Source: Candidatus Bathyarchaeota archaeon
Lineage (GTDB): Archaea; Thermoproteota; Bathyarchaeia; 40CM-2-53-6
Direction: 5' to 3'
Assembly (NCBI GenBank): GCA_005881695.1
Contig: VBBT01000116.1
Coordinates: forward strand, 1 to 45,026
DNA length: 45,026 nucleotides
Part shown: one piece after another, positions 1-45,026 of the stretch
Position numbering within the stretch: position 1 is the stretch's first letter
Layout: each line of letters starts with the position of its first letter
Program-made: the position numbers and the translations under genes
The notes under the pieces: generated by a model
Database searches by the model: none
Told to the model about the DNA's origin: nothing
The model's input: the letters and a program-made list of their open reading frames with translations, nothing else

Positions 1-192
1 GGACTTTTTGAGAGAACACACCTCCTCTACCGAAAGAAATGGATCGATCAAGAAACCTGGAATCAGTGGTCTACTTTCTTAGAAGCGGTGGCGAAACACC
101 CATTGTTCAAAGATGTTCATCGAACGGGGGAAGGAATGTACGACAAACCTTTCATGGACTATGTTTCCAACATTCTGAACACCAAGAGCTGA
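1..192 (+). CDS. C-terminal fragment of an unknown protein
   Basis: The window opens inside a reading frame that stays open from base 1 to a TGA at 190-192 and gives 63 residues rich in aromatic and charged residues (YRKKWIDQETWNQW, HPLFKDVHRTGEGMYDKPF). The start lies outside the window. The residue pattern looks like a folded helical protein, not chance translation. I do not recognise the family with confidence. It converges on the MFS gene, with 46 nt between the two stops. Confidence 0.5.
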   Translation, partial: GLFERTHLLYRKKWIDQETWNQWSTFLEAVAKHPLFKDVHRTGEGMYDKPFMDYVSNILNTKS

Positions 193-238
193 GACTAGAA
201 TCGTGACCAACCTCTTCCTGATGAACCGGGAACAGCGC

Positions 239-1714
239 TCAGCTGAAGAACGGTTGCTCAGTCATCATTCTCGGGTTTTTGACGCGTAGAGCGATCAATA
301 GTCCGATTCCGCTAATGATTGTGGAGGCGAGGAATGCGTATTGGAATCCGGTAACGACACCTGTCAATGACCCTAACTGACTTGCAGTTCCGGCGGGCGG
401 CGGATCCGTAACAGTTGCAATGGTCAACAGTATCGCGAGTCCCAGCGGGAAGCCGACACGCTGAGAAGTACCAATTATTCCTGAGGCAAGGCCTTCTTCT
501 CCCTGCTTCGTTCCGGCCAGTGCGGCGATATTCAGCGCGGGAAATCCGATGCTCGCTCCAAGCGACCAGACAAGCATGCCCGGCAGCACGCCGACGTAGC
601 CACTAGTGACGGTGATCTGAGTAAGTAGAGCTGAGCCCAGAGTGATGAGTGTCATTGAGGTTACGAGGACGAGTTTCAAGCCGAAACGGTTTACGAGGCG
701 TGATGAGCCAAAGCCTCCCACAAAGAAGAAGATCATTGCGGCCGGGACAAATTCAAGGCCTGCAACCAGGGCAGAGTAGCCGGATACTTGTTGAAGGAAG
801 GTTGTTAGTATGAAGACTACTCCTCCAGCGGATGCGGTTAGTAACAACGCCAGGACGTTCGCGGTAAAGACCGTGCCGCGTCGCAGGAAAGCCAGTGGCA
901 TAAGCGGCGATTGTGAACGATATTCTATTGCCACAAATCCAGCCAGGACGACAACAGAAAGTCCAAGGGGCAGAATCGTCTGAACTGATACAAAGCCGTC
1001 GGTTGCTGCATTTGTCAACGCGTACACAAACAGCACAAGTCCACTCGTTACAGCCAGGGCTCCCGGTAGATCCAGGTGCTTGTCCAGTGCTCGCCCGGGG
1101 TGGTTTACCAGAAACTTCCGGGAGAGAACAGCCGCGACAATGCCGATCGGGACATTGACAAAGAGGACGGACCTCCAGCCGAATACAGCTGTGAGGACTC
1201 CTCCGGAGATGGAACCTGCAGCGAAGCCCGCTGATAGTGCTGCGACGAATATGCCTAGAGCACGGTTTCTTTCTCTTCCCTCAGGAAATGTCGTTACGAG
1301 AATCGCGAAGGCTGTGGCGGTGGAGATGGCGGCTCCAACGCCTTGAATCGCTCTGGATACAATCAGGGAGAGAAAGGATGGGGCCAATCCTCCGGTAAAA
1401 GAGGCGACTGTAAACAGGACGATTCCGAAGACGAAAAGTTTCTTTTGCCCATAGATGTCTCCTGCTCTGCCGCTGAGCAACAGGAAGCCCGCCAATGTGA
1501 GTCCGTATGCACCGATGATCCACTGGCTCTCCGCCAGCGAGACAACTAGTTCTGTCCGTATGGTTGGCAGTGCCACTTGGACAATGGAGAAGTCGATGAC
1601 GTCTAGGAACCCGGCGGCGATGATCAATATCAGAATTAGTCGAGTGCGAGGCCTATTGAGAGCGGAGACTCTAGGTTTAGCGCCATTGCTCTTCTGAATT
1701 GCTACCTGTTCCAA
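239..1714 (-). CDS. MFS multidrug exporter, DHA2 (14-TMS) family
   Basis: A 491-residue protein made almost entirely of hydrophobic helices, predicted to be a proton-driven drug or metabolite exporter in the cytoplasmic membrane. TM1 carries FLDVIDFSIVQVALPTI, the pattern typical of the 14-helix DHA2/EmrB-QacA group. Motif A is visible as GRAGDIYGQKKLF near residues 82-94, and a motif C-like glycine-rich helix follows (FAAGSISGGVLTAVFGWRS). The length matches the family. The start appears to be TTG (MEQVAIQKSN). It lies 28 nt downstream of a 67-codon ORF that probably shares its transcript. The substrate cannot be told from sequence. The ArsR regulator directly upstream is a plausible controller. 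Confidence 0.9.
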   Translation of the reverse strand: MEQVAIQKSNGAKPRVSALNRPRTRLILILIIAAGFLDVIDFSIVQVALPTIRTELVVSLAESQWIIGAYGLTLAGFLLLSGRAGDIYGQKKLFVFGIVLFTVASFTGGLAPSFLSLIVSRAIQGVGAAISTATAFAILVTTFPEGRERNRALGIFVAALSAGFAAGSISGGVLTAVFGWRSVLFVNVPIGIVAAVLSRKFLVNHPGRALDKHLDLPGALAVTSGLVLFVYALTNAATDGFVSVQTILPLGLSVVVLAGFVAIEYRSQSPLMPLAFLRRGTVFTANVLALLLTASAGGVVFILTTFLQQVSGYSALVAGLEFVPAAMIFFFVGGFGSSRLVNRFGLKLVLVTSMTLITLGSALLTQITVTSGYVGVLPGMLVWSLGASIGFPALNIAALAGTKQGEEGLASGIIGTSQRVGFPLGLAILLTIATVTDPPPAGTASQLGSLTGVVTGFQYAFLASTIISGIGLLIALRVKNPRMMTEQPFFS

Positions 1715-1742
1715 GCCGTCTCACTCGATAAAGTGTTGAATC

Positions 1743-1946
1743 CTAGTTGAATCCTGCAGTGTCCGCAGAATGTGGATGCTGTTTGAAGGGTTCTAACTGT
1801 TCAGCGAAAAGTTTTCGCAGTGTCGAGAGCATCGAGCGTTTCTCAGTTAGGTTTTTCTTATTGTTGAGGAATGATTGGTAATTCTTGGCTGACTCCTGCA
1901 CGACTGTCAGGTGTAATGATTCGTGAGGCTCTGAATGATCAGACAT
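1743..1946 (-). CDS. Small hypothetical protein, probably leaderless
   Basis: A 67-residue hydrophilic, mostly helical product (MSDHSEPHESLHL...) with no recognised family. The case for it is positional: a TATA-like TTTATATG lies at 1976-1969 on the minus strand, which puts the expected transcription start close to the ATG at 1946, so the mRNA would be leaderless. The stop lies 28 nt before the MFS start, so both could be in one transcript. The start codon falls inside an imperfect palindrome that may be an operator. If the ORF is not translated, this stretch is the MFS leader. Confidence 0.4.
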   Translation of the reverse strand: MSDHSEPHESLHLTVVQESAKNYQSFLNNKKNLTEKRSMLSTLRKLFAEQLEPFKQHPHSADTAGFN

Positions 1947-1958
1947 ATCCGGTTATGT
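1943..1958. promoter_or_regulatory. Palindrome at a predicted transcription start (possible operator)
   Basis: The sequence ACATATCCGGTTATGT is a 16-bp near-perfect dyad (ACATA...TATGT around CCGG). It overlaps the ATG of the 67-codon ORF and the transcription start expected from the TATA box 20-30 nt upstream. That is a typical place for an archaeal repressor to block initiation. An ArsR-family gene begins transcription nearby. Confidence 0.45.
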
Positions 1959-1968
1959 GCGTAGTAGA

Positions 1969-1976
1969 CATATAAA
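1969..1976 (-). promoter_or_regulatory. TATA box for the 67-codon ORF/MFS transcript
   Basis: Read on the minus strand this is TTTATATG, close to the archaeal box A consensus. Its centre lies about 26 nt from the ATG at 1946, the normal TATA-to-start distance for a leaderless archaeal mRNA. Confidence 0.5.
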
Positions 1977-2003
1977 CGTATTGATGAGCGTCTATGTACG
2001 CTC

Positions 2004-2312
2004 TTACTTCATTCTTGGAGCAACTGCTATGGCTTCCAAGCCTAAGCGTCGCTGCAGCTCTGTTACGTAGGCGGACAAGACCTCCGCCTTCACCTGATAG
2101 AAGCAGAATTGGCCCTGTTTTTCCTTATCCAGGATCCCTGCTATGGCAAGTTCTTTCAGATGGTGGGACACGGTAGGCTGGGAAACGTTGAACATGGCGT
2201 GAACGTCTGAGCAGTTCATCCGCCTTGCGACAAGTTTCTGGAGTATCTCGCGTCGCTGGGGATCTGCTAGGGCTTTGCTGATCCGGTCGAACTCTTCAGT
2301 TGCGAGCTTCAT
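2004..2312 (-). CDS. ArsR-family winged-helix transcriptional regulator
   Basis: A 102-residue protein with the standard ArsR fold: helix 1 and the family pattern ISKALADPQRREILQKL, then the recognition region FNVSQPTVSHHLKELAIAGILDKEKQGQFCFYQV with the beta-wing. Length is normal for the family. A cysteine pair in the DNA-binding half (C in RRMNCSD, C in QFCFYQV) could form a redox or metal sensor, which would suit the divergent thioredoxin gene, but this is inference. Likely dimeric and DNA-binding, controlling its own promoter, the thioredoxin promoter and perhaps the MFS operon. It is divergent from trx, with 148 nt between starts. Confidence 0.88.
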   Translation of the reverse strand: MKLATEEFDRISKALADPQRREILQKLVARRMNCSDVHAMFNVSQPTVSHHLKELAIAGILDKEKQGQFCFYQVKAEVLSAYVTELQRRLGLEAIAVAPRMK

Positions 2313-2348
2313 TACCCGATCTCTAGTGCCAGCGTGCGTATTAACATG

Positions 2349-2435
2349 TCGATATGTATCTATGGGCTTGAGTTAGACGTCTCGTTCGATGATCCTGTCT
2401 ACAAAATCATATAGATGATTATCGATATGTTTATA
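2349..2435 (+). promoter_or_regulatory. Divergent arsR/trx promoter with direct repeat
   Basis: Two copies of TCGATATGT(A/T)T(A/C)TA occur at 2349-2362 and 2422-2435. The second copy runs into TTTATATC (2430-2437), a good TATA box about 28 nt upstream of the thioredoxin ATG, which suggests a leaderless trx mRNA. The first copy lies upstream of the arsR start. A regulator bound at both would control both genes. Confidence 0.45.
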
Positions 2436-2460
2436 TCAAGAACAGCCAGATCACAAAGGT

Positions 2461-2847
2461 ATGAACAAACAAGCAATTAGCAACAAGAAAGTCATTCTGG
2501 TAAGTGAATCCGACTTCGATTCAACTGTTCTCCAATCAGAGGTTCCGGTGTTTGTCGATTTCTATGCTGACTGGTGCGGACCCTGCAACATGATAGCGCC
2601 CACGATCGAAGCCCTGTCGGAAGAGTACGCCGGCAAAGTGAAGTTCGTCAAGATTAACGTGGACAGGAACCAGCAGCTGGCAATGAAATACGATATCTTG
2701 AGCATACCGACGAGCATGTTGTTTGAGAACGGAATCGTCAAGGACAGCCTCATAGGCGCCTATCCTGCTTCGGCCTACAGGGAACGCATCGATCACGCGC
2801 TAGGAACCAGCCCCTCGGAAACAGCTACACCAATGGTGAGGCAGTAG
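2461..2847 (+). CDS. trxA: Thioredoxin
   Basis: A 128-residue cytosolic thiol-disulfide oxidoreductase with the complete active site WCGPC (Cys39 and Cys42) after the beta-strand FVDFYAD, followed by APTIEALSEEYAGKVKFVKINVD and the cis-proline loop SIPTSMLF. A short extension of about 15 residues precedes the thioredoxin fold, and a short polar tail follows it. It is transcribed away from the ArsR regulator from its own TATA box. A tiny zinc-ribbon gene starts 3 nt after its stop and is probably cotranscribed. Its electron donor is not in the window. Confidence 0.95.
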   Translation: MNKQAISNKKVILVSESDFDSTVLQSEVPVFVDFYADWCGPCNMIAPTIEALSEEYAGKVKFVKINVDRNQQLAMKYDILSIPTSMLFENGIVKDSLIGAYPASAYRERIDHALGTSPSETATPMVRQ

Positions 2848-2850
2848 AGT

Positions 2851-2985
2851 ATGAGTCATACTTGTCCGATATGCGGGAGTATAAGCCCCTGCATCTACCC
2901 TGGTCCCGAGTCTAACGCTACTTTCAGATACCACGACTGCCGCTATTGCGGGTCCACCTGGAAAGAAGCAATCAGCTCCAAGTAA
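2851..2985 (+). CDS. Very small zinc-ribbon protein
   Basis: ATG at 2851 to TAA at 2983-2985, 44 residues, below the ORF-track cutoff. It carries two knuckles, CPICG near the start and CRYCG near the end, which together form a four-cysteine zinc ribbon, plus a further Cys in SPCIYPG. It begins only 3 nt after the thioredoxin stop and so probably belongs to that transcript. A role in redox or metal chemistry or nucleic acid binding is possible. I do not recognise a named family. Confidence 0.65.
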   Translation: MSHTCPICGSISPCIYPGPESNATFRYHDCRYCGSTWKEAISSK

Positions 2986-3604
2986 CACAGCTCTAGCCTT
3001 ACGATCTCTTTGCAGAAAAATCGCCCGTAATTAGCCCTGATCTCGAATCCAAGCCCGCGATTTCCAGAGCACGATATCACGCGCTTATCCCTAGGGGAAT
3101 CCCCAGGGATCGAAACGAGCCGGACAAGCTGATAACATGCCCGTCTCCCAGAAACAAGCCCATAATCCAGCCCAGACAGAAACAGCCCCTTAGAAAAAAA
3201 TTGGATCCCTAGGGCATCCCGCGCGGCATGAGTGGCCCACGCGGACCCTTGCGAAGGTGATCAGGCGGAAAGCGCCATCAATCCTGCGATCAACGTAATG
3301 AAAACAGGCAATTAGAAAAACCGCCTCTTTCGAAATCGATTTCTGGAAACGGTTATTGGAATCCGGTCTTTGAAATCGAGAGAGAGAATCGGTTATTGAA
3401 ACCCGGTTCTTGGATCGGTTTCTTGAAACAACTTTTGGAATCGGTAACTGTGAATTTTAGGGGCCCCCCGGGGGCCTACTCAAGTCGCGCGCCGCGCGCC
3501 CTTCCCTAAACCAGCCCCAGCCTGCGCTTCCATCCAGCCAACCCTGGTATCAGAACCCCTTTCTCCGCCGGTCCCAAGAGCCGTCTTTCCGAGATGAGGG
3601 ACGC
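2986..3604. other. Non-coding region with repeats and strong palindromes
   Basis: There is no convincing ORF in this 619-nt stretch. It holds a stem-loop ATCCC-ta-GGGG-aat-CCCC-a-GGGAT at 3087-3110, two tandem copies of a degenerate 40-nt unit at about 3332-3412 with a third, weaker remnant to about 3450, the G/C palindrome GGCCCCC-C-GGGGGCC at 3462-3476, and an alternating GC run GCGCGCCGCGCGC near 3487-3499. The distal end must contain the promoter of the large membrane-protein gene. I see no tRNA or rRNA here. Confidence 0.55.
3332..3412. repeat. Two tandem copies of a degenerate ~40-nt repeat
   Basis: Copy 1 begins GAAATCGATTTCTGGAAACGG at 3332 and copy 2 begins GAAATCGAGAGAGAGAATCGG at 3372. 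Both continue GTTATTG(G/A)AA(T/C)CCGGT(C/T)(T/C)T. A weaker remnant with GGAATCGGTAACTG follows near 3437-3450. Confidence 0.55.
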
Positions 3605-6229
3605 GTGGCCCAGCCTCTGCCCTACATGGCCTTGAAAGACGCGCCAGTCCAGATCCGTCGAGCCACCACGGTAGCCCAGATCTCCAGCTCGTTCACGCGC
3701 GGCCTCGGAATCCTATTCACAACCCTGATCATAGCCACCCTTCCCACATGGGTCCCAGGCCTCCTCGCACACCAGACCACACCAGTCGCACTACTCGTCC
3801 TCGCAATCGGAACAATAATCGTCTCAAACAAAGGCAGCCGGATAAGAGAAGAGATCGCAGAACGACAGTTCCAAAAAGCCCGCAGCTCCACATTCACCAC
3901 AGCCATCCTAGGGTTCATAGTTGGCGGCATCCTACCCGGCATCCTCTACATCTACCTCTACACCCGAATAGGAAACGTAATGGTCAAACAGACCCCTGAC
4001 GACCCCAAAATAGTCTATCTCCTCCCCTACCCAAGCGAGGGAATATTCCTCGGCCGCTACCTCGGATGGATCGCAGCATACCTCCTCGTCCTTTACATCG
4101 GCTACACCCAGCTATCACCAGGCCTCCGAGAAGTAAGCGACTGGCTCTCACCAGTCCTAGGGGTCCACTTCAACACGATGATCGTAGCCCTATTCCTCGT
4201 CTTCACCAACCCACTAACCTACCCACCACTACTCTACCTCTGGACATTCGCAGGATTCCTCGGCGGCCTAATCGCCGGAGGAAAAATCAGACGAGGCTTC
4301 CTAGTCGGCATGACAGTATTCCTCTCAACCCTAGGAGCATTGGGACTCGCAGCCCTCGCTATCTACCAGAACGTCAGTCTCCCAGCACTCTCCAATCTTC
4401 CTCCTCCACCACCAGGCTTCTCGATCATAAGCGCCACCACAGGACCCGTAGCAGGCGACATCATCCCCATCCTCATGCAAGGATCATCCCCAACAAGCCA
4501 GATGGTCATTCAAGACATCATACTCACCATGATCAGAAACGCAGGCCTCGTCTTCGCCGTAGCCACAATATCCGGTCGAGCAGCCTCCCTATTCTGGCAA
4601 GGAGACGCCTTCATCCTCAAGACACTCTGGAGAATGATAAAGACCAACAAAACCAACGTACAACGGGACGCGAGCACAAACAGCCTACCAAAGAAGGGAA
4701 TCCTACTACTCGCACTCGCAATCCTCCTACTCATCCCGAGCAATCACACCGGTCAACCGTCACCAATAATCCAGGCTCCACCAAGCGGACCCTACCAGCA
4801 AAGCCTTGCCATCGGACTAGACATGCTCGGAGCCCCCAATGCCAGCCTACGAATGACAAACCTCGACCTCTCAAGCAGAGGACTCGTTCTCGACAACAAC
4901 TACGCCGGAAACAACCTCTCAATCTTCGTCATCGACAACAACTACTCGCAACCCCTCGGCGCCAGCTCGGGTCTCGGCATTCCAAGCTTCATCCTCGGAC
5001 TATTCTCACAACCAGCCCTCATTACATTCTACACAGGAGACCCCGCCACAACTCGCGGAGAATCCGACAAAGTGGCAACACAGTTCTCTCAAGCCCTAGG
5101 TGTCCCCTTCACCAAAGCCTTCGCCCTTCCCTACGGGCCCGGAACAATCACGATCTACGCGCCAAACCCCGAACTCACAAACAACGACGCACTCACAAAA
5201 GTGCTCGGCCTCCTACCTAGCTCAAGCTTCTCCGCCCTCATCAAACCAGCCACCCTCCAAAACCTACACTACTTCGCTGCAATAGGCCTCGCAACAATAA
5301 GCCTCCCACCTCCACTCAACAAGAGCCCGACACAGGGCTTCAGCTTCCTCCTCAACACCCAGTTTCCACGAGAATTCTACAAGGCCGGACAACACTATCT
5401 CAGCCTGAAAACACTCTTTGGATTCCAAACTGGAATCGTGGGAGATACTAACTCAAACGCGTCTATCGTCTCCATTTCCTTTCAACGCGGAACAGTGCTC
5501 TACAGCTCGCTTGGTCTGACGCCACCCTACAACCCTCTCTACAATAACTTCACTTCAATATACGTCTACAACGCCACCGTTACACCCAGAGCAGATTTTG
5601 CGGCGAACTTCACCTATCCCTTCGCCCCAAACATAACTCTAGAGAAAACCGCGACCCCGCCAAGCGGATCCATTGGGACCAGCCACGACATCGTTGTCAT
5701 GATCCAGAACTTTGACAACGTCACCGTCACCAACCTCAACGTCACAGACAACCAGGCACCATCCGAATATCAAAAGACCCTCCAGATATCGCCTAGCGGC
5801 ATACAAACCGGCCAGTTCGCCAGCTTCCCTCCAGGACAAACCCAATTCCTCAGCTATACAGCAACAACGCAAAGCAGCGGCATCTACGTTCTATCACCAG
5901 CGACTGCAGACTTTGTCTGGCAAGCGCCAAATGGAACAAAGATACGATACACGGTTACCACAGACGAGCCGCTTATCTCATCATCAAGCGGACCCTGGAC
6001 GCAGTTTACACGGACCTTTACCGACCTCCAGCCCTACTCCTATCTCCTCCTACTTCCCCTTCTGCTCACACCGGTCATTGAAACCCTGAAACTTGTCAGC
6101 AGACATCGAAAAAAGAACCCTGAACCCTGGGTCAATACTCCCGTGAAATCCCAAAACGCGCCACCTCCCCAACCTCCACAAGCAGGACCCGACAAACCTG
6201 CTGATATCCCGAGCCCAGCAAATCCTTGA
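3605..6229 (+). CDS. Large polytopic membrane protein with external beta-rich domain
   Basis: An 874-residue protein of unknown function. GTG start with GAGGGA about 7 nt upstream; an in-frame ATG lies 7 codons later. Residues of about 25-360 form roughly nine or ten transmembrane helices. A long polar region of about 370-825 with many Asn/Ser/Thr follows, including a CARDB/DUF11-like Ig segment (IVVMIQNFDNVTVTNLNVTDN). One helix (YSYLLLLPLLLTP) then precedes a proline-rich basic tail that is probably cytoplasmic. The gene is monocistronic by spacing. Its coding strand is strikingly C-rich, unlike its neighbours, and this creates a 384-codon shadow ORF in another frame. It may be a surface-layer or cell-envelope component, but that is inference. 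Confidence 0.75.
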   Translation: MAQPLPYMALKDAPVQIRRATTVAQISSSFTRGLGILFTTLIIATLPTWVPGLLAHQTTPVALLVLAIGTIIVSNKGSRIREEIAERQFQKARSSTFTTAILGFIVGGILPGILYIYLYTRIGNVMVKQTPDDPKIVYLLPYPSEGIFLGRYLGWIAAYLLVLYIGYTQLSPGLREVSDWLSPVLGVHFNTMIVALFLVFTNPLTYPPLLYLWTFAGFLGGLIAGGKIRRGFLVGMTVFLSTLGALGLAALAIYQNVSLPALSNLPPPPPGFSIISATTGPVAGDIIPILMQGSSPTSQMVIQDIILTMIRNAGLVFAVATISGRAASLFWQGDAFILKTLWRMIKTNKTNVQRDASTNSLPKKGILLLALAILLLIPSNHTGQPSPIIQAPPSGPYQQSLAIGLDMLGAPNASLRMTNLDLSSRGLVLDNNYAGNNLSIFVIDNNYSQPLGASSGLGIPSFILGLFSQPALITFYTGDPATTRGESDKVATQFSQALGVPFTKAFALPYGPGTITIYAPNPELTNNDALTKVLGLLPSSSFSALIKPATLQNLHYFAAIGLATISLPPPLNKSPTQGFSFLLNTQFPREFYKAGQHYLSLKTLFGFQTGIVGDTNSNASIVSISFQRGTVLYSSLGLTPPYNPLYNNFTSIYVYNATVTPRADFAANFTYPFAPNITLEKTATPPSGSIGTSHDIVVMIQNFDNVTVTNLNVTDNQAPSEYQKTLQISPSGIQTGQFASFPPGQTQFLSYTATTQSSGIYVLSPATADFVWQAPNGTKIRYTVTTDEPLISSSSGPWTQFTRTFTDLQPYSYLLLLPLLLTPVIETLKLVSRHRKKNPEPWVNTPVKSQNAPPPQPPQAGPDKPADIPSPANP

Positions 6230-6483
6230 GCCACATTCACAAGCTGTAGAACCACCATTTTTCACCTCAAATACAGCGCCATCATGTCTCTTGTTTCCCA
6301 GTCCTACCCTGGAATGGCTTCACTACCTGTGAAATCGTTCAGAGACCCCTTCGTTTCCACTGGAACCTATGGAACCTGTCAGGATTACCCATGCGGTCCA
6401 GTCACACCATACGCGAGCAATGATGCGTGAGCCTTTTCTACCTGTGAATTGCGAACTGTGAAGCCTACCGTGCTTCTCGAGGA

Positions 6484-6915
6484 ATGAAGATGCGACCACG
6501 ACGACTGAAGGTAGAATTCTACGACTCAGACGGGGTTCGACATTCCATCGCCATCGACGGTCCCGTGACAAAAGAAAAGGTGGCGAAGATATTGGACCTC
6601 GTTGAGCTGATGGCGGGAACTCCTCAAACATCGCCGACCGCTCTGGCTCTCTCCTCTAGAAAATTCGACAAGCTAGCCAGCACGATCATATCCCAGCTGA
6701 AAGGTAGAGGCTTCACCTCAGGTGAGGCTAGGAAGGCATTTGAAACCACCTTTCGGGAAAAGATACCTTTGAGCACAGTATCCACGTATCTAACGAGGCT
6801 AGCGGATCGAGGAGTCCTCGAGAGAGAGCAGGAAAAACCTGGCTTAGTATATCGGGTCAAGATTGAGGAGCAGAAACAGTCTCTCGCTCGTGGTCCTTCC
6901 CTTCAGACTTCGTGA
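6484..6915 (+). CDS. Winged-helix DNA-binding protein (unknown family)
   Basis: A 143-residue protein. The first 60 residues contain a short beta region (LKVEFYDSDGVRHSIAIDG), probably a small ligand or dimer module, followed by a linker. Residues of about 60-130 are a winged helix: LASTIISQLKGRGFTSGEARKAFETTF, then PLSTVSTYLTRLADRGVLEREQEKPGLVYRV with a clear recognition helix and wing. It ends inside the 3' end of the convergent gene at 6857-7534 (59-nt overlap), so the two transcripts are antisense to each other there. Probably a transcriptional regulator; target unknown. Confidence 0.7.
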   Translation: MKMRPRRLKVEFYDSDGVRHSIAIDGPVTKEKVAKILDLVELMAGTPQTSPTALALSSRKFDKLASTIISQLKGRGFTSGEARKAFETTFREKIPLSTVSTYLTRLADRGVLEREQEKPGLVYRVKIEEQKQSLARGPSLQTS

Positions 6916-7534
6916 AACTCTGCTTCACACGCTCAACCGTGGAGTATCGAAACGGGATCCGGGTCTGGTCCCGTCGAACGTACCCCTCATCGAAGAGCTT
7001 CTTCATCAGACGAGCAGTATGCTCTCTCGAACGTCCTACAAACCTTCCTATTTCTGGCGCCGACTTTGGCCCTTCGTCCGCTAGAAGAGTGAGCACTTGA
7101 AGCTCGGTGGGGGTTGTTATCGAGTTCAAGGAACCTAGCTGCACGATCGAAGGATCTGTCAAGAGCGGCGGCTGATTGGCGGTCAGTTGTAAGCTGGATT
7201 TTGCGGGCTCAGAAGCATCTTCACTCGTCATACTTTTAGTCGAGGGCGACGCTGGAACGTGGAGGACCGCATCCGCGACCTGCTTGATCCAGTTTAGCGA
7301 CTCGCCCAGAAGCTTCTCCGATTTCTGAAGGCGCTCCAGCAATACCAAGTCGGACAGCTTGGATTGATCGCCAGAAATCTTGAGCCTCTCAACTTCAACG
7401 GACAAGTCCCTCAAACTCTCTTCAAAAGAACCGAGCCTACTTGAGAATGCGTCGAAGAACAGCCTCGCAATATCTTGGTTCTCAAAGGAAACCCTAGCAC
7501 CGTTTTCGCCTAGGCGTTTTCCCATCCCAAACAT
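6857..7534 (-). CDS. Coiled-coil protein with C-terminal MarR/TrmB-like winged helix
   Basis: A 225-residue protein. Residues of about 20-95 are predicted helical with coiled-coil character (SFEESLRDLSVEVERLKIS, LERLQKSEKLLGESLNWI). A Ser/Pro-rich linker covers about 95-140. A winged helix follows at about 140-205 (TPTELQVLTLLADEGPKSAPEIGRFVGRSREHTARLMKKLFDEGYVRRD). It is probably a dimeric DNA-binding regulator. The promoter region directly upstream (7535-7790) is packed with palindromes built on GTGACGTCAC, which makes autoregulation through those sites the simplest model. Its 3' end overlaps the convergent winged-helix gene. Confidence 0.7.
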   Translation of the reverse strand: MFGMGKRLGENGARVSFENQDIARLFFDAFSSRLGSFEESLRDLSVEVERLKISGDQSKLSDLVLLERLQKSEKLLGESLNWIKQVADAVLHVPASPSTKSMTSEDASEPAKSSLQLTANQPPLLTDPSIVQLGSLNSITTPTELQVLTLLADEGPKSAPEIGRFVGRSREHTARLMKKLFDEGYVRRDQTRIPFRYSTVERVKQSFTKSEGKDHERETVSAPQS

Positions 7535-7538
7535 TTCT

Positions 7539-7790
7539 GTGACATCACGCCCGTCGAAGCTGTGACGTCACGGTAGAGCCACGAATGCATTTAACACTAA
7601 CTATTCGTGGCGCGAATTCAGCCGTAACCCGTCACGAGTGACGGAGGTGTGACCTCCCTGTTGCATCGTGACGTCAAGCGCATGACAAGACTAATGACGT
7701 TCACGCTCGAACCAGCAAGTGACCTCCCGCTGCCAACGTGCCTATTATGAGTGTGATGCGTGTGATGAACCATCACTTGTGTGACGTCAC
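7539..7790. repeat. Array of GTGACGTCAC-type palindromes
   Basis: Within 252 nt there are two perfect GTGACGTCAC sites (7562-7571, 7781-7790), near copies GTGACATCAC (7539-7548), GTGACGTCA (7668-7676) and ATGACGTTCAC (7694-7704), and further dyads CCGTCAC-GA-GTGACGG (7629-7644), GGAGGT-GTG-ACCTCC (7643-7657) and GTGATG-AAC-CATCAC (7762-7776). About ten GTGAC/GTCAC half-sites occur in total. The array fills the spacer between two minus-strand genes and runs into the stop codon of the upstream one. Confidence 0.8.
7579..7610. promoter_or_regulatory. Inverted repeat CCACGAAT / ATTCGTGG
   Basis: A perfect 8-bp inverted repeat with a 16-nt AT-rich spacer (GCATTTAACACTAACT) lies within the palindrome array, 45-75 nt upstream of the start of the coiled-coil regulator gene. 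The AT-rich spacer may contain its box A, so the repeat could be an operator around the promoter. Confidence 0.4.
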
Positions 7791-8278
7791 GTATCACGAT
7801 TTCTTCCAAATATTGCTCTGAAAGCCTGATCAAGATCGTCGATTATCGAATCCACGGTTCTTAGATAGACTTCGGGCTCGTTTTGCGCTGCATCCCGAAT
7901 TTGGGAGGTTTGACCCTTGAGGCGCTCAGATGCCTCTAAGAATGGGGCGATGCTCGGAGACTCCGTCAGCCCACAGTAACCGAGAAGCAGAACTGTGTAA
8001 ATTGCTTCCACAACGTTTTCCCGCGCCTGTCTAAGGGTTCTATTGAAGGACCCACGGCTTATTCCCTTCTGATCGCGCCTCAACTGAGCCATATCACTCC
8101 TCGTTAGGCGTTTATTCGCTATATCGTGACCAAGCTGGTCTACAAGGAGCGTTTCGAACTGTATCTTAGTGAGATTGCTGCGTTGCAAGAGCGCAGAGAG
8201 TATTCGATCGCGAAGAGTTTCATCCATTACAGAGCGGGTCGCCTCGTGCCAACCCTTCAAGGTGTCCAAATTCTCCAC
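7787..8278 (-). CDS. Hypothetical helical protein
   Basis: A 163-residue, almost wholly alpha-helical soluble protein (WHEATRSVMDETLRDRILSALLQRSNLTKIQFETLLVDQL, then GISRGSFNRTLRQARENVVEAIYTVLLLGYCGL and a charged C-terminal helix). The middle segment, LTRSDMAQLRRDQKGISRGSFNRTLRQARENV, has the spacing of a helix-turn-helix with a basic recognition helix, so a DNA-binding role is possible, but I cannot assign a family. It is divergent from the Mrr-like gene with 101 nt between, and its stop codon lies within the last GTGACGTCAC palindrome. Confidence 0.65.
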   Translation of the reverse strand: MENLDTLKGWHEATRSVMDETLRDRILSALLQRSNLTKIQFETLLVDQLGHDIANKRLTRSDMAQLRRDQKGISRGSFNRTLRQARENVVEAIYTVLLLGYCGLTESPSIAPFLEASERLKGQTSQIRDAAQNEPEVYLRTVDSIIDDLDQAFRAIFGRNRDT

Positions 8279-8379
8279 GGATACGGTTTTGTATCCATCG
8301 CTATTGAGTCTTGCTCACCCACGCTCAGCGACAGTGCTAGGTTACAGCACGCTTATTCCACAATTTTGACCCCTTCGAG

Positions 8380-9507
8380 TTGAATACACGCGGGTCTCAC
8401 ATGACCACAGATCCAAGAACAGAGTCAGGCAACTTCGTAGTCGACATGGTCTGTGATGTCTGCCGGGTTGAAGGTTTTGAAGTCGAGAAGAACGCACAGA
8501 CAGGAGATTCGCCCAGCTATTTTGTAGACATTCTCGCGTCCAGAAAAAAAGGCAAGAAAGTCCAGAAAGTCGCGTTCGAGTGCTGGGAGGGAACGAGCCA
8601 AGTCGAAGGTCGAGAAGTCGAGAAATTCGCCGCCCGTTTGAAGAGTCTAGGTATTCAAAATGGGATCTACGTCTCTCCCAGGGGGTTTGGGGGCAACGCC
8701 GAATTCATGGCTCGCAAACTCGGTGTCGAGCTTTGGGACCTAGCCAAGCTGAAGGAGAGAGTTGAAAATATCAAGGCACCAGAGAGGCACAGGGTTCCTG
8801 GGACACTGCCAGTCGCCAGAGCTGCTGCATCTCGTATCTTGGCTCATGGCTTAGTCAATGGCACTTTCCTCAAGTTGTCCTCTATGCCCAAGCTTGAGTT
8901 TCGACCCTATTTCTTTGCCAACTTCCAGATTGGCGATGGCCAGAGAAAACTGGCTCAGGGAGTTCTCGTGTTTGACGGAGTGGATGGACGCGTATGCGAT
9001 GCTACTCTCTTCGAAGGTCACTTGGAAGAGCTTCCGTCGACAGGCTTCTTTGTCGACTGCCTTGAGATCGAACCATCAACGGGGTCCATGCCGAAGTTGC
9101 CTCCAGAACTCGAGATGAAGAACACAGTCACCGTTGCGCCGGCAGGAGTTACTGAGGATATGATCCGAGCCAAAGCCAAAGAGGTCGTCAACGGTAGAAA
9201 CGAGTCAACCGTGACGGGAGTTCAACTGCTGCACGTTCCCATAGTGACGGTGGAGATGCTTGCCGCGGGCAAGTCCTATCGGAAGATTCTCCAAGCGGCA
9301 ACTGGGAAAATGATCTGGGACGACACTCAGAAGTGCTCGCTTTGCGAACACAAGTCCAGAGCGATCTGTGAGGTCTGTGGTGGGACCGTTTGTACTGAAC
9401 ACGATAGAACATGCAGCTCCTGCCGCAAGCACCTTTGCACTGACTGCGTTGTGACCAAAGGGATCGTAAACAAGATTCCGCTCTGCCCTACGTGCAAGAA
9501 TGCATAG
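8380..9507 (+). CDS. Mrr-like restriction-endonuclease-fold protein with C-terminal zinc fingers
   Basis: A 375-residue protein. Residues of about 10-125 resemble the Mrr/REase-like fold: an N-terminal helix (FVVDMVCDVCRVEGFEVEKN), the strand YFVDILASRKKG with the expected acidic residue, KVAFECWEG where an E/Q-x-K motif is expected, then GIQNGIYVSPRGFGGNAEFMARKLGVELWD. Tryptophan replaces the usual catalytic lysine. The middle part is unknown. The C-terminus holds paired knuckles CSLC, CEVC, CTEH, CSSC, CTDC and CPTC, consistent with a cross-brace zinc finger. An alternative ATG lies at 8401 (MTTDPRTESG). A DNA-binding, possibly non-cleaving role is likely. It is transcribed away from the 163-residue gene. 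Confidence 0.7.
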   Translation: MNTRGSHMTTDPRTESGNFVVDMVCDVCRVEGFEVEKNAQTGDSPSYFVDILASRKKGKKVQKVAFECWEGTSQVEGREVEKFAARLKSLGIQNGIYVSPRGFGGNAEFMARKLGVELWDLAKLKERVENIKAPERHRVPGTLPVARAAASRILAHGLVNGTFLKLSSMPKLEFRPYFFANFQIGDGQRKLAQGVLVFDGVDGRVCDATLFEGHLEELPSTGFFVDCLEIEPSTGSMPKLPPELEMKNTVTVAPAGVTEDMIRAKAKEVVNGRNESTVTGVQLLHVPIVTVEMLAAGKSYRKILQAATGKMIWDDTQKCSLCEHKSRAICEVCGGTVCTEHDRTCSSCRKHLCTDCVVTKGIVNKIPLCPTCKNA

Positions 9508-9612
9508 ACGCGGCTGAACTTCTCTTACTCCTTCCCAGGATCGCCCAAGCTTGAATCACAGCGACTGGACAGGCAATGCCTCCATCGTCCATGAGGGACT
9601 GGAAACATACAA

Positions 9613-9834
9613 CTATCTTGGAATATGGTTAGCAGCCAATGCCGCTTTGGCGAGCCGCTGGATCGTCTCCTCATGCCTACTGATATGAGCCATCATATCC
9701 AACCGCAGTCTTTGCATAGCCATTCGCGCGGCGTCCCGTGCGGCCTGCTCCATCAGAGGGGTAAGCCTCTCTTCCATCTTCTTCAGAAGCGCTTCTTCAA
9801 GGCGTAAAACCTCTTCCTCTCTCAAAGTCTCCAT
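9613..9834 (-). CDS. Small amphipathic helical protein
   Basis: A 73-residue, highly charged, continuous-helix product (LREEEVLRLEEALLKKMEERLTPLMEQAARDAARMAMQRLRLDMM) that probably self-associates as a coiled coil. The start is well supported: GGAGGTGAG lies just upstream of the ATG and only 5 nt separate it from the stop of the upstream small gene, so the two are translated from one mRNA. I do not recognise a family. The run of methionines and arginines suggests a nucleic-acid-associated or regulatory partner protein. Confidence 0.6.
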   Translation of the reverse strand: METLREEEVLRLEEALLKKMEERLTPLMEQAARDAARMAMQRLRLDMMAHISRHEETIQRLAKAALAANHIPR

Positions 9835-9839
9835 TCAAC

Positions 9840-10025
9840 TCACCTCCTCCGAGAAGTCACAGTAGCCGATTCAACCTCATCCATTATCGGCTCAACCTTC
9901 ACCGATTGGCGTGCGCACAACGCGCACTCCCAGACTCGGTCACAGGTGAAGTTCTCGTAGTTGCAACACCGTCGGCGGAAATAATCGTTCAGCTGGTTTT
10001 CTCTGTTGGCCTTTTTTCCAGTCAT
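9840..10025 (-). CDS. Small cysteine-rich (zinc-finger-like) protein
   Basis: A 61-residue basic protein with five or six cysteines in the core (FRRRCCNYENFTCDRVWECALCARQ), an arrangement able to bind zinc. The basic N- and C-termini suit nucleic acid binding. It is the first gene of a two-gene unit with the 73-residue helical protein. No family recognised. The region upstream (10026-10119) is short and non-coding and must contain the promoter. Confidence 0.55.
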   Translation of the reverse strand: MTGKKANRENQLNDYFRRRCCNYENFTCDRVWECALCARQSVKVEPIMDEVESATVTSRRR

Positions 10026-10119
10026 GCTCCAAACTCACCAATACAAAATCCATGAACTCTTCAGTTGACTGTCCACAGCAACCTCAACGGGACGACTAAA
10101 GCCTCCTGTAACTAGAATC

Positions 10120-10716
10120 CTAGATAGGAGGTTCAGAAGAGAACAGGCCTCTAGCGAGGATTCCCGCAACGCGCAATGGTTCAGGCATCCGCGAGACGAA
10201 CGCGGAAGTCTTCAGGATCAACCCAGCCTCACGAGTTGAACAGCCGAACCGTTCAAAGAACACTGGACCCTCACCAGCCATCGTCCGGACTTTGTGTAAC
10301 GGGCCGAGTGACTTGATCAGACCCCATCTCTTCTTCCAATCAGGAAAGTGTCTGGACAGGGCGCGCTTCACAGCCCTGTTATCCGGTCGGGAACCAACAA
10401 CCACGATTACCGGTGCTTTGCACAATTTCTGGATCTTCCAAGGATCGATGAGGTTGAACCCTCCGAAGGTCACGCCCGACAGCAAGACCGGGTTATGCAG
10501 GGAACCTTTGAGAAGAAGCTCGGCCTCTCGGGTTGCGTCGAGTCCATCAACGGTAATCCATTCAGTTCTGAGTTGATGTAGATGGGATCCTTTCAGCCAG
10601 ACGGCCACGAGAGGAGCGTGCCTGACCTTATCATCCGTTTTCGGCGGAAACGGGCCATCATCTATGCCGATACATCTAGAGACTGGTTTGATGTCTAGGG
10701 ACGCTCCGTGGAGCAT
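10120..10716 (-). CDS. DUF99 family protein (endonuclease V-like fold)
   Basis: A 198-residue protein matching the archaeal DUF99/UPF0215 family, whose core resembles endonuclease V: CIGIDDGPFPP at the N-terminus, TVDGLDATREAELLL, then NPVLLSGVTFGGFNLIDP and APVIVVVGSRPDNRAVKRAL, and a terminal segment about handling SREAGLIL-type helices. Its exact reaction is not established; the fold relationship suggests nucleic acid processing. It overlaps the 3' end of the orc1/cdc6 gene by 41 nt in another frame on the same strand, so it is cotranscribed with the initiator and probably translationally coupled to it. Confidence 0.8.
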   Translation of the reverse strand: MLHGASLDIKPVSRCIGIDDGPFPPKTDDKVRHAPLVAVWLKGSHLHQLRTEWITVDGLDATREAELLLKGSLHNPVLLSGVTFGGFNLIDPWKIQKLCKAPVIVVVGSRPDNRAVKRALSRHFPDWKKRWGLIKSLGPLHKVRTMAGEGPVFFERFGCSTREAGLILKTSAFVSRMPEPLRVAGILARGLFSSEPPI

Positions 10717-11923
10717 AGTTGAGGAGTCCCCGAACCATCTCGTCCCCGCTGAAGGAAGCGGTTACTGATCGGGCTTCTACGCCGAGCCGGATCTTCTTTG
10801 TACGACCGTATCTGCCGAAGCTTACTACGCGCGCGTTTAGGACGCCCATGATGTCCAGCTCGTTGAGTAATCCGCTGACTCTCCTCTGGGTGAGAGGTTC
10901 GACGGAGCCGGCGCCGCATAGTTCTCGATATACCTCGTACACGTCGCCTGTGACAGAGCTCTCTTTTCTGGTATTCTCGAGCTGCATGACGGAGATTAGG
11001 AGGATCCGGGAGTGGAGGGGGAGCGATGACAGGGCCTCCGTGACGCGGTCATGTTCGACCTTCTGTTGTGCCTCTCGGACGTGATTCTCCACAACATGTA
11101 ACTCGCGTGATCTTTCCGCAATCTCGGCGGCTACTCTGAGGAGGTCAAGGGCGCGTCGCGCATCTCCGTGTTCTCCCGCGGCTAGGGCTGCACACAGGTG
11201 GAGAGCTCCTTCATCTAGAACTCCGGAACGGAAGGCGAGCTCTGCGCGTTCCTTCAGAATGTCATGCAGTTCGTTTGAGGTGTAGGGTTTGAACACGATC
11301 TCTTCCTCTCCGAGCGAGCTTAGGACTCTCGGGTCCAGGAAGTCTTTGAAGTGAAGGTCGTTGGATATTCCTATGAGCCCGATCCAGCCGTCGGTTAGTT
11401 TCTCGTTTATCCTGGTTAGCTCGTAGAGCAGGCTGTCGTCTTCGCTTCTCTTCACCAGCGCGTCTATCTCGTCCAGGACGACGAGAAATGCTGAGCCTCG
11501 TGATTGGAGGGCGCTTCGGAACCGGTCAAGGAGCTCGCCTACCGCGAGTCCTGTGAATGGGACTTCTCGACCGAGAGACCTGCAGAGGTCGGCAATGACT
11601 CTGTAGTTTGTTCCTGCGAGGCGGCAGTTGACGTAGCTCGTGTCGAGAGCTCGTCCGTGTTCGCGAGCCTTCCTCTGCAGACGGTCTAGGACAAACTTGG
11701 TCACTATTGTCTTGCCTGTTCCAGTCTTGCCGTAAGCGAACAGGTTTGATACTCGATCTTTTGTTAGAGCTGGAGCGAGCACTGATCCAAGCCGGCGGAT
11801 CTGATCTTCCCGGTGCGGAAGGGTCGCGGGCATATAGTCGTGCCTGAGAAGGTTTCTGTCGCGAAAGATTTCTCCTCCTGACAGGACTCTTTCAAAGATT
11901 AGATCCAATCCCTGTTGCGACAA
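10676..11923 (-). CDS. cdc6: Orc1/Cdc6 replication initiator
   Basis: A 415-residue AAA+ ATPase with C-terminal winged helix that recognises origin boxes and loads the MCM helicase. Walker A is YGKTGTGKT (residues 64-72), Walker B is FLVVLDEID (about 146-154), sensor 1 is GISNDLHF, and the arginine-rich sensor 2 region follows EHGDARRALDLLRVA. The winged helix begins near VTEALSSLPLHSRILLISV. The length is normal. ORB-like boxes lie just upstream (11955-12004), as is usual for archaeal initiator genes next to their origin. DUF99 overlaps its 3' end. Confidence 0.95.
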   Translation of the reverse strand: MSQQGLDLIFERVLSGGEIFRDRNLLRHDYMPATLPHREDQIRRLGSVLAPALTKDRVSNLFAYGKTGTGKTIVTKFVLDRLQRKAREHGRALDTSYVNCRLAGTNYRVIADLCRSLGREVPFTGLAVGELLDRFRSALQSRGSAFLVVLDEIDALVKRSEDDSLLYELTRINEKLTDGWIGLIGISNDLHFKDFLDPRVLSSLGEEEIVFKPYTSNELHDILKERAELAFRSGVLDEGALHLCAALAAGEHGDARRALDLLRVAAEIAERSRELHVVENHVREAQQKVEHDRVTEALSSLPLHSRILLISVMQLENTRKESSVTGDVYEVYRELCGAGSVEPLTQRRVSGLLNELDIMGVLNARVVSFGRYGRTKKIRLGVEARSVTASFSGDEMVRGLLNYAPRSVPRHQTSL

Positions 11924-11954
11924 GTCTGAAACGGTCCGGTTTTCTGCGAGCCGG

Positions 11955-11973
11955 CTTCCAGTGGAATTAAGGG
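11955..11973 (+). promoter_or_regulatory. ORB-like origin recognition box 1
   Basis: The sequence CTTCCAGTGGAATTAAGGG has the dyad TTCCAGTGGAA followed by a short G string, which is the layout of archaeal origin recognition boxes bound by Orc1/Cdc6. It lies 32 nt upstream of the cdc6 start. Confidence 0.55.
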
Positions 11974-11987
11974 TTCTCGTACAAGGA

Positions 11988-12004
11988 TTTCAACTGGACA
12001 AACC
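11988..12004 (+). promoter_or_regulatory. ORB-like origin recognition box 2 (degenerate)
   Basis: TTTCAACTGGACAAACC resembles a mini-ORB (TTCCACTGGA core with mismatches) in the same orientation as box 1 and 33 nt further from cdc6. It lacks a clear G string, so support is weaker. Confidence 0.35.
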
Positions 12005-12277
12005 AAAAACTCGATCATTGTGCTAGGATTTACTTTTACAGAGGTCCGCGAAGACTATTCATGCGACGTGAGGGTCGGTCGCTAAGACCCCTTATTTTCT
12101 AGAAACCATTTCCTGTCTGGCGGTGATAATGGGCGAGTCTGGTGATTCAGGGCGCAATTCTGGGTTCGGATGGACTTGGAAAGAAGCGGACAATTCCGAA
12201 CGAATTTCGGGAGAGTCTAGGGAATTGTCCCAGATTCGGGATCAGGGCTGATAATGGGCGATCTTGCCGATGCTTTA

Positions 12278-12598
12278 CTATTGGACCCTGATTTCTACGC
12301 CCACAGTTCTCTTGATCAGATCAGCTAAGAGGTCAACTTGGGACTTGCCGCCACGTCTTGTTGGAATCGACACGACCAGTGGGAGTTCGATCTCCTTCTT
12401 GCCCTGTCCAACCTTGTCCTTGATCCAATCGAACACGGTGTCGGTAACGATGACGAGGGAGACGGTCTGTTTGCTCTTGATGTCCTCAAAGGTCTTGACA
12501 GCTTCGTCCTCCGACCTTACGACCCAGCTGTTCTTGACCCCGCCGAGCTTGAAGTAGATAGCTGTCTCCTTATCCGCCATAACACCAATTTTCCCCAT
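12278..12598 (-). CDS. atpF: V-type (A-type) ATP synthase subunit F
   Basis: A 106-residue protein matching subunit F of archaeal A/V-type ATPases: KIGVMADKETAIYFKLGGV at the N-terminus, VSLVIVTDTVFDWIKDKV in the middle, LPLVVSIPT as the conserved strand, and the C-terminal helix LLADLIKRTVGVEI. In the complex, subunit F sits in the central stalk and couples rotation to the catalytic head. It is normally encoded among the other ATPase subunits, but no other subunit is in this window. Here it follows ogg after an 11-nt gap, in the minus-strand set pyrI-ogg-atpF. Confidence 0.85.
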   Translation of the reverse strand: MGKIGVMADKETAIYFKLGGVKNSWVVRSEDEAVKTFEDIKSKQTVSLVIVTDTVFDWIKDKVGQGKKEIELPLVVSIPTRRGGKSQVDLLADLIKRTVGVEIRVQ

Positions 12599-12609
12599 AG
12601 CTCATCTGC

Positions 12610-13296
12610 CTACTTGAATATCCAGCCTGTTTCGCGCGACCAGAACAAGAGATCAATATCCGCCAACGGTATTCCTATCTCTCGCGCGAAACGTCGAAGC
12701 TTCTCCTCGATCTCCAAATAACGCTTCTTCGTGATCGAAACCGGCACCTCAGAGATAACCTCCAGCCTCTTGAGGTTTCGCAGAATGTGCCTATCGAGGA
12801 TAGCAAATTCCTCTCCGAGCCCGACATTCCTGAGGAAATGACTGGCCTCCTTGTACCCTAATCCCTTCACATTCTCGACCATCCACTCGCGAAGCTCGAA
12901 CAAGTTTGCGAAACTAGAAAGATGGGACTTCAGGTAGAGCTTGCCATCTTTGGTGAACGTTGCTCTGGCCTCGACAATGTACTTCGCCTTACTGTCGCCG
13001 AACCGGACGTCATTTAGTTGCGGTTGAATCTCGTTGGCCTCTCCTTTCATGAGAAGGCTTCGCTCTTTTAGTCGGGAAACTGCGGCCCAGCAGGTTTTCG
13101 CGGACGACTGCGGCGTCAGCAGGCAGAAGCAGAGTTCAGCAAAGATATCGTCATCATTGCGATCTAGAATCTCTTTGAATTCTTGCAGACGCTTCTGGAT
13201 AGCATCGCGTCTTCCGTTATAGAGCGTTTGTAGCTCTTGAATCGCCTTCTCATGCTCCATCGGGGAGAGTTCCATGCTAGAATTGTTTGAGAACAT
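12610..13296 (-). CDS. ogg: N-glycosylase/DNA lyase, archaeal Ogg2 type
   Basis: A 228-residue base-excision repair enzyme of the HhH-GPD superfamily that removes 8-oxoguanine and cleaves the AP site. The helix-hairpin-helix is VKGLGYKEASHFLRNVGLG, where the lysine is the expected Schiff-base nucleophile, followed by the catalytic aspartate in AILDRHILRNL. The N-terminal region DIFAELCFCLLTPQSSAKTCW is typical of the Ogg2 group. The ORF-track start overlaps pyrI by 20 nt. An alternative ATG at 13275 (MELSPMEHEK) would start 1 nt after the pyrI stop and looks equally good. Confidence 0.88.
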   Translation of the reverse strand: MFSNNSSMELSPMEHEKAIQELQTLYNGRRDAIQKRLQEFKEILDRNDDDIFAELCFCLLTPQSSAKTCWAAVSRLKERSLLMKGEANEIQPQLNDVRFGDSKAKYIVEARATFTKDGKLYLKSHLSSFANLFELREWMVENVKGLGYKEASHFLRNVGLGEEFAILDRHILRNLKRLEVISEVPVSITKKRYLEIEEKLRRFAREIGIPLADIDLLFWSRETGWIFK

Positions 13297-13822
13297 CGGT
13301 CTTCTCCATTATGCGAACACAGTAGTAGCAGCGAAGCCGAAGAGGGTCCTGCCTTTCAACACCGAACTTCGGCTCAACAGGCTCGGCATTCGAAACGCAC
13401 GCAGGATTTGAACAGCGAACGATTCCCCTGATAGAATCAGGCAGCTTAACCCGCATCTTCTCAGCCACCTCATAATCTCGGATGATGCTGATCGTTGCGC
13501 TAGGCGCGATCAATGCAATCTTGTCCACTTCACCGGGCTTGAGCTCTCGATTCTCAACCTTGACAATGTCCTTCACGTTCTGCTTCTTCGAGATCACGTT
13601 CATCGCCACACTCACAATGTGTCCTTCGCCACCATGTATTCCGAGAATCTTGAGCACGTCCAAGGCATGACCGGCCAAAATATGGTCGATCACTGTTCCG
13701 TTACGGATTTTCTTTACATAGAGCTCTTTGGGGCCGGTTCCCTTGGACAAGACCTTGAACCTGTCAAACGAGGGATAGGTTTCATTCTTAATTCCTTGCC
13801 TGAAATCAGACGGGGAGATCAT
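13277..13822 (-). CDS. pyrI: Aspartate carbamoyltransferase regulatory chain
   Basis: A 181-residue protein. The allosteric nucleotide-binding domain starts at VKKIRNGTVIDHILAGHALDVLKILG. The C-terminal zinc domain carries CSNPACVSN and CYYC, the four cysteines that bind structural zinc and contact the catalytic chain. It binds effector nucleotides and modulates PyrB in pyrimidine synthesis. It is about 30 residues longer at the N-terminus than usual if it begins at 13822, so a later start is possible. It is encoded 11 kb from pyrB, not beside it. It heads the set pyrI-ogg-atpF and its start codon overlaps that of the divergent yjbQ. Confidence 0.93.
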   Translation of the reverse strand: MISPSDFRQGIKNETYPSFDRFKVLSKGTGPKELYVKKIRNGTVIDHILAGHALDVLKILGIHGGEGHIVSVAMNVISKKQNVKDIVKVENRELKPGEVDKIALIAPSATISIIRDYEVAEKMRVKLPDSIRGIVRCSNPACVSNAEPVEPKFGVERQDPLRLRCYYCVRIMEKTDVLKQF

Positions 13823-14240
13823 GACCGTTGAGTCTCAAGAGTTGAGGTTTCGGACCCACCGCGAAGGAGAAATTCTCGACATCACAGACCAGATCCAGAG
13901 AATGGTCGAATCTTCAAAGCTGAAAGATGGTGTTGCCACGCTATTCGTGCCCGGATCCACCGGAGCCCTAACAACAATCGAATATGAGCCCGGACTTCTA
14001 ACCGACTTTCCCCGGGCTCTTGAAAGAGTCGCACCCAAAGAGGCGTCCTACGAGCACGAGAATCGGTGGCATGATGGCAACGGACACTCGCATATCCGAG
14101 CATCCCTAATAGGGCCGGGCTTGTCTGTGCCATTCTCAGACAAGAAACTTGCCTTAGGCACATGGCAACAAATCATCTTTCTAGAATTAGACGTTAGACC
14201 GAGAGACAGAACTGTCGTCGTTCAGCTAGTCGGTGACTAG
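13821..14240 (+). CDS. YjbQ/UPF0047 family protein
   Basis: A 139-residue protein of the YjbQ (UPF0047) family, reported to have weak thiamine-phosphate synthase activity in some members. Diagnostic segments are REGEILDITDQIQRMVESSKLKDGVATLFVPGSTGALTT, the conserved HENRWHDGNGHSHIRASLIGPGLSVPF with the metal-site histidines, LALGTWQQIIFLELD, and the terminal strand RTVVVQLVGD. Length is normal. The ATG (13821-13823) shares CATG with the divergent pyrI start; GGGGAG lies just upstream. A TTG a few codons downstream (before RFRTHREG) is an alternative start. Confidence 0.9.
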   Translation: MTVESQELRFRTHREGEILDITDQIQRMVESSKLKDGVATLFVPGSTGALTTIEYEPGLLTDFPRALERVAPKEASYEHENRWHDGNGHSHIRASLIGPGLSVPFSDKKLALGTWQQIIFLELDVRPRDRTVVVQLVGD

Positions 14241-14534
14241 CCAACCCAGACCCATACCCCTCTTCTTCCTCTGGAGACTTGTGATAGGCCTCACCGAGAA
14301 AATTCAATCCGTTACGTAGTACAGAATCGAAGACGAGTTAGTGCTGGAAAATGTACAGGTCCACATAAATCATCGGAATGCTGCGTTAACCTCGCTAGTA
14401 AGTTGTCAAAACAATACTAACACCCCCAATGTAAGTTGAGTACTTGCAGTGGAAACAGTGGGGTGGGGGTAGATGTCTTCTCCCCAGTATGCAGGGTTAG
14501 AGTCTGTTCTCAAACGGTCGAGGGTCGGTAGGGA
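14241..14534. other. Intergenic region with ORB-like element between convergent genes
   Basis: A 294-nt spacer between convergent yjbQ and the PolD small-subunit gene. No ORF is supported. It contains the ORB-like G-rich element at 14444-14470, the inverse C-string CACCCCC at 14421-14427, and a small hairpin TTGT-CAAA-ACAA near 14403-14414. Confidence 0.5.
14444..14470 (+). promoter_or_regulatory. ORB-like origin recognition box 3 with long G string
   Basis: TTGCAGTGGAAACAGTGGGG, then TGGGGGT. The CAGTGGAAAC core followed by a G string closely matches the usual archaeal ORB layout, although the left dyad half is imperfect (TTGCA for TTCCA). It is 2.5 kb from boxes 1-2, near the 3' end of the PolD small-subunit gene. 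Confidence 0.5.
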
Positions 14535-16043
14535 TTACTGGAAGTTGATCATCTTGACGTCAAGGGTCTTCAGGTTAACAACGGGAAGGATTCCAGGTTT
14601 AGGAACTAAACCCATCCGTTTTTGATAGTCAGTTTGCCCTTGCCACGCGCCACTGTTCACTATCGTTGTTCCCCTGTAAACACCAGCGCCCGAGACGTGA
14701 ATGTGTCCGGAGGTGAAAACGTCGGGGACCCGTTCCACTACTAGGAAATCCTCCTGCTCAGGACCAATAGGTGTCATCTTCCCGTACTCCGGAGATAGAT
14801 GGCGGGCTTTCAATTGGTACTCCATGACCTCTACCGGACGCTGGTAGTCGAGGCCCGGGACTCCGCTTAAGATATCCATCAGACTGGTTCCGTGGTAGAG
14901 AAGAAAGTTGACCCCGTGCAGGCGAACCTCCGCGGGGTCCCCTAAGGAGACAATTTTCCGAGAGTCATATACGGGTCCAGCGAAGTCTTTCGGAATGGCA
15001 GGCTGCGGCAGGGCCTGACGCACCGCATCATGGTTTCCAGGTATCAAAACCACTTCCACGTACTCCGGAATCTCGCTGACGAACTTGGCTGCCAAACGAT
15101 ACTGCTCGTATATATCCGGAACAGCCAAGTCCACCTCTTGACGAGGATAGACCCCGATGCCGTCAACTAGGTCGCCCCCGATCAGAATGTACTTCACTCT
15201 TTCAGCGATCTCACGCTGGTTCGGGGTTCCGATCTCTCCTTTCAACCAGCTTAGAACCCTGCGGAACTCGTCCTCGAGAAACACCTTGCTCCCAACATGA
15301 ACATCGGATATTAGGGCGGCGTAGATCTCCTCGCTGGCGTGGCCTGGTTTTCTATCCGGAATCTCAGGGAGAACGATACTCTCAGCAATCAGCAGGGGAC
15401 CTGCACTCTTCCGGGCCTGGATGAAGATAACCTGGTCCCTGACTATCTTCCTCGCCATTTCGTATACTGTAGGGTTCTGCCGTCCAACGAGGACAGTGGC
15501 TTCATCCTCGTAGTCGTCAACGGTGAGAAAGATCCGATCGCCCTTCTCTCTCTTGTCGAGAACCATGCAGATGAAACGACCTCGCCCATTTGATCCCCCT
15601 GACAACGCATCAGAAATGGTCCCGGCGTTTCGCGTGTCCATTCTCTGCCTGAAGATCAGGCTCATCTTATCGAAACGGTTTCTGAAGTAGTGGAGAAAAT
15701 CATCGAACGCACCAGCCGTTCCGAGCTTGCCTGTGGGGTCCGCGAGAACTTCTAGTTCAGATTCGAGATCCTCCGCAAAACGGCGCCTATGCCCTAATCC
15801 AGCATGTTCTGTCTCCACGTTCCTGCCGGAAATGTCTAGGTGTTCGGCGGCCCTGAGAACAAGGTCTCTGCTAATTGACGCGGGGCGCGGTTCTACGGAT
15901 CCGGCGACCCGAAGAACCTCCTTTACGAGTGGGTCGAGCTGAGTTGCGGCGCTGATCTCCATTAGGGCCTTGAAGGCTTCGCTTTCCATCTGGAAACCTG
16001 CTTCCAGTATGGTGCCGATTGCCCTCTTCCTCTCCTCAGACAC
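14535..16043 (-). CDS. polB: DNA polymerase II (family D) small subunit DP1
   Basis: A 502-residue exonuclease subunit of the archaeal replicative polymerase D. The N-terminal part includes a helical region and an OB fold (about 170-240). The calcineurin-like phosphoesterase core then shows every metal motif: LISDVHVGSKVF, IGGDLVDGIGVYP, IPGNHDAVRQALPQP, LLYHGTSL and TSGHIHVSG, followed by VNSGAWQGQTDYQKRMG. These support an active 3'-5' proofreading nuclease. Length is within family range. Its partner DP2 is not in the window. It lies close to cdc6 and ORB-like boxes, as in some other archaea. Confidence 0.96.
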   Translation of the reverse strand: MSEERKRAIGTILEAGFQMESEAFKALMEISAATQLDPLVKEVLRVAGSVEPRPASISRDLVLRAAEHLDISGRNVETEHAGLGHRRRFAEDLESELEVLADPTGKLGTAGAFDDFLHYFRNRFDKMSLIFRQRMDTRNAGTISDALSGGSNGRGRFICMVLDKREKGDRIFLTVDDYEDEATVLVGRQNPTVYEMARKIVRDQVIFIQARKSAGPLLIAESIVLPEIPDRKPGHASEEIYAALISDVHVGSKVFLEDEFRRVLSWLKGEIGTPNQREIAERVKYILIGGDLVDGIGVYPRQEVDLAVPDIYEQYRLAAKFVSEIPEYVEVVLIPGNHDAVRQALPQPAIPKDFAGPVYDSRKIVSLGDPAEVRLHGVNFLLYHGTSLMDILSGVPGLDYQRPVEVMEYQLKARHLSPEYGKMTPIGPEQEDFLVVERVPDVFTSGHIHVSGAGVYRGTTIVNSGAWQGQTDYQKRMGLVPKPGILPVVNLKTLDVKMINFQ

Positions 16044-16108
16044 CTAGCGACCCTTCTAGACCGTCTAACGGGTGATGGCAGCTTATCCAGTTATCGCGAG
16101 CTCGAGGC

Positions 16109-17077
16109 CTACCGTGTAATGGTGAGGTCTGAGATGTCAACGGAGACCTCGCACATTCTATTCAGGGCTATGAGCGCGGCGACGAGGTGATTAACCATGG
16201 GACGAGGCGCCTTGGCAATGCTTGTCTCAGCCTCGGCAAGTATCTTCTTGGTCTCTTTGAATCTCGGACTTACGGACGAGGCCAGCTTGAGATCTCGTGA
16301 GAGGACGGACCCGACAGCATCTTTGTACATAGTATTCACCGAGGCTCCGATCTTCTGGAACAGGACCTGTTGCTCCTTCGGAACGGGAACCTTGTCTTGA
16401 GTGTTCTCTGCAACGGTTACTGAGTAGTCGGCGAACGTTTCGATATAGCTTGCTAAGAGGCGAAAGTCTAGGCAGTCGACTGAGGAGACTTTAATCTTCT
16501 CAAGGAGATACGTATCGGCGATCGCGGCTCTGACAAGTCGGACCAAGAGGAAGTACCATCTGTCCACTTCCTCATCTCTCTCAACCACTCCGTTGGCAAG
16601 TTCGGTGTTTGATTCGACGAAGGCTTGGACCGCGTCTATCTGCATGGGCATGGACAGCATTTCGAGCCGTCGGAGGATGCGTTCAGGGTTGAGAAGCGAA
16701 GGTTCCATCAGGCATTGCAGGACGATCTTCTTTGCGTCCTCTTCCAAGACCTCCAGGCCGACGAGTCGTTTTGTGGTTTTGCGGACTTCGTCTCTTGTCT
16801 CGGGGGATAAGCTGTCTTTGGATTGGATCCGGATAATATCGTATCCGAGAAGATAGCGCTCGATAATCTCCCGTCTGACAAATGGAGATGCTTCCAGTAT
16901 GACTTCGAGAGGCGGCCTCTCTTCATCGATCCTAGGGGAAAGGAGGAGCCTCCCGTCCTGTCGTTCCTCATAGGAAACGACGGACCCCTGGTCAAGTCCG
17001 ACGCGTTTGGCCCATGCCTTGGGTATGGTAACGAGGAAGGTTCCATCCGGTGTTCGTTGAAGTTTCCTTAACTCCAC
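16109..17077 (-). CDS. AbrB-PhoU domain phosphate-uptake regulator
   Basis: A 322-residue protein. The N-terminal SpoVT/AbrB-type DNA-binding domain is MELRKLQRTPDGTFLVTIPKAWAKRVGLDQGSVVSYEE (about 1-45). The rest is all-helical and contains a PhoU-like helical repeat with a conserved acidic surface (VERDEEVDRWYFLLVRLV) that would bind metal. This architecture is common in archaea and is taken to link phosphate status to transcription. No Pst transporter genes are in the window, though a PPK2-type gene is nearby. It lies 65 nt upstream of polB on the same strand. Confidence 0.88.
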   Translation of the reverse strand: MELRKLQRTPDGTFLVTIPKAWAKRVGLDQGSVVSYEERQDGRLLLSPRIDEERPPLEVILEASPFVRREIIERYLLGYDIIRIQSKDSLSPETRDEVRKTTKRLVGLEVLEEDAKKIVLQCLMEPSLLNPERILRRLEMLSMPMQIDAVQAFVESNTELANGVVERDEEVDRWYFLLVRLVRAAIADTYLLEKIKVSSVDCLDFRLLASYIETFADYSVTVAENTQDKVPVPKEQQVLFQKIGASVNTMYKDAVGSVLSRDLKLASSVSPRFKETKKILAEAETSIAKAPRPMVNHLVAALIALNRMCEVSVDISDLTITR

Positions 17078-17136
17078 TTAGAACATCACATCTCCAACTA
17101 ATGGCATTGAAGAATTTTAGGATTTCTCAGGATCTA

Positions 17137-18279
17137 CTATGAAGAGGAGTGCAGCTCTAGAGAGCTACTAGGTACAAGGGAGGCTGAGCCGTTGAGGTGA
17201 GTGTAGGCCTGCTTCACAACCTCCTCGGTATTGTTTCCTTTCAAGGCGCTCAGCTCGACGAGTGGAATACCTTCGAATGTTCGCGAGATCAGTTTCTTCC
17301 CCTCTTGGAGCGTGTCGTCATTGCAGAGGTCTGTTTTGTTTGCGCAGATGACTAGTGGAACTTTGGAAGCTATCTTCGTGAGAATCTCTTTCGAGGCTGT
17401 GAGTTTTCTGAAGACGGATTCTAGGTCCTCGCTGATGTCGACGAACAGGAGGATTAGGTCCGCGTTCGATATCTCGCCAAGGGTGGTGTTGAATGCTTTG
17501 AGGATCGTAGGGTGCATATCTTCGATGAAGCCGATGGAGTCTATGAGTATGAAGCTGAAATTATCGCCACCGTTGTTCTGGTCGATCCTTCTCGCGAACG
17601 TGGACAGTGTGGTAAAGGGTCCCAGGCCCGTGTCCTTGTGTTCGGCGGACATGCGGTTGAAGAATGTGGTTTTCCCGCTCTGCGTGTAGCCAGCTAAGGC
17701 GACTATGGGGAAGCCTCGTTCTCGACGATGATCTCTGAGCAGATTCTTTTTCGAGTAGAGATCTCTCAGTTCCTTCTCCATGTTCGCGATCCGCTTCTTG
17801 GCCGTTCTCTCGTAATCATGGTACGGATAGTCTCCGGGTCCGCTCCAGCCGACCTGTCCACCTAGAATGCCTTCGAGCCGGAGGAACTCTCTGCCCCACG
17901 AGAATGTGTAGCGGAGTTTAGCGAGTGCGATCTGTAGCTTTGCCTCTTTGGTCATGGCGCGCTTGTCGAAGACCTCTAGGATCAGGAGGTTGCGGTCGAT
18001 TACTTTGATGTCTGTTCCGCCGAGGACCCGTTGGATCTTGAAGACTTGGGCGCTTGGGAGGGTGTTGGCGAAGACGACAGCTTCGATATCGTTTTCGGCG
18101 ACGAGCATTTTGACCTCCTCCAGCTTTCCGGGTCCGATGCAGTAGGTGTGGTGGAGGTTTTTGCGGTGCTGGACAATTGTGTCGATTACCTCATAGCCTA
18201 TGCTCTCTGCCATGGTCTCAACCTCCTCGTATCGGGAGGGAGCCGAGGGAATCTTACATTCTGCTACGAGGGTCCGCAT
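17137..18279 (-). CDS. hflX: HflX-family GTPase
   Basis: A 380-residue GTPase that binds the large ribosomal subunit and is implicated in rescue of stalled ribosomes. The N-terminal HflX domain is visible (HHTYCIGPGKLEEV, VIDRNLLILEVFDKRAMTKEAKLQIALAKLRY, GGQVGWSGPGDY), followed by a coiled linker. The G domain has G1 AGYTQSGKTT (about 196-204), G3 DSIGFIEDMHP, G4 ANKTD and G5 SALKG. G1 and G3 differ slightly from the bacterial versions (GYTNAGKS, DTVGF), as is common in archaea. The upstream spacer contains a structured RNA candidate. It is followed by the AbrB-PhoU gene after 59 nt. Confidence 0.93.
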   Translation of the reverse strand: MRTLVAECKIPSAPSRYEEVETMAESIGYEVIDTIVQHRKNLHHTYCIGPGKLEEVKMLVAENDIEAVVFANTLPSAQVFKIQRVLGGTDIKVIDRNLLILEVFDKRAMTKEAKLQIALAKLRYTFSWGREFLRLEGILGGQVGWSGPGDYPYHDYERTAKKRIANMEKELRDLYSKKNLLRDHRRERGFPIVALAGYTQSGKTTFFNRMSAEHKDTGLGPFTTLSTFARRIDQNNGGDNFSFILIDSIGFIEDMHPTILKAFNTTLGEISNADLILLFVDISEDLESVFRKLTASKEILTKIASKVPLVICANKTDLCNDDTLQEGKKLISRTFEGIPLVELSALKGNNTEEVVKQAYTHLNGSASLVPSSSLELHSSS

Positions 18280-18319
18280 CTGAGAAGACTTATCCTAGAA
18301 TCATGGCTGGCGCTTATTT

Positions 18320-18475
18320 GAAGGCCCCGTGCCCTAGGCAACGTCTCTTGGCACCAGCCGGTTATGGGTGGCAGTGAAGCTCTTGGGTCGTTGCGGATTC
18401 AGAGTGTTTTCACGAAGGGCGGGGCACGGGAAATTCGACCACCACCGGGGTCGAGAAAAGCATGCTTTTTTTGGG
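18320..18475 (+). ncRNA. Candidate structured RNA with terminator
   Basis: Long-range helix CCCGTGCCC (18326-18334) with GGGCACGGG (18422-18430), a perfect 9-bp pairing that closes about 87 nt. Inside are CAACG/CGTTG (18339-18343, 18389-18393) and hairpin CCAGCC-GGTTAT-GGGTGG (18354-18371, one mismatch). After it come a CGACC/GGTCG hairpin and the AAAAGCATGCTTTT palindrome ending in seven T. A box A-like ACTTATCC about 25 nt upstream of the first helix fits plus-strand transcription. I do not recognise the RNA family. The alternative is a structured leader of hflX on the minus strand. Confidence 0.4.
18456..18472 (+). terminator. Palindrome plus T-tract terminator
   Basis: AAAAGCATGCTTTT is a perfect 14-bp palindrome that runs into TTTTTTT. 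It fits the end of the plus-strand RNA candidate. Because of its symmetry it may also serve minus-strand transcripts; the ppk2 stop is only 20 nt away. Confidence 0.55.
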
Positions 18476-18491
18476 GCGTCGGCGGTCTGAT

Positions 18492-19295
18492 TTACTCAAT
18501 TCTGGTCGGGACTGTTTTCTTACCTATTTTCGGATAATGTAGGTTCATTTTTTCCATCGCTCTGACGATTACGCGAGAGACCACAAGGTCCCTGTACCAT
18601 TTGTGATTCGCGGGTATCAGATACCAGGGAGCCCATTCCGTGCTGGTCTTGTTCATAGCATCCTCGTACGCCTTCATGTACTCCTTCCAGAACTTTCGCT
18701 CCGGAAGGTCGTCACCACTGAACTTCCACCGCTTGGAAGGATCGTCCAAGCGCTGTTGCAACCGTTTTTTCTGCTCATCCATGTCAATGTGCATGTAGAA
18801 TTTCAGTATCGTCGTCTCCTCTTCGGAGAGTAACCGCTCGAAATCGTTGATCTGCCGATACCGATGACTCCAAACCTCCTCAGGAACGATCTTGTGAACT
18901 CTCTCGATAAGGACGCCCTCGTAATGGCTCCGGTTGAAAATCGTAAGTTCCCCCTTTCCAGGAACTTGTCCGTGCTCTCGCCACAAGAAACCATGATCAA
19001 GCTCCTCAGGAGTAGGTTCTTTGAAGTGTGCGACACGGACCCCTTGCGGGTTGACTCCCTGAAAGACCCGGTTTATGACTCCGTCTTTGCCACCAGTATC
19101 CATTGCCTGCAGAACAACTAGGACTTTCTGTTCGTGCTCCGCGTAGAGCATTTCCTGAAGCTATCGAAGTTTCTCGTTGAGCTTCTTCGACTCTCTCTGT
19201 TCGTCCTCATCTTTTCCCTCGAAACCAGAAGTATCATTTGGATCGATATCGCTTAGGTGAACTTCGTGTCCCGGCTCGATTCTATACCGGCCCAT
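18492..19295 (-). pseudogene. ppk2: Polyphosphate kinase 2 family gene interrupted by in-frame TAG
   Basis: The 219-residue ORF from 19151 is a PPK2-family kinase that transfers phosphate between polyphosphate and nucleotides: Walker A AMDTGGKDG, the lid region FLWREHGQVPGKGELTIFNRSHYEGVLIERVH, and WAPWYLIPANHKWYRDLVVSRVI. The missing family N-terminus continues in the same frame upstream (MGRYRIEPGHEVHLSDIDP...LNEKLR) from an ATG at 19293-19295. The two parts are separated only by a TAG at 19161-19163. An ATG lies three codons after the TAG, so reinitiation could still make the catalytic core. Many other genes here end in TAG, so genome-wide recoding is unlikely. Confidence 0.75.
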
Positions 19296-19424
19296 GTGAG
19301 GATCCTTTGACAAGCTGAGATTCCGCATTTCCAGACGAGTTCTTAGACGTTTCAGAGCCTATGGGTGAGCAGGTTCCGGTCTACGGAACGTTTGAGTACC
19401 CCCGGGAGGTGAAGGGCGGTTTCA

Positions 19425-21392
19425 ATGTCAGGAGAGAGCCAGAGCAAACCATCTGGTCCAGCATCCGGAGGCGCAGGTCCAGCGTCGGCCGCAGCCCCAA
19501 CCAAGATCGAGCGAAAACAGCTTCTCATCCTGCTCGTTCTGAGCCTCTCCCTCGCAATCATCGTGATTGACGCAACGATAGTGATTGTCGCTCAGTATCA
19601 GATCCAGAAAGACTTCGGGATCTCCCTGAAGGACCTAGAGTGGATCACCTCACTCTATGCTCTGATCTTCGGATCGTTCCTTCTCACCTGGGGAAAACTA
19701 AGCGACGAGTTTGGCAGAAAAAGGATCTTCATCAGTGGAATCTCCCTGTTTATTGCCGGATCTATCATCGATGGATTCTCACAGAATCTAACCCAGATCC
19801 TTGTAGGCCGGGTCATCCAGGGATTCGGGGCAGCAATGGCCTCTCCCTCAACCCTGTCAATCCTGACAACCACCTTCACCGGCAAAGCGCGCAGTGTCGC
19901 CTTCGGGATATGGGGTGCGACCGCCGGGGCGGCTGCGGTTCTGGGACCAGTCTTGGGAGGATACTTTACGAGCGACCCGACTCTCACTTGGCGTTGGGCG
20001 TTCTTCATCAATATCCCCATAGGAATCACAGCCCTCATCGGAGCCCTATTCGCGATCAAGGAGACCAGGTTCAAAGATCCAAAATACACCACGGACTATT
20101 TCGGATTAATCCTCATCACACTGGGTCTATCGAGTCTACTGTTCGGTTTTATCGAAGCTCAAACCTACGGGTGGATAGTTCCCGCAAGTGATTTCGATGT
20201 GGCGGGCTTGTCGTGGTCGACCTCAAACCCCGTTTCCCTTCCCTTGGTCTCGATCATAACCGGGCTTGTTCTACTAACCGTGTTTGCCTTCTACGAGGTT
20301 CGCAGGCTTAGGAGCGGGAGGGTTCCTCTCTTTGATTTCAGCCTCCTCAAATTCAAAGGCTTCAGGTACGGCCTCTTCACCGTCACAATCGTGGCCATGG
20401 GCGAGTTCGGAGCAGTATTCATCATCTCAATATTCCTGCAGACCGTTAAGGGACTATCAGCGTTCAATGCCGGGCTTACATTCCTACCTATGGCCATCTC
20501 GGTCTTCATCTTTGCCCCAGTAGCCGGTATTCTAGCGACTAGGTTCGGACCCAAGTGGATTGTCACAACCGGCATGACTCTCGAAGCCATCGCGCTCTTC
20601 AGCCTGTCCCAGATTATCAGCGTCGACAATCCCGTCTACTACCTGTATCCCATCCTCGTCATCTACGGCGCGGGAGTCGGTCTAGCTATCAGCCAGCTAA
20701 CGAGCACCGTATTGCTGAGCATACCTTGGCAGAAGGCAGGAGTAGGATCCGGAGCCAACAACACAGTCAGACAGATCGGCTCAGCTTTCGGAATCGCCGT
20801 AATCGGCGCAGTGCTAGTAGCCCAAATATCAGCAGTGGGACAAGCCGACCTCGCGGCGAGTGCCATCAATTTCGGCCCGTTAAGATCGGCATTGGCAACG
20901 GCGCTCAACTCAGGACTCGCTGGAGGGATCGACCCATCCTTCATCGCCAGCTTCGGTCGAAATGCACCCGCAGTCCTTTCGATCCTGTACGACGCGATTA
21001 CGCAGGGAACGCGCTGGGCAGCTTTCACAGCCGGCATCTTCGTCTCAATGGGAGCAATCAGCTCTCTGCTAATCCCGAACCCGAAATCCGCCCAAGCCCC
21101 GAAAGCCACGGTTGTCCCGAAAACTGGGATTCGCGAAACATCGCGAGCCGTGAGCGCCGTCATTATCGCTCAGTTCGCAATCACTATAGCCCTACTTATT
21201 GCCATCTCCAACGAGTATCAGTCCAATTATTTCATGCAACAATGGATAAGCGAGAACGCATCACCGCTCGGCTACTTCCTCGCAGGGTACGTTGGAACAG
21301 CCCTGGCCACGATTGTCGGAGGAGGCCTTATTCTATGGAAACTTGTCCTCACTAGAAGACAATCCGAGGCCAAGTCAAAACCGAACACCTGA
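19425..21392 (+). CDS. MFS drug exporter, DHA2 family, large form
   Basis: A 655-residue 14-helix MFS transporter, longer than the usual 480-520 because of an extended loop near residues 250-290 and a C-terminal addition with two more hydrophobic helices (AVIIAQFAITIALLIAIS, YFLAGYVGTALATIVGGGLILW). TM1 carries LSLAIIVIDATIVIVAQYQI, motif A is GKLSDEFGRKRIF and motif C-like AGAAAVLGPVLGGYF. GAGGTG about 14 nt before the ATG is a weak ribosome site. It is probably an export pump for small molecules. It is divergent from the interrupted ppk2. It is not adjacent to a recognisable regulator. Confidence 0.88.
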   Translation: MSGESQSKPSGPASGGAGPASAAAPTKIERKQLLILLVLSLSLAIIVIDATIVIVAQYQIQKDFGISLKDLEWITSLYALIFGSFLLTWGKLSDEFGRKRIFISGISLFIAGSIIDGFSQNLTQILVGRVIQGFGAAMASPSTLSILTTTFTGKARSVAFGIWGATAGAAAVLGPVLGGYFTSDPTLTWRWAFFINIPIGITALIGALFAIKETRFKDPKYTTDYFGLILITLGLSSLLFGFIEAQTYGWIVPASDFDVAGLSWSTSNPVSLPLVSIITGLVLLTVFAFYEVRRLRSGRVPLFDFSLLKFKGFRYGLFTVTIVAMGEFGAVFIISIFLQTVKGLSAFNAGLTFLPMAISVFIFAPVAGILATRFGPKWIVTTGMTLEAIALFSLSQIISVDNPVYYLYPILVIYGAGVGLAISQLTSTVLLSIPWQKAGVGSGANNTVRQIGSAFGIAVIGAVLVAQISAVGQADLAASAINFGPLRSALATALNSGLAGGIDPSFIASFGRNAPAVLSILYDAITQGTRWAAFTAGIFVSMGAISSLLIPNPKSAQAPKATVVPKTGIRETSRAVSAVIIAQFAITIALLIAISNEYQSNYFMQQWISENASPLGYFLAGYVGTALATIVGGGLILWKLVLTRRQSEAKSKPNT

Positions 21393-21499
21393 TCGCAATG
21401 TGCGAGACCTACGGTCTTTTCAACTCTCTACCAAGCAAGCATGGATCCGCAACTATTGGCTAGACAATCACTCCACCTAATCTACAACCAGTCGACTCA

Positions 21500-22422
21500 T
21501 TGGACGTTACTATCGTTGTTGATAACGCGATCGACATCCTTCTCCCAAGTGACGAGAGGACGAAACGCCGCCCTCCGCTTACATGGGACTGGTCAGAAAG
21601 ACGACAACTAATCGCCGAACACGGCTACTCTGTATTGTTGACCGTCCATCGAAGTGGCGAAGCTAGATCGATATTGTACGATGCCGGCTTGAGCCAGGAG
21701 ACTGCAATTCACAAAACCTAGATGTTCTGGGAATGGACCTGAAACATGTTGAAGCCATGGTTCTGTCCCATGGTCACGCAGGTCATCATCGCGGGCTAGA
21801 AGGGATGCTCCGCCGCATCGGAAGGAAGAGACTTCTATTCATTCTGCATCCCGACGCCTGGCGAGACCGGAAGATTGTCCTTCCCACCGGTACAGAGGTT
21901 CACATGCCTCCGCCAAACAGGAAACTTCTCGAAGACAAGGAAGTTCAGATTCTGGAGGAACGTGGGCCAACTCTCCTACTCGACGGAAGTGTCCTAGTCT
22001 CCGGTCAAGTTGAGCGTGTGACAAGCTTCGAGAAGGGATTCCCCTTCCAACAAGCACGCCGCAACGGCAAGTGGGAACCGGACCCGTGGATATGGGATGA
22101 TCAAGGGATCATTTGCAACTTGAAGGGGCGGGGACTCGTCGTGGTTTCAAGCTGTAGCCATTCTGGAGTTGTCAATGTTCTGCGGAATGCTGAACGAATC
22201 ACTGGAATCGAGAAAATTCACGCCCTTATCGGAGGTCTTTACCTGACCGGAGGTATCTTCGAGAAAATTATCCCTCAGACCATTGAAGAGCTGGAAAACA
22301 TAGTGCCTGGCGTTATCGTTCCAGGCCATTGCACTGGTTGGAAAGCGTCACACCAGATCTCCAGGGCGCTACCCGAAGCTTTTGTTCAGACGAGCGTCGG
22401 AACTCACATGCTCCTTCAATAA
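21500..22422 (+). pseudogene. Frameshifted metallo-beta-lactamase-fold hydrolase
   Basis: Two ORFs read as one family member. The first (21500-21721, TTG start) carries the N-terminal strands ending SILYDAGLSQETAIHK. The second frame continues ...NLDVLGMDLKHVEAMVLSHGHAGHH to 22422 with SCSHSGVVNVLRNA and VPGHCTGWKA. The frames meet at CACAAAACCTAG (21711-21721); one extra A, or two fewer, would restore a normal sequence. It resembles the MBL subfamily related to dihydropterin ribofuranosyl-aminobenzene-phosphate synthase. The metal motif reads HGHAGH, with Gly where HxHxDH has Asp. Either a true frameshift or a homopolymer error in assembly. Confidence 0.7.
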
Positions 22423-22458
22423 GGAAGTTGGTTCCTAGTCACTGAAATGAGAAAGTAA

Positions 22459-23373
22459 ATGCCTCGCAAGAAAGCCGGGATCTCATCACACGCGTTTCGC
22501 GTCCGATACCTACGCCGTAGCCGGGAAATCTATCGACGATTTCTGGAGACCAAACCATGGATCAAACAAATGCACTCCACTTTTCTCGGGCTAAAGCCTG
22601 GAATGAAAATCGTGGACGTAGGATGCGGTACAGGAGACTTCACCAGATACCTAGCCAGCCTCATATCTGGAAAATGTGCCATCATTGGAGTGGACATTCG
22701 GGCCGCCAACATCCGCACCGCTGAAAAACAAACTAAGAAGGAAGGGTTGGCAGGGAAGATCACCTTTCGTAAAGGTGACGCGTACAACATTCCCGTTGAA
22801 GACGGCTGGGCGGACCTTGTCTGCTGCAGGACACTCTTGATGCACCTGACTGACCCATTGAAAGCTATCCGGGAGATGAGCCGAGTCGCACGGAAAGGAG
22901 GAACCGTAGCAGCCTTTGAGCGCGGTAGGTTCCCCGACTTCCCAATCTATGTACCCAATGATGAAAGGCTCACCAAGCTAGCCATCAGGATCAGCGAGTC
23001 GTATGTCGATGGAGTAAGAAAACTGGAAAGGAAACATTTCGACATCGGCAATAGACTGCCGACAATCTTCCACGAAGCGGGATTACGCGGGATAATGGCA
23101 GAGTATCAAGCAGATACATATCTGACCTCGGACCCGAGAAGGAGGCTCGAAGACGTAAGGGACGAGTTAGTATTTTACCTTGCGACCCTCAAAGAGACAA
23201 AGAACCTCGATGTCAAGGCGATGCTGGCGGGTGGAGCGTCTAGGAAGAACGTCAACCAGTACAACGCATGGTTGGAGAAGTGGATGAAAAATCTCCTTGA
23301 CGATAACGATAAGCTTCGAAACGACACAACCTTCAGCGCCGGAGGAATGGTGCTCGCTGCAGGGCGCAAGTAA
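22459..23373 (+). CDS. SAM-dependent methyltransferase
   Basis: A 304-residue class I methyltransferase. Motif I is IVDVGCGTGDFTRYLA (about 51-66), motif II acidic residue in IIGVDIRAANI, motif III region KGDAYNIPVEDGWADLVCCRTLLMHL, and motif IV/post I VARKGGTVAAFERGR. The C-terminal 120 residues are family specific and may bind the substrate. Substrate unknown. It starts 36 nt after the MBL gene and may be cotranscribed with it. Confidence 0.85.
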   Translation: MPRKKAGISSHAFRVRYLRRSREIYRRFLETKPWIKQMHSTFLGLKPGMKIVDVGCGTGDFTRYLASLISGKCAIIGVDIRAANIRTAEKQTKKEGLAGKITFRKGDAYNIPVEDGWADLVCCRTLLMHLTDPLKAIREMSRVARKGGTVAAFERGRFPDFPIYVPNDERLTKLAIRISESYVDGVRKLERKHFDIGNRLPTIFHEAGLRGIMAEYQADTYLTSDPRRRLEDVRDELVFYLATLKETKNLDVKAMLAGGASRKNVNQYNAWLEKWMKNLLDDNDKLRNDTTFSAGGMVLAAGRK

Positions 23374-23427
23374 GAGGGTTATCCCCGAAATGGGTCTCCG
23401 CGCGAGTTCTAGGACAGTCTCAAATTC

Positions 23428-23452
23428 TTAGCCCGAGGTTTGCTCGGGCTAA
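23428..23452. terminator. Perfect 10-bp hairpin after the methyltransferase gene
   Basis: TTAGCCCGAG-GTTTG-CTCGGGCTAA, a perfect 10-bp stem with a 5-nt loop, 55 nt after the methyltransferase stop and about 120 nt before the next gene. It lacks a T tract, so it could be an RNA-processing or termination structure or a regulatory hairpin for the next gene. Confidence 0.45.
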
Positions 23453-23574
23453 AGCTGATCCCGTTCTTGTGCGGCGGTCCCTTGTTTCGGGGGAGAGCGT
23501 GTGTTGGTAAAAGAACGCTTATGCCCGCCGAGACCCCCGTTTCTCGCGAATAAGGGTCCTAGAGCGGATATTCT

Positions 23575-23913
23575 ATGGGAGATGGCGATCGAGGGGAGAT
23601 GTTTGCGGAGCTGGAGAGGGCTTGTGACGAGCTCGATAGGGCGCTCGAACAGCTCAAGAAGGCAGGATATACTCTGCGAGAATTCTCCAAGGGGCTTGAG
23701 ACGGACCCAACGGGGATACTGTTGACGCACTATCCTAACGGGTACATGATCTATCCTGACGAGATTAACAAGACTCCTTGGGAGTATCCAGCCTTGCGCC
23801 CGATAGTCGATTTGGATTATCTTATCGAGTTGCTTAAGCGTGCGAGGCAGTTGAAGCGTGCCAAGATGGATATTGAGAGAAGACTGGGCAAGAAGCTAAT
23901 GCCTGTCTCCTAG
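23575..23913 (+). CDS. Hypothetical protein with coiled-coil N-terminus
   Basis: A 112-residue protein: helical N-terminus (FAELERACDELDRALEQLKKAGYTLREFSKGLETDPTG), a short beta region (ILLTHYPNGYMIYPDEINKTPWEYPALRPIVDLDYL) and a basic C-terminal helix (LLKRARQLKRAKMDIERRLGKKL). The composition is that of a genuine coding region. Family unknown. The start could also be the ATG at 23599 (MFAELERACD), where GAGGGGAG lies immediately before it. Its 3' end overlaps the next convergent gene by 4 nt. Confidence 0.6.
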   Translation: MGDGDRGEMFAELERACDELDRALEQLKKAGYTLREFSKGLETDPTGILLTHYPNGYMIYPDEINKTPWEYPALRPIVDLDYLIELLKRARQLKRAKMDIERRLGKKLMPVS

Positions 23914-24383
23914 GTACGGGGCGCGGGTTTCAACCCGTATCCGTTTACGAATATCCAGTCGAGGAACTCCAGGACCTCGGGGGTTATCGTGCACCATAGA
24001 TGGACCCCGCTTGGCAGACAGTCTATGCGTCCGGTGGGTAAGTTTGCCCTGAATCCTTCGTGGCCAAAACGGGCTGCGTCAAAGGATTGAGGGCTTAACG
24101 GTTGAATCGCTCGCTTGACATCGTCTTCTGCTACTGTTTCGAATTTCTTCCGGTTCTTGTCTACTAGAATGCTCACGTTCTTTCGTCCAATGCTGGCCGC
24201 TTCCGGTCTTTCATGGCCGGGTGGAAAGTTGATCTGTATGAGAACCCCCCAGCGTTCGCCGACTTCGCTGGCAATCCAGTTTATCGTTTCAAAGGCCCGC
24301 AGAGTACGATCTTGCCAGAGACTCTCGAAATCTCCGCGACGCTTGTCTAGCGTGTCCCAGAGGTCTTTGACGATCCAGCTCAC
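23910..24383 (-). CDS. Hypothetical protein coupled to receiver-like gene
   Basis: The ORF track extends to 24557, but the upstream part overlaps the receiver gene out of frame. GTG at 24381-24383 overlaps that gene's TGA as GTGA, giving a coupled start and 157 residues (VSWIVKDLWDTLDKRRGDFESLWQDRTLRAFETINWIASEVGERWGVLI...). The core has alternating helices and strands, including NVSILVDKNRKKFETVAEDDVKRAI and TPEVLEFLDWIFVNGYGLKP. I do not recognise the family. The coupling suggests it works with the receiver protein. Confidence 0.6.
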   Translation of the reverse strand: MSWIVKDLWDTLDKRRGDFESLWQDRTLRAFETINWIASEVGERWGVLIQINFPPGHERPEAASIGRKNVSILVDKNRKKFETVAEDDVKRAIQPLSPQSFDAARFGHEGFRANLPTGRIDCLPSGVHLWCTITPEVLEFLDWIFVNGYGLKPAPRT

Positions 24384-24745
24384 TTGCCACGGACCTCCTT
24401 CTCTAGGACACGTTTTAGGGTCTTGAGGAAACCTGAATTGGGAACAATGTAGTCGATCATTACTTTTTCGGCTTTGAGCTTGAGGTCTGTCCGGATATGG
24501 GGGAATATAGCCAGCATCTTGGGTGGAGAGGTCATAGTCTTCAGCTTCTTGGCGCACGAGAAAGGGTCATACTCTGACGAAGCTAGGTCGAGGACCACTA
24601 AGTTTGGAGTACTCAAGTTTGCCTGTCTAAGCAGGTCCTCTTCGGTTGTTACGAGCTTGGCGTTTGCACCAAGTGACTTCGCGAGCTCTATGATTCTCGA
24701 TTGGAGGAATAGGTCTGAAGTTATCGCAAGAACTTGAATGGTCAT
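24380..24745 (-). CDS. Receiver-like (CheY-fold) protein
   Basis: The likely start is ATG at 24743-24745, not the track's upstream Met, giving 121 residues with a CheY-like alternating fold: MTIQVLAITSDLFLQSRIIELAKSLG, then LVVLDLASSEYDPFSCAKKLK with an Asp at the phosphoacceptor position, PPKMLAIFPHIRTDLKLKAEK and VPNSGFLKTLKRVLEKEV. The conserved Lys usually found in the beta5 loop is replaced (VPNSG), and only one acidic residue is visible in the N-terminal pair, so phosphorylation may be lost. No histidine kinase lies nearby. It is divergent from pyrB with 56 nt between. Confidence 0.6.
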   Translation of the reverse strand: MTIQVLAITSDLFLQSRIIELAKSLGANAKLVTTEEDLLRQANLSTPNLVVLDLASSEYDPFSCAKKLKTMTSPPKMLAIFPHIRTDLKLKAEKVMIDYIVPNSGFLKTLKRVLEKEVRGK

Positions 24746-24801
24746 TGACGGTTCATTTCTGAAGATAGTTATAGGACTCCTCGGTTCAGCTAGGAATCGG
24801 A

Positions 24802-25731
24802 ATGCCGCCCACATCTAACTTTGCTGGCAGAGACATAGTTAGCGTTCGCGACCTCTCTCGTTCGGAGATCGACCAGATTCTAGACATGGCACAGGTCATG
24901 GAGCCCCTCGCGAAGACCGGATCCGATATGCTTCACGGGAAGATAATGGCGACCCTATTTTACGAACCTAGCACGCGCACGAAGCTGAGCTTCGAATCCG
25001 CAATGACAAGGCTTGGCGGGACCGCTCTCGGATTTGCTGAGACCAAGGGAACGTCCGTCGAGAAAGGTGAGAACCTCGCAGATACTGTACGGGTTGTCGA
25101 GAACTATGCTGACGTTCTGGTAGTTAGGCATCCTCTGGAGGGGGCGGCGAGAATGGCCGCGGAGTTCTCAAGGGTCCCAGTGATTAACGCGGGGTCGGGA
25201 GCAGAGGAGCATCCTACCCAAGCATTGCTCGATCTCTACACGATCAAGAAGGAGCTTGGAGCCATTGACGGCATTACCATTGGGCTGATCGGAGACCTGC
25301 GATACGGCCGGACAGTTCACTCGCTCGCGTACGCGCTCGCGAAATACAAGGTGCGGTTGGTCCTCATCTCTCCTGAGATTCTGAAGATGAGAAAGGAGGT
25401 TTTGGAAGAGGTTTCGAAGAAAATAGATGTTGAAGAGACCACATCGTTGCAGCAGCACCTCAAAGAATTGGATGTGATCTACATGACAAGGGTCCAGAAA
25501 GAACGCTTCGGAGATCTAGCGGAGTATGAGAAGGTCAAGGGGTCCTATCGACTGACATCGGACGAGCTGGCAAGAGCAAAGAGGAGTTCGATTGTGATGC
25601 ATCCGTTGCCGAGGGTTGATGAGATAGACTCTAGTGTCGACTCGACGAGCCACGCGAAATATTTTCCCCAGGTCGGGAACGGCGTGGTGCTGAGGATGGG
25701 GCTACTCGGCTTGGTTTTTGGGGCTGTCTAG
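24802..25731 (+). CDS. pyrB: Aspartate carbamoyltransferase catalytic chain
   Basis: A 309-residue enzyme that makes carbamoyl aspartate from carbamoyl phosphate and aspartate in pyrimidine synthesis. All signature segments are present: the carbamoyl phosphate loop FYEPSTRTKLSFE, the neighbouring-subunit loop KGTSVEKGENL, HPTQALLDLYTI, and the aspartate-binding HPLPRVDEID. Length is normal. The regulatory chain PyrI is encoded 11 kb away on the other strand, so assembly of the holoenzyme needs expression from two separate loci. It is divergent from the receiver-like gene. Confidence 0.97.
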   Translation: MPPTSNFAGRDIVSVRDLSRSEIDQILDMAQVMEPLAKTGSDMLHGKIMATLFYEPSTRTKLSFESAMTRLGGTALGFAETKGTSVEKGENLADTVRVVENYADVLVVRHPLEGAARMAAEFSRVPVINAGSGAEEHPTQALLDLYTIKKELGAIDGITIGLIGDLRYGRTVHSLAYALAKYKVRLVLISPEILKMRKEVLEEVSKKIDVEETTSLQQHLKELDVIYMTRVQKERFGDLAEYEKVKGSYRLTSDELARAKRSSIVMHPLPRVDEIDSSVDSTSHAKYFPQVGNGVVLRMGLLGLVFGAV

Positions 25732-26056
25732 CATCATCGACGATTTCCGCACAACCCTCATTGGACACTCAAAACGGGTGAAGGGGGTCGTGCTATTGTC
25801 CACTACCACTGTAATTGGTTTTCCAAGGGGTGTAGTGCTTATTTTGAGAATATCTGCGGTTGTTAGGGTCTCTGCTTTCGCAAGAACCGGAACTGGAACT
25901 GGTCCACCGGTCGAGGTCATTCAAAGAATCCATCGAGCGTTTCCCCTGCACGTACTGGTCCCTCGACTCAAACAGTCAAAGAGATAACTCAATTGAGTTC
26001 TCGTCCAGCCACATGCACCCCCATCACTCAACGGTGAGTTGCCGGGCTCGGTTTGT
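25732..26056. other. Intergenic region after pyrB, no supported gene
   Basis: A 325-nt gap between convergent pyrB and the NrdD-like gene. Short ORFs exist on both strands, including 25702-25920 on the minus strand (ending in the pyrB coding region), but none has a ribosome site, family resemblance or convincing composition. I see no RNA gene or repeat here. Confidence 0.4.
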
Positions 26057-28300
26057 CTACGCCAGATCATAGGCTGCGATTCTATCCAAATCTCTTCTTC
26101 TTGAGTCGGTCCACAGGTCGAGAGGAATAAGTCTACCAGCATATTTTGCAATTACTGTAAGCTTGTCTGAATTGCATTTCGAGCATTTTGCTTGGATTCC
26201 GGTATCGACGTGATAACAGGATTGGCACCGGGACAATATCTTGGAAAACGTGAAGTGTTTGACTCCTGACTCCGCAAGCATTTGAGACGCTCTCGTCAAG
26301 CCCCCGGTCTCGGTTTTGTCTCCTAACAAAAGTGGCAGGATTGATCCTCCATCGAGGAATCTCTGAACTTCTCCCTCAAGAGAGGCACGTGACGAGAATG
26401 TAATCTTCTGCGTAAGTGGGATCAGGGGGACGTCAGTGTAGTAGGGATATCGTTTTGACCCTTGATAGACTATGGTGGAGAAACCGTATTTTTCAGCGTC
26501 GATACTTGCGAGCCTCGATGATGCCTCAGGAGATGGATGAAGCCCGACTCGAATTCTGAGCTTACGAGAATCACTTTCCGAGATGGCGCGTCTCGCCGCT
26601 TCGATGATCTTCTTGACAAAGAAGAGAGAATCCTTGGCGTCGACATCTTTCTTCATATGGTACTTTGCCGCCTCGTTCAGTCCGAGGAAGCTTATCTCAG
26701 CCATTGGTTGGGACCCATAATAGGCGCTCCCATCCGTCTGCCATGAAAGTAACGGCAAAAGTCCCTCTCTCATTCGTTCCCGAATGGCCTGTCCGCGAAT
26801 CTCCAGGGCCCTCACCGCCTCGTCTACAGCGTTCGTAACTCCTTGGAGAAACCGCTCGTCCTTCTCTGCCGATTCATACGCGATTCTTGGCAGATTGACT
26901 TGGACCGTTCCAACCAGCGCTCCTCTAGCAACATCACCCATGCTATCGGTGACGAACATGCATCCGTCCGAGGAAACGGTGTAGGTCTCCTCGGGACTTT
27001 GTATGAGATAATTCATGATAGAGTATCTTAGAGAGGTCTCGTGAGTCATTGAGAGAAGTCCATCGGGCTCGGAGAGCCTGTCGCGATTCAGTCTGAGGAT
27101 GATCGAAGGGTTGACAAGCGGATTATCCCGAGCAATTTCCTGAGCCGCGTCGATCACCGTGCGGAACATTTCTTCAGCTTCAGGTCCATAGTCACTGTAC
27201 TTGCCCTCTTTCTTTCCGTTTGGACCAATCGCATCAGACTGCTCGAGAATGTTCGGGGCGGTTCGGTCGAGACCTATGGTTGATCGGAAAGGAAGAGCGT
27301 TTGAGAAACCATCCCAGTTTAGCTGGGAGAGAAATAGTCGAACAGCTTCTTGGACCCTTTGACTTGGGATACCTTTGATGAATGGCGCCAGAAGGATGTT
27401 GATGTGATCGAATACTTGCTCCCCTGATACCTGCCCTTCGGTCACTCTAGCTAATAGTAGCAGTGTTCCTAGTGCACTCTCAAAAGAGATAGGAGGTTGC
27501 GATCCGGGTAATCCTTTTCGGAAGAACGGGCGTGGGTCATGTGAGAAGACGCTGGGTTTGAGGATCCAGGACTCCGCGTCTTCCAGGTGGATTTGTCCCG
27601 AGAAATGTGCATCGACCAGGGGTCTTGGAAGAATGTTGAGCAGGACGTACTCTTCGGTTACGGTTGCGCCTGCGGAGGACTGAACCCAAGCTGAGTCGAG
27701 GTGTTTCTGTCCTGCTTCCTTCAGGAGGACCGTAACGTCGTTGACGGGAAGTCCTAGGCGGGTTAGTTTGTGACGGTATTCTTCGAGCTTTCTCTCGACG
27801 AGAATGGTATTGACCAGCTCGCGTACTAGGGGCGCAGTGAGGTAGGTTGTCCCGAACCGCAGAAGTCTCTCTTCCGCTTCAGACGCAATCTCGTCAGCTA
27901 GGCTCTGAGGCATACCGGCCTCAGTGACAAGTGATGACGCAATTCGGGTTCGATCAAATTCCTCTATCGTCATTTTGGAGGTTCGGACGAAGAGGCGTCC
28001 TCTCTTGACCGCGATCCACTCCTCCAGGTCGCGTGAGAATTCGACTAGAATCTTGCCAAGGTCTGTTATGCTGTACTTTTTCGTACCTTTTTCGATCGCA
28101 ACTAATCCGGCCTTACGCAGGGTTTTGAGGTGGTAGACGAATTTTCCAGCGTCTCGCACGGGGTCCAGCTTTGCCTCGTACATGATTTCAGTATACGGGA
28201 GAGGACCCTTAGAGACCAAGAGCTTGAGAATGTGGAGCCTGACCGGAGCAGAAGCAGCATCCAGAACATCAGAACTGAAACGTTCGTAGGATCGCTGCAA
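26057..28300 (-). CDS. nrdD: NrdD-like anaerobic ribonucleotide reductase with N-terminal HTH and ATP-cone
   Basis: A 747-residue protein. Residues of about 1-90 are an ArsR-type winged helix (SAPVRLHILKLLVSKGPLPYTEIMYEAKLDPV..FVYHLKTLRKAGLVAIEKGTKKYSITDLG). An ATP-cone follows (FDRTRIASSLVTEAGMPQSLADEIASEAEERL...HKLTRLGLPV, about 110-190). The remainder is a class III reductase-like barrel with NLPRIAYESAEKDERF, QTDGSAYYGSQPMAEISFLGLNEAAKYH, a zinc site CQSCYHV/CSKCNSD and a putative glycyl-radical glycine in IAKYAGRL. Few cysteines occur in the catalytic barrel (SSDGCMFV). It would make deoxynucleotides anaerobically. The activase NrdG is not in the window. Confidence 0.82.
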   Translation of the reverse strand: MQRSYERFSSDVLDAASAPVRLHILKLLVSKGPLPYTEIMYEAKLDPVRDAGKFVYHLKTLRKAGLVAIEKGTKKYSITDLGKILVEFSRDLEEWIAVKRGRLFVRTSKMTIEEFDRTRIASSLVTEAGMPQSLADEIASEAEERLLRFGTTYLTAPLVRELVNTILVERKLEEYRHKLTRLGLPVNDVTVLLKEAGQKHLDSAWVQSSAGATVTEEYVLLNILPRPLVDAHFSGQIHLEDAESWILKPSVFSHDPRPFFRKGLPGSQPPISFESALGTLLLLARVTEGQVSGEQVFDHINILLAPFIKGIPSQRVQEAVRLFLSQLNWDGFSNALPFRSTIGLDRTAPNILEQSDAIGPNGKKEGKYSDYGPEAEEMFRTVIDAAQEIARDNPLVNPSIILRLNRDRLSEPDGLLSMTHETSLRYSIMNYLIQSPEETYTVSSDGCMFVTDSMGDVARGALVGTVQVNLPRIAYESAEKDERFLQGVTNAVDEAVRALEIRGQAIRERMREGLLPLLSWQTDGSAYYGSQPMAEISFLGLNEAAKYHMKKDVDAKDSLFFVKKIIEAARRAISESDSRKLRIRVGLHPSPEASSRLASIDAEKYGFSTIVYQGSKRYPYYTDVPLIPLTQKITFSSRASLEGEVQRFLDGGSILPLLLGDKTETGGLTRASQMLAESGVKHFTFSKILSRCQSCYHVDTGIQAKCSKCNSDKLTVIAKYAGRLIPLDLWTDSRRRDLDRIAAYDLA

Positions 28301-28331
28301 AAAGAATCAAAGTCTTTCGTTTCTCACCCTG

Positions 28332-28337
28332 TTTAAA
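28332..28337 (-). promoter_or_regulatory. TATA box for the NrdD-like gene
   Basis: TTTTTTAAAC on the minus strand, with TTTAAA centred about 34 nt before the ATG at 28300. This fits archaeal box A and predicts a very short leader. Confidence 0.45.
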
Positions 28338-28434
28338 AAATTGTACTTGAACCACACTTGGACCTTACGGAGTTCCCGTTCAGTCATAACTTGAGATTCA
28401 CCTAGAGCATTGATACTGTCAAGAATTGCTGTCT

Positions 28435-28680
28435 TCAGATTGGACTCTGACTTCTATCCGGTGCTGTAACGCGGCAAACAGTGCAAGTCTTCCAGCCCAA
28501 CGTGTCCACGCTGAAAAGCTGGTCTTTCCCGCAGTTCGTGCAGTACTGGTGAAATCCTTTGGGATGCCTCGGTTCTGATAGAGTCTCGGTCAATGCTGCC
28601 ACCCGCATGTTCGGGTCTTTCTTAGGAATAGGTTTCGTCAAACGCTTAAGGTAGTCTTTGCTGTACTTGAGTTTCGGCAC
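28435..28680 (-). CDS. Small zinc-ribbon protein
   Basis: An 81-residue protein with a basic N-terminus (MPKLKYSKDYLKRLTKPIPKKDP) and one zinc ribbon, CTNCGKDQLFSVDTLGWKTCTVCR, near residues 47-70. It is likely to bind nucleic acid or ribosomes, as many such small archaeal ribbons do, but I do not recognise the family. It stands alone between nrdD and a small membrane-protein gene. Confidence 0.6.
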   Translation of the reverse strand: MPKLKYSKDYLKRLTKPIPKKDPNMRVAALTETLSEPRHPKGFHQYCTNCGKDQLFSVDTLGWKTCTVCRVTAPDRSQSPI

Positions 28681-28812
28681 ACTTACCCAGCCAGTACAGG
28701 TAACTTCTAGGCTTTGAAGACTAGGTTCTGACAGACTTCAGTCGTCGCTTCGAGCCTCTATCACACAATTGTTCAAAGGCCCGTAGACGATAGATATGAG
28801 GCGATCGAAGGA

Positions 28813-29136
28813 CTAGGGTTGCAAGGTGGTCGATATTGGGGTCGGTTTTCGAGTTCCGACAAATATGACGAAGATCCCGACTAGGACGAGGAAGCCAGCT
28901 GCGCCGGCAATACCTAGAGCCGCGGTATAGCTGATATGCACGAACCGGGATAGAATCACGATCCCCCCGTTCTGAGCGTCAGGTTTGACCATGTAAGCTC
29001 GGATCAAGCTCGTGATTGTTGCGAGTGCATAGAACCCCAAGAGGACAAGTACTACTCCAATAATCGTGAAGCTCTTTCTCAACGTCGGATTCGACTCTTC
29101 CTCTTTTTTGTTCCACTTTAGCCTATCGAATCCCAC
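28813..29136 (-). CDS. Small membrane protein, two TM helices
   Basis: A 107-residue protein with a charged N-terminus (MGFDRLKWNKKEEESNPTLRKS), TM1 FTIIGVVLVLLGFYALATITSLI, an outside loop of about 20 residues, and TM2 ALGIAGAAGFLVLVGIFVIFVG, with a short polar tail. No family recognised. Its composition is clearly that of a membrane protein, and it is monocistronic by spacing. Confidence 0.6.
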   Translation of the reverse strand: MGFDRLKWNKKEEESNPTLRKSFTIIGVVLVLLGFYALATITSLIRAYMVKPDAQNGGIVILSRFVHISYTAALGIAGAAGFLVLVGIFVIFVGTRKPTPISTTLQP

Positions 29137-29312
29137 TTCTACTATAGCGTTCCAATCCTTCGTCTGGAAGAGACGTCGGATTCGTGTCTAATTGCTGAGG
29201 TGTGGAGAGTCAACGCGACATAGTAGTATCATATTGGTTCCCGCCCGAACACGGCAAAGGAGACAAATTCTTGAAATCTTTCACGCTGCCTTTCAATACA
29301 TGCTGAAATAAT

Positions 29313-30746
29313 TTGATAGCCTCGGGGACGAAACCTGATCCTCAAGCTCTCGAATCTTCTGTAGTCCGTGCGACATCGTCCCCTATGATGAACATGTTCT
29401 TGGAGTTTCTCGAGGTTCCAGGAAACGTCCTGCTCATCCAGGGAGCACCTGGGACTGGAAAGACGACTCTCGCGTTTGAGATATTGAACGCTATTGGGGA
29501 CTCGCACCGGGTCTACGCGTCCAGCAGGGTTTCACCAGTCAAATTGCGGATCCAGTTTCCTTGGATCGATGAGGTTATCGATTCAATGTCCGGAAGGTCC
29601 TCGAAGGCAGACTGGAATGACGAATTCCACGACCTGCGAGGATCTGATACGGACAGTGTCTTCTCGAAGATCGTACGCCTGAAACAGGCCAAACAGAAAT
29701 CTATCCTCGTCGTAGATAGCTGGGAGGGAGCGTTGAGAAACGCTACACCGGAAGGAAAAAAAATGCTCGAATCGGCCGTCATGTCCGAACTAGATTCGAC
29801 AAAAGTGAGCGTGATTCTCGTCAGTGAGGCAGAGCGAGCCGACAACCTCGGCTACCTAGTCGACGGAGTCGTAACCCTCGAACAGAACGAGCTAGATGGA
29901 AGGAGAATCAGGTCTCTCGGAATCGACAAGTTTAGAGGATTCAGAGTCCAGAGCCAACACTTTCCATTCTCTCTGGAAGCGGGAAGGTTCACCTTCTTGG
30001 ACGAGGAATACGAGAACGGCTCACCGGCCATAGTGAGAAGTCCAGAGAAAGTTCCGCACACGGAAACCCACTTCTCCACGGGGAGCAGGGAGCTCGACCA
30101 GTTACTGGGAGGCGGAGTCCGGAGAGGCTCCTTCTTCATGATCGACACTGAGAGCAATGTTTCTCCTCAGTCGCTGAGGTTGTTGGTCAACATGATCCGG
30201 TCTAACTTCGTTAGCCAGGGCGGAGCGTGTTTCAGCATTTCAACTGGGACCTTCAGCTCGGAGTCGTCTGCTGAGGCGCTGAGACCGTACATAGGTGACA
30301 AGGCCTTGGCTGAGAGAGTTCGGATAGTCGAATTCAACTCGCAGCTACCTTCGAAACCCTGGAGACTTAAGTTGAGGGGCCAGCTAACGAGCGATCTCGC
30401 GGAGTTCTACAGAGCATGGAACGCCTTGAAAGAGACGTCAACTGGCATGATGTTAACCATGAACTTTGACAAGCTCGTCCAGGTCTACGGGGAAGAGCTG
30501 ACACTTCCAGGCTTTACAGAGATAGGAGAAGGCCTGCGGGACGAAGGAGCCTTCAGCATTGCCATATCATCGCGTCCCACCAAGGTTCGTGATGAGTTTC
30601 TAAGACAAGCCGACTACCACATAAAGGTCCAAAGCTGGAACGGGCATCTTCTGATCTACGGCGTGAAACCATTCACCCATATTCACGGCGCAACGTTCAA
30701 CTTCGACAAGGGATATCCATCATTGGATCTGATAGAGATCGTCTGA
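29313..30746 (+). CDS. Tandem KaiC-like RecA-fold ATPase, second domain degenerate
   Basis: A 477-residue protein with two RecA/KaiC-like domains. Domain 1 has Walker A QGAPGTGKTT (about residues 43-52) and Walker B-like SILVVDSWEG. Domain 2 opens with the family signature FSTGSRELDQLLGGGVRRGS, but its P-loop position reads IDTESNVSPQS, without GKT, so it probably does not hydrolyse ATP. The start is taken as TTG at 29313; ATG codons at 29388-29391 (MMNMFLEFLEVPG) are alternatives. Such proteins act in archaeal signalling or taxis. The partner is unknown. A GAGCCTT-TCC-AAGGCTC hairpin covers its stop. Confidence 0.8.
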   Translation: MIASGTKPDPQALESSVVRATSSPMMNMFLEFLEVPGNVLLIQGAPGTGKTTLAFEILNAIGDSHRVYASSRVSPVKLRIQFPWIDEVIDSMSGRSSKADWNDEFHDLRGSDTDSVFSKIVRLKQAKQKSILVVDSWEGALRNATPEGKKMLESAVMSELDSTKVSVILVSEAERADNLGYLVDGVVTLEQNELDGRRIRSLGIDKFRGFRVQSQHFPFSLEAGRFTFLDEEYENGSPAIVRSPEKVPHTETHFSTGSRELDQLLGGGVRRGSFFMIDTESNVSPQSLRLLVNMIRSNFVSQGGACFSISTGTFSSESSAEALRPYIGDKALAERVRIVEFNSQLPSKPWRLKLRGQLTSDLAEFYRAWNALKETSTGMMLTMNFDKLVQVYGEELTLPGFTEIGEGLRDEGAFSIAISSRPTKVRDEFLRQADYHIKVQSWNGHLLIYGVKPFTHIHGATFNFDKGYPSLDLIEIV

Positions 30747-30761
30747 GCCTTTCCAAGGCTC
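30745..30761. terminator. Hairpin between convergent genes
   Basis: GAGCCTT-TCC-AAGGCTC is a perfect 7-bp stem with a 3-nt loop, starting within the TGA of the KaiC-like gene and ending 13 nt before the 3' end of the convergent flavin-protein gene. Its symmetry suits a bidirectional terminator or a 3'-end stabiliser; there is no T tract. Confidence 0.4.
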
Positions 30762-30773
30762 GCAATCGATGAG

Positions 30774-31250
30774 CTAGAGTTTCGATTTGGTATAATCCCA
30801 AGTCGAGAAGTAGTGTGGAGCTATCTCTACTAGGACTTCGGAGCCCTTCTCTACCTCACTTACCATGCTCTTCGCCATGCTGCTGTTGAGATCGCCCAGA
30901 TATTTCGCTATAATCTTCTCCGACAGGGATAATGCCTTCCCTGTGTCCTTGACGATGATAGCGGTACCTTTTCCTTTTACGCCCGTGTTAGGCATCGCGT
31001 CGGTATCGACCGAAAAGTAGACCGTCTTGTTATGTTTCAGGTTCCGGACTTTCACCGCGTCCTTGTAGCTCATGAAGTAGAGCTTGTTGGTCATGTAGTA
31101 ATACCATACTGGGTGTATGTTGGGTTCGCCCTTCGAGTTAGTGGTTCCAAGTCGGAGTGGTGTCTTGCTACCGGCCAGAAATGTGTCAATCTCAGATTGG
31201 TCCATTCCCGGAGCATTCGGCATTGCTTTGTGAATTTTGAGAGCTGCCAA
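30774..31250 (-). CDS. Pyridoxamine 5'-phosphate oxidase-like split-barrel flavoprotein
   Basis: A 158-residue protein of the FMN/F420-binding split-barrel family: MDQSEIDTFLAGSKTPLRLGTTNSKGEPNIHPVWYYYMTNKLYFMSY, then VKVRNLKHNKTVYFSVDTDAMPNTGVKGKGTAIIVKDTGKAL, and a helical C-terminus. The conserved GxPxxxPVWY strand and KVRNL segment mark the cofactor site. The start may be Met17 (MDQSEIDTF). The exact substrate is unknown; archaeal relatives include F420-dependent reductases. Confidence 0.85.
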   Translation of the reverse strand: MAALKIHKAMPNAPGMDQSEIDTFLAGSKTPLRLGTTNSKGEPNIHPVWYYYMTNKLYFMSYKDAVKVRNLKHNKTVYFSVDTDAMPNTGVKGKGTAIIVKDTGKALSLSEKIIAKYLGDLNSSMAKSMVSEVEKGSEVLVEIAPHYFSTWDYTKSKL

Positions 31251-31416
31251 GATACACGAGGAAATGTTCTAGTCCATACTTTTCTCTTTGCACTTTGCTC
31301 TCTTCTTCCGCAGTCGTTCCAGAGCCAGTCCAGGGGATTGACATTTTTGTTACTGGACTGGGACGCAGTAGAAAAAGTCGGGTCGCCTTTTCTATCCCCC
31401 TAAGCGGCTATACTAC

Positions 31417-31731
31417 ATGAGCGATCTGTCGTACAAGCTGGCTGAACTACGACCAGCCCTACGTCCCGTCGCCGAGTCGGCGGCCTGGGTAGCCAGCTTC
31501 GTCATCGCCAACGCCATAAGCCAAGAACCAGTATACTTCCTGATCCTCCTCCTTGTTCTCGGCTCAGATGTTCTCGACACCTCTGACAAGAGCAAAGGAC
31601 TATTCCGAGACTTCGTTGCGGGAGGTATCACCGCGATCCTAGCCCTTGCTCTTAACGATCAGTTAGGGCTCGCCGTTGGAACCGTAGTTGCCGTCACAGC
31701 AGTTGGCAGGCTACTCCAGAAACTCGCCTAG
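31417..31731 (+). CDS. Small membrane protein
   Basis: A 104-residue protein with three or four hydrophobic segments (AAWVASFVIANAI, PVYFLILLLVLGSDVL, FVAGGITAILALALN, LGLAVGTVVAVTAVGRLL) separated by short polar turns. No signal motif or known family. Its monocistronic position next to a divergent flavoprotein gene gives no functional hint. Confidence 0.6.
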   Translation: MSDLSYKLAELRPALRPVAESAAWVASFVIANAISQEPVYFLILLLVLGSDVLDTSDKSKGLFRDFVAGGITAILALALNDQLGLAVGTVVAVTAVGRLLQKLA

Positions 31732-31764
31732 AGGCCTGTCAGCACAGAAATAATCGCGAAGAGC

Positions 31765-32625
31765 TTACACTGGAACTTTGGTTCCCACGAAGCGAAACAG
31801 CACTGGTTGAATCTCCCCGGAATCTATCAATAGTTGTTCCATTCTTTTGAACAAACTTGCTAGCTTCTTTTCCCTCTTTCGATCAGGGACCCTCATGTCT
31901 ATGAGAACGTCCCAGCAATGGTAGCAGTGCCAGGAGAGTCGCTCTTTCACGAAGAGTTGTTCGAGAGGATGCTTCATCTCTTCAAACGTGTTGATATGCT
32001 CTCTCCTCCGATACAGAGCATCGTTCATGATGGTGTCAATACCCTCCTTCGGATTCTCGGGAAGATGAGACGAATAGCAGCCTGTTAGTTCTAGTGCTCG
32101 TCGGATTTGGTAGAGCCAAGTCGCACTTCTCCTGTCTGTTCTATCGTACGCATACTCTATACAGACTACTCTTCCTCCATTTTTCAACAAGCGGCAAGCT
32201 CTAAACAAGATATTCTTGGGGTAAGGGAGGTCATGGAGGACGCGGCTAAAGAGAACAACATCATATGTTCCTGGAATGTCGGACCATTTGTTGAAGTCTG
32301 CTACTTCGTAGCGTAGACTTCCGCGAGTTTTACTGTAAGGGTCGGTTTCCATGGTCCGTCTGGCTAGGCGGATGATCTTCTGATTCGAGTCTATCCCGAC
32401 AACGTCATGGCCCCTCCGAGCCAGCTCTAGACTCATGAAACCGGTCCCGCAGCCAACTTCCAGAATCTTGAGATTTCGGCCACGAATGGAATCTTTCACT
32501 AGGTGGAAGTTATCGGCATAGGTGAGTTCGATGAGATAGGGCTGCCTCCAAAGACTGTCCTTCATGGAAGGCCAGGCTTTCAACCGACGCAGGTCGGGCG
32601 TGAAGTCCAAGGGGTATCGTGGCAA
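31765..32625 (-). CDS. SAM-dependent methyltransferase
   Basis: A 286-residue class I methyltransferase: motif I ILEVGCGTGFMSLELARRG (about residues 54-72), motif II VVGIDSNQKIIRLA, motif IV VVLFSRVLHDLPYPKNIL, and LLKNGGRVVCIEYAYDR. An N-terminal extension and a C-terminal region of about 110 residues (FEEMKHPLEQLFVKERLSW, RKREKKLASLFKRMEQLL) probably shape the substrate pocket. Substrate unknown. The next 194 nt upstream are non-coding. Confidence 0.85.
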   Translation of the reverse strand: MPRYPLDFTPDLRRLKAWPSMKDSLWRQPYLIELTYADNFHLVKDSIRGRNLKILEVGCGTGFMSLELARRGHDVVGIDSNQKIIRLARRTMETDPYSKTRGSLRYEVADFNKWSDIPGTYDVVLFSRVLHDLPYPKNILFRACRLLKNGGRVVCIEYAYDRTDRRSATWLYQIRRALELTGCYSSHLPENPKEGIDTIMNDALYRRREHINTFEEMKHPLEQLFVKERLSWHCYHCWDVLIDMRVPDRKREKKLASLFKRMEQLLIDSGEIQPVLFRFVGTKVPV

Positions 32626-32819
32626 AGGTCCTTAGAAAATCCGGGACCAAATCTAAGAGCTTTGTCTTGGGCTACCTTTTTCCCTGGCCCTTATCGGCAA
32701 GAATGCGTTTAGGGAGCTCACGCCAGCGTTTGCGGGCTCTTATTCTTTGCCGATAGAATTCGGCTACAGGGGATAAGCATAAAACGGCCCGGAGCTATCT
32801 CCGGTAGTCTAGAGATACC

Positions 32820-32993
32820 ATGGGCAAGGTAATGATCTCTTTGTCGTCCGAAGCGGAACAAATGGTTAGACAGGAAGTTGACAAGGTGTACTATGGCAGG
32901 ACCGGGGGATTCAGCATCTTCTTCGAACACCTAATACGAACATACTTCAACGGACACAAGAAAGCCCCATCCGACCGTAAGCAAGCGAAATAA
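32820..32993 (+). CDS. Small ribbon-helix-helix-like protein
   Basis: A 57-residue ORF, too short for the track (ATG 32820 to TAA 32991-32993). The sequence VMISLSSEAEQMVRQEVDKVYYGRTGGFSIFFEHLIRTYF has the strand-helix-helix layout of a CopG/Arc-type DNA-binding dimer, with a basic tail. A box A-like stretch GCATAAAAC lies about 40 nt upstream and there is no clear Shine-Dalgarno sequence. It is likely a small transcription factor; target unknown. Confidence 0.6.
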   Translation: MGKVMISLSSEAEQMVRQEVDKVYYGRTGGFSIFFEHLIRTYFNGHKKAPSDRKQAK

Positions 32994-33170
32994 CGCGATC
33001 TCTGTCTCCAAAGTGCATCGAGTCAAATACGGCGAGTTACTCCAAGTTAGCGAATGCAGATTTAGACCCTTTAGTAAGGGTCGTAGCATAGCATAGCATA
33101 GTCCACTGCACATTGCTCTAATCGAAGTAGAACCAAAGCATTTTGAATCATTGAGCTCAAGCACGCGGCA
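32994..33170. other. Spacer before the tRNA with a hairpin and an AGCAT tandem repeat
   Basis: The spacer has a perfect hairpin GACCCTT-TAGT-AAGGGTC at 33065-33082, directly followed by GTAGCATAGCATAGCATAG, three copies of AGCAT. This lies 90-105 nt upstream of the tRNA. The hairpin could terminate the small upstream gene. Confidence 0.5.
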
Positions 33171-33301
33171 GGGGCGGTGGTCCAGACCACGCATCTGTGG
33201 GGACAGCTTGGTCTAAGAGAGCTGGTAGGCGACTGCCGGTTCGGGGAAATACTGGTCTCGGGCACCAGTGATCGTGGGTTCAAATCCCACCCGCCCCACC
33301 A
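33171..33301 (+). tRNA. tRNA-Pro(CGG) with probable D-arm introns and encoded CCA
   Basis: Acceptor GGGGCGG (33171-33177) pairs fully with CCGCCCC (33291-33297), followed by discriminator A and encoded CCA. The T arm is GTGGG-TTCAAAT-CCCAC. The anticodon arm is CTGGT-CTCGGGC-ACCAG with U33, anticodon CGG and G37, all typical of proline. The body is 128 nt instead of about 73, and all extra sequence lies between position 10 and the anticodon stem. Removing a 36-nt piece (about 33186-33221) and a 19-nt piece (33230-33248) leaves D arm GTCC-AGCTGGTA-GGAT-A, a normal 73-nt tRNA. I could not confirm a clean bulge-helix-bulge motif for either piece. Confidence 0.8.
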
Positions 33302-33323
33302 CAGATGTAAACACTCCCGAAAC

Positions 33324-33917
33324 TTGACTCGAAAGATAACGCTGAACATGTACATGACGCTCGACGGGTACGGCGAGTTCCCCAAGTATCCCGGGTCCGA
33401 CACTCGGTCGAAGAAACCCAGTGACGGGTTCATCGACATGTGGATCAACCGGTATGGTTCGGTGGACACGATCCTGTACGGTCGGCGGTCCTATGAGGGT
33501 CACCTTGCCTACCACTCCGAATCCGCGCGGAAGGCATCGGATCCGGAGTACCTTTTCGAGTTCTCGCGCTTCCTGGATCGTACTCAGAAGATTGTCCTTT
33601 CTCACTCCCTGAAGAAGACCGAATGGCAGAACTCGCGTATCATGAAAGGAAGCCTCAATCGAATCGTCACTCGTCTGAAGCGGGAACATGGAAAGGACAT
33701 CATTGTGGACGCAGGCCCCTCGCTCGTTCAAGAGTTCATCCGGCGAGGTCTGGCCGATGACTACCGGATTATTGTTTGGCCGGTCATCCTAGGACGTGGG
33801 AAACATTACTGGGGTTCGATGCTTAAACAGCAGACCCTGAAGCTCCTCTCGGTCAAGAACCTCAAGCACGGCGAGCTGATATTGCACTACCAGACGGTCC
33901 GATCGCAGATGCGTTGA
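33324..33917 (+). CDS. DHFR-like (RibD C-terminal-type) reductase
   Basis: A 197-residue protein of the RibD C-terminal/DHFR-like family. The track ORF runs back through the tRNA. The homologous region starts at TRKITLNMYMTLDGYGEF, so TTG at 33324 (giving MTRKITLNMYMTLDG) is the best start, 22 nt after the tRNA CCA. Diagnostic segments are ILYGRRSYEG, KIVLSHSLKKTEW, IIVDAGPSLVQEFIRRGLADDYRIIVWPVILGRGKHYW. It probably reduces a pterin- or flavin-related substrate with NADPH. The exact reaction is unknown. Confidence 0.82.
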   Translation: MTRKITLNMYMTLDGYGEFPKYPGSDTRSKKPSDGFIDMWINRYGSVDTILYGRRSYEGHLAYHSESARKASDPEYLFEFSRFLDRTQKIVLSHSLKKTEWQNSRIMKGSLNRIVTRLKREHGKDIIVDAGPSLVQEFIRRGLADDYRIIVWPVILGRGKHYWGSMLKQQTLKLLSVKNLKHGELILHYQTVRSQMR

Positions 33918-34013
33918 TACCCACAACACCCCAGAAAATCCCAGGTCAACTAGCTAGTAAAACCACTAAATAGCCCGAGTCGTCGGGGTGACCGGCACCA
34001 AGCGTGATGAGCG

Positions 34014-34955
34014 TTGCCTGAAGATCGCGCCATCGAGACTCACGACCTCTCGAAGAAGTATGGTGATAGGCTCGCGGTCGACCGGCTGAACCTCACTGTC
34101 GCCTCCAAACAAGTTCACGGGTTTCTCGGCCCGAACGGGGCAGGCAAGTCCACAACGATCAAGATGATGGTCGGATTGCTAAGGCCCACAACCGGAAGTC
34201 TCAGCATCCTTGGACGGGGGGTCAGCGGGGACAACCCGAAGGTTCGTCGCGAGATAGGTTACATGCCTGAACTGCCGAGGTTTCCAAAGCATCTTTCCGG
34301 GGAGGAGTTGCTCGATATCTACGGGCGAATGTACGGGATGTCGAAGACTGAGAGGCGGGGGAGAATACCGGAGCTGATCAAGATGGTAGGGCTCGATGGC
34401 AGGGGCAAGGACAGGATAGGAAAGTACAGCAAGGGTATGCAACAACGCATCGGGATCGCCCAGGCCCTGATTAGCGACCCTGAACTGGTGATCTTGGACG
34501 AGCCGAGCATAGGTCTCGACCCGGTGGGGATGGTCGAGGTAAGGAACATGGTCAAGGACATTGTAAAATCTGGGACAACCGTCTTCTTCTCGTCACACCT
34601 CCTCGCGGAGGTCCAGCAGGTCTGCGACCACGTAACGGTGATCCATCTTGGCGTCATGAGATACTCCGGGACCCTAGAGGACATCTCTAGCAAGGTGATG
34701 GCACGACGCAGGCTCGTCATCGAGCTTGAGAAACCAGTTGACGGGGTCCTCGCTGCTCTGAAGACGATGAAGTTCGCGACCGTTGAAGCAAACATGAACA
34801 CGTACACTCTCCACCTTAACACGCGCGAGGATGTACGAGCAGAGGTCTCACGGGCAGTAACTGGAGCTGGAGGGGTTATCCTGAGGATGCAGGAGGAAGG
34901 AGGAGGACTTGAAGACGCGTTTCTCAGCCTGGTCGGAAAGGAGGGAATGGCCTAG
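34014..34955 (+). CDS. ABC transporter ATP-binding protein
   Basis: A 313-residue ABC-2-type ATPase: Walker A GPNGAGKST (about 38-46), Q-loop region RREIGYMPELPRF, signature YSKGMQQRIGIAQAL (in place of LSGGQ, common in this group), Walker B LVILDEPSIGLD, and H-loop FFSSHLLAEV. A C-terminal extension of about 90 residues follows, as in NosF/CcmA-type exporters. TTG start. Its stop overlaps the GTG of the permease by one base (TAGTG), so the two are translated together. The substrate is unknown. Confidence 0.93.
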   Translation: MPEDRAIETHDLSKKYGDRLAVDRLNLTVASKQVHGFLGPNGAGKSTTIKMMVGLLRPTTGSLSILGRGVSGDNPKVRREIGYMPELPRFPKHLSGEELLDIYGRMYGMSKTERRGRIPELIKMVGLDGRGKDRIGKYSKGMQQRIGIAQALISDPELVILDEPSIGLDPVGMVEVRNMVKDIVKSGTTVFFSSHLLAEVQQVCDHVTVIHLGVMRYSGTLEDISSKVMARRRLVIELEKPVDGVLAALKTMKFATVEANMNTYTLHLNTREDVRAEVSRAVTGAGGVILRMQEEGGGLEDAFLSLVGKEGMA

Positions 34956-35914
34956 TGCCGACGAAGAAGAACCGTGCCGGGACCCTGGCCGCCTTCATCG
35001 CCCTTCTCTACTATGAATTCCTATGGAATATTCGAAAGAAGAAAATCATCGCCATATTCATCATCATATTCGCCATCGCTACCGTCCAGCTCGCCTTCAC
35101 CCCGATAGCCGACGCCGTCGCAAACCCGCCCCAAACCCTTCAGGCGAACTCTACATTCGTCTTCGGCGGAATCGAGGCCTTGACAGGAATCTTCCTCTTC
35201 CTCGTCGGTGTCGCCACGACGATGAACACCGTCTCGGGCGAGTTTGAGTCAGGGACTATAGTTCCTCTGCTGACGAAACCTGTCTCGAAGACCCTTGTCT
35301 TTGCCGCAAAAATCGTCGCGTCCGTCATAACGCTCCTTGCAGCCTACTCGTTTCTCGTCGGCTACATAACCATCGGAGGCACTTTGATCTACGGTCCCCA
35401 AGACAACCTGAACCTCGTTCCCCTGGGAATTCTGGGGCTTACCATCGGAAGTATGGTCTGGGCCTCCGTCGCCCTAACGCTGGGCACCCTATCGAAGAAC
35501 TCTGTTCTAGCAGCCCTCGGCTCGTTCGGCTTCTACATCGGACTCTTGATAGGTGGAACCCTCATTGCAGCGCAACTGGGAGCCTCAACTGTACTGTTCT
35601 ATGCACCTGGAATGGGTGCGACCGGGACGACTGCGGCGTGTGCAGGCTTGGAACGAGGCGGGGGCCAAACCTTCAGCACGGGAACAGATGGTCTTGCCTC
35701 GATGTTAATGCGCTGGGTCCTGAACCCGGGACAGGTCTTGAACTTCTGCGGCTTCCAGTTCCGCGCATCTGGAAACCCAACCACGACCCTGCTCGCATCT
35801 GACACCTTCGCAAATGTCGCGTTCAGAGATCTCTGGGTGTCTCTCGTCTACGTTGCGGGGCTGTTGCTTCTCAGCTGGTTTGCGTTTCGCCGATCCCAGA
35901 TTGTGGAATCGTAA
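34955..35914 (+). CDS. ABC-2 family permease
   Basis: A 319-residue membrane partner of the preceding ATPase. It has six or seven predicted helices (IIAIFIIIFAIATVQLAF, GIEALTGIFLFLVGVATTM, LVFAAKIVASVITLLAAYSFLVGY, ILGLTIGSMVWASVALTLGTL, VLAALGSFGFYIGLLIGGTLI and a terminal LWVSLVYVAGLLLLSWFAF). The TVSGEFESGTIVPLLTKPVSK segment is characteristic of ABC-2/NosY-type permeases. GTG start overlapping the ATPase stop. The large external loop of about 60 residues before the last helix is family-variable. Confidence 0.88.
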   Translation: MPTKKNRAGTLAAFIALLYYEFLWNIRKKKIIAIFIIIFAIATVQLAFTPIADAVANPPQTLQANSTFVFGGIEALTGIFLFLVGVATTMNTVSGEFESGTIVPLLTKPVSKTLVFAAKIVASVITLLAAYSFLVGYITIGGTLIYGPQDNLNLVPLGILGLTIGSMVWASVALTLGTLSKNSVLAALGSFGFYIGLLIGGTLIAAQLGASTVLFYAPGMGATGTTAACAGLERGGGQTFSTGTDGLASMLMRWVLNPGQVLNFCGFQFRASGNPTTTLLASDTFANVAFRDLWVSLVYVAGLLLLSWFAFRRSQIVES

Positions 35915-35977
35915 ACCTATCGGATTCAAAGTTTAAAGGAACGATAGGCTCCCAAACGCTCCGAGCATCTGTTCGCA

Positions 35978-37171
35978 TTGACGAGTACAATTCTTCCACG
36001 TTCGGCCGACTACGAGGTCAAGTTGACACCGGAACACGAGACCCTCCGGCATACCATCCGTGATTTTGCCGAGAAACAAATTCGGCCGATAGCTGCAGAG
36101 ATCGATCGGAAGAATCATATTCCCCGGGAACTGCTCAACCAGATTGCCAAGCTCGGCGTGACAGCTATCACCTACAAGGAAGAGTACGGTGGGCTGGGTG
36201 CTGACCTATTGTCAATGGTCATTGCGCTCGAGGAACTGGCCCGCGTCTCAGCCGCCTGCTCTACAGTCTTCGTTGCTAGCCACCTCGTCTCTGAGCCACT
36301 AAACGAGTGGGGGACGGAGGAGCAGAAAAAACGCTACCTCATACCGATGGTCTCTGGCGAGAAGATCGGGGCTCACGCTATGACCGAGCCCGGCGCAGGG
36401 TCAGACGTGGCCGGGATCAAGTCCACTGCGAAACTTCACGGGACACACTGGGAGATATCAGGGCGGAAGACGTTCATCACAAACGGTGAGATAGCCGACC
36501 TCTACCTGGTCTTTGCGAGGACGAGCCCGTCGCCCAGCAGGCAGGAGAGACACAAGGGTCTCAGCGCGTTTCTAGTCGAGAGGGGAACTGAAGGATTCCA
36601 AGTAGCCAGCAAGATCGAGACAACCGGATTACGCGGCTCGCAACCATCCGAGCTAGTCCTCGATCATGTGAAAGTTCCCAAAGACAATTTGCTAGGGAAA
36701 GAGGGTGACGGCTTCTATGTCGGAGTAAAGACCTACGACCGCGGCAGAATCGATGTCGCAGCACAGGGCGTCGGGATTTGTCAAGCCGCATATGAGGCGG
36801 CCGTGAGCTATGCACAGACTCGGACCAGCTTTGAAAAGCCACTGATCGAGTTTCAACAGGTCCAATACAAGCTAGCCGAAATGGCCATGGGACTACACAC
36901 TGCGCGACTGTTGACCTACTGGGCCGCGTCCCTGAAAGATCAGGGAAAGGATTTCGTGAAGGCATCCTCGATCGCGAAGGTCACCTCAACGGAGGCGGCA
37001 GAGAAACTGTCGTTGCTCGCAATGATGATTCACGGGGGTTACGGTGTCGCGATGGAATATCCGGTGGAACGATTCCTGCGAGACTCGCAGATCATCAAGA
37101 CCTACGAAGGCACCAACGATATTCAGAGACTGACGATTGCAAAGCAGTTGTTGCGGGAACTGAAAACCTAG
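35978..37171 (+). CDS. Acyl-CoA dehydrogenase
   Basis: A 397-residue FAD enzyme that oxidises acyl-CoA to enoyl-CoA. The family signatures are intact: HAMTEPGAGSDVAGIKSTA, FITNGEIADLYLVFA, GLRGSQPSELVLDHVKVP, RIDVAAQGVGICQAAYEAAVSYAQTR, IHGGYGVAMEYPVERFLRDSQI and the terminal KTYEGTNDIQRLTIAKQLL, where the glutamate is the catalytic base in this subfamily. Length is standard. TTG start. No electron-transfer flavoprotein or other beta-oxidation genes are adjacent, so its pathway here is unclear. Confidence 0.94.
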   Translation: MTSTILPRSADYEVKLTPEHETLRHTIRDFAEKQIRPIAAEIDRKNHIPRELLNQIAKLGVTAITYKEEYGGLGADLLSMVIALEELARVSAACSTVFVASHLVSEPLNEWGTEEQKKRYLIPMVSGEKIGAHAMTEPGAGSDVAGIKSTAKLHGTHWEISGRKTFITNGEIADLYLVFARTSPSPSRQERHKGLSAFLVERGTEGFQVASKIETTGLRGSQPSELVLDHVKVPKDNLLGKEGDGFYVGVKTYDRGRIDVAAQGVGICQAAYEAAVSYAQTRTSFEKPLIEFQQVQYKLAEMAMGLHTARLLTYWAASLKDQGKDFVKASSIAKVTSTEAAEKLSLLAMMIHGGYGVAMEYPVERFLRDSQIIKTYEGTNDIQRLTIAKQLLRELKT

Positions 37172-37219
37172 CCTGAAGCCCAGAGTAAAGTACGGTCAAG
37201 AGGATTGGCTCCTCAGCAT

Positions 37220-37771
37220 CTAAGGAATACCTGTAGACTCGGGAAGACTGTACTGGCGCGCTATTAATTTTGCAACATTTCTTGGAGACCTATTCGTGGT
37301 GTCGATGCTCAGGCTCTTACGAAACGGGATTTCTGAGTCGAGGTCATATTTCTGAAACAGGTCGCTCAGCATCTTCTCAGTACTGACTTTTCCCATCCGC
37401 TTCCTCTGACTCGTCTTCACACGCTTGACCAATTCTTCCCGCTCGCAATAGAGCCGCACGAAGAGCACTTGCCCTCCGCGCGAGCGGACATGCTGGACCA
37501 CTTGCTTCACAAACTGGTCGTCTTCATCGCCCTTGCTGTAGACGAAAGTGAAAATTGTGTCGATTCCTTCTTTTGCGGCCGCCTCTAACATTTCCATTCG
37601 ATACTTGCCGGTGAGGCGCCAGAAAGTCTTTGTTCCAAACTCAAAAATAGACTGGACAAACTGGATTGAGATATGATTGTGGAAAAGCTTGAAACCCGTC
37701 AGCTTTGCCAATTCAGTTGCAACAGTAAGCTTACCTGATGCTGGCGGGCCGTAGATGAAGACGAGTCTCAT
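37220..37771 (-). CDS. Small P-loop kinase-like protein
   Basis: A 183-residue P-loop protein resembling shikimate-kinase/chloramphenicol-phosphotransferase-like enzymes. The P-loop is FIYGPPASGKLTVATELA, in which GK is followed by LT instead of S/T directly; this form is typical of its family. Further landmarks are LFHNHISIQFVQSIFEFGTKTFWRL, GIDTIFTFVYS, the VRLYCEREELVKRV segment and a lid RKRMGKVS. The substrate is unknown. It is divergent from the F420-type oxidoreductase. Confidence 0.8.
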   Translation of the reverse strand: MRLVFIYGPPASGKLTVATELAKLTGFKLFHNHISIQFVQSIFEFGTKTFWRLTGKYRMEMLEAAAKEGIDTIFTFVYSKGDEDDQFVKQVVQHVRSRGGQVLFVRLYCEREELVKRVKTSQRKRMGKVSTEKMLSDLFQKYDLDSEIPFRKSLSIDTTNRSPRNVAKLIARQYSLPESTGIP

Positions 37772-37843
37772 TTATGGCAAAAGATGCTCTTGCTGGGCTG
37801 AAATAAATAGCGGCAGAGTCTCCAGACGTAACGGGTTAAGCGT

Positions 37844-38701
37844 TTGAGGTTCATTCTTTCAGGTCTCGGGAACTGGTATAACGGCTGGAGCTTGACTGAG
37901 CAGGCCGTTCAGCTGGCTGACAAGCTTGGATTCTGGGGGGCGGTGATCCCGGACCATTACATGTGGGCCGAAGCTTTTGCACAGCCACAGAAAGATTCGA
38001 CCGTGGAGAGCTGGATCGCCCTCACCTATCTTGCCGCCAAGACACAGAAGGTCAAGCTTGGAACCATCGTTACCCCAATTCCCTTCCGGCCGCCAGCAAT
38101 GCTGGCCAAGATGGTAGCAACCGTGGATGTGCTATCGTCCGGACGGGCAGTCCTCGGCGTAGGGGCCGGGTGGTCCCAGACAGAATTCGAAGGCTACAGC
38201 ACATGGGACAATCCGAAGACACGGGTCGAAAAAACACAGGAAGGCGTGGAGCTGATTCTTCAGCTCTGGGAGAAACCTCAGGTCGACTTCAAAGGAAAAT
38301 ACTACCATGCAAAAGGCGCGATTCTAGATCCTAAACCCGTTCAGAAACCTCATCCGCCCCTCATGTTCGGAGGAGTCGGCACCAAAATGCTACGACTCGC
38401 AGGACGCTACGCCGACATCTGCCATATTCCACCGTGGGTCCAGGTCCCTATGGAGAAGGCGCGATTGATCGTGAAGCAGGAAGCGCGAAGATTCCATCGC
38501 GAAGACAAGATAGCGTTCGCAGCCGGGTCCGTCGCCAACCGGGACCAAAAGTTCGACCTGAAAGCTGTCGAGCAGGATGCGGAAAAGGCGGCAAAAGACG
38601 GTGCCCTCTACTACATAGCGCCTCTGCAACGTACCGGCTACCTTGACAATCTTAAGGAATTCGCGAAGACTATCATACCCTCATACTCTGGGCTCGACTA
38701 G
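37844..38701 (+). CDS. LLM-class F420-dependent oxidoreductase
   Basis: A 285-residue luciferase-like TIM-barrel protein (MRFILSGLGNWYNGWSLTEQAVQLADKLGFWGAVIPDHYMW, LAAKTQKVKLGTIVTPIPFRPPAMLAKMVATVDVLSSGRAVLGVGAGW, KPHPPLMFGGVGTKMLRLAGRYADICHI). Archaeal members usually use coenzyme F420, though FMN use cannot be excluded. Somewhat shorter than the 330-residue average. TTG start. The substrate is unknown. Confidence 0.88.
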   Translation: MRFILSGLGNWYNGWSLTEQAVQLADKLGFWGAVIPDHYMWAEAFAQPQKDSTVESWIALTYLAAKTQKVKLGTIVTPIPFRPPAMLAKMVATVDVLSSGRAVLGVGAGWSQTEFEGYSTWDNPKTRVEKTQEGVELILQLWEKPQVDFKGKYYHAKGAILDPKPVQKPHPPLMFGGVGTKMLRLAGRYADICHIPPWVQVPMEKARLIVKQEARRFHREDKIAFAAGSVANRDQKFDLKAVEQDAEKAAKDGALYYIAPLQRTGYLDNLKEFAKTIIPSYSGLD

Positions 38702-38946
38702 AATAATCGCTGGTCCTTTCGAGGATCGTACTTTACGCGAACACTGTGGGCCGAGGCCTTTCGCGATGCCCAACGTCAACGCTCCACCAAAGTGCGTCAA
38801 CTCCAATTCCATATGTACTCGCGAACCGAAGAGGATAAGGTCACATTGGAGGAAGTTGCGACCTGCGGATTCCCCGGGAAGTCAAAGATGCTACCTCATC
38901 ATGGGATATTGGTCGAATCTTAACCTGTAGACGCGCGAGAAGAGGC

Positions 38947-39891
38947 GTGGTCAACTGCAATTTCATCCTTAGAACATCTCATGGAAAATATGTCCTCCGA
39001 CAAGTATCTCACATGCATCACAAGACCCCTCGCGACTTGGAATTCGAACTAGAGTATCTCGACTATCTCAAGAATGCAGGTTTCCCGTACAGCATACCAT
39101 CAGCGATTGCAACTAGAAAGGGTAGCTTGTTCGAGACCGTTCAAGGACACTATTACTGGCTCTACAAATTCCTTGAAGGCATAGTTGTTGAGAGGTTCAA
39201 CCAGTCACGTCTCGTACAACTCGCCCAGATGATGGCCCGGTATCACATTCTGATTGAAAGGTCAAACCTCCACTATGGAAAACCGGCCTCGGATCCGTAC
39301 GGCAGAGCCGCCACATTGAAGGAGATTGAAGAATACCGAAACGAAATTCTGCGAGAAAACAAGGTGAATCTGACAGAGAAGACGTTTCTTGAAGAGTCCG
39401 CAAGGTTGATTCCGATATTGCTTGGCCTCGATGAAGATCCCCAGTCGAACCTGAGACTATACCCGATTCACAGAGACCTAATCTCAGAAAATCTGATCTG
39501 GAAACAGGGCAAACTAGCGGGCGTCATTGACTTCGAGCACGTAAGCCAGACAAACGATCCGGTCATCACAGACATCGCTGTGACAATGCAATACTGCTGC
39601 AGAGACAAGAAGATCAGGCATCAGCTCGACCTAGAATCCGCAAGACGTTTCCTTCAGCAGTACAGGGAATCTCATCCTTTATCCGACGAGGAGGTTGGAT
39701 TGATTCCAGACCTAATGACCGCGGGTTTCATAGGGGATTTCTCCTTCGCGTTTTGGATGACAAGAAATGATCCGAAAAGGGCGAAACAATCCGAAGAGGA
39801 AGGCTACGGGTTGGCCCTGGGTTCGAGAGCTGCCCAATGGAGTCATTCGAACAGGGAACGAATCGCAGAGGCTTTTCTGAAAGAGAGATAA
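38947..39891 (+). CDS. Aminoglycoside-phosphotransferase/homoserine-kinase-II-like kinase, N-terminus uncertain
   Basis: The ORF-track product is 314 residues with a GTG start, but the first lobe lacks its beginning. The same frame continues upstream with SSWDIGRILTCRRARRGVVNCNFILRTSHGKYVLRQ, the normal N-terminal strand pattern of this family, back to a TAA at 38836 without a usual start codon. Catalytic motifs are complete: LYPIHRDLISENLIW (Brenner loop, H-x-D-x5-N) and GVIDFEHVSQ (DFG-like). A kinase for a small metabolite is likely. A frameshift near 38890-38910 is possible, as frame 2 there holds MYSRTEEDKVTLEEV. Confidence 0.75.
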   Translation: MVNCNFILRTSHGKYVLRQVSHMHHKTPRDLEFELEYLDYLKNAGFPYSIPSAIATRKGSLFETVQGHYYWLYKFLEGIVVERFNQSRLVQLAQMMARYHILIERSNLHYGKPASDPYGRAATLKEIEEYRNEILRENKVNLTEKTFLEESARLIPILLGLDEDPQSNLRLYPIHRDLISENLIWKQGKLAGVIDFEHVSQTNDPVITDIAVTMQYCCRDKKIRHQLDLESARRFLQQYRESHPLSDEEVGLIPDLMTAGFIGDFSFAFWMTRNDPKRAKQSEEEGYGLALGSRAAQWSHSNRERIAEAFLKER

Positions 39892-40068
39892 TTTAGACCG
39901 GAGAGCGACCAATCAGTAAGGATGCATGGAGAAATTATCAAATTCTGACAAACTGCTCGTACTATTTGCTGCCTGATGAGCACCAGTTACAATCTTCTCA
40001 TATCAGCGGGATTCCACCGATGGCTGGCCGAGTAAGAGTCCAGCTCGCCAGGAAGAATCGATCGAGAA

Positions 40069-40854
40069 ATGCGGCTACAGACTGGGATTAGTGAGCTAGA
40101 CCAAATGCTTTGCGGAGGATTCCTCCCAGGAGATGCAGTGCTACTTTCTGGCGGAGCGGGGACAGGAAAAACCACTTTGGCACTCGAACACTTAGTGAAC
40201 GGGGCGACACAGTTTGGGCAGAATGGGATCTACCTGACCTTCGAGCAATTACCTGCACAGATTTACAGGGACAGCCAGAGCCTTGGGTGGGACATACGTA
40301 AGCTGGAGGACGAGAACAAGTTCCGGTTGATCTGCACCTCGCCAAACATTCTCTTGGAGACTGGCGGTGGGGAGAGCATCCTCTCAGAGCCGTTCAAAGA
40401 AATCCATGCGCAGAGGATTGTGGTTGACAGTCTAAGCCACCTGGCCACGTTCACCGGCCTCAGCGAGTTGAGAAGGGAAATCTATCGTTTGATCATGCTA
40501 TTCAAAGCAAGAGGTCTAGGTTCTCTGCTGATCTGGGAGAACAACGAGTCATATGGCAAATCGACATTGTCGACGGACGCGGGTATCAGCTTCCTCGTGG
40601 ATTGCATCGTTTCTCTCAAACCAGTGGAGATAGAGTCCACGGTTCGAAAAGCCTTGGTTGTCTGGAAGATGCGGGGCAGCGATCATGACAAGCGATTGAG
40701 GGAATACGAGATTACCTCACATGGCGTCGAGGTCTCTACACCCTTCTCGGATTACGAGGGTCTCCTGACTGGAAGTCCAAGGAGGTCCATTACTGAACAG
40801 GCTGCGAATAACTGGGCGATGGCCTTTGCCAAGAACAAACAGAAACATTCCTGA
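40069..40854 (+). CDS. KaiC-like RecA-fold ATPase
   Basis: A 261-residue single-domain KaiC/RadA-like ATPase: FSxx-type N-terminus LQTGISELDQMLCGGFLPGDAVLLSG, Walker A SGGAGTGKTT (about residues 27-36), TFEQLPAQIYRDSQSLGWD, Walker B-like QRIVVDSLSHLATF, and SFLVDCIVSLKPVEIESTVRKALVVWKMRGSDHDKRLREYEI. Such ATPases often act as signalling switches. A membrane protein gene starts inside its last 29 nt, so the two are probably coexpressed and may act together. Confidence 0.88.
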   Translation: MRLQTGISELDQMLCGGFLPGDAVLLSGGAGTGKTTLALEHLVNGATQFGQNGIYLTFEQLPAQIYRDSQSLGWDIRKLEDENKFRLICTSPNILLETGGGESILSEPFKEIHAQRIVVDSLSHLATFTGLSELRREIYRLIMLFKARGLGSLLIWENNESYGKSTLSTDAGISFLVDCIVSLKPVEIESTVRKALVVWKMRGSDHDKRLREYEITSHGVEVSTPFSDYEGLLTGSPRRSITEQAANNWAMAFAKNKQKHS

Positions 40855-41719
40855 ACCAAAGTCAATCGGGCAAGTCGGACAGACCTCGGGAGCGATTCCC
40901 CCACGGTGGAAACCAAGCCTAATCGTCGCCGTTCCTCTCCCGTTAGTAATAGTCTCTGTAGTCGTGTTCAACATCATCCTGCCGCCTCCAGCACAGTTTA
41001 GCAAGGGGTTAGCGTTTGAACCCCCATTCCTGAACGCGATCTTGTACACGATCTTCCTCGCCTTCACATCGTTCATGGTCGGATACATTTCCTTCAAGAG
41101 CTACATACAAAACGGCTGGATATTTCTAGTCTTCTTGGGAAGCGGAGCGCTCGCCTGGGGCTCGACCTCACTGCTTTCGGGTTGGCTGACAAATCTCCCC
41201 AGCGGACCGAACCCCGCAATAACAATATCGAACACCGGCGCGCTTGTCGCGTCCATTTTCCACGTGATTAGTGGCACTTGGTCCCGCGGACCTTCCCCGC
41301 ACAAGAGCCCGAAGATTCGCAGATCAATAATCATCCTCGCCTACGGCGGGGTTCTCGGTTTCACAGGATTGTACACTGCGGCGGCGCTGGAGGGGATGAC
41401 TCCGCTCTTCTTTGTTCCAGGAGTTGGCCAGACACCATTACGCATGGCTGTTCTTGGCAGCGCTGCCATCCTATTCGCAGTATCATCTATTCTCTTTGCC
41501 AGGCGGTATTTCTCTTCCCGGTCGAGGTCAAGCACGCTCTACTGGTATTTTCTGGCTCTCGCATTGACCGGGGTGGGACTTGCCGCAGTCTTCTTCGGAA
41601 GAGCTCCCGGCGATCCTATCTCGTGGACCGGAAGGACTGCAATGTTCCTCGGAGGAACGTACTTCCTCAAAGCGGTTCATACTGCATTCAAGGGAATAGG
41701 CGTACATCAAGCGGCTTAG
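40826..41719 (+). CDS. Polytopic membrane protein coupled to KaiC-like ATPase
   Basis: A 297-residue protein with about eight predicted membrane helices (SLIVAVPLPLVIVSVVVFNIIL, NAILYTIFLAFTSFMVGYISF, WIFLVFLGSGALAWGSTSLL, ALVASIFHVISG, IIILAYGGVLGFTGLYTAA, MAVLGSAAILFAVSSILFA, YWYFLALALTGVGLAAVFFG). The pattern recalls MASE-type membrane sensor modules, but I cannot confirm a family. TTG start at 40826 within the 3' end of the ATPase gene. A membrane-sensor partner for the ATPase is the likely role. Confidence 0.7.
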   Translation: MPRTNRNIPEPKSIGQVGQTSGAIPPRWKPSLIVAVPLPLVIVSVVVFNIILPPPAQFSKGLAFEPPFLNAILYTIFLAFTSFMVGYISFKSYIQNGWIFLVFLGSGALAWGSTSLLSGWLTNLPSGPNPAITISNTGALVASIFHVISGTWSRGPSPHKSPKIRRSIIILAYGGVLGFTGLYTAAALEGMTPLFFVPGVGQTPLRMAVLGSAAILFAVSSILFARRYFSSRSRSSTLYWYFLALALTGVGLAAVFFGRAPGDPISWTGRTAMFLGGTYFLKAVHTAFKGIGVHQAA

Positions 41720-41766
41720 AAAACTTAGAAACCCGCCACCGGTCCTATAGCGACCCGTGGACACGC

Positions 41767-42249
41767 GTGAAGATATGCGTCATCTCTGATACCCACACGG
41801 ACTCAATCGACAACCTGCCCCGACAGGTCATTGAGGACCTGTCGGGCGCAGATATGATCATTCACGCAGGGGATTTCACGGGCAAGCGGCTCTTGGACGC
41901 GTTGCGCAAGGTCGGGCCTTTCAGAGGTGTCTACGGCAATATTGACGGGCCAGATGTAAGGAAGGAATTGCCAGCTATTGATACAGTACAAGCAGGAGAT
42001 TTCGACATCGGCGTCAACCATCCAGCTGAGGGTGGCTCTCCCCACACCTTGGAGCAGAGGCTGGCGTCCAAGTTCTCTGGGGTCCAAGCAATTATTCACG
42101 GACATAGTCATCAGACGAAGAACGATTTCCGTGACGGTGTTCTCTGGTTCAATCCAGGAAGTGCAACTGGAAAATTCCCTGCCAGGCAGAAAACCTATGG
42201 CATTCTGACAATTGACAAAGAGATTCGCGGAGAAATTGTCAGACTTTGA
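41767..42249 (+). CDS. YfcE-type metallophosphoesterase
   Basis: A 160-residue calcineurin-like phosphoesterase with all metal motifs: CVISDTHTDS, IIHAGDFTG, YGNIDGPD (GNxD) and IIHGHSHQTKND, followed by FNPGSATG. The track ORF is much longer, but everything before VKICVISDTH is out-of-frame overlap with the membrane-protein gene. GTG at 41767 gives the normal family length. Cleaves phosphodiesters or phosphomonoesters; the substrate is unknown. It starts 47 nt after the membrane-protein stop. Confidence 0.88.
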   Translation: MKICVISDTHTDSIDNLPRQVIEDLSGADMIIHAGDFTGKRLLDALRKVGPFRGVYGNIDGPDVRKELPAIDTVQAGDFDIGVNHPAEGGSPHTLEQRLASKFSGVQAIIHGHSHQTKNDFRDGVLWFNPGSATGKFPARQKTYGILTIDKEIRGEIVRL

Positions 42250-42365
42250 GGACTAGAAGTCAGGAGTTTTTATCTTGAATAAGCATTAGCGTCTTTCACA
42301 TCCGGTGATTTTTGTTTCAACCGAAAAAAGGGGGAAATTCGAGCCCTGTGAGTGGTTCTATGGGT

Positions 42366-43394
42366 TCAGCAAACGGGTCTCATGGTGTCAACGGTGATGA
42401 AGCCCTGAGCCGCCGCGATGTAGTGGTTGAAGCAGAGGCCGGTGGAGTCGCTTAGGATGTAATCTTCGTAGTCATGTCCGCTAGCGACGACACTGAACCC
42501 TGTCGTTAGACTTCGGACGAGGACAGCTTCCGAATGCACAGTGTCTGAGGTCGTGGTTGAAAGGATCTGTACACCACTGACTGCGGTTGTAACAGCACGG
42601 ATGAAGGACTGGTCGACGGTCGCGGGTAGTATGAATCTCAGAGTGGCCTGGTTCGAGTTGGACGAGGCTACCGCTCCGGGGATCATGAACGCTGACGTCA
42701 TCGCCACAGGATAGGAGTCTGAGACAGTAACCGTCCTCGTTTCTTGGGAGCTCGTAGTTGAGGCTGAGGTCGTAATTGTCTCTGTGCCTTTGAGGTTCTC
42801 GAGGAAATTGACCAGATCCAACACCTGATTGTTTGTAAAGCTGAAACTCTGGTCGATAGTCATAGTGACGCGTCCGGCTGAGGTATCGACGAAGCCGGCG
42901 ATCTTGACCGACCGGCTTGCCGTGAAGCTGAAGAGCACACTCTGGTTGTTGATGGTCTGGGACACGCTTTGAGCGGCCCCGGAGCTAATCTGATAGTTTG
43001 TTAGCTGTCCGGAGGTGGTTTGCAGAACCGGGTCCCGGTCGATTAGCAGATTACCATCGATCTGCCTCTGACTTACAGACGTAGACATGGTAGAGGGGCG
43101 TTTAGAGTAGCCTAATTCTTCCATGACCTTCCTCACCCCATCGCGAGACTTATAGTAGGTAGCGAGGTCAATGTCGCTGTACTCTTGACCTGGCTCAGCC
43201 GACCTTCCTAGCCGATTTGCGAACTCTGCCTCATTGAGACTGTGAACCTTGATCGCGAGGCCACCTAGCATTTTCAAAGGGACGTTCACTTCTGAGGCGG
43301 CTCTGAGAATCCTCAACGATTCATCCACGAATACCCGAGTTGGCACCTTTCCACTCCACTCAGTGGGCGTCTCAAATGTTCTGTTCTCTGTCAC
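42366..43394 (-). CDS. Nucleotidyltransferase-like N-terminus fused to beta-rich region
   Basis: A 342-residue protein of mixed origin. Residues of about 1-105 look like a nucleotidyltransferase-fold domain (KMLGGLAIKVHSLNE, then QEYSDIDLATYYKSRDGVRKVMEELGY, with the D-x-D signature). From about residue 108 the sequence changes to a Ser/Thr/Gln-rich beta protein (SSGAAQSVSQTINNQSVLFSF, TSASTTSSQETRTVTVSDSYP) that looks extracytoplasmic, yet there is no signal peptide. The nucleotidyltransferase lacks its usual C-terminal half. This may be a gene fusion by recombination or an assembly join. Confidence 0.65.
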   Translation of the reverse strand: MTENRTFETPTEWSGKVPTRVFVDESLRILRAASEVNVPLKMLGGLAIKVHSLNEAEFANRLGRSAEPGQEYSDIDLATYYKSRDGVRKVMEELGYSKRPSTMSTSVSQRQIDGNLLIDRDPVLQTTSGQLTNYQISSGAAQSVSQTINNQSVLFSFTASRSVKIAGFVDTSAGRVTMTIDQSFSFTNNQVLDLVNFLENLKGTETITTSASTTSSQETRTVTVSDSYPVAMTSAFMIPGAVASSNSNQATLRFILPATVDQSFIRAVTTAVSGVQILSTTTSDTVHSEAVLVRSLTTGFSVVASGHDYEDYILSDSTGLCFNHYIAAAQGFITVDTMRPVC

Positions 43395-43491
43395 TAGGCC
43401 TCGACTTGGGCTCCTTGATAGTTGACTTCATCTAAGTTTGAACCCAAACGGTTATGTCCGTGTTCGTTCAATCCTAAGGCCAAAGAAGATT

Positions 43492-44370
43492 ATGTCTACA
43501 TCCAACACCTGTCCCAAGTGTGGATACACAAATCTTCCTAACGCCAGATTCTGCGCGAACTGCGCAACACAACTAATCGCCTCGCCCCCATCCTATCAAG
43601 GTCCTCAGCAGCCTCCGAATATCTCACCAGCACAGTGGTATGGATCACCCCCAGGATACTGGAATCCCGCGGAGACCGCGAGGAAAACAAGCATCGACAG
43701 GACCAAAACTGGGCTCCTACTCGTGATCGCTGGAATACTCCTCGGGCCACTGCCGTACATAATGTATGTAGGATTGATCCTAGCCATAATCGGGGTAATA
43801 CTGGTCATTATCGGCCGAAACCCCTTCGGCAACAGCCACTCCAACTATACCATATTTTCCGTGGTAATCTATATCATTGGATCCGCAATCGCGTTTATCG
43901 CCGGATTCCTGCTCGGTCTCTCATTTGTCTCCGTCGCGCTGAGTGGCGGCAGCCAGACAGCCATTGAACAAGCATTAGTTTCAGCCTTCAACGATCTCAT
44001 CATCGGCGTCCTCATTAGCGGCGCAGTCATCGGAATAGCCTACGTGATCTTCACCTACGCGTTACAAGACTCAATCGGCCGCGTCTTGCTCTACATTGCC
44101 TTCGCGACCCAACTGGCCGTCTCGGTTACGGTCGCTTACATTGTAAGCCCGCAGGTCGCAGGGGCAATCACCCAGTCATTTTCCAGTGGAACCTTCGACC
44201 CCTCTCCACTCAGTGCGCTTCAAGCCCAGCTACAATTTCTACGATTGTTAGGTCTCATTCCCGCGGCTATCTTCGCATTCGCCTATTACAGAACATATTC
44301 TCGAATCGCAAAAGGAGAAGTTCCCGCAGCCGCAACGCCGCTGGAATCATTTACTCCTGGGAGCGGGTAG
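43492..44370 (+). CDS. Membrane protein with N-terminal zinc ribbon
   Basis: A 292-residue protein. A zinc ribbon opens it (NTCPKCGYTNLPNARFCANCATQL), then a proline/tyrosine-rich linker (PPSYQGPQQPPNISPAQWYG) and about six membrane helices (LLLVIAGILLGPLPYIMYVGLILAIIGVILVII, VVIYIIGSAIAFIAGFLLGLSF, LIIGVLISGAVIGIAYVIFTY, VLLYIAFATQLAVSVTVAYIV, LGLIPAAIFAFAYY). The track start is a TTG at 43438, but the ATG at 43492 puts the zinc ribbon at the N-terminus as is usual for the group. Function unknown. It is divergent from the fused gene. Confidence 0.75.
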   Translation: MSTSNTCPKCGYTNLPNARFCANCATQLIASPPSYQGPQQPPNISPAQWYGSPPGYWNPAETARKTSIDRTKTGLLLVIAGILLGPLPYIMYVGLILAIIGVILVIIGRNPFGNSHSNYTIFSVVIYIIGSAIAFIAGFLLGLSFVSVALSGGSQTAIEQALVSAFNDLIIGVLISGAVIGIAYVIFTYALQDSIGRVLLYIAFATQLAVSVTVAYIVSPQVAGAITQSFSSGTFDPSPLSALQAQLQFLRLLGLIPAAIFAFAYYRTYSRIAKGEVPAAATPLESFTPGSG

Positions 44371-44437
44371 CAATACGGGAAGCTCGACTCCGAGCCCTGG
44401 CAATTAGTTACCCGTTAGATCGGATCCACAGCAAGTG

Positions 44438-45026
44438 ATGACTTTGAACAAAACTCATCCATGGGAGCTAGCTTGGAGAGAAGGGAGATGGGAAGAGGCA
44501 TCCCCACCGCTCTCAGAAGTTGTGGAGTTCGCCAATGAATTGAAACGCGAAGGTGCGAAGACAGTCCTCGACCTAGGCTGCGGGGCCGGTCGTCATTCCG
44601 TACTTCTGGGCAAACAGGGATTTCAGGTAGTAGCTCTCGACATTTCGGAAACGGCCCTCAAAACCCTTGACGGCCGTCTGAAAACTGCTTCGATCGATAC
44701 CGTAGCCCTTGTCAAGCACGAGATGCGGGATCTCCCGTTCATAGACGGCTACTTTGATGGTATCATCTGCACCAACGTCCTTCACCATGGAAAAATCTTT
44801 GAGATCAAACAGGTAGTTAGGGAGATTCGACGAGTGTTGCGAAAAGAGGCCTCAGCGTTCATCGTGGCTCTGTCCACCTCGGATTTCAGAAAAGGTAACG
44901 GCAAGAAGTTGGAGCCCAACACTTACGTCTTCACAAAAGGCGAGGAACGGGGAATAATCCACCACTTCTTTCCTGGCTCAGAACTCAAATCATGTCTTAA
45001 AGGAACGAAGATCGTGTCATTCAAAG
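44438..45026 (+). CDS. SAM-dependent methyltransferase, cut by window end
   Basis: ATG at 44438, open to the end of the window, 196 residues visible. Class I methyltransferase: motif I VLDLGCGAGRHSVLLGKQG, VVALDISETALKTL, DLPFIDGYFDGIICTNVLHHG and REIRRVLRKEASAFIVAL. An N-terminal WELAWREGRWEEASPPLSE fits the family's typical start. The substrate is unknown and the 3' end is missing. Confidence 0.85.
   Translation, partial: MTLNKTHPWELAWREGRWEEASPPLSEVVEFANELKREGAKTVLDLGCGAGRHSVLLGKQGFQVVALDISETALKTLDGRLKTASIDTVALVKHEMRDLPFIDGYFDGIICTNVLHHGKIFEIKQVVREIRRVLRKEASAFIVALSTSDFRKGNGKKLEPNTYVFTKGEERGIIHHFFPGSELKSCLKGTKIVSFK

Follow-up and report, generated by a model that had tools for sequence, protein, structure and literature searches.

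An interrupted tRNA-Pro(CGG) gene

The window, by which we mean the whole 45,026-nucleotide stretch that was analysed, is one contig of a 2.0 Mb draft genome (182 contigs, ~82% complete). Its positions 33171-33301 hold the arms of a tRNA-Pro(CGG) together with surplus DNA, which raises the question of whether this is a working gene and how the extra sequence would be removed. By reading of the sequence, the acceptor arm (GGGGCGG/CCGCCCC) is intact, the anticodon arm reads CTGGT CTCGGGC ACCAG with anticodon CGG, and the T arm (GTGGG TTCAAAT CCCAC) is followed by an encoded CCA. The surplus sits between position 9 and the anticodon stem. ARAGORN detected no tRNA in the window, and the sole match to the Rfam tRNA model, at 33219-33298 (31.7 bits), was in a false register, so the insertion is real and defeats the finders that were run.

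Among named organisms, the genome is closest to 'Candidatus Bathyarchaeota archaeon BA_n' and to related metagenome assemblies, whose soil origin is taken from sample names. The 5' exon, GGGGCGGTGGTCCAG, was found exactly, once per genome, in 21/21 genomes of the same family, and the reading of many distinct orthologs, which come from four genera, shows that the insertion is not an assembly error. A mechanical ORF for a RibD_C-domain protein (33177-33917) extends back through the tRNA; its true start must lie 3' of the tRNA, near 33350.

Intron boundaries

The boundaries were obtained from orthologs read from the same gene neighbourhood in public assemblies and in genomes of the family. Both introns are absent from three relatives: L288 (genome G034), from another family of the same order, with the D arm TGGTCTAGCTTGGTCTAAGATA, and L112 (G040) and L110 (G050), which belong to the class but are more distant and read GTCCAGATTGGTCTAAGATT and GTCCAGCATGGTCTACGATT, respectively. 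Two further orthologs each have a single intron missing. L099 (G011) has kept the first insert and lacks exactly intron 2, reading TCTAAGATACC, while L062 (UBA185; the same gene as L145 in G002) lacks exactly intron 1, reading GTCCAGCATGGTCTAAGAT, and enters an assembly gap partway through the second insert. Removing 33186-33206 and 33218-33248 from the window gene leaves the mature D arm GTCC-AGCTTGGTCTA-AGAT-A. This arm matches the natural intronless products, which places the introns at 15/16 and 23/24, and the whole spliced tRNA matches these orthologs (L288, L112, L110, L099 and L062). ARAGORN accepted the spliced product as tRNA-Pro(cgg), 79 nt, and rejected the unspliced gene. One point counts against the model: the 13-22 pair of the mature tRNA is C-A. 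The parts of the gene are as follows.

33171-33185, + strand: exon 1, with the acceptor 5' strand, positions 8-9, the D-stem 5' strand GTCC, A14 and G15; identical in the 21 family genomes.
33180-33183, + strand: exon strand GTCC of the central helix of bulge-helix-bulge (BHB) 1, pairing with GGAC at 33201-33204; 100% of cells paired in 17/17 sequences.
33184-33186 (AGA) and 33205-33207 (AGC), + strand: 3-nt bulges of BHB 1, flanking the central helix GTCC/GGAC.
33186-33206, + strand: intron 1, 21 nt, at 15/16; the best BHB in nearly all orthologs read, with compensatory changes; neither L062/G002 nor L288 has it. Owing to the AG repeat, a shift of the register by 1-2 nt makes no difference.
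33187-33200, + strand: inner hairpin CCAC/GTGG of intron 1; changes on both sides in 3/4 pairs.
33207-33217, + strand: exon 2, with the D loop CTTGGTCTA and positions 22-23 (AG); invariant in eight equal-length orthologs and the same in intronless L288.
33218-33248, + strand: intron 2, 31 nt, at 23/24; precisely absent in L099/G011, L288, L110 and L112. Since intron 2 and exon 3 each start with A, the register 33219-33249 (24/25) fits equally well.
33219-33242, + strand: 10-bp hairpin GAGCTGGTAG/CTGCCGGTTC of intron 2, loop GCGA; across 9 orthologs, 96.6% of cells are paired and two double changes occur.
33249-33298, + strand: exon 3, positions 24-73, with the D-stem end, anticodon arm CTGGT-CTCGGGC-ACCAG, variable loop, T arm, acceptor 3' strand and discriminator A; identical in eight orthologs.
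33299-33301, + strand: encoded CCA, read from the sequence; some orthologs do not encode it.

The comparison bears out the main claims of an earlier sequence-only reading, namely an intact tRNA-Pro(CGG) with extra D-arm DNA and two non-canonical introns near 15/16 and 23/24, and corrects its details. The surplus comes to 52 nt rather than about 55. Introns of 36 nt (33186-33221) and 19 nt (33230-33248) had been proposed, giving the D arm GTCC-AGCTGGTA-GGAT and the diagnostic spliced sequence AGCTTGGTCTAAGAT. This product is likewise accepted by ARAGORN as tRNA-Pro and has a perfect 4-bp D stem. However, its D loop, CTGGTAGG, is part of a hairpin that varies among relatives (CCGGTAGG, CTGGCAGG and others) and is missing in L060, L052, L099 and L288; the segment CTGGTA (33222-33227) that had been assigned to it lies inside the hairpin of intron 2. 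In contrast, CTTGGTCTAAG is invariant in the subgroup and equals the D loop of the intronless orthologs, which identify AGCTTGGTCTA as the true D loop. A BHB was looked for at the bonds of the alternative splice and none was found. We therefore consider this splice very improbable and use the ortholog-based boundaries in what follows.

Among eight equal-length orthologs from eight species, 0/76 exon columns varied, and the mean divergence was 8.5% in intron 1 and 20% in intron 2. In a plasmid similarity search, the only matches were short ones, to the conserved 3' part.

Splicing motifs

Intron 1 forms GTCC|AGA|CCAC...GTGG|GGAC|AGC, that is, a 4-bp central helix between two 3-nt bulges, and all of its pairs are kept in 17/17 distinct sequences. 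The inner helix, of 4-5 pairs, is CCAC/GTGG in the window copy and becomes CTGCC/GGCAG or CTGTC/GACGG in relatives. Eight cells of BHB 1 are changed on both sides, and the covariation score was reached by 0/500 shuffles; when the structure was slid along the sequence, only 39-54% of cells paired. The outer helix consists of a single G-U pair, so the motif is of the relaxed form (HBh'). In RNAfold, the BHB-1 fold lies 1.0 kcal/mol above the minimum in the window copy, because AGACCA can pair with TGGTCT, and 0-2.9 kcal/mol above it in six other orthologs.

The motif of intron 2 is less regular. About 67-69% of the cells of its central helix are paired in the subgroup (66.7% over nine orthologs), which indicates a relaxed motif in the window copy. 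There, the central helix is weak, with some three pairs that include at least one G-U, and there is little outer helix. In L055 and L057, intron 2 has a perfect hBHBh' motif, GGT CTAA GAT...TTAG CGT ACC, giving the same product. That the earlier reading found no clean BHB at either boundary is fair for intron 2 of the window copy and wrong for intron 1, where GTCC/GGAC is flanked by the AGA and AGC bulges.

The degenerate motif of intron 2 might suggest that only intron 1 is spliced by protein and that the second insert is retained in the RNA as an extended D-arm hairpin. Such a 31-nt hairpin would split the D stem, however, and the length of the insert differs between orthologs, from 0 to 31 nt, while their exons stay the same; together with the perfect motif in L055/L057, this makes retention most unlikely. 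Still less probable, to the point of being nearly negligible, is that the locus is a disrupted, dead tRNA gene. The failure of the tRNA finders (ARAGORN and the Rfam model) on the gene would fit a pseudogene, but eight species share identical exons around diverging inserts, compensatory changes are present, and the 5' exon is kept by every family member. A second intact tRNA-Pro(CGG), named beforehand as the sign that this copy is dead, was looked for, and none was found in the window genome at its ~82% completeness.

Splicing machinery and proposed processing

The genome encodes two splicing-endonuclease proteins, each with PF01974 and PF02778, and an RtcB ligase (571 bits). The alpha subunit aligns over nearly its full length with PDB entries 3p1z/3ajv (E 7.8e-42), the Aeropyrum pernix enzyme, and the alignment includes the histidine of the HAPF motif and a lysine at the position of K44 (A. 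pernix numbering), a residue of the Crenarchaea-specific loop. The beta subunit has a divergent sequence, and no counterpart of the alpha histidine segment was found in its alignment. Since alpha has a K44-type lysine and beta is divergent, an (alpha-beta)2 assembly seems likely. By sequence, the enzyme would thus resemble the (alpha-beta)2 endonuclease of A. pernix in its alpha subunit, with a loop lysine at residue 44, and differ from it in its divergent beta subunit. Endonucleases of this type tolerate relaxed motifs and accompany non-canonical introns (PMC4090602, PMC12397907). By gene presence, endonuclease plus RtcB, the genome appears equipped to process relaxed motifs.

We are highly confident that this tRNA-Pro(CGG) gene is functional and that its D arm holds two archaeal protein-spliced introns, almost certainly cut out by the tRNA-splicing enzyme of the cell. 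From the boundaries relative to naturally intronless orthologs, the structures, the conservation and the enzyme genes, we infer transcription, the exact cuts and ligation. In the pre-tRNA, the D-stem strand GTCC would pair with GGAC near the end of intron 1 to form a BHB, which the putative (alpha-beta)2 heterotetramer would cut at AG^A and AG^C to free the 21-nt intron. Intron 2 would fold as a long hairpin closed by a relaxed BHB, roughly UCU with GGA/GGG, and would be cut at AAG^A and AA^A to release 31 nt. RtcB would then ligate the exons into a 76-nt tRNA plus CCA with the D arm GUCC-AGCUUGGUCUA-AGAU-A. The archaeal multi-intron tRNA is already a known gene structure, and the window gene is another case of it, not a dead gene.

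An apparently intron-rich tRNA set

The tRNA genes of the genome were located through a T-arm pattern, which genes with T-arm introns escape. About 29 of the 32 genes found in this way (loci L002-L243, e.g., L186, L189, L234, L241, L235 and L018, leaving out a further row, L181, that looks false) exceed the length of a mature tRNA, in some cases by 60-110 nt, and look interrupted. A rough, greedy intron parser assigned two or three BHB introns to several class-I genes, for example three each to tRNA-Lys(UUU), tRNA-Asn(GUU) and tRNA-Pro(GGG). Its counts are a guide only: it recovers the known Pro cases and the four introns of the ortholog described below, overfits long genes and fails on several. 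For the window copy, it slightly favoured a three-intron reading, by 0.1 to 1.1 units, which the ortholog comparison does not support. Two other genes are worth recording. At L186, the tRNA-Glu(UUC) gene is 188 nt long; it may contain four introns, of which one possibly lies 5' of the anticodon. L166 and L174 are two near-identical tRNA-Pro(UGG) genes in one genome bin, each with a D-arm and a canonical intron, which may reflect a strain mixture (contamination 4%).

Published values are 0.84 introns per tRNA gene for the Thermoproteales and, as the archaeal maximum, three in one gene (PMC8450103, PMC4033280). With ~29/32 tRNA genes apparently interrupted, compared with these figures, the window gene is typical of a tRNA set that is unusually rich in introns, and it is not unusual for its lineage. 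A search of the open-access literature turned up no paper dealing with tRNA introns in Bathyarchaeia.

Two known systems are close to the present one. According to the passage of PMC4090602 that cites Sugahara 2007, the tRNA-Pro(UGG) of Pyrobaculum islandicum has introns at 25/26, 37/38 and 56/57. Such multi-intron tRNA genes of the Thermoproteales share with the window gene short BHB or relaxed-BHB introns, the Pro isotype, several introns per gene and, probably, a lineage with an alpha2-beta2 endonuclease. The positions are other ones, since the two introns of the window gene, at 15/16 and 23/24, both fall in the D arm, and the host is a soil Bathyarchaeon, not a hyperthermophile. In Caldiarchaeum subterraneum, tRNA-Thr(GGU) has introns at 24/25 and 45/46, and their number varies by strain (PMC3293823). 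Its 24/25 intron is likewise gained or lost among close relatives, but its D arm holds only one intron and the isotype is different.

An apparent four-intron ortholog and possible traces of integration

The ortholog in a sister genus, L150 1501-1675 (contig C17 of genome G019), has four apparent introns, at 15/16, 25/26, 37/38 and 59/60, the last in the T loop. Each has a BHB or a structure close to one, with 3/4 central pairs in the T-loop intron, and removal of all four leaves exactly the expected tRNA-Pro(CGG). Four introns were also the best solution of the parser when boundaries were not supplied. The open-access literature that was searched yielded no archaeal tRNA with as many as four introns.

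Taken together, it is probable that this soil Bathyarchaeia family is hyper-interrupted, with one to three introns in most tRNA genes and four, more than the published three, in the G019 ortholog, and that introns are still being gained and lost outside the hyperthermophiles, with the window gene as one stage of this process. So far, dense multiple tRNA introns have been viewed chiefly as a trait of the Thermoproteales. Here, roughly nine in ten detected tRNA genes appear interrupted, and a single locus has 0, 1, 2 or apparently 4 introns among relatives with nearly unchanged exons, a natural series for testing how tRNA introns are gained and lost. The results also suggest a reason why simple tRNA finders miss tRNAs in such metagenome genomes, which could make these genomes look less complete than they are.

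Some related loci carry additional tRNA fragments. In L050 (~7110-7180) and L060 (~9140-9195), the 3' half of tRNA-Pro(CGG) occurs a second time, ~1.5 kb downstream of the intact gene; two genes that match no recognised family lie in between, and no integrase was seen there. This second half looks like the scar of DNA integrated at tRNA-Pro, and nearby tRNA fragments left by integrating DNA are a further likeness to C. subterraneum. At ~1575-1640 of L058, a 3' tRNA-Pro fragment is split by 24 nt with the inverted repeat GCGTTCGTCTCCAAAGGAGCGAAC and adjoins small ORFs without Pfam matches, possibly an integrated element. In L049, a free-standing LAGLIDADG gene, which was seen in none of the other inspected neighbourhoods, lies directly upstream of tRNA-Pro (7064-7774; PF14528, E 8.7e-14).
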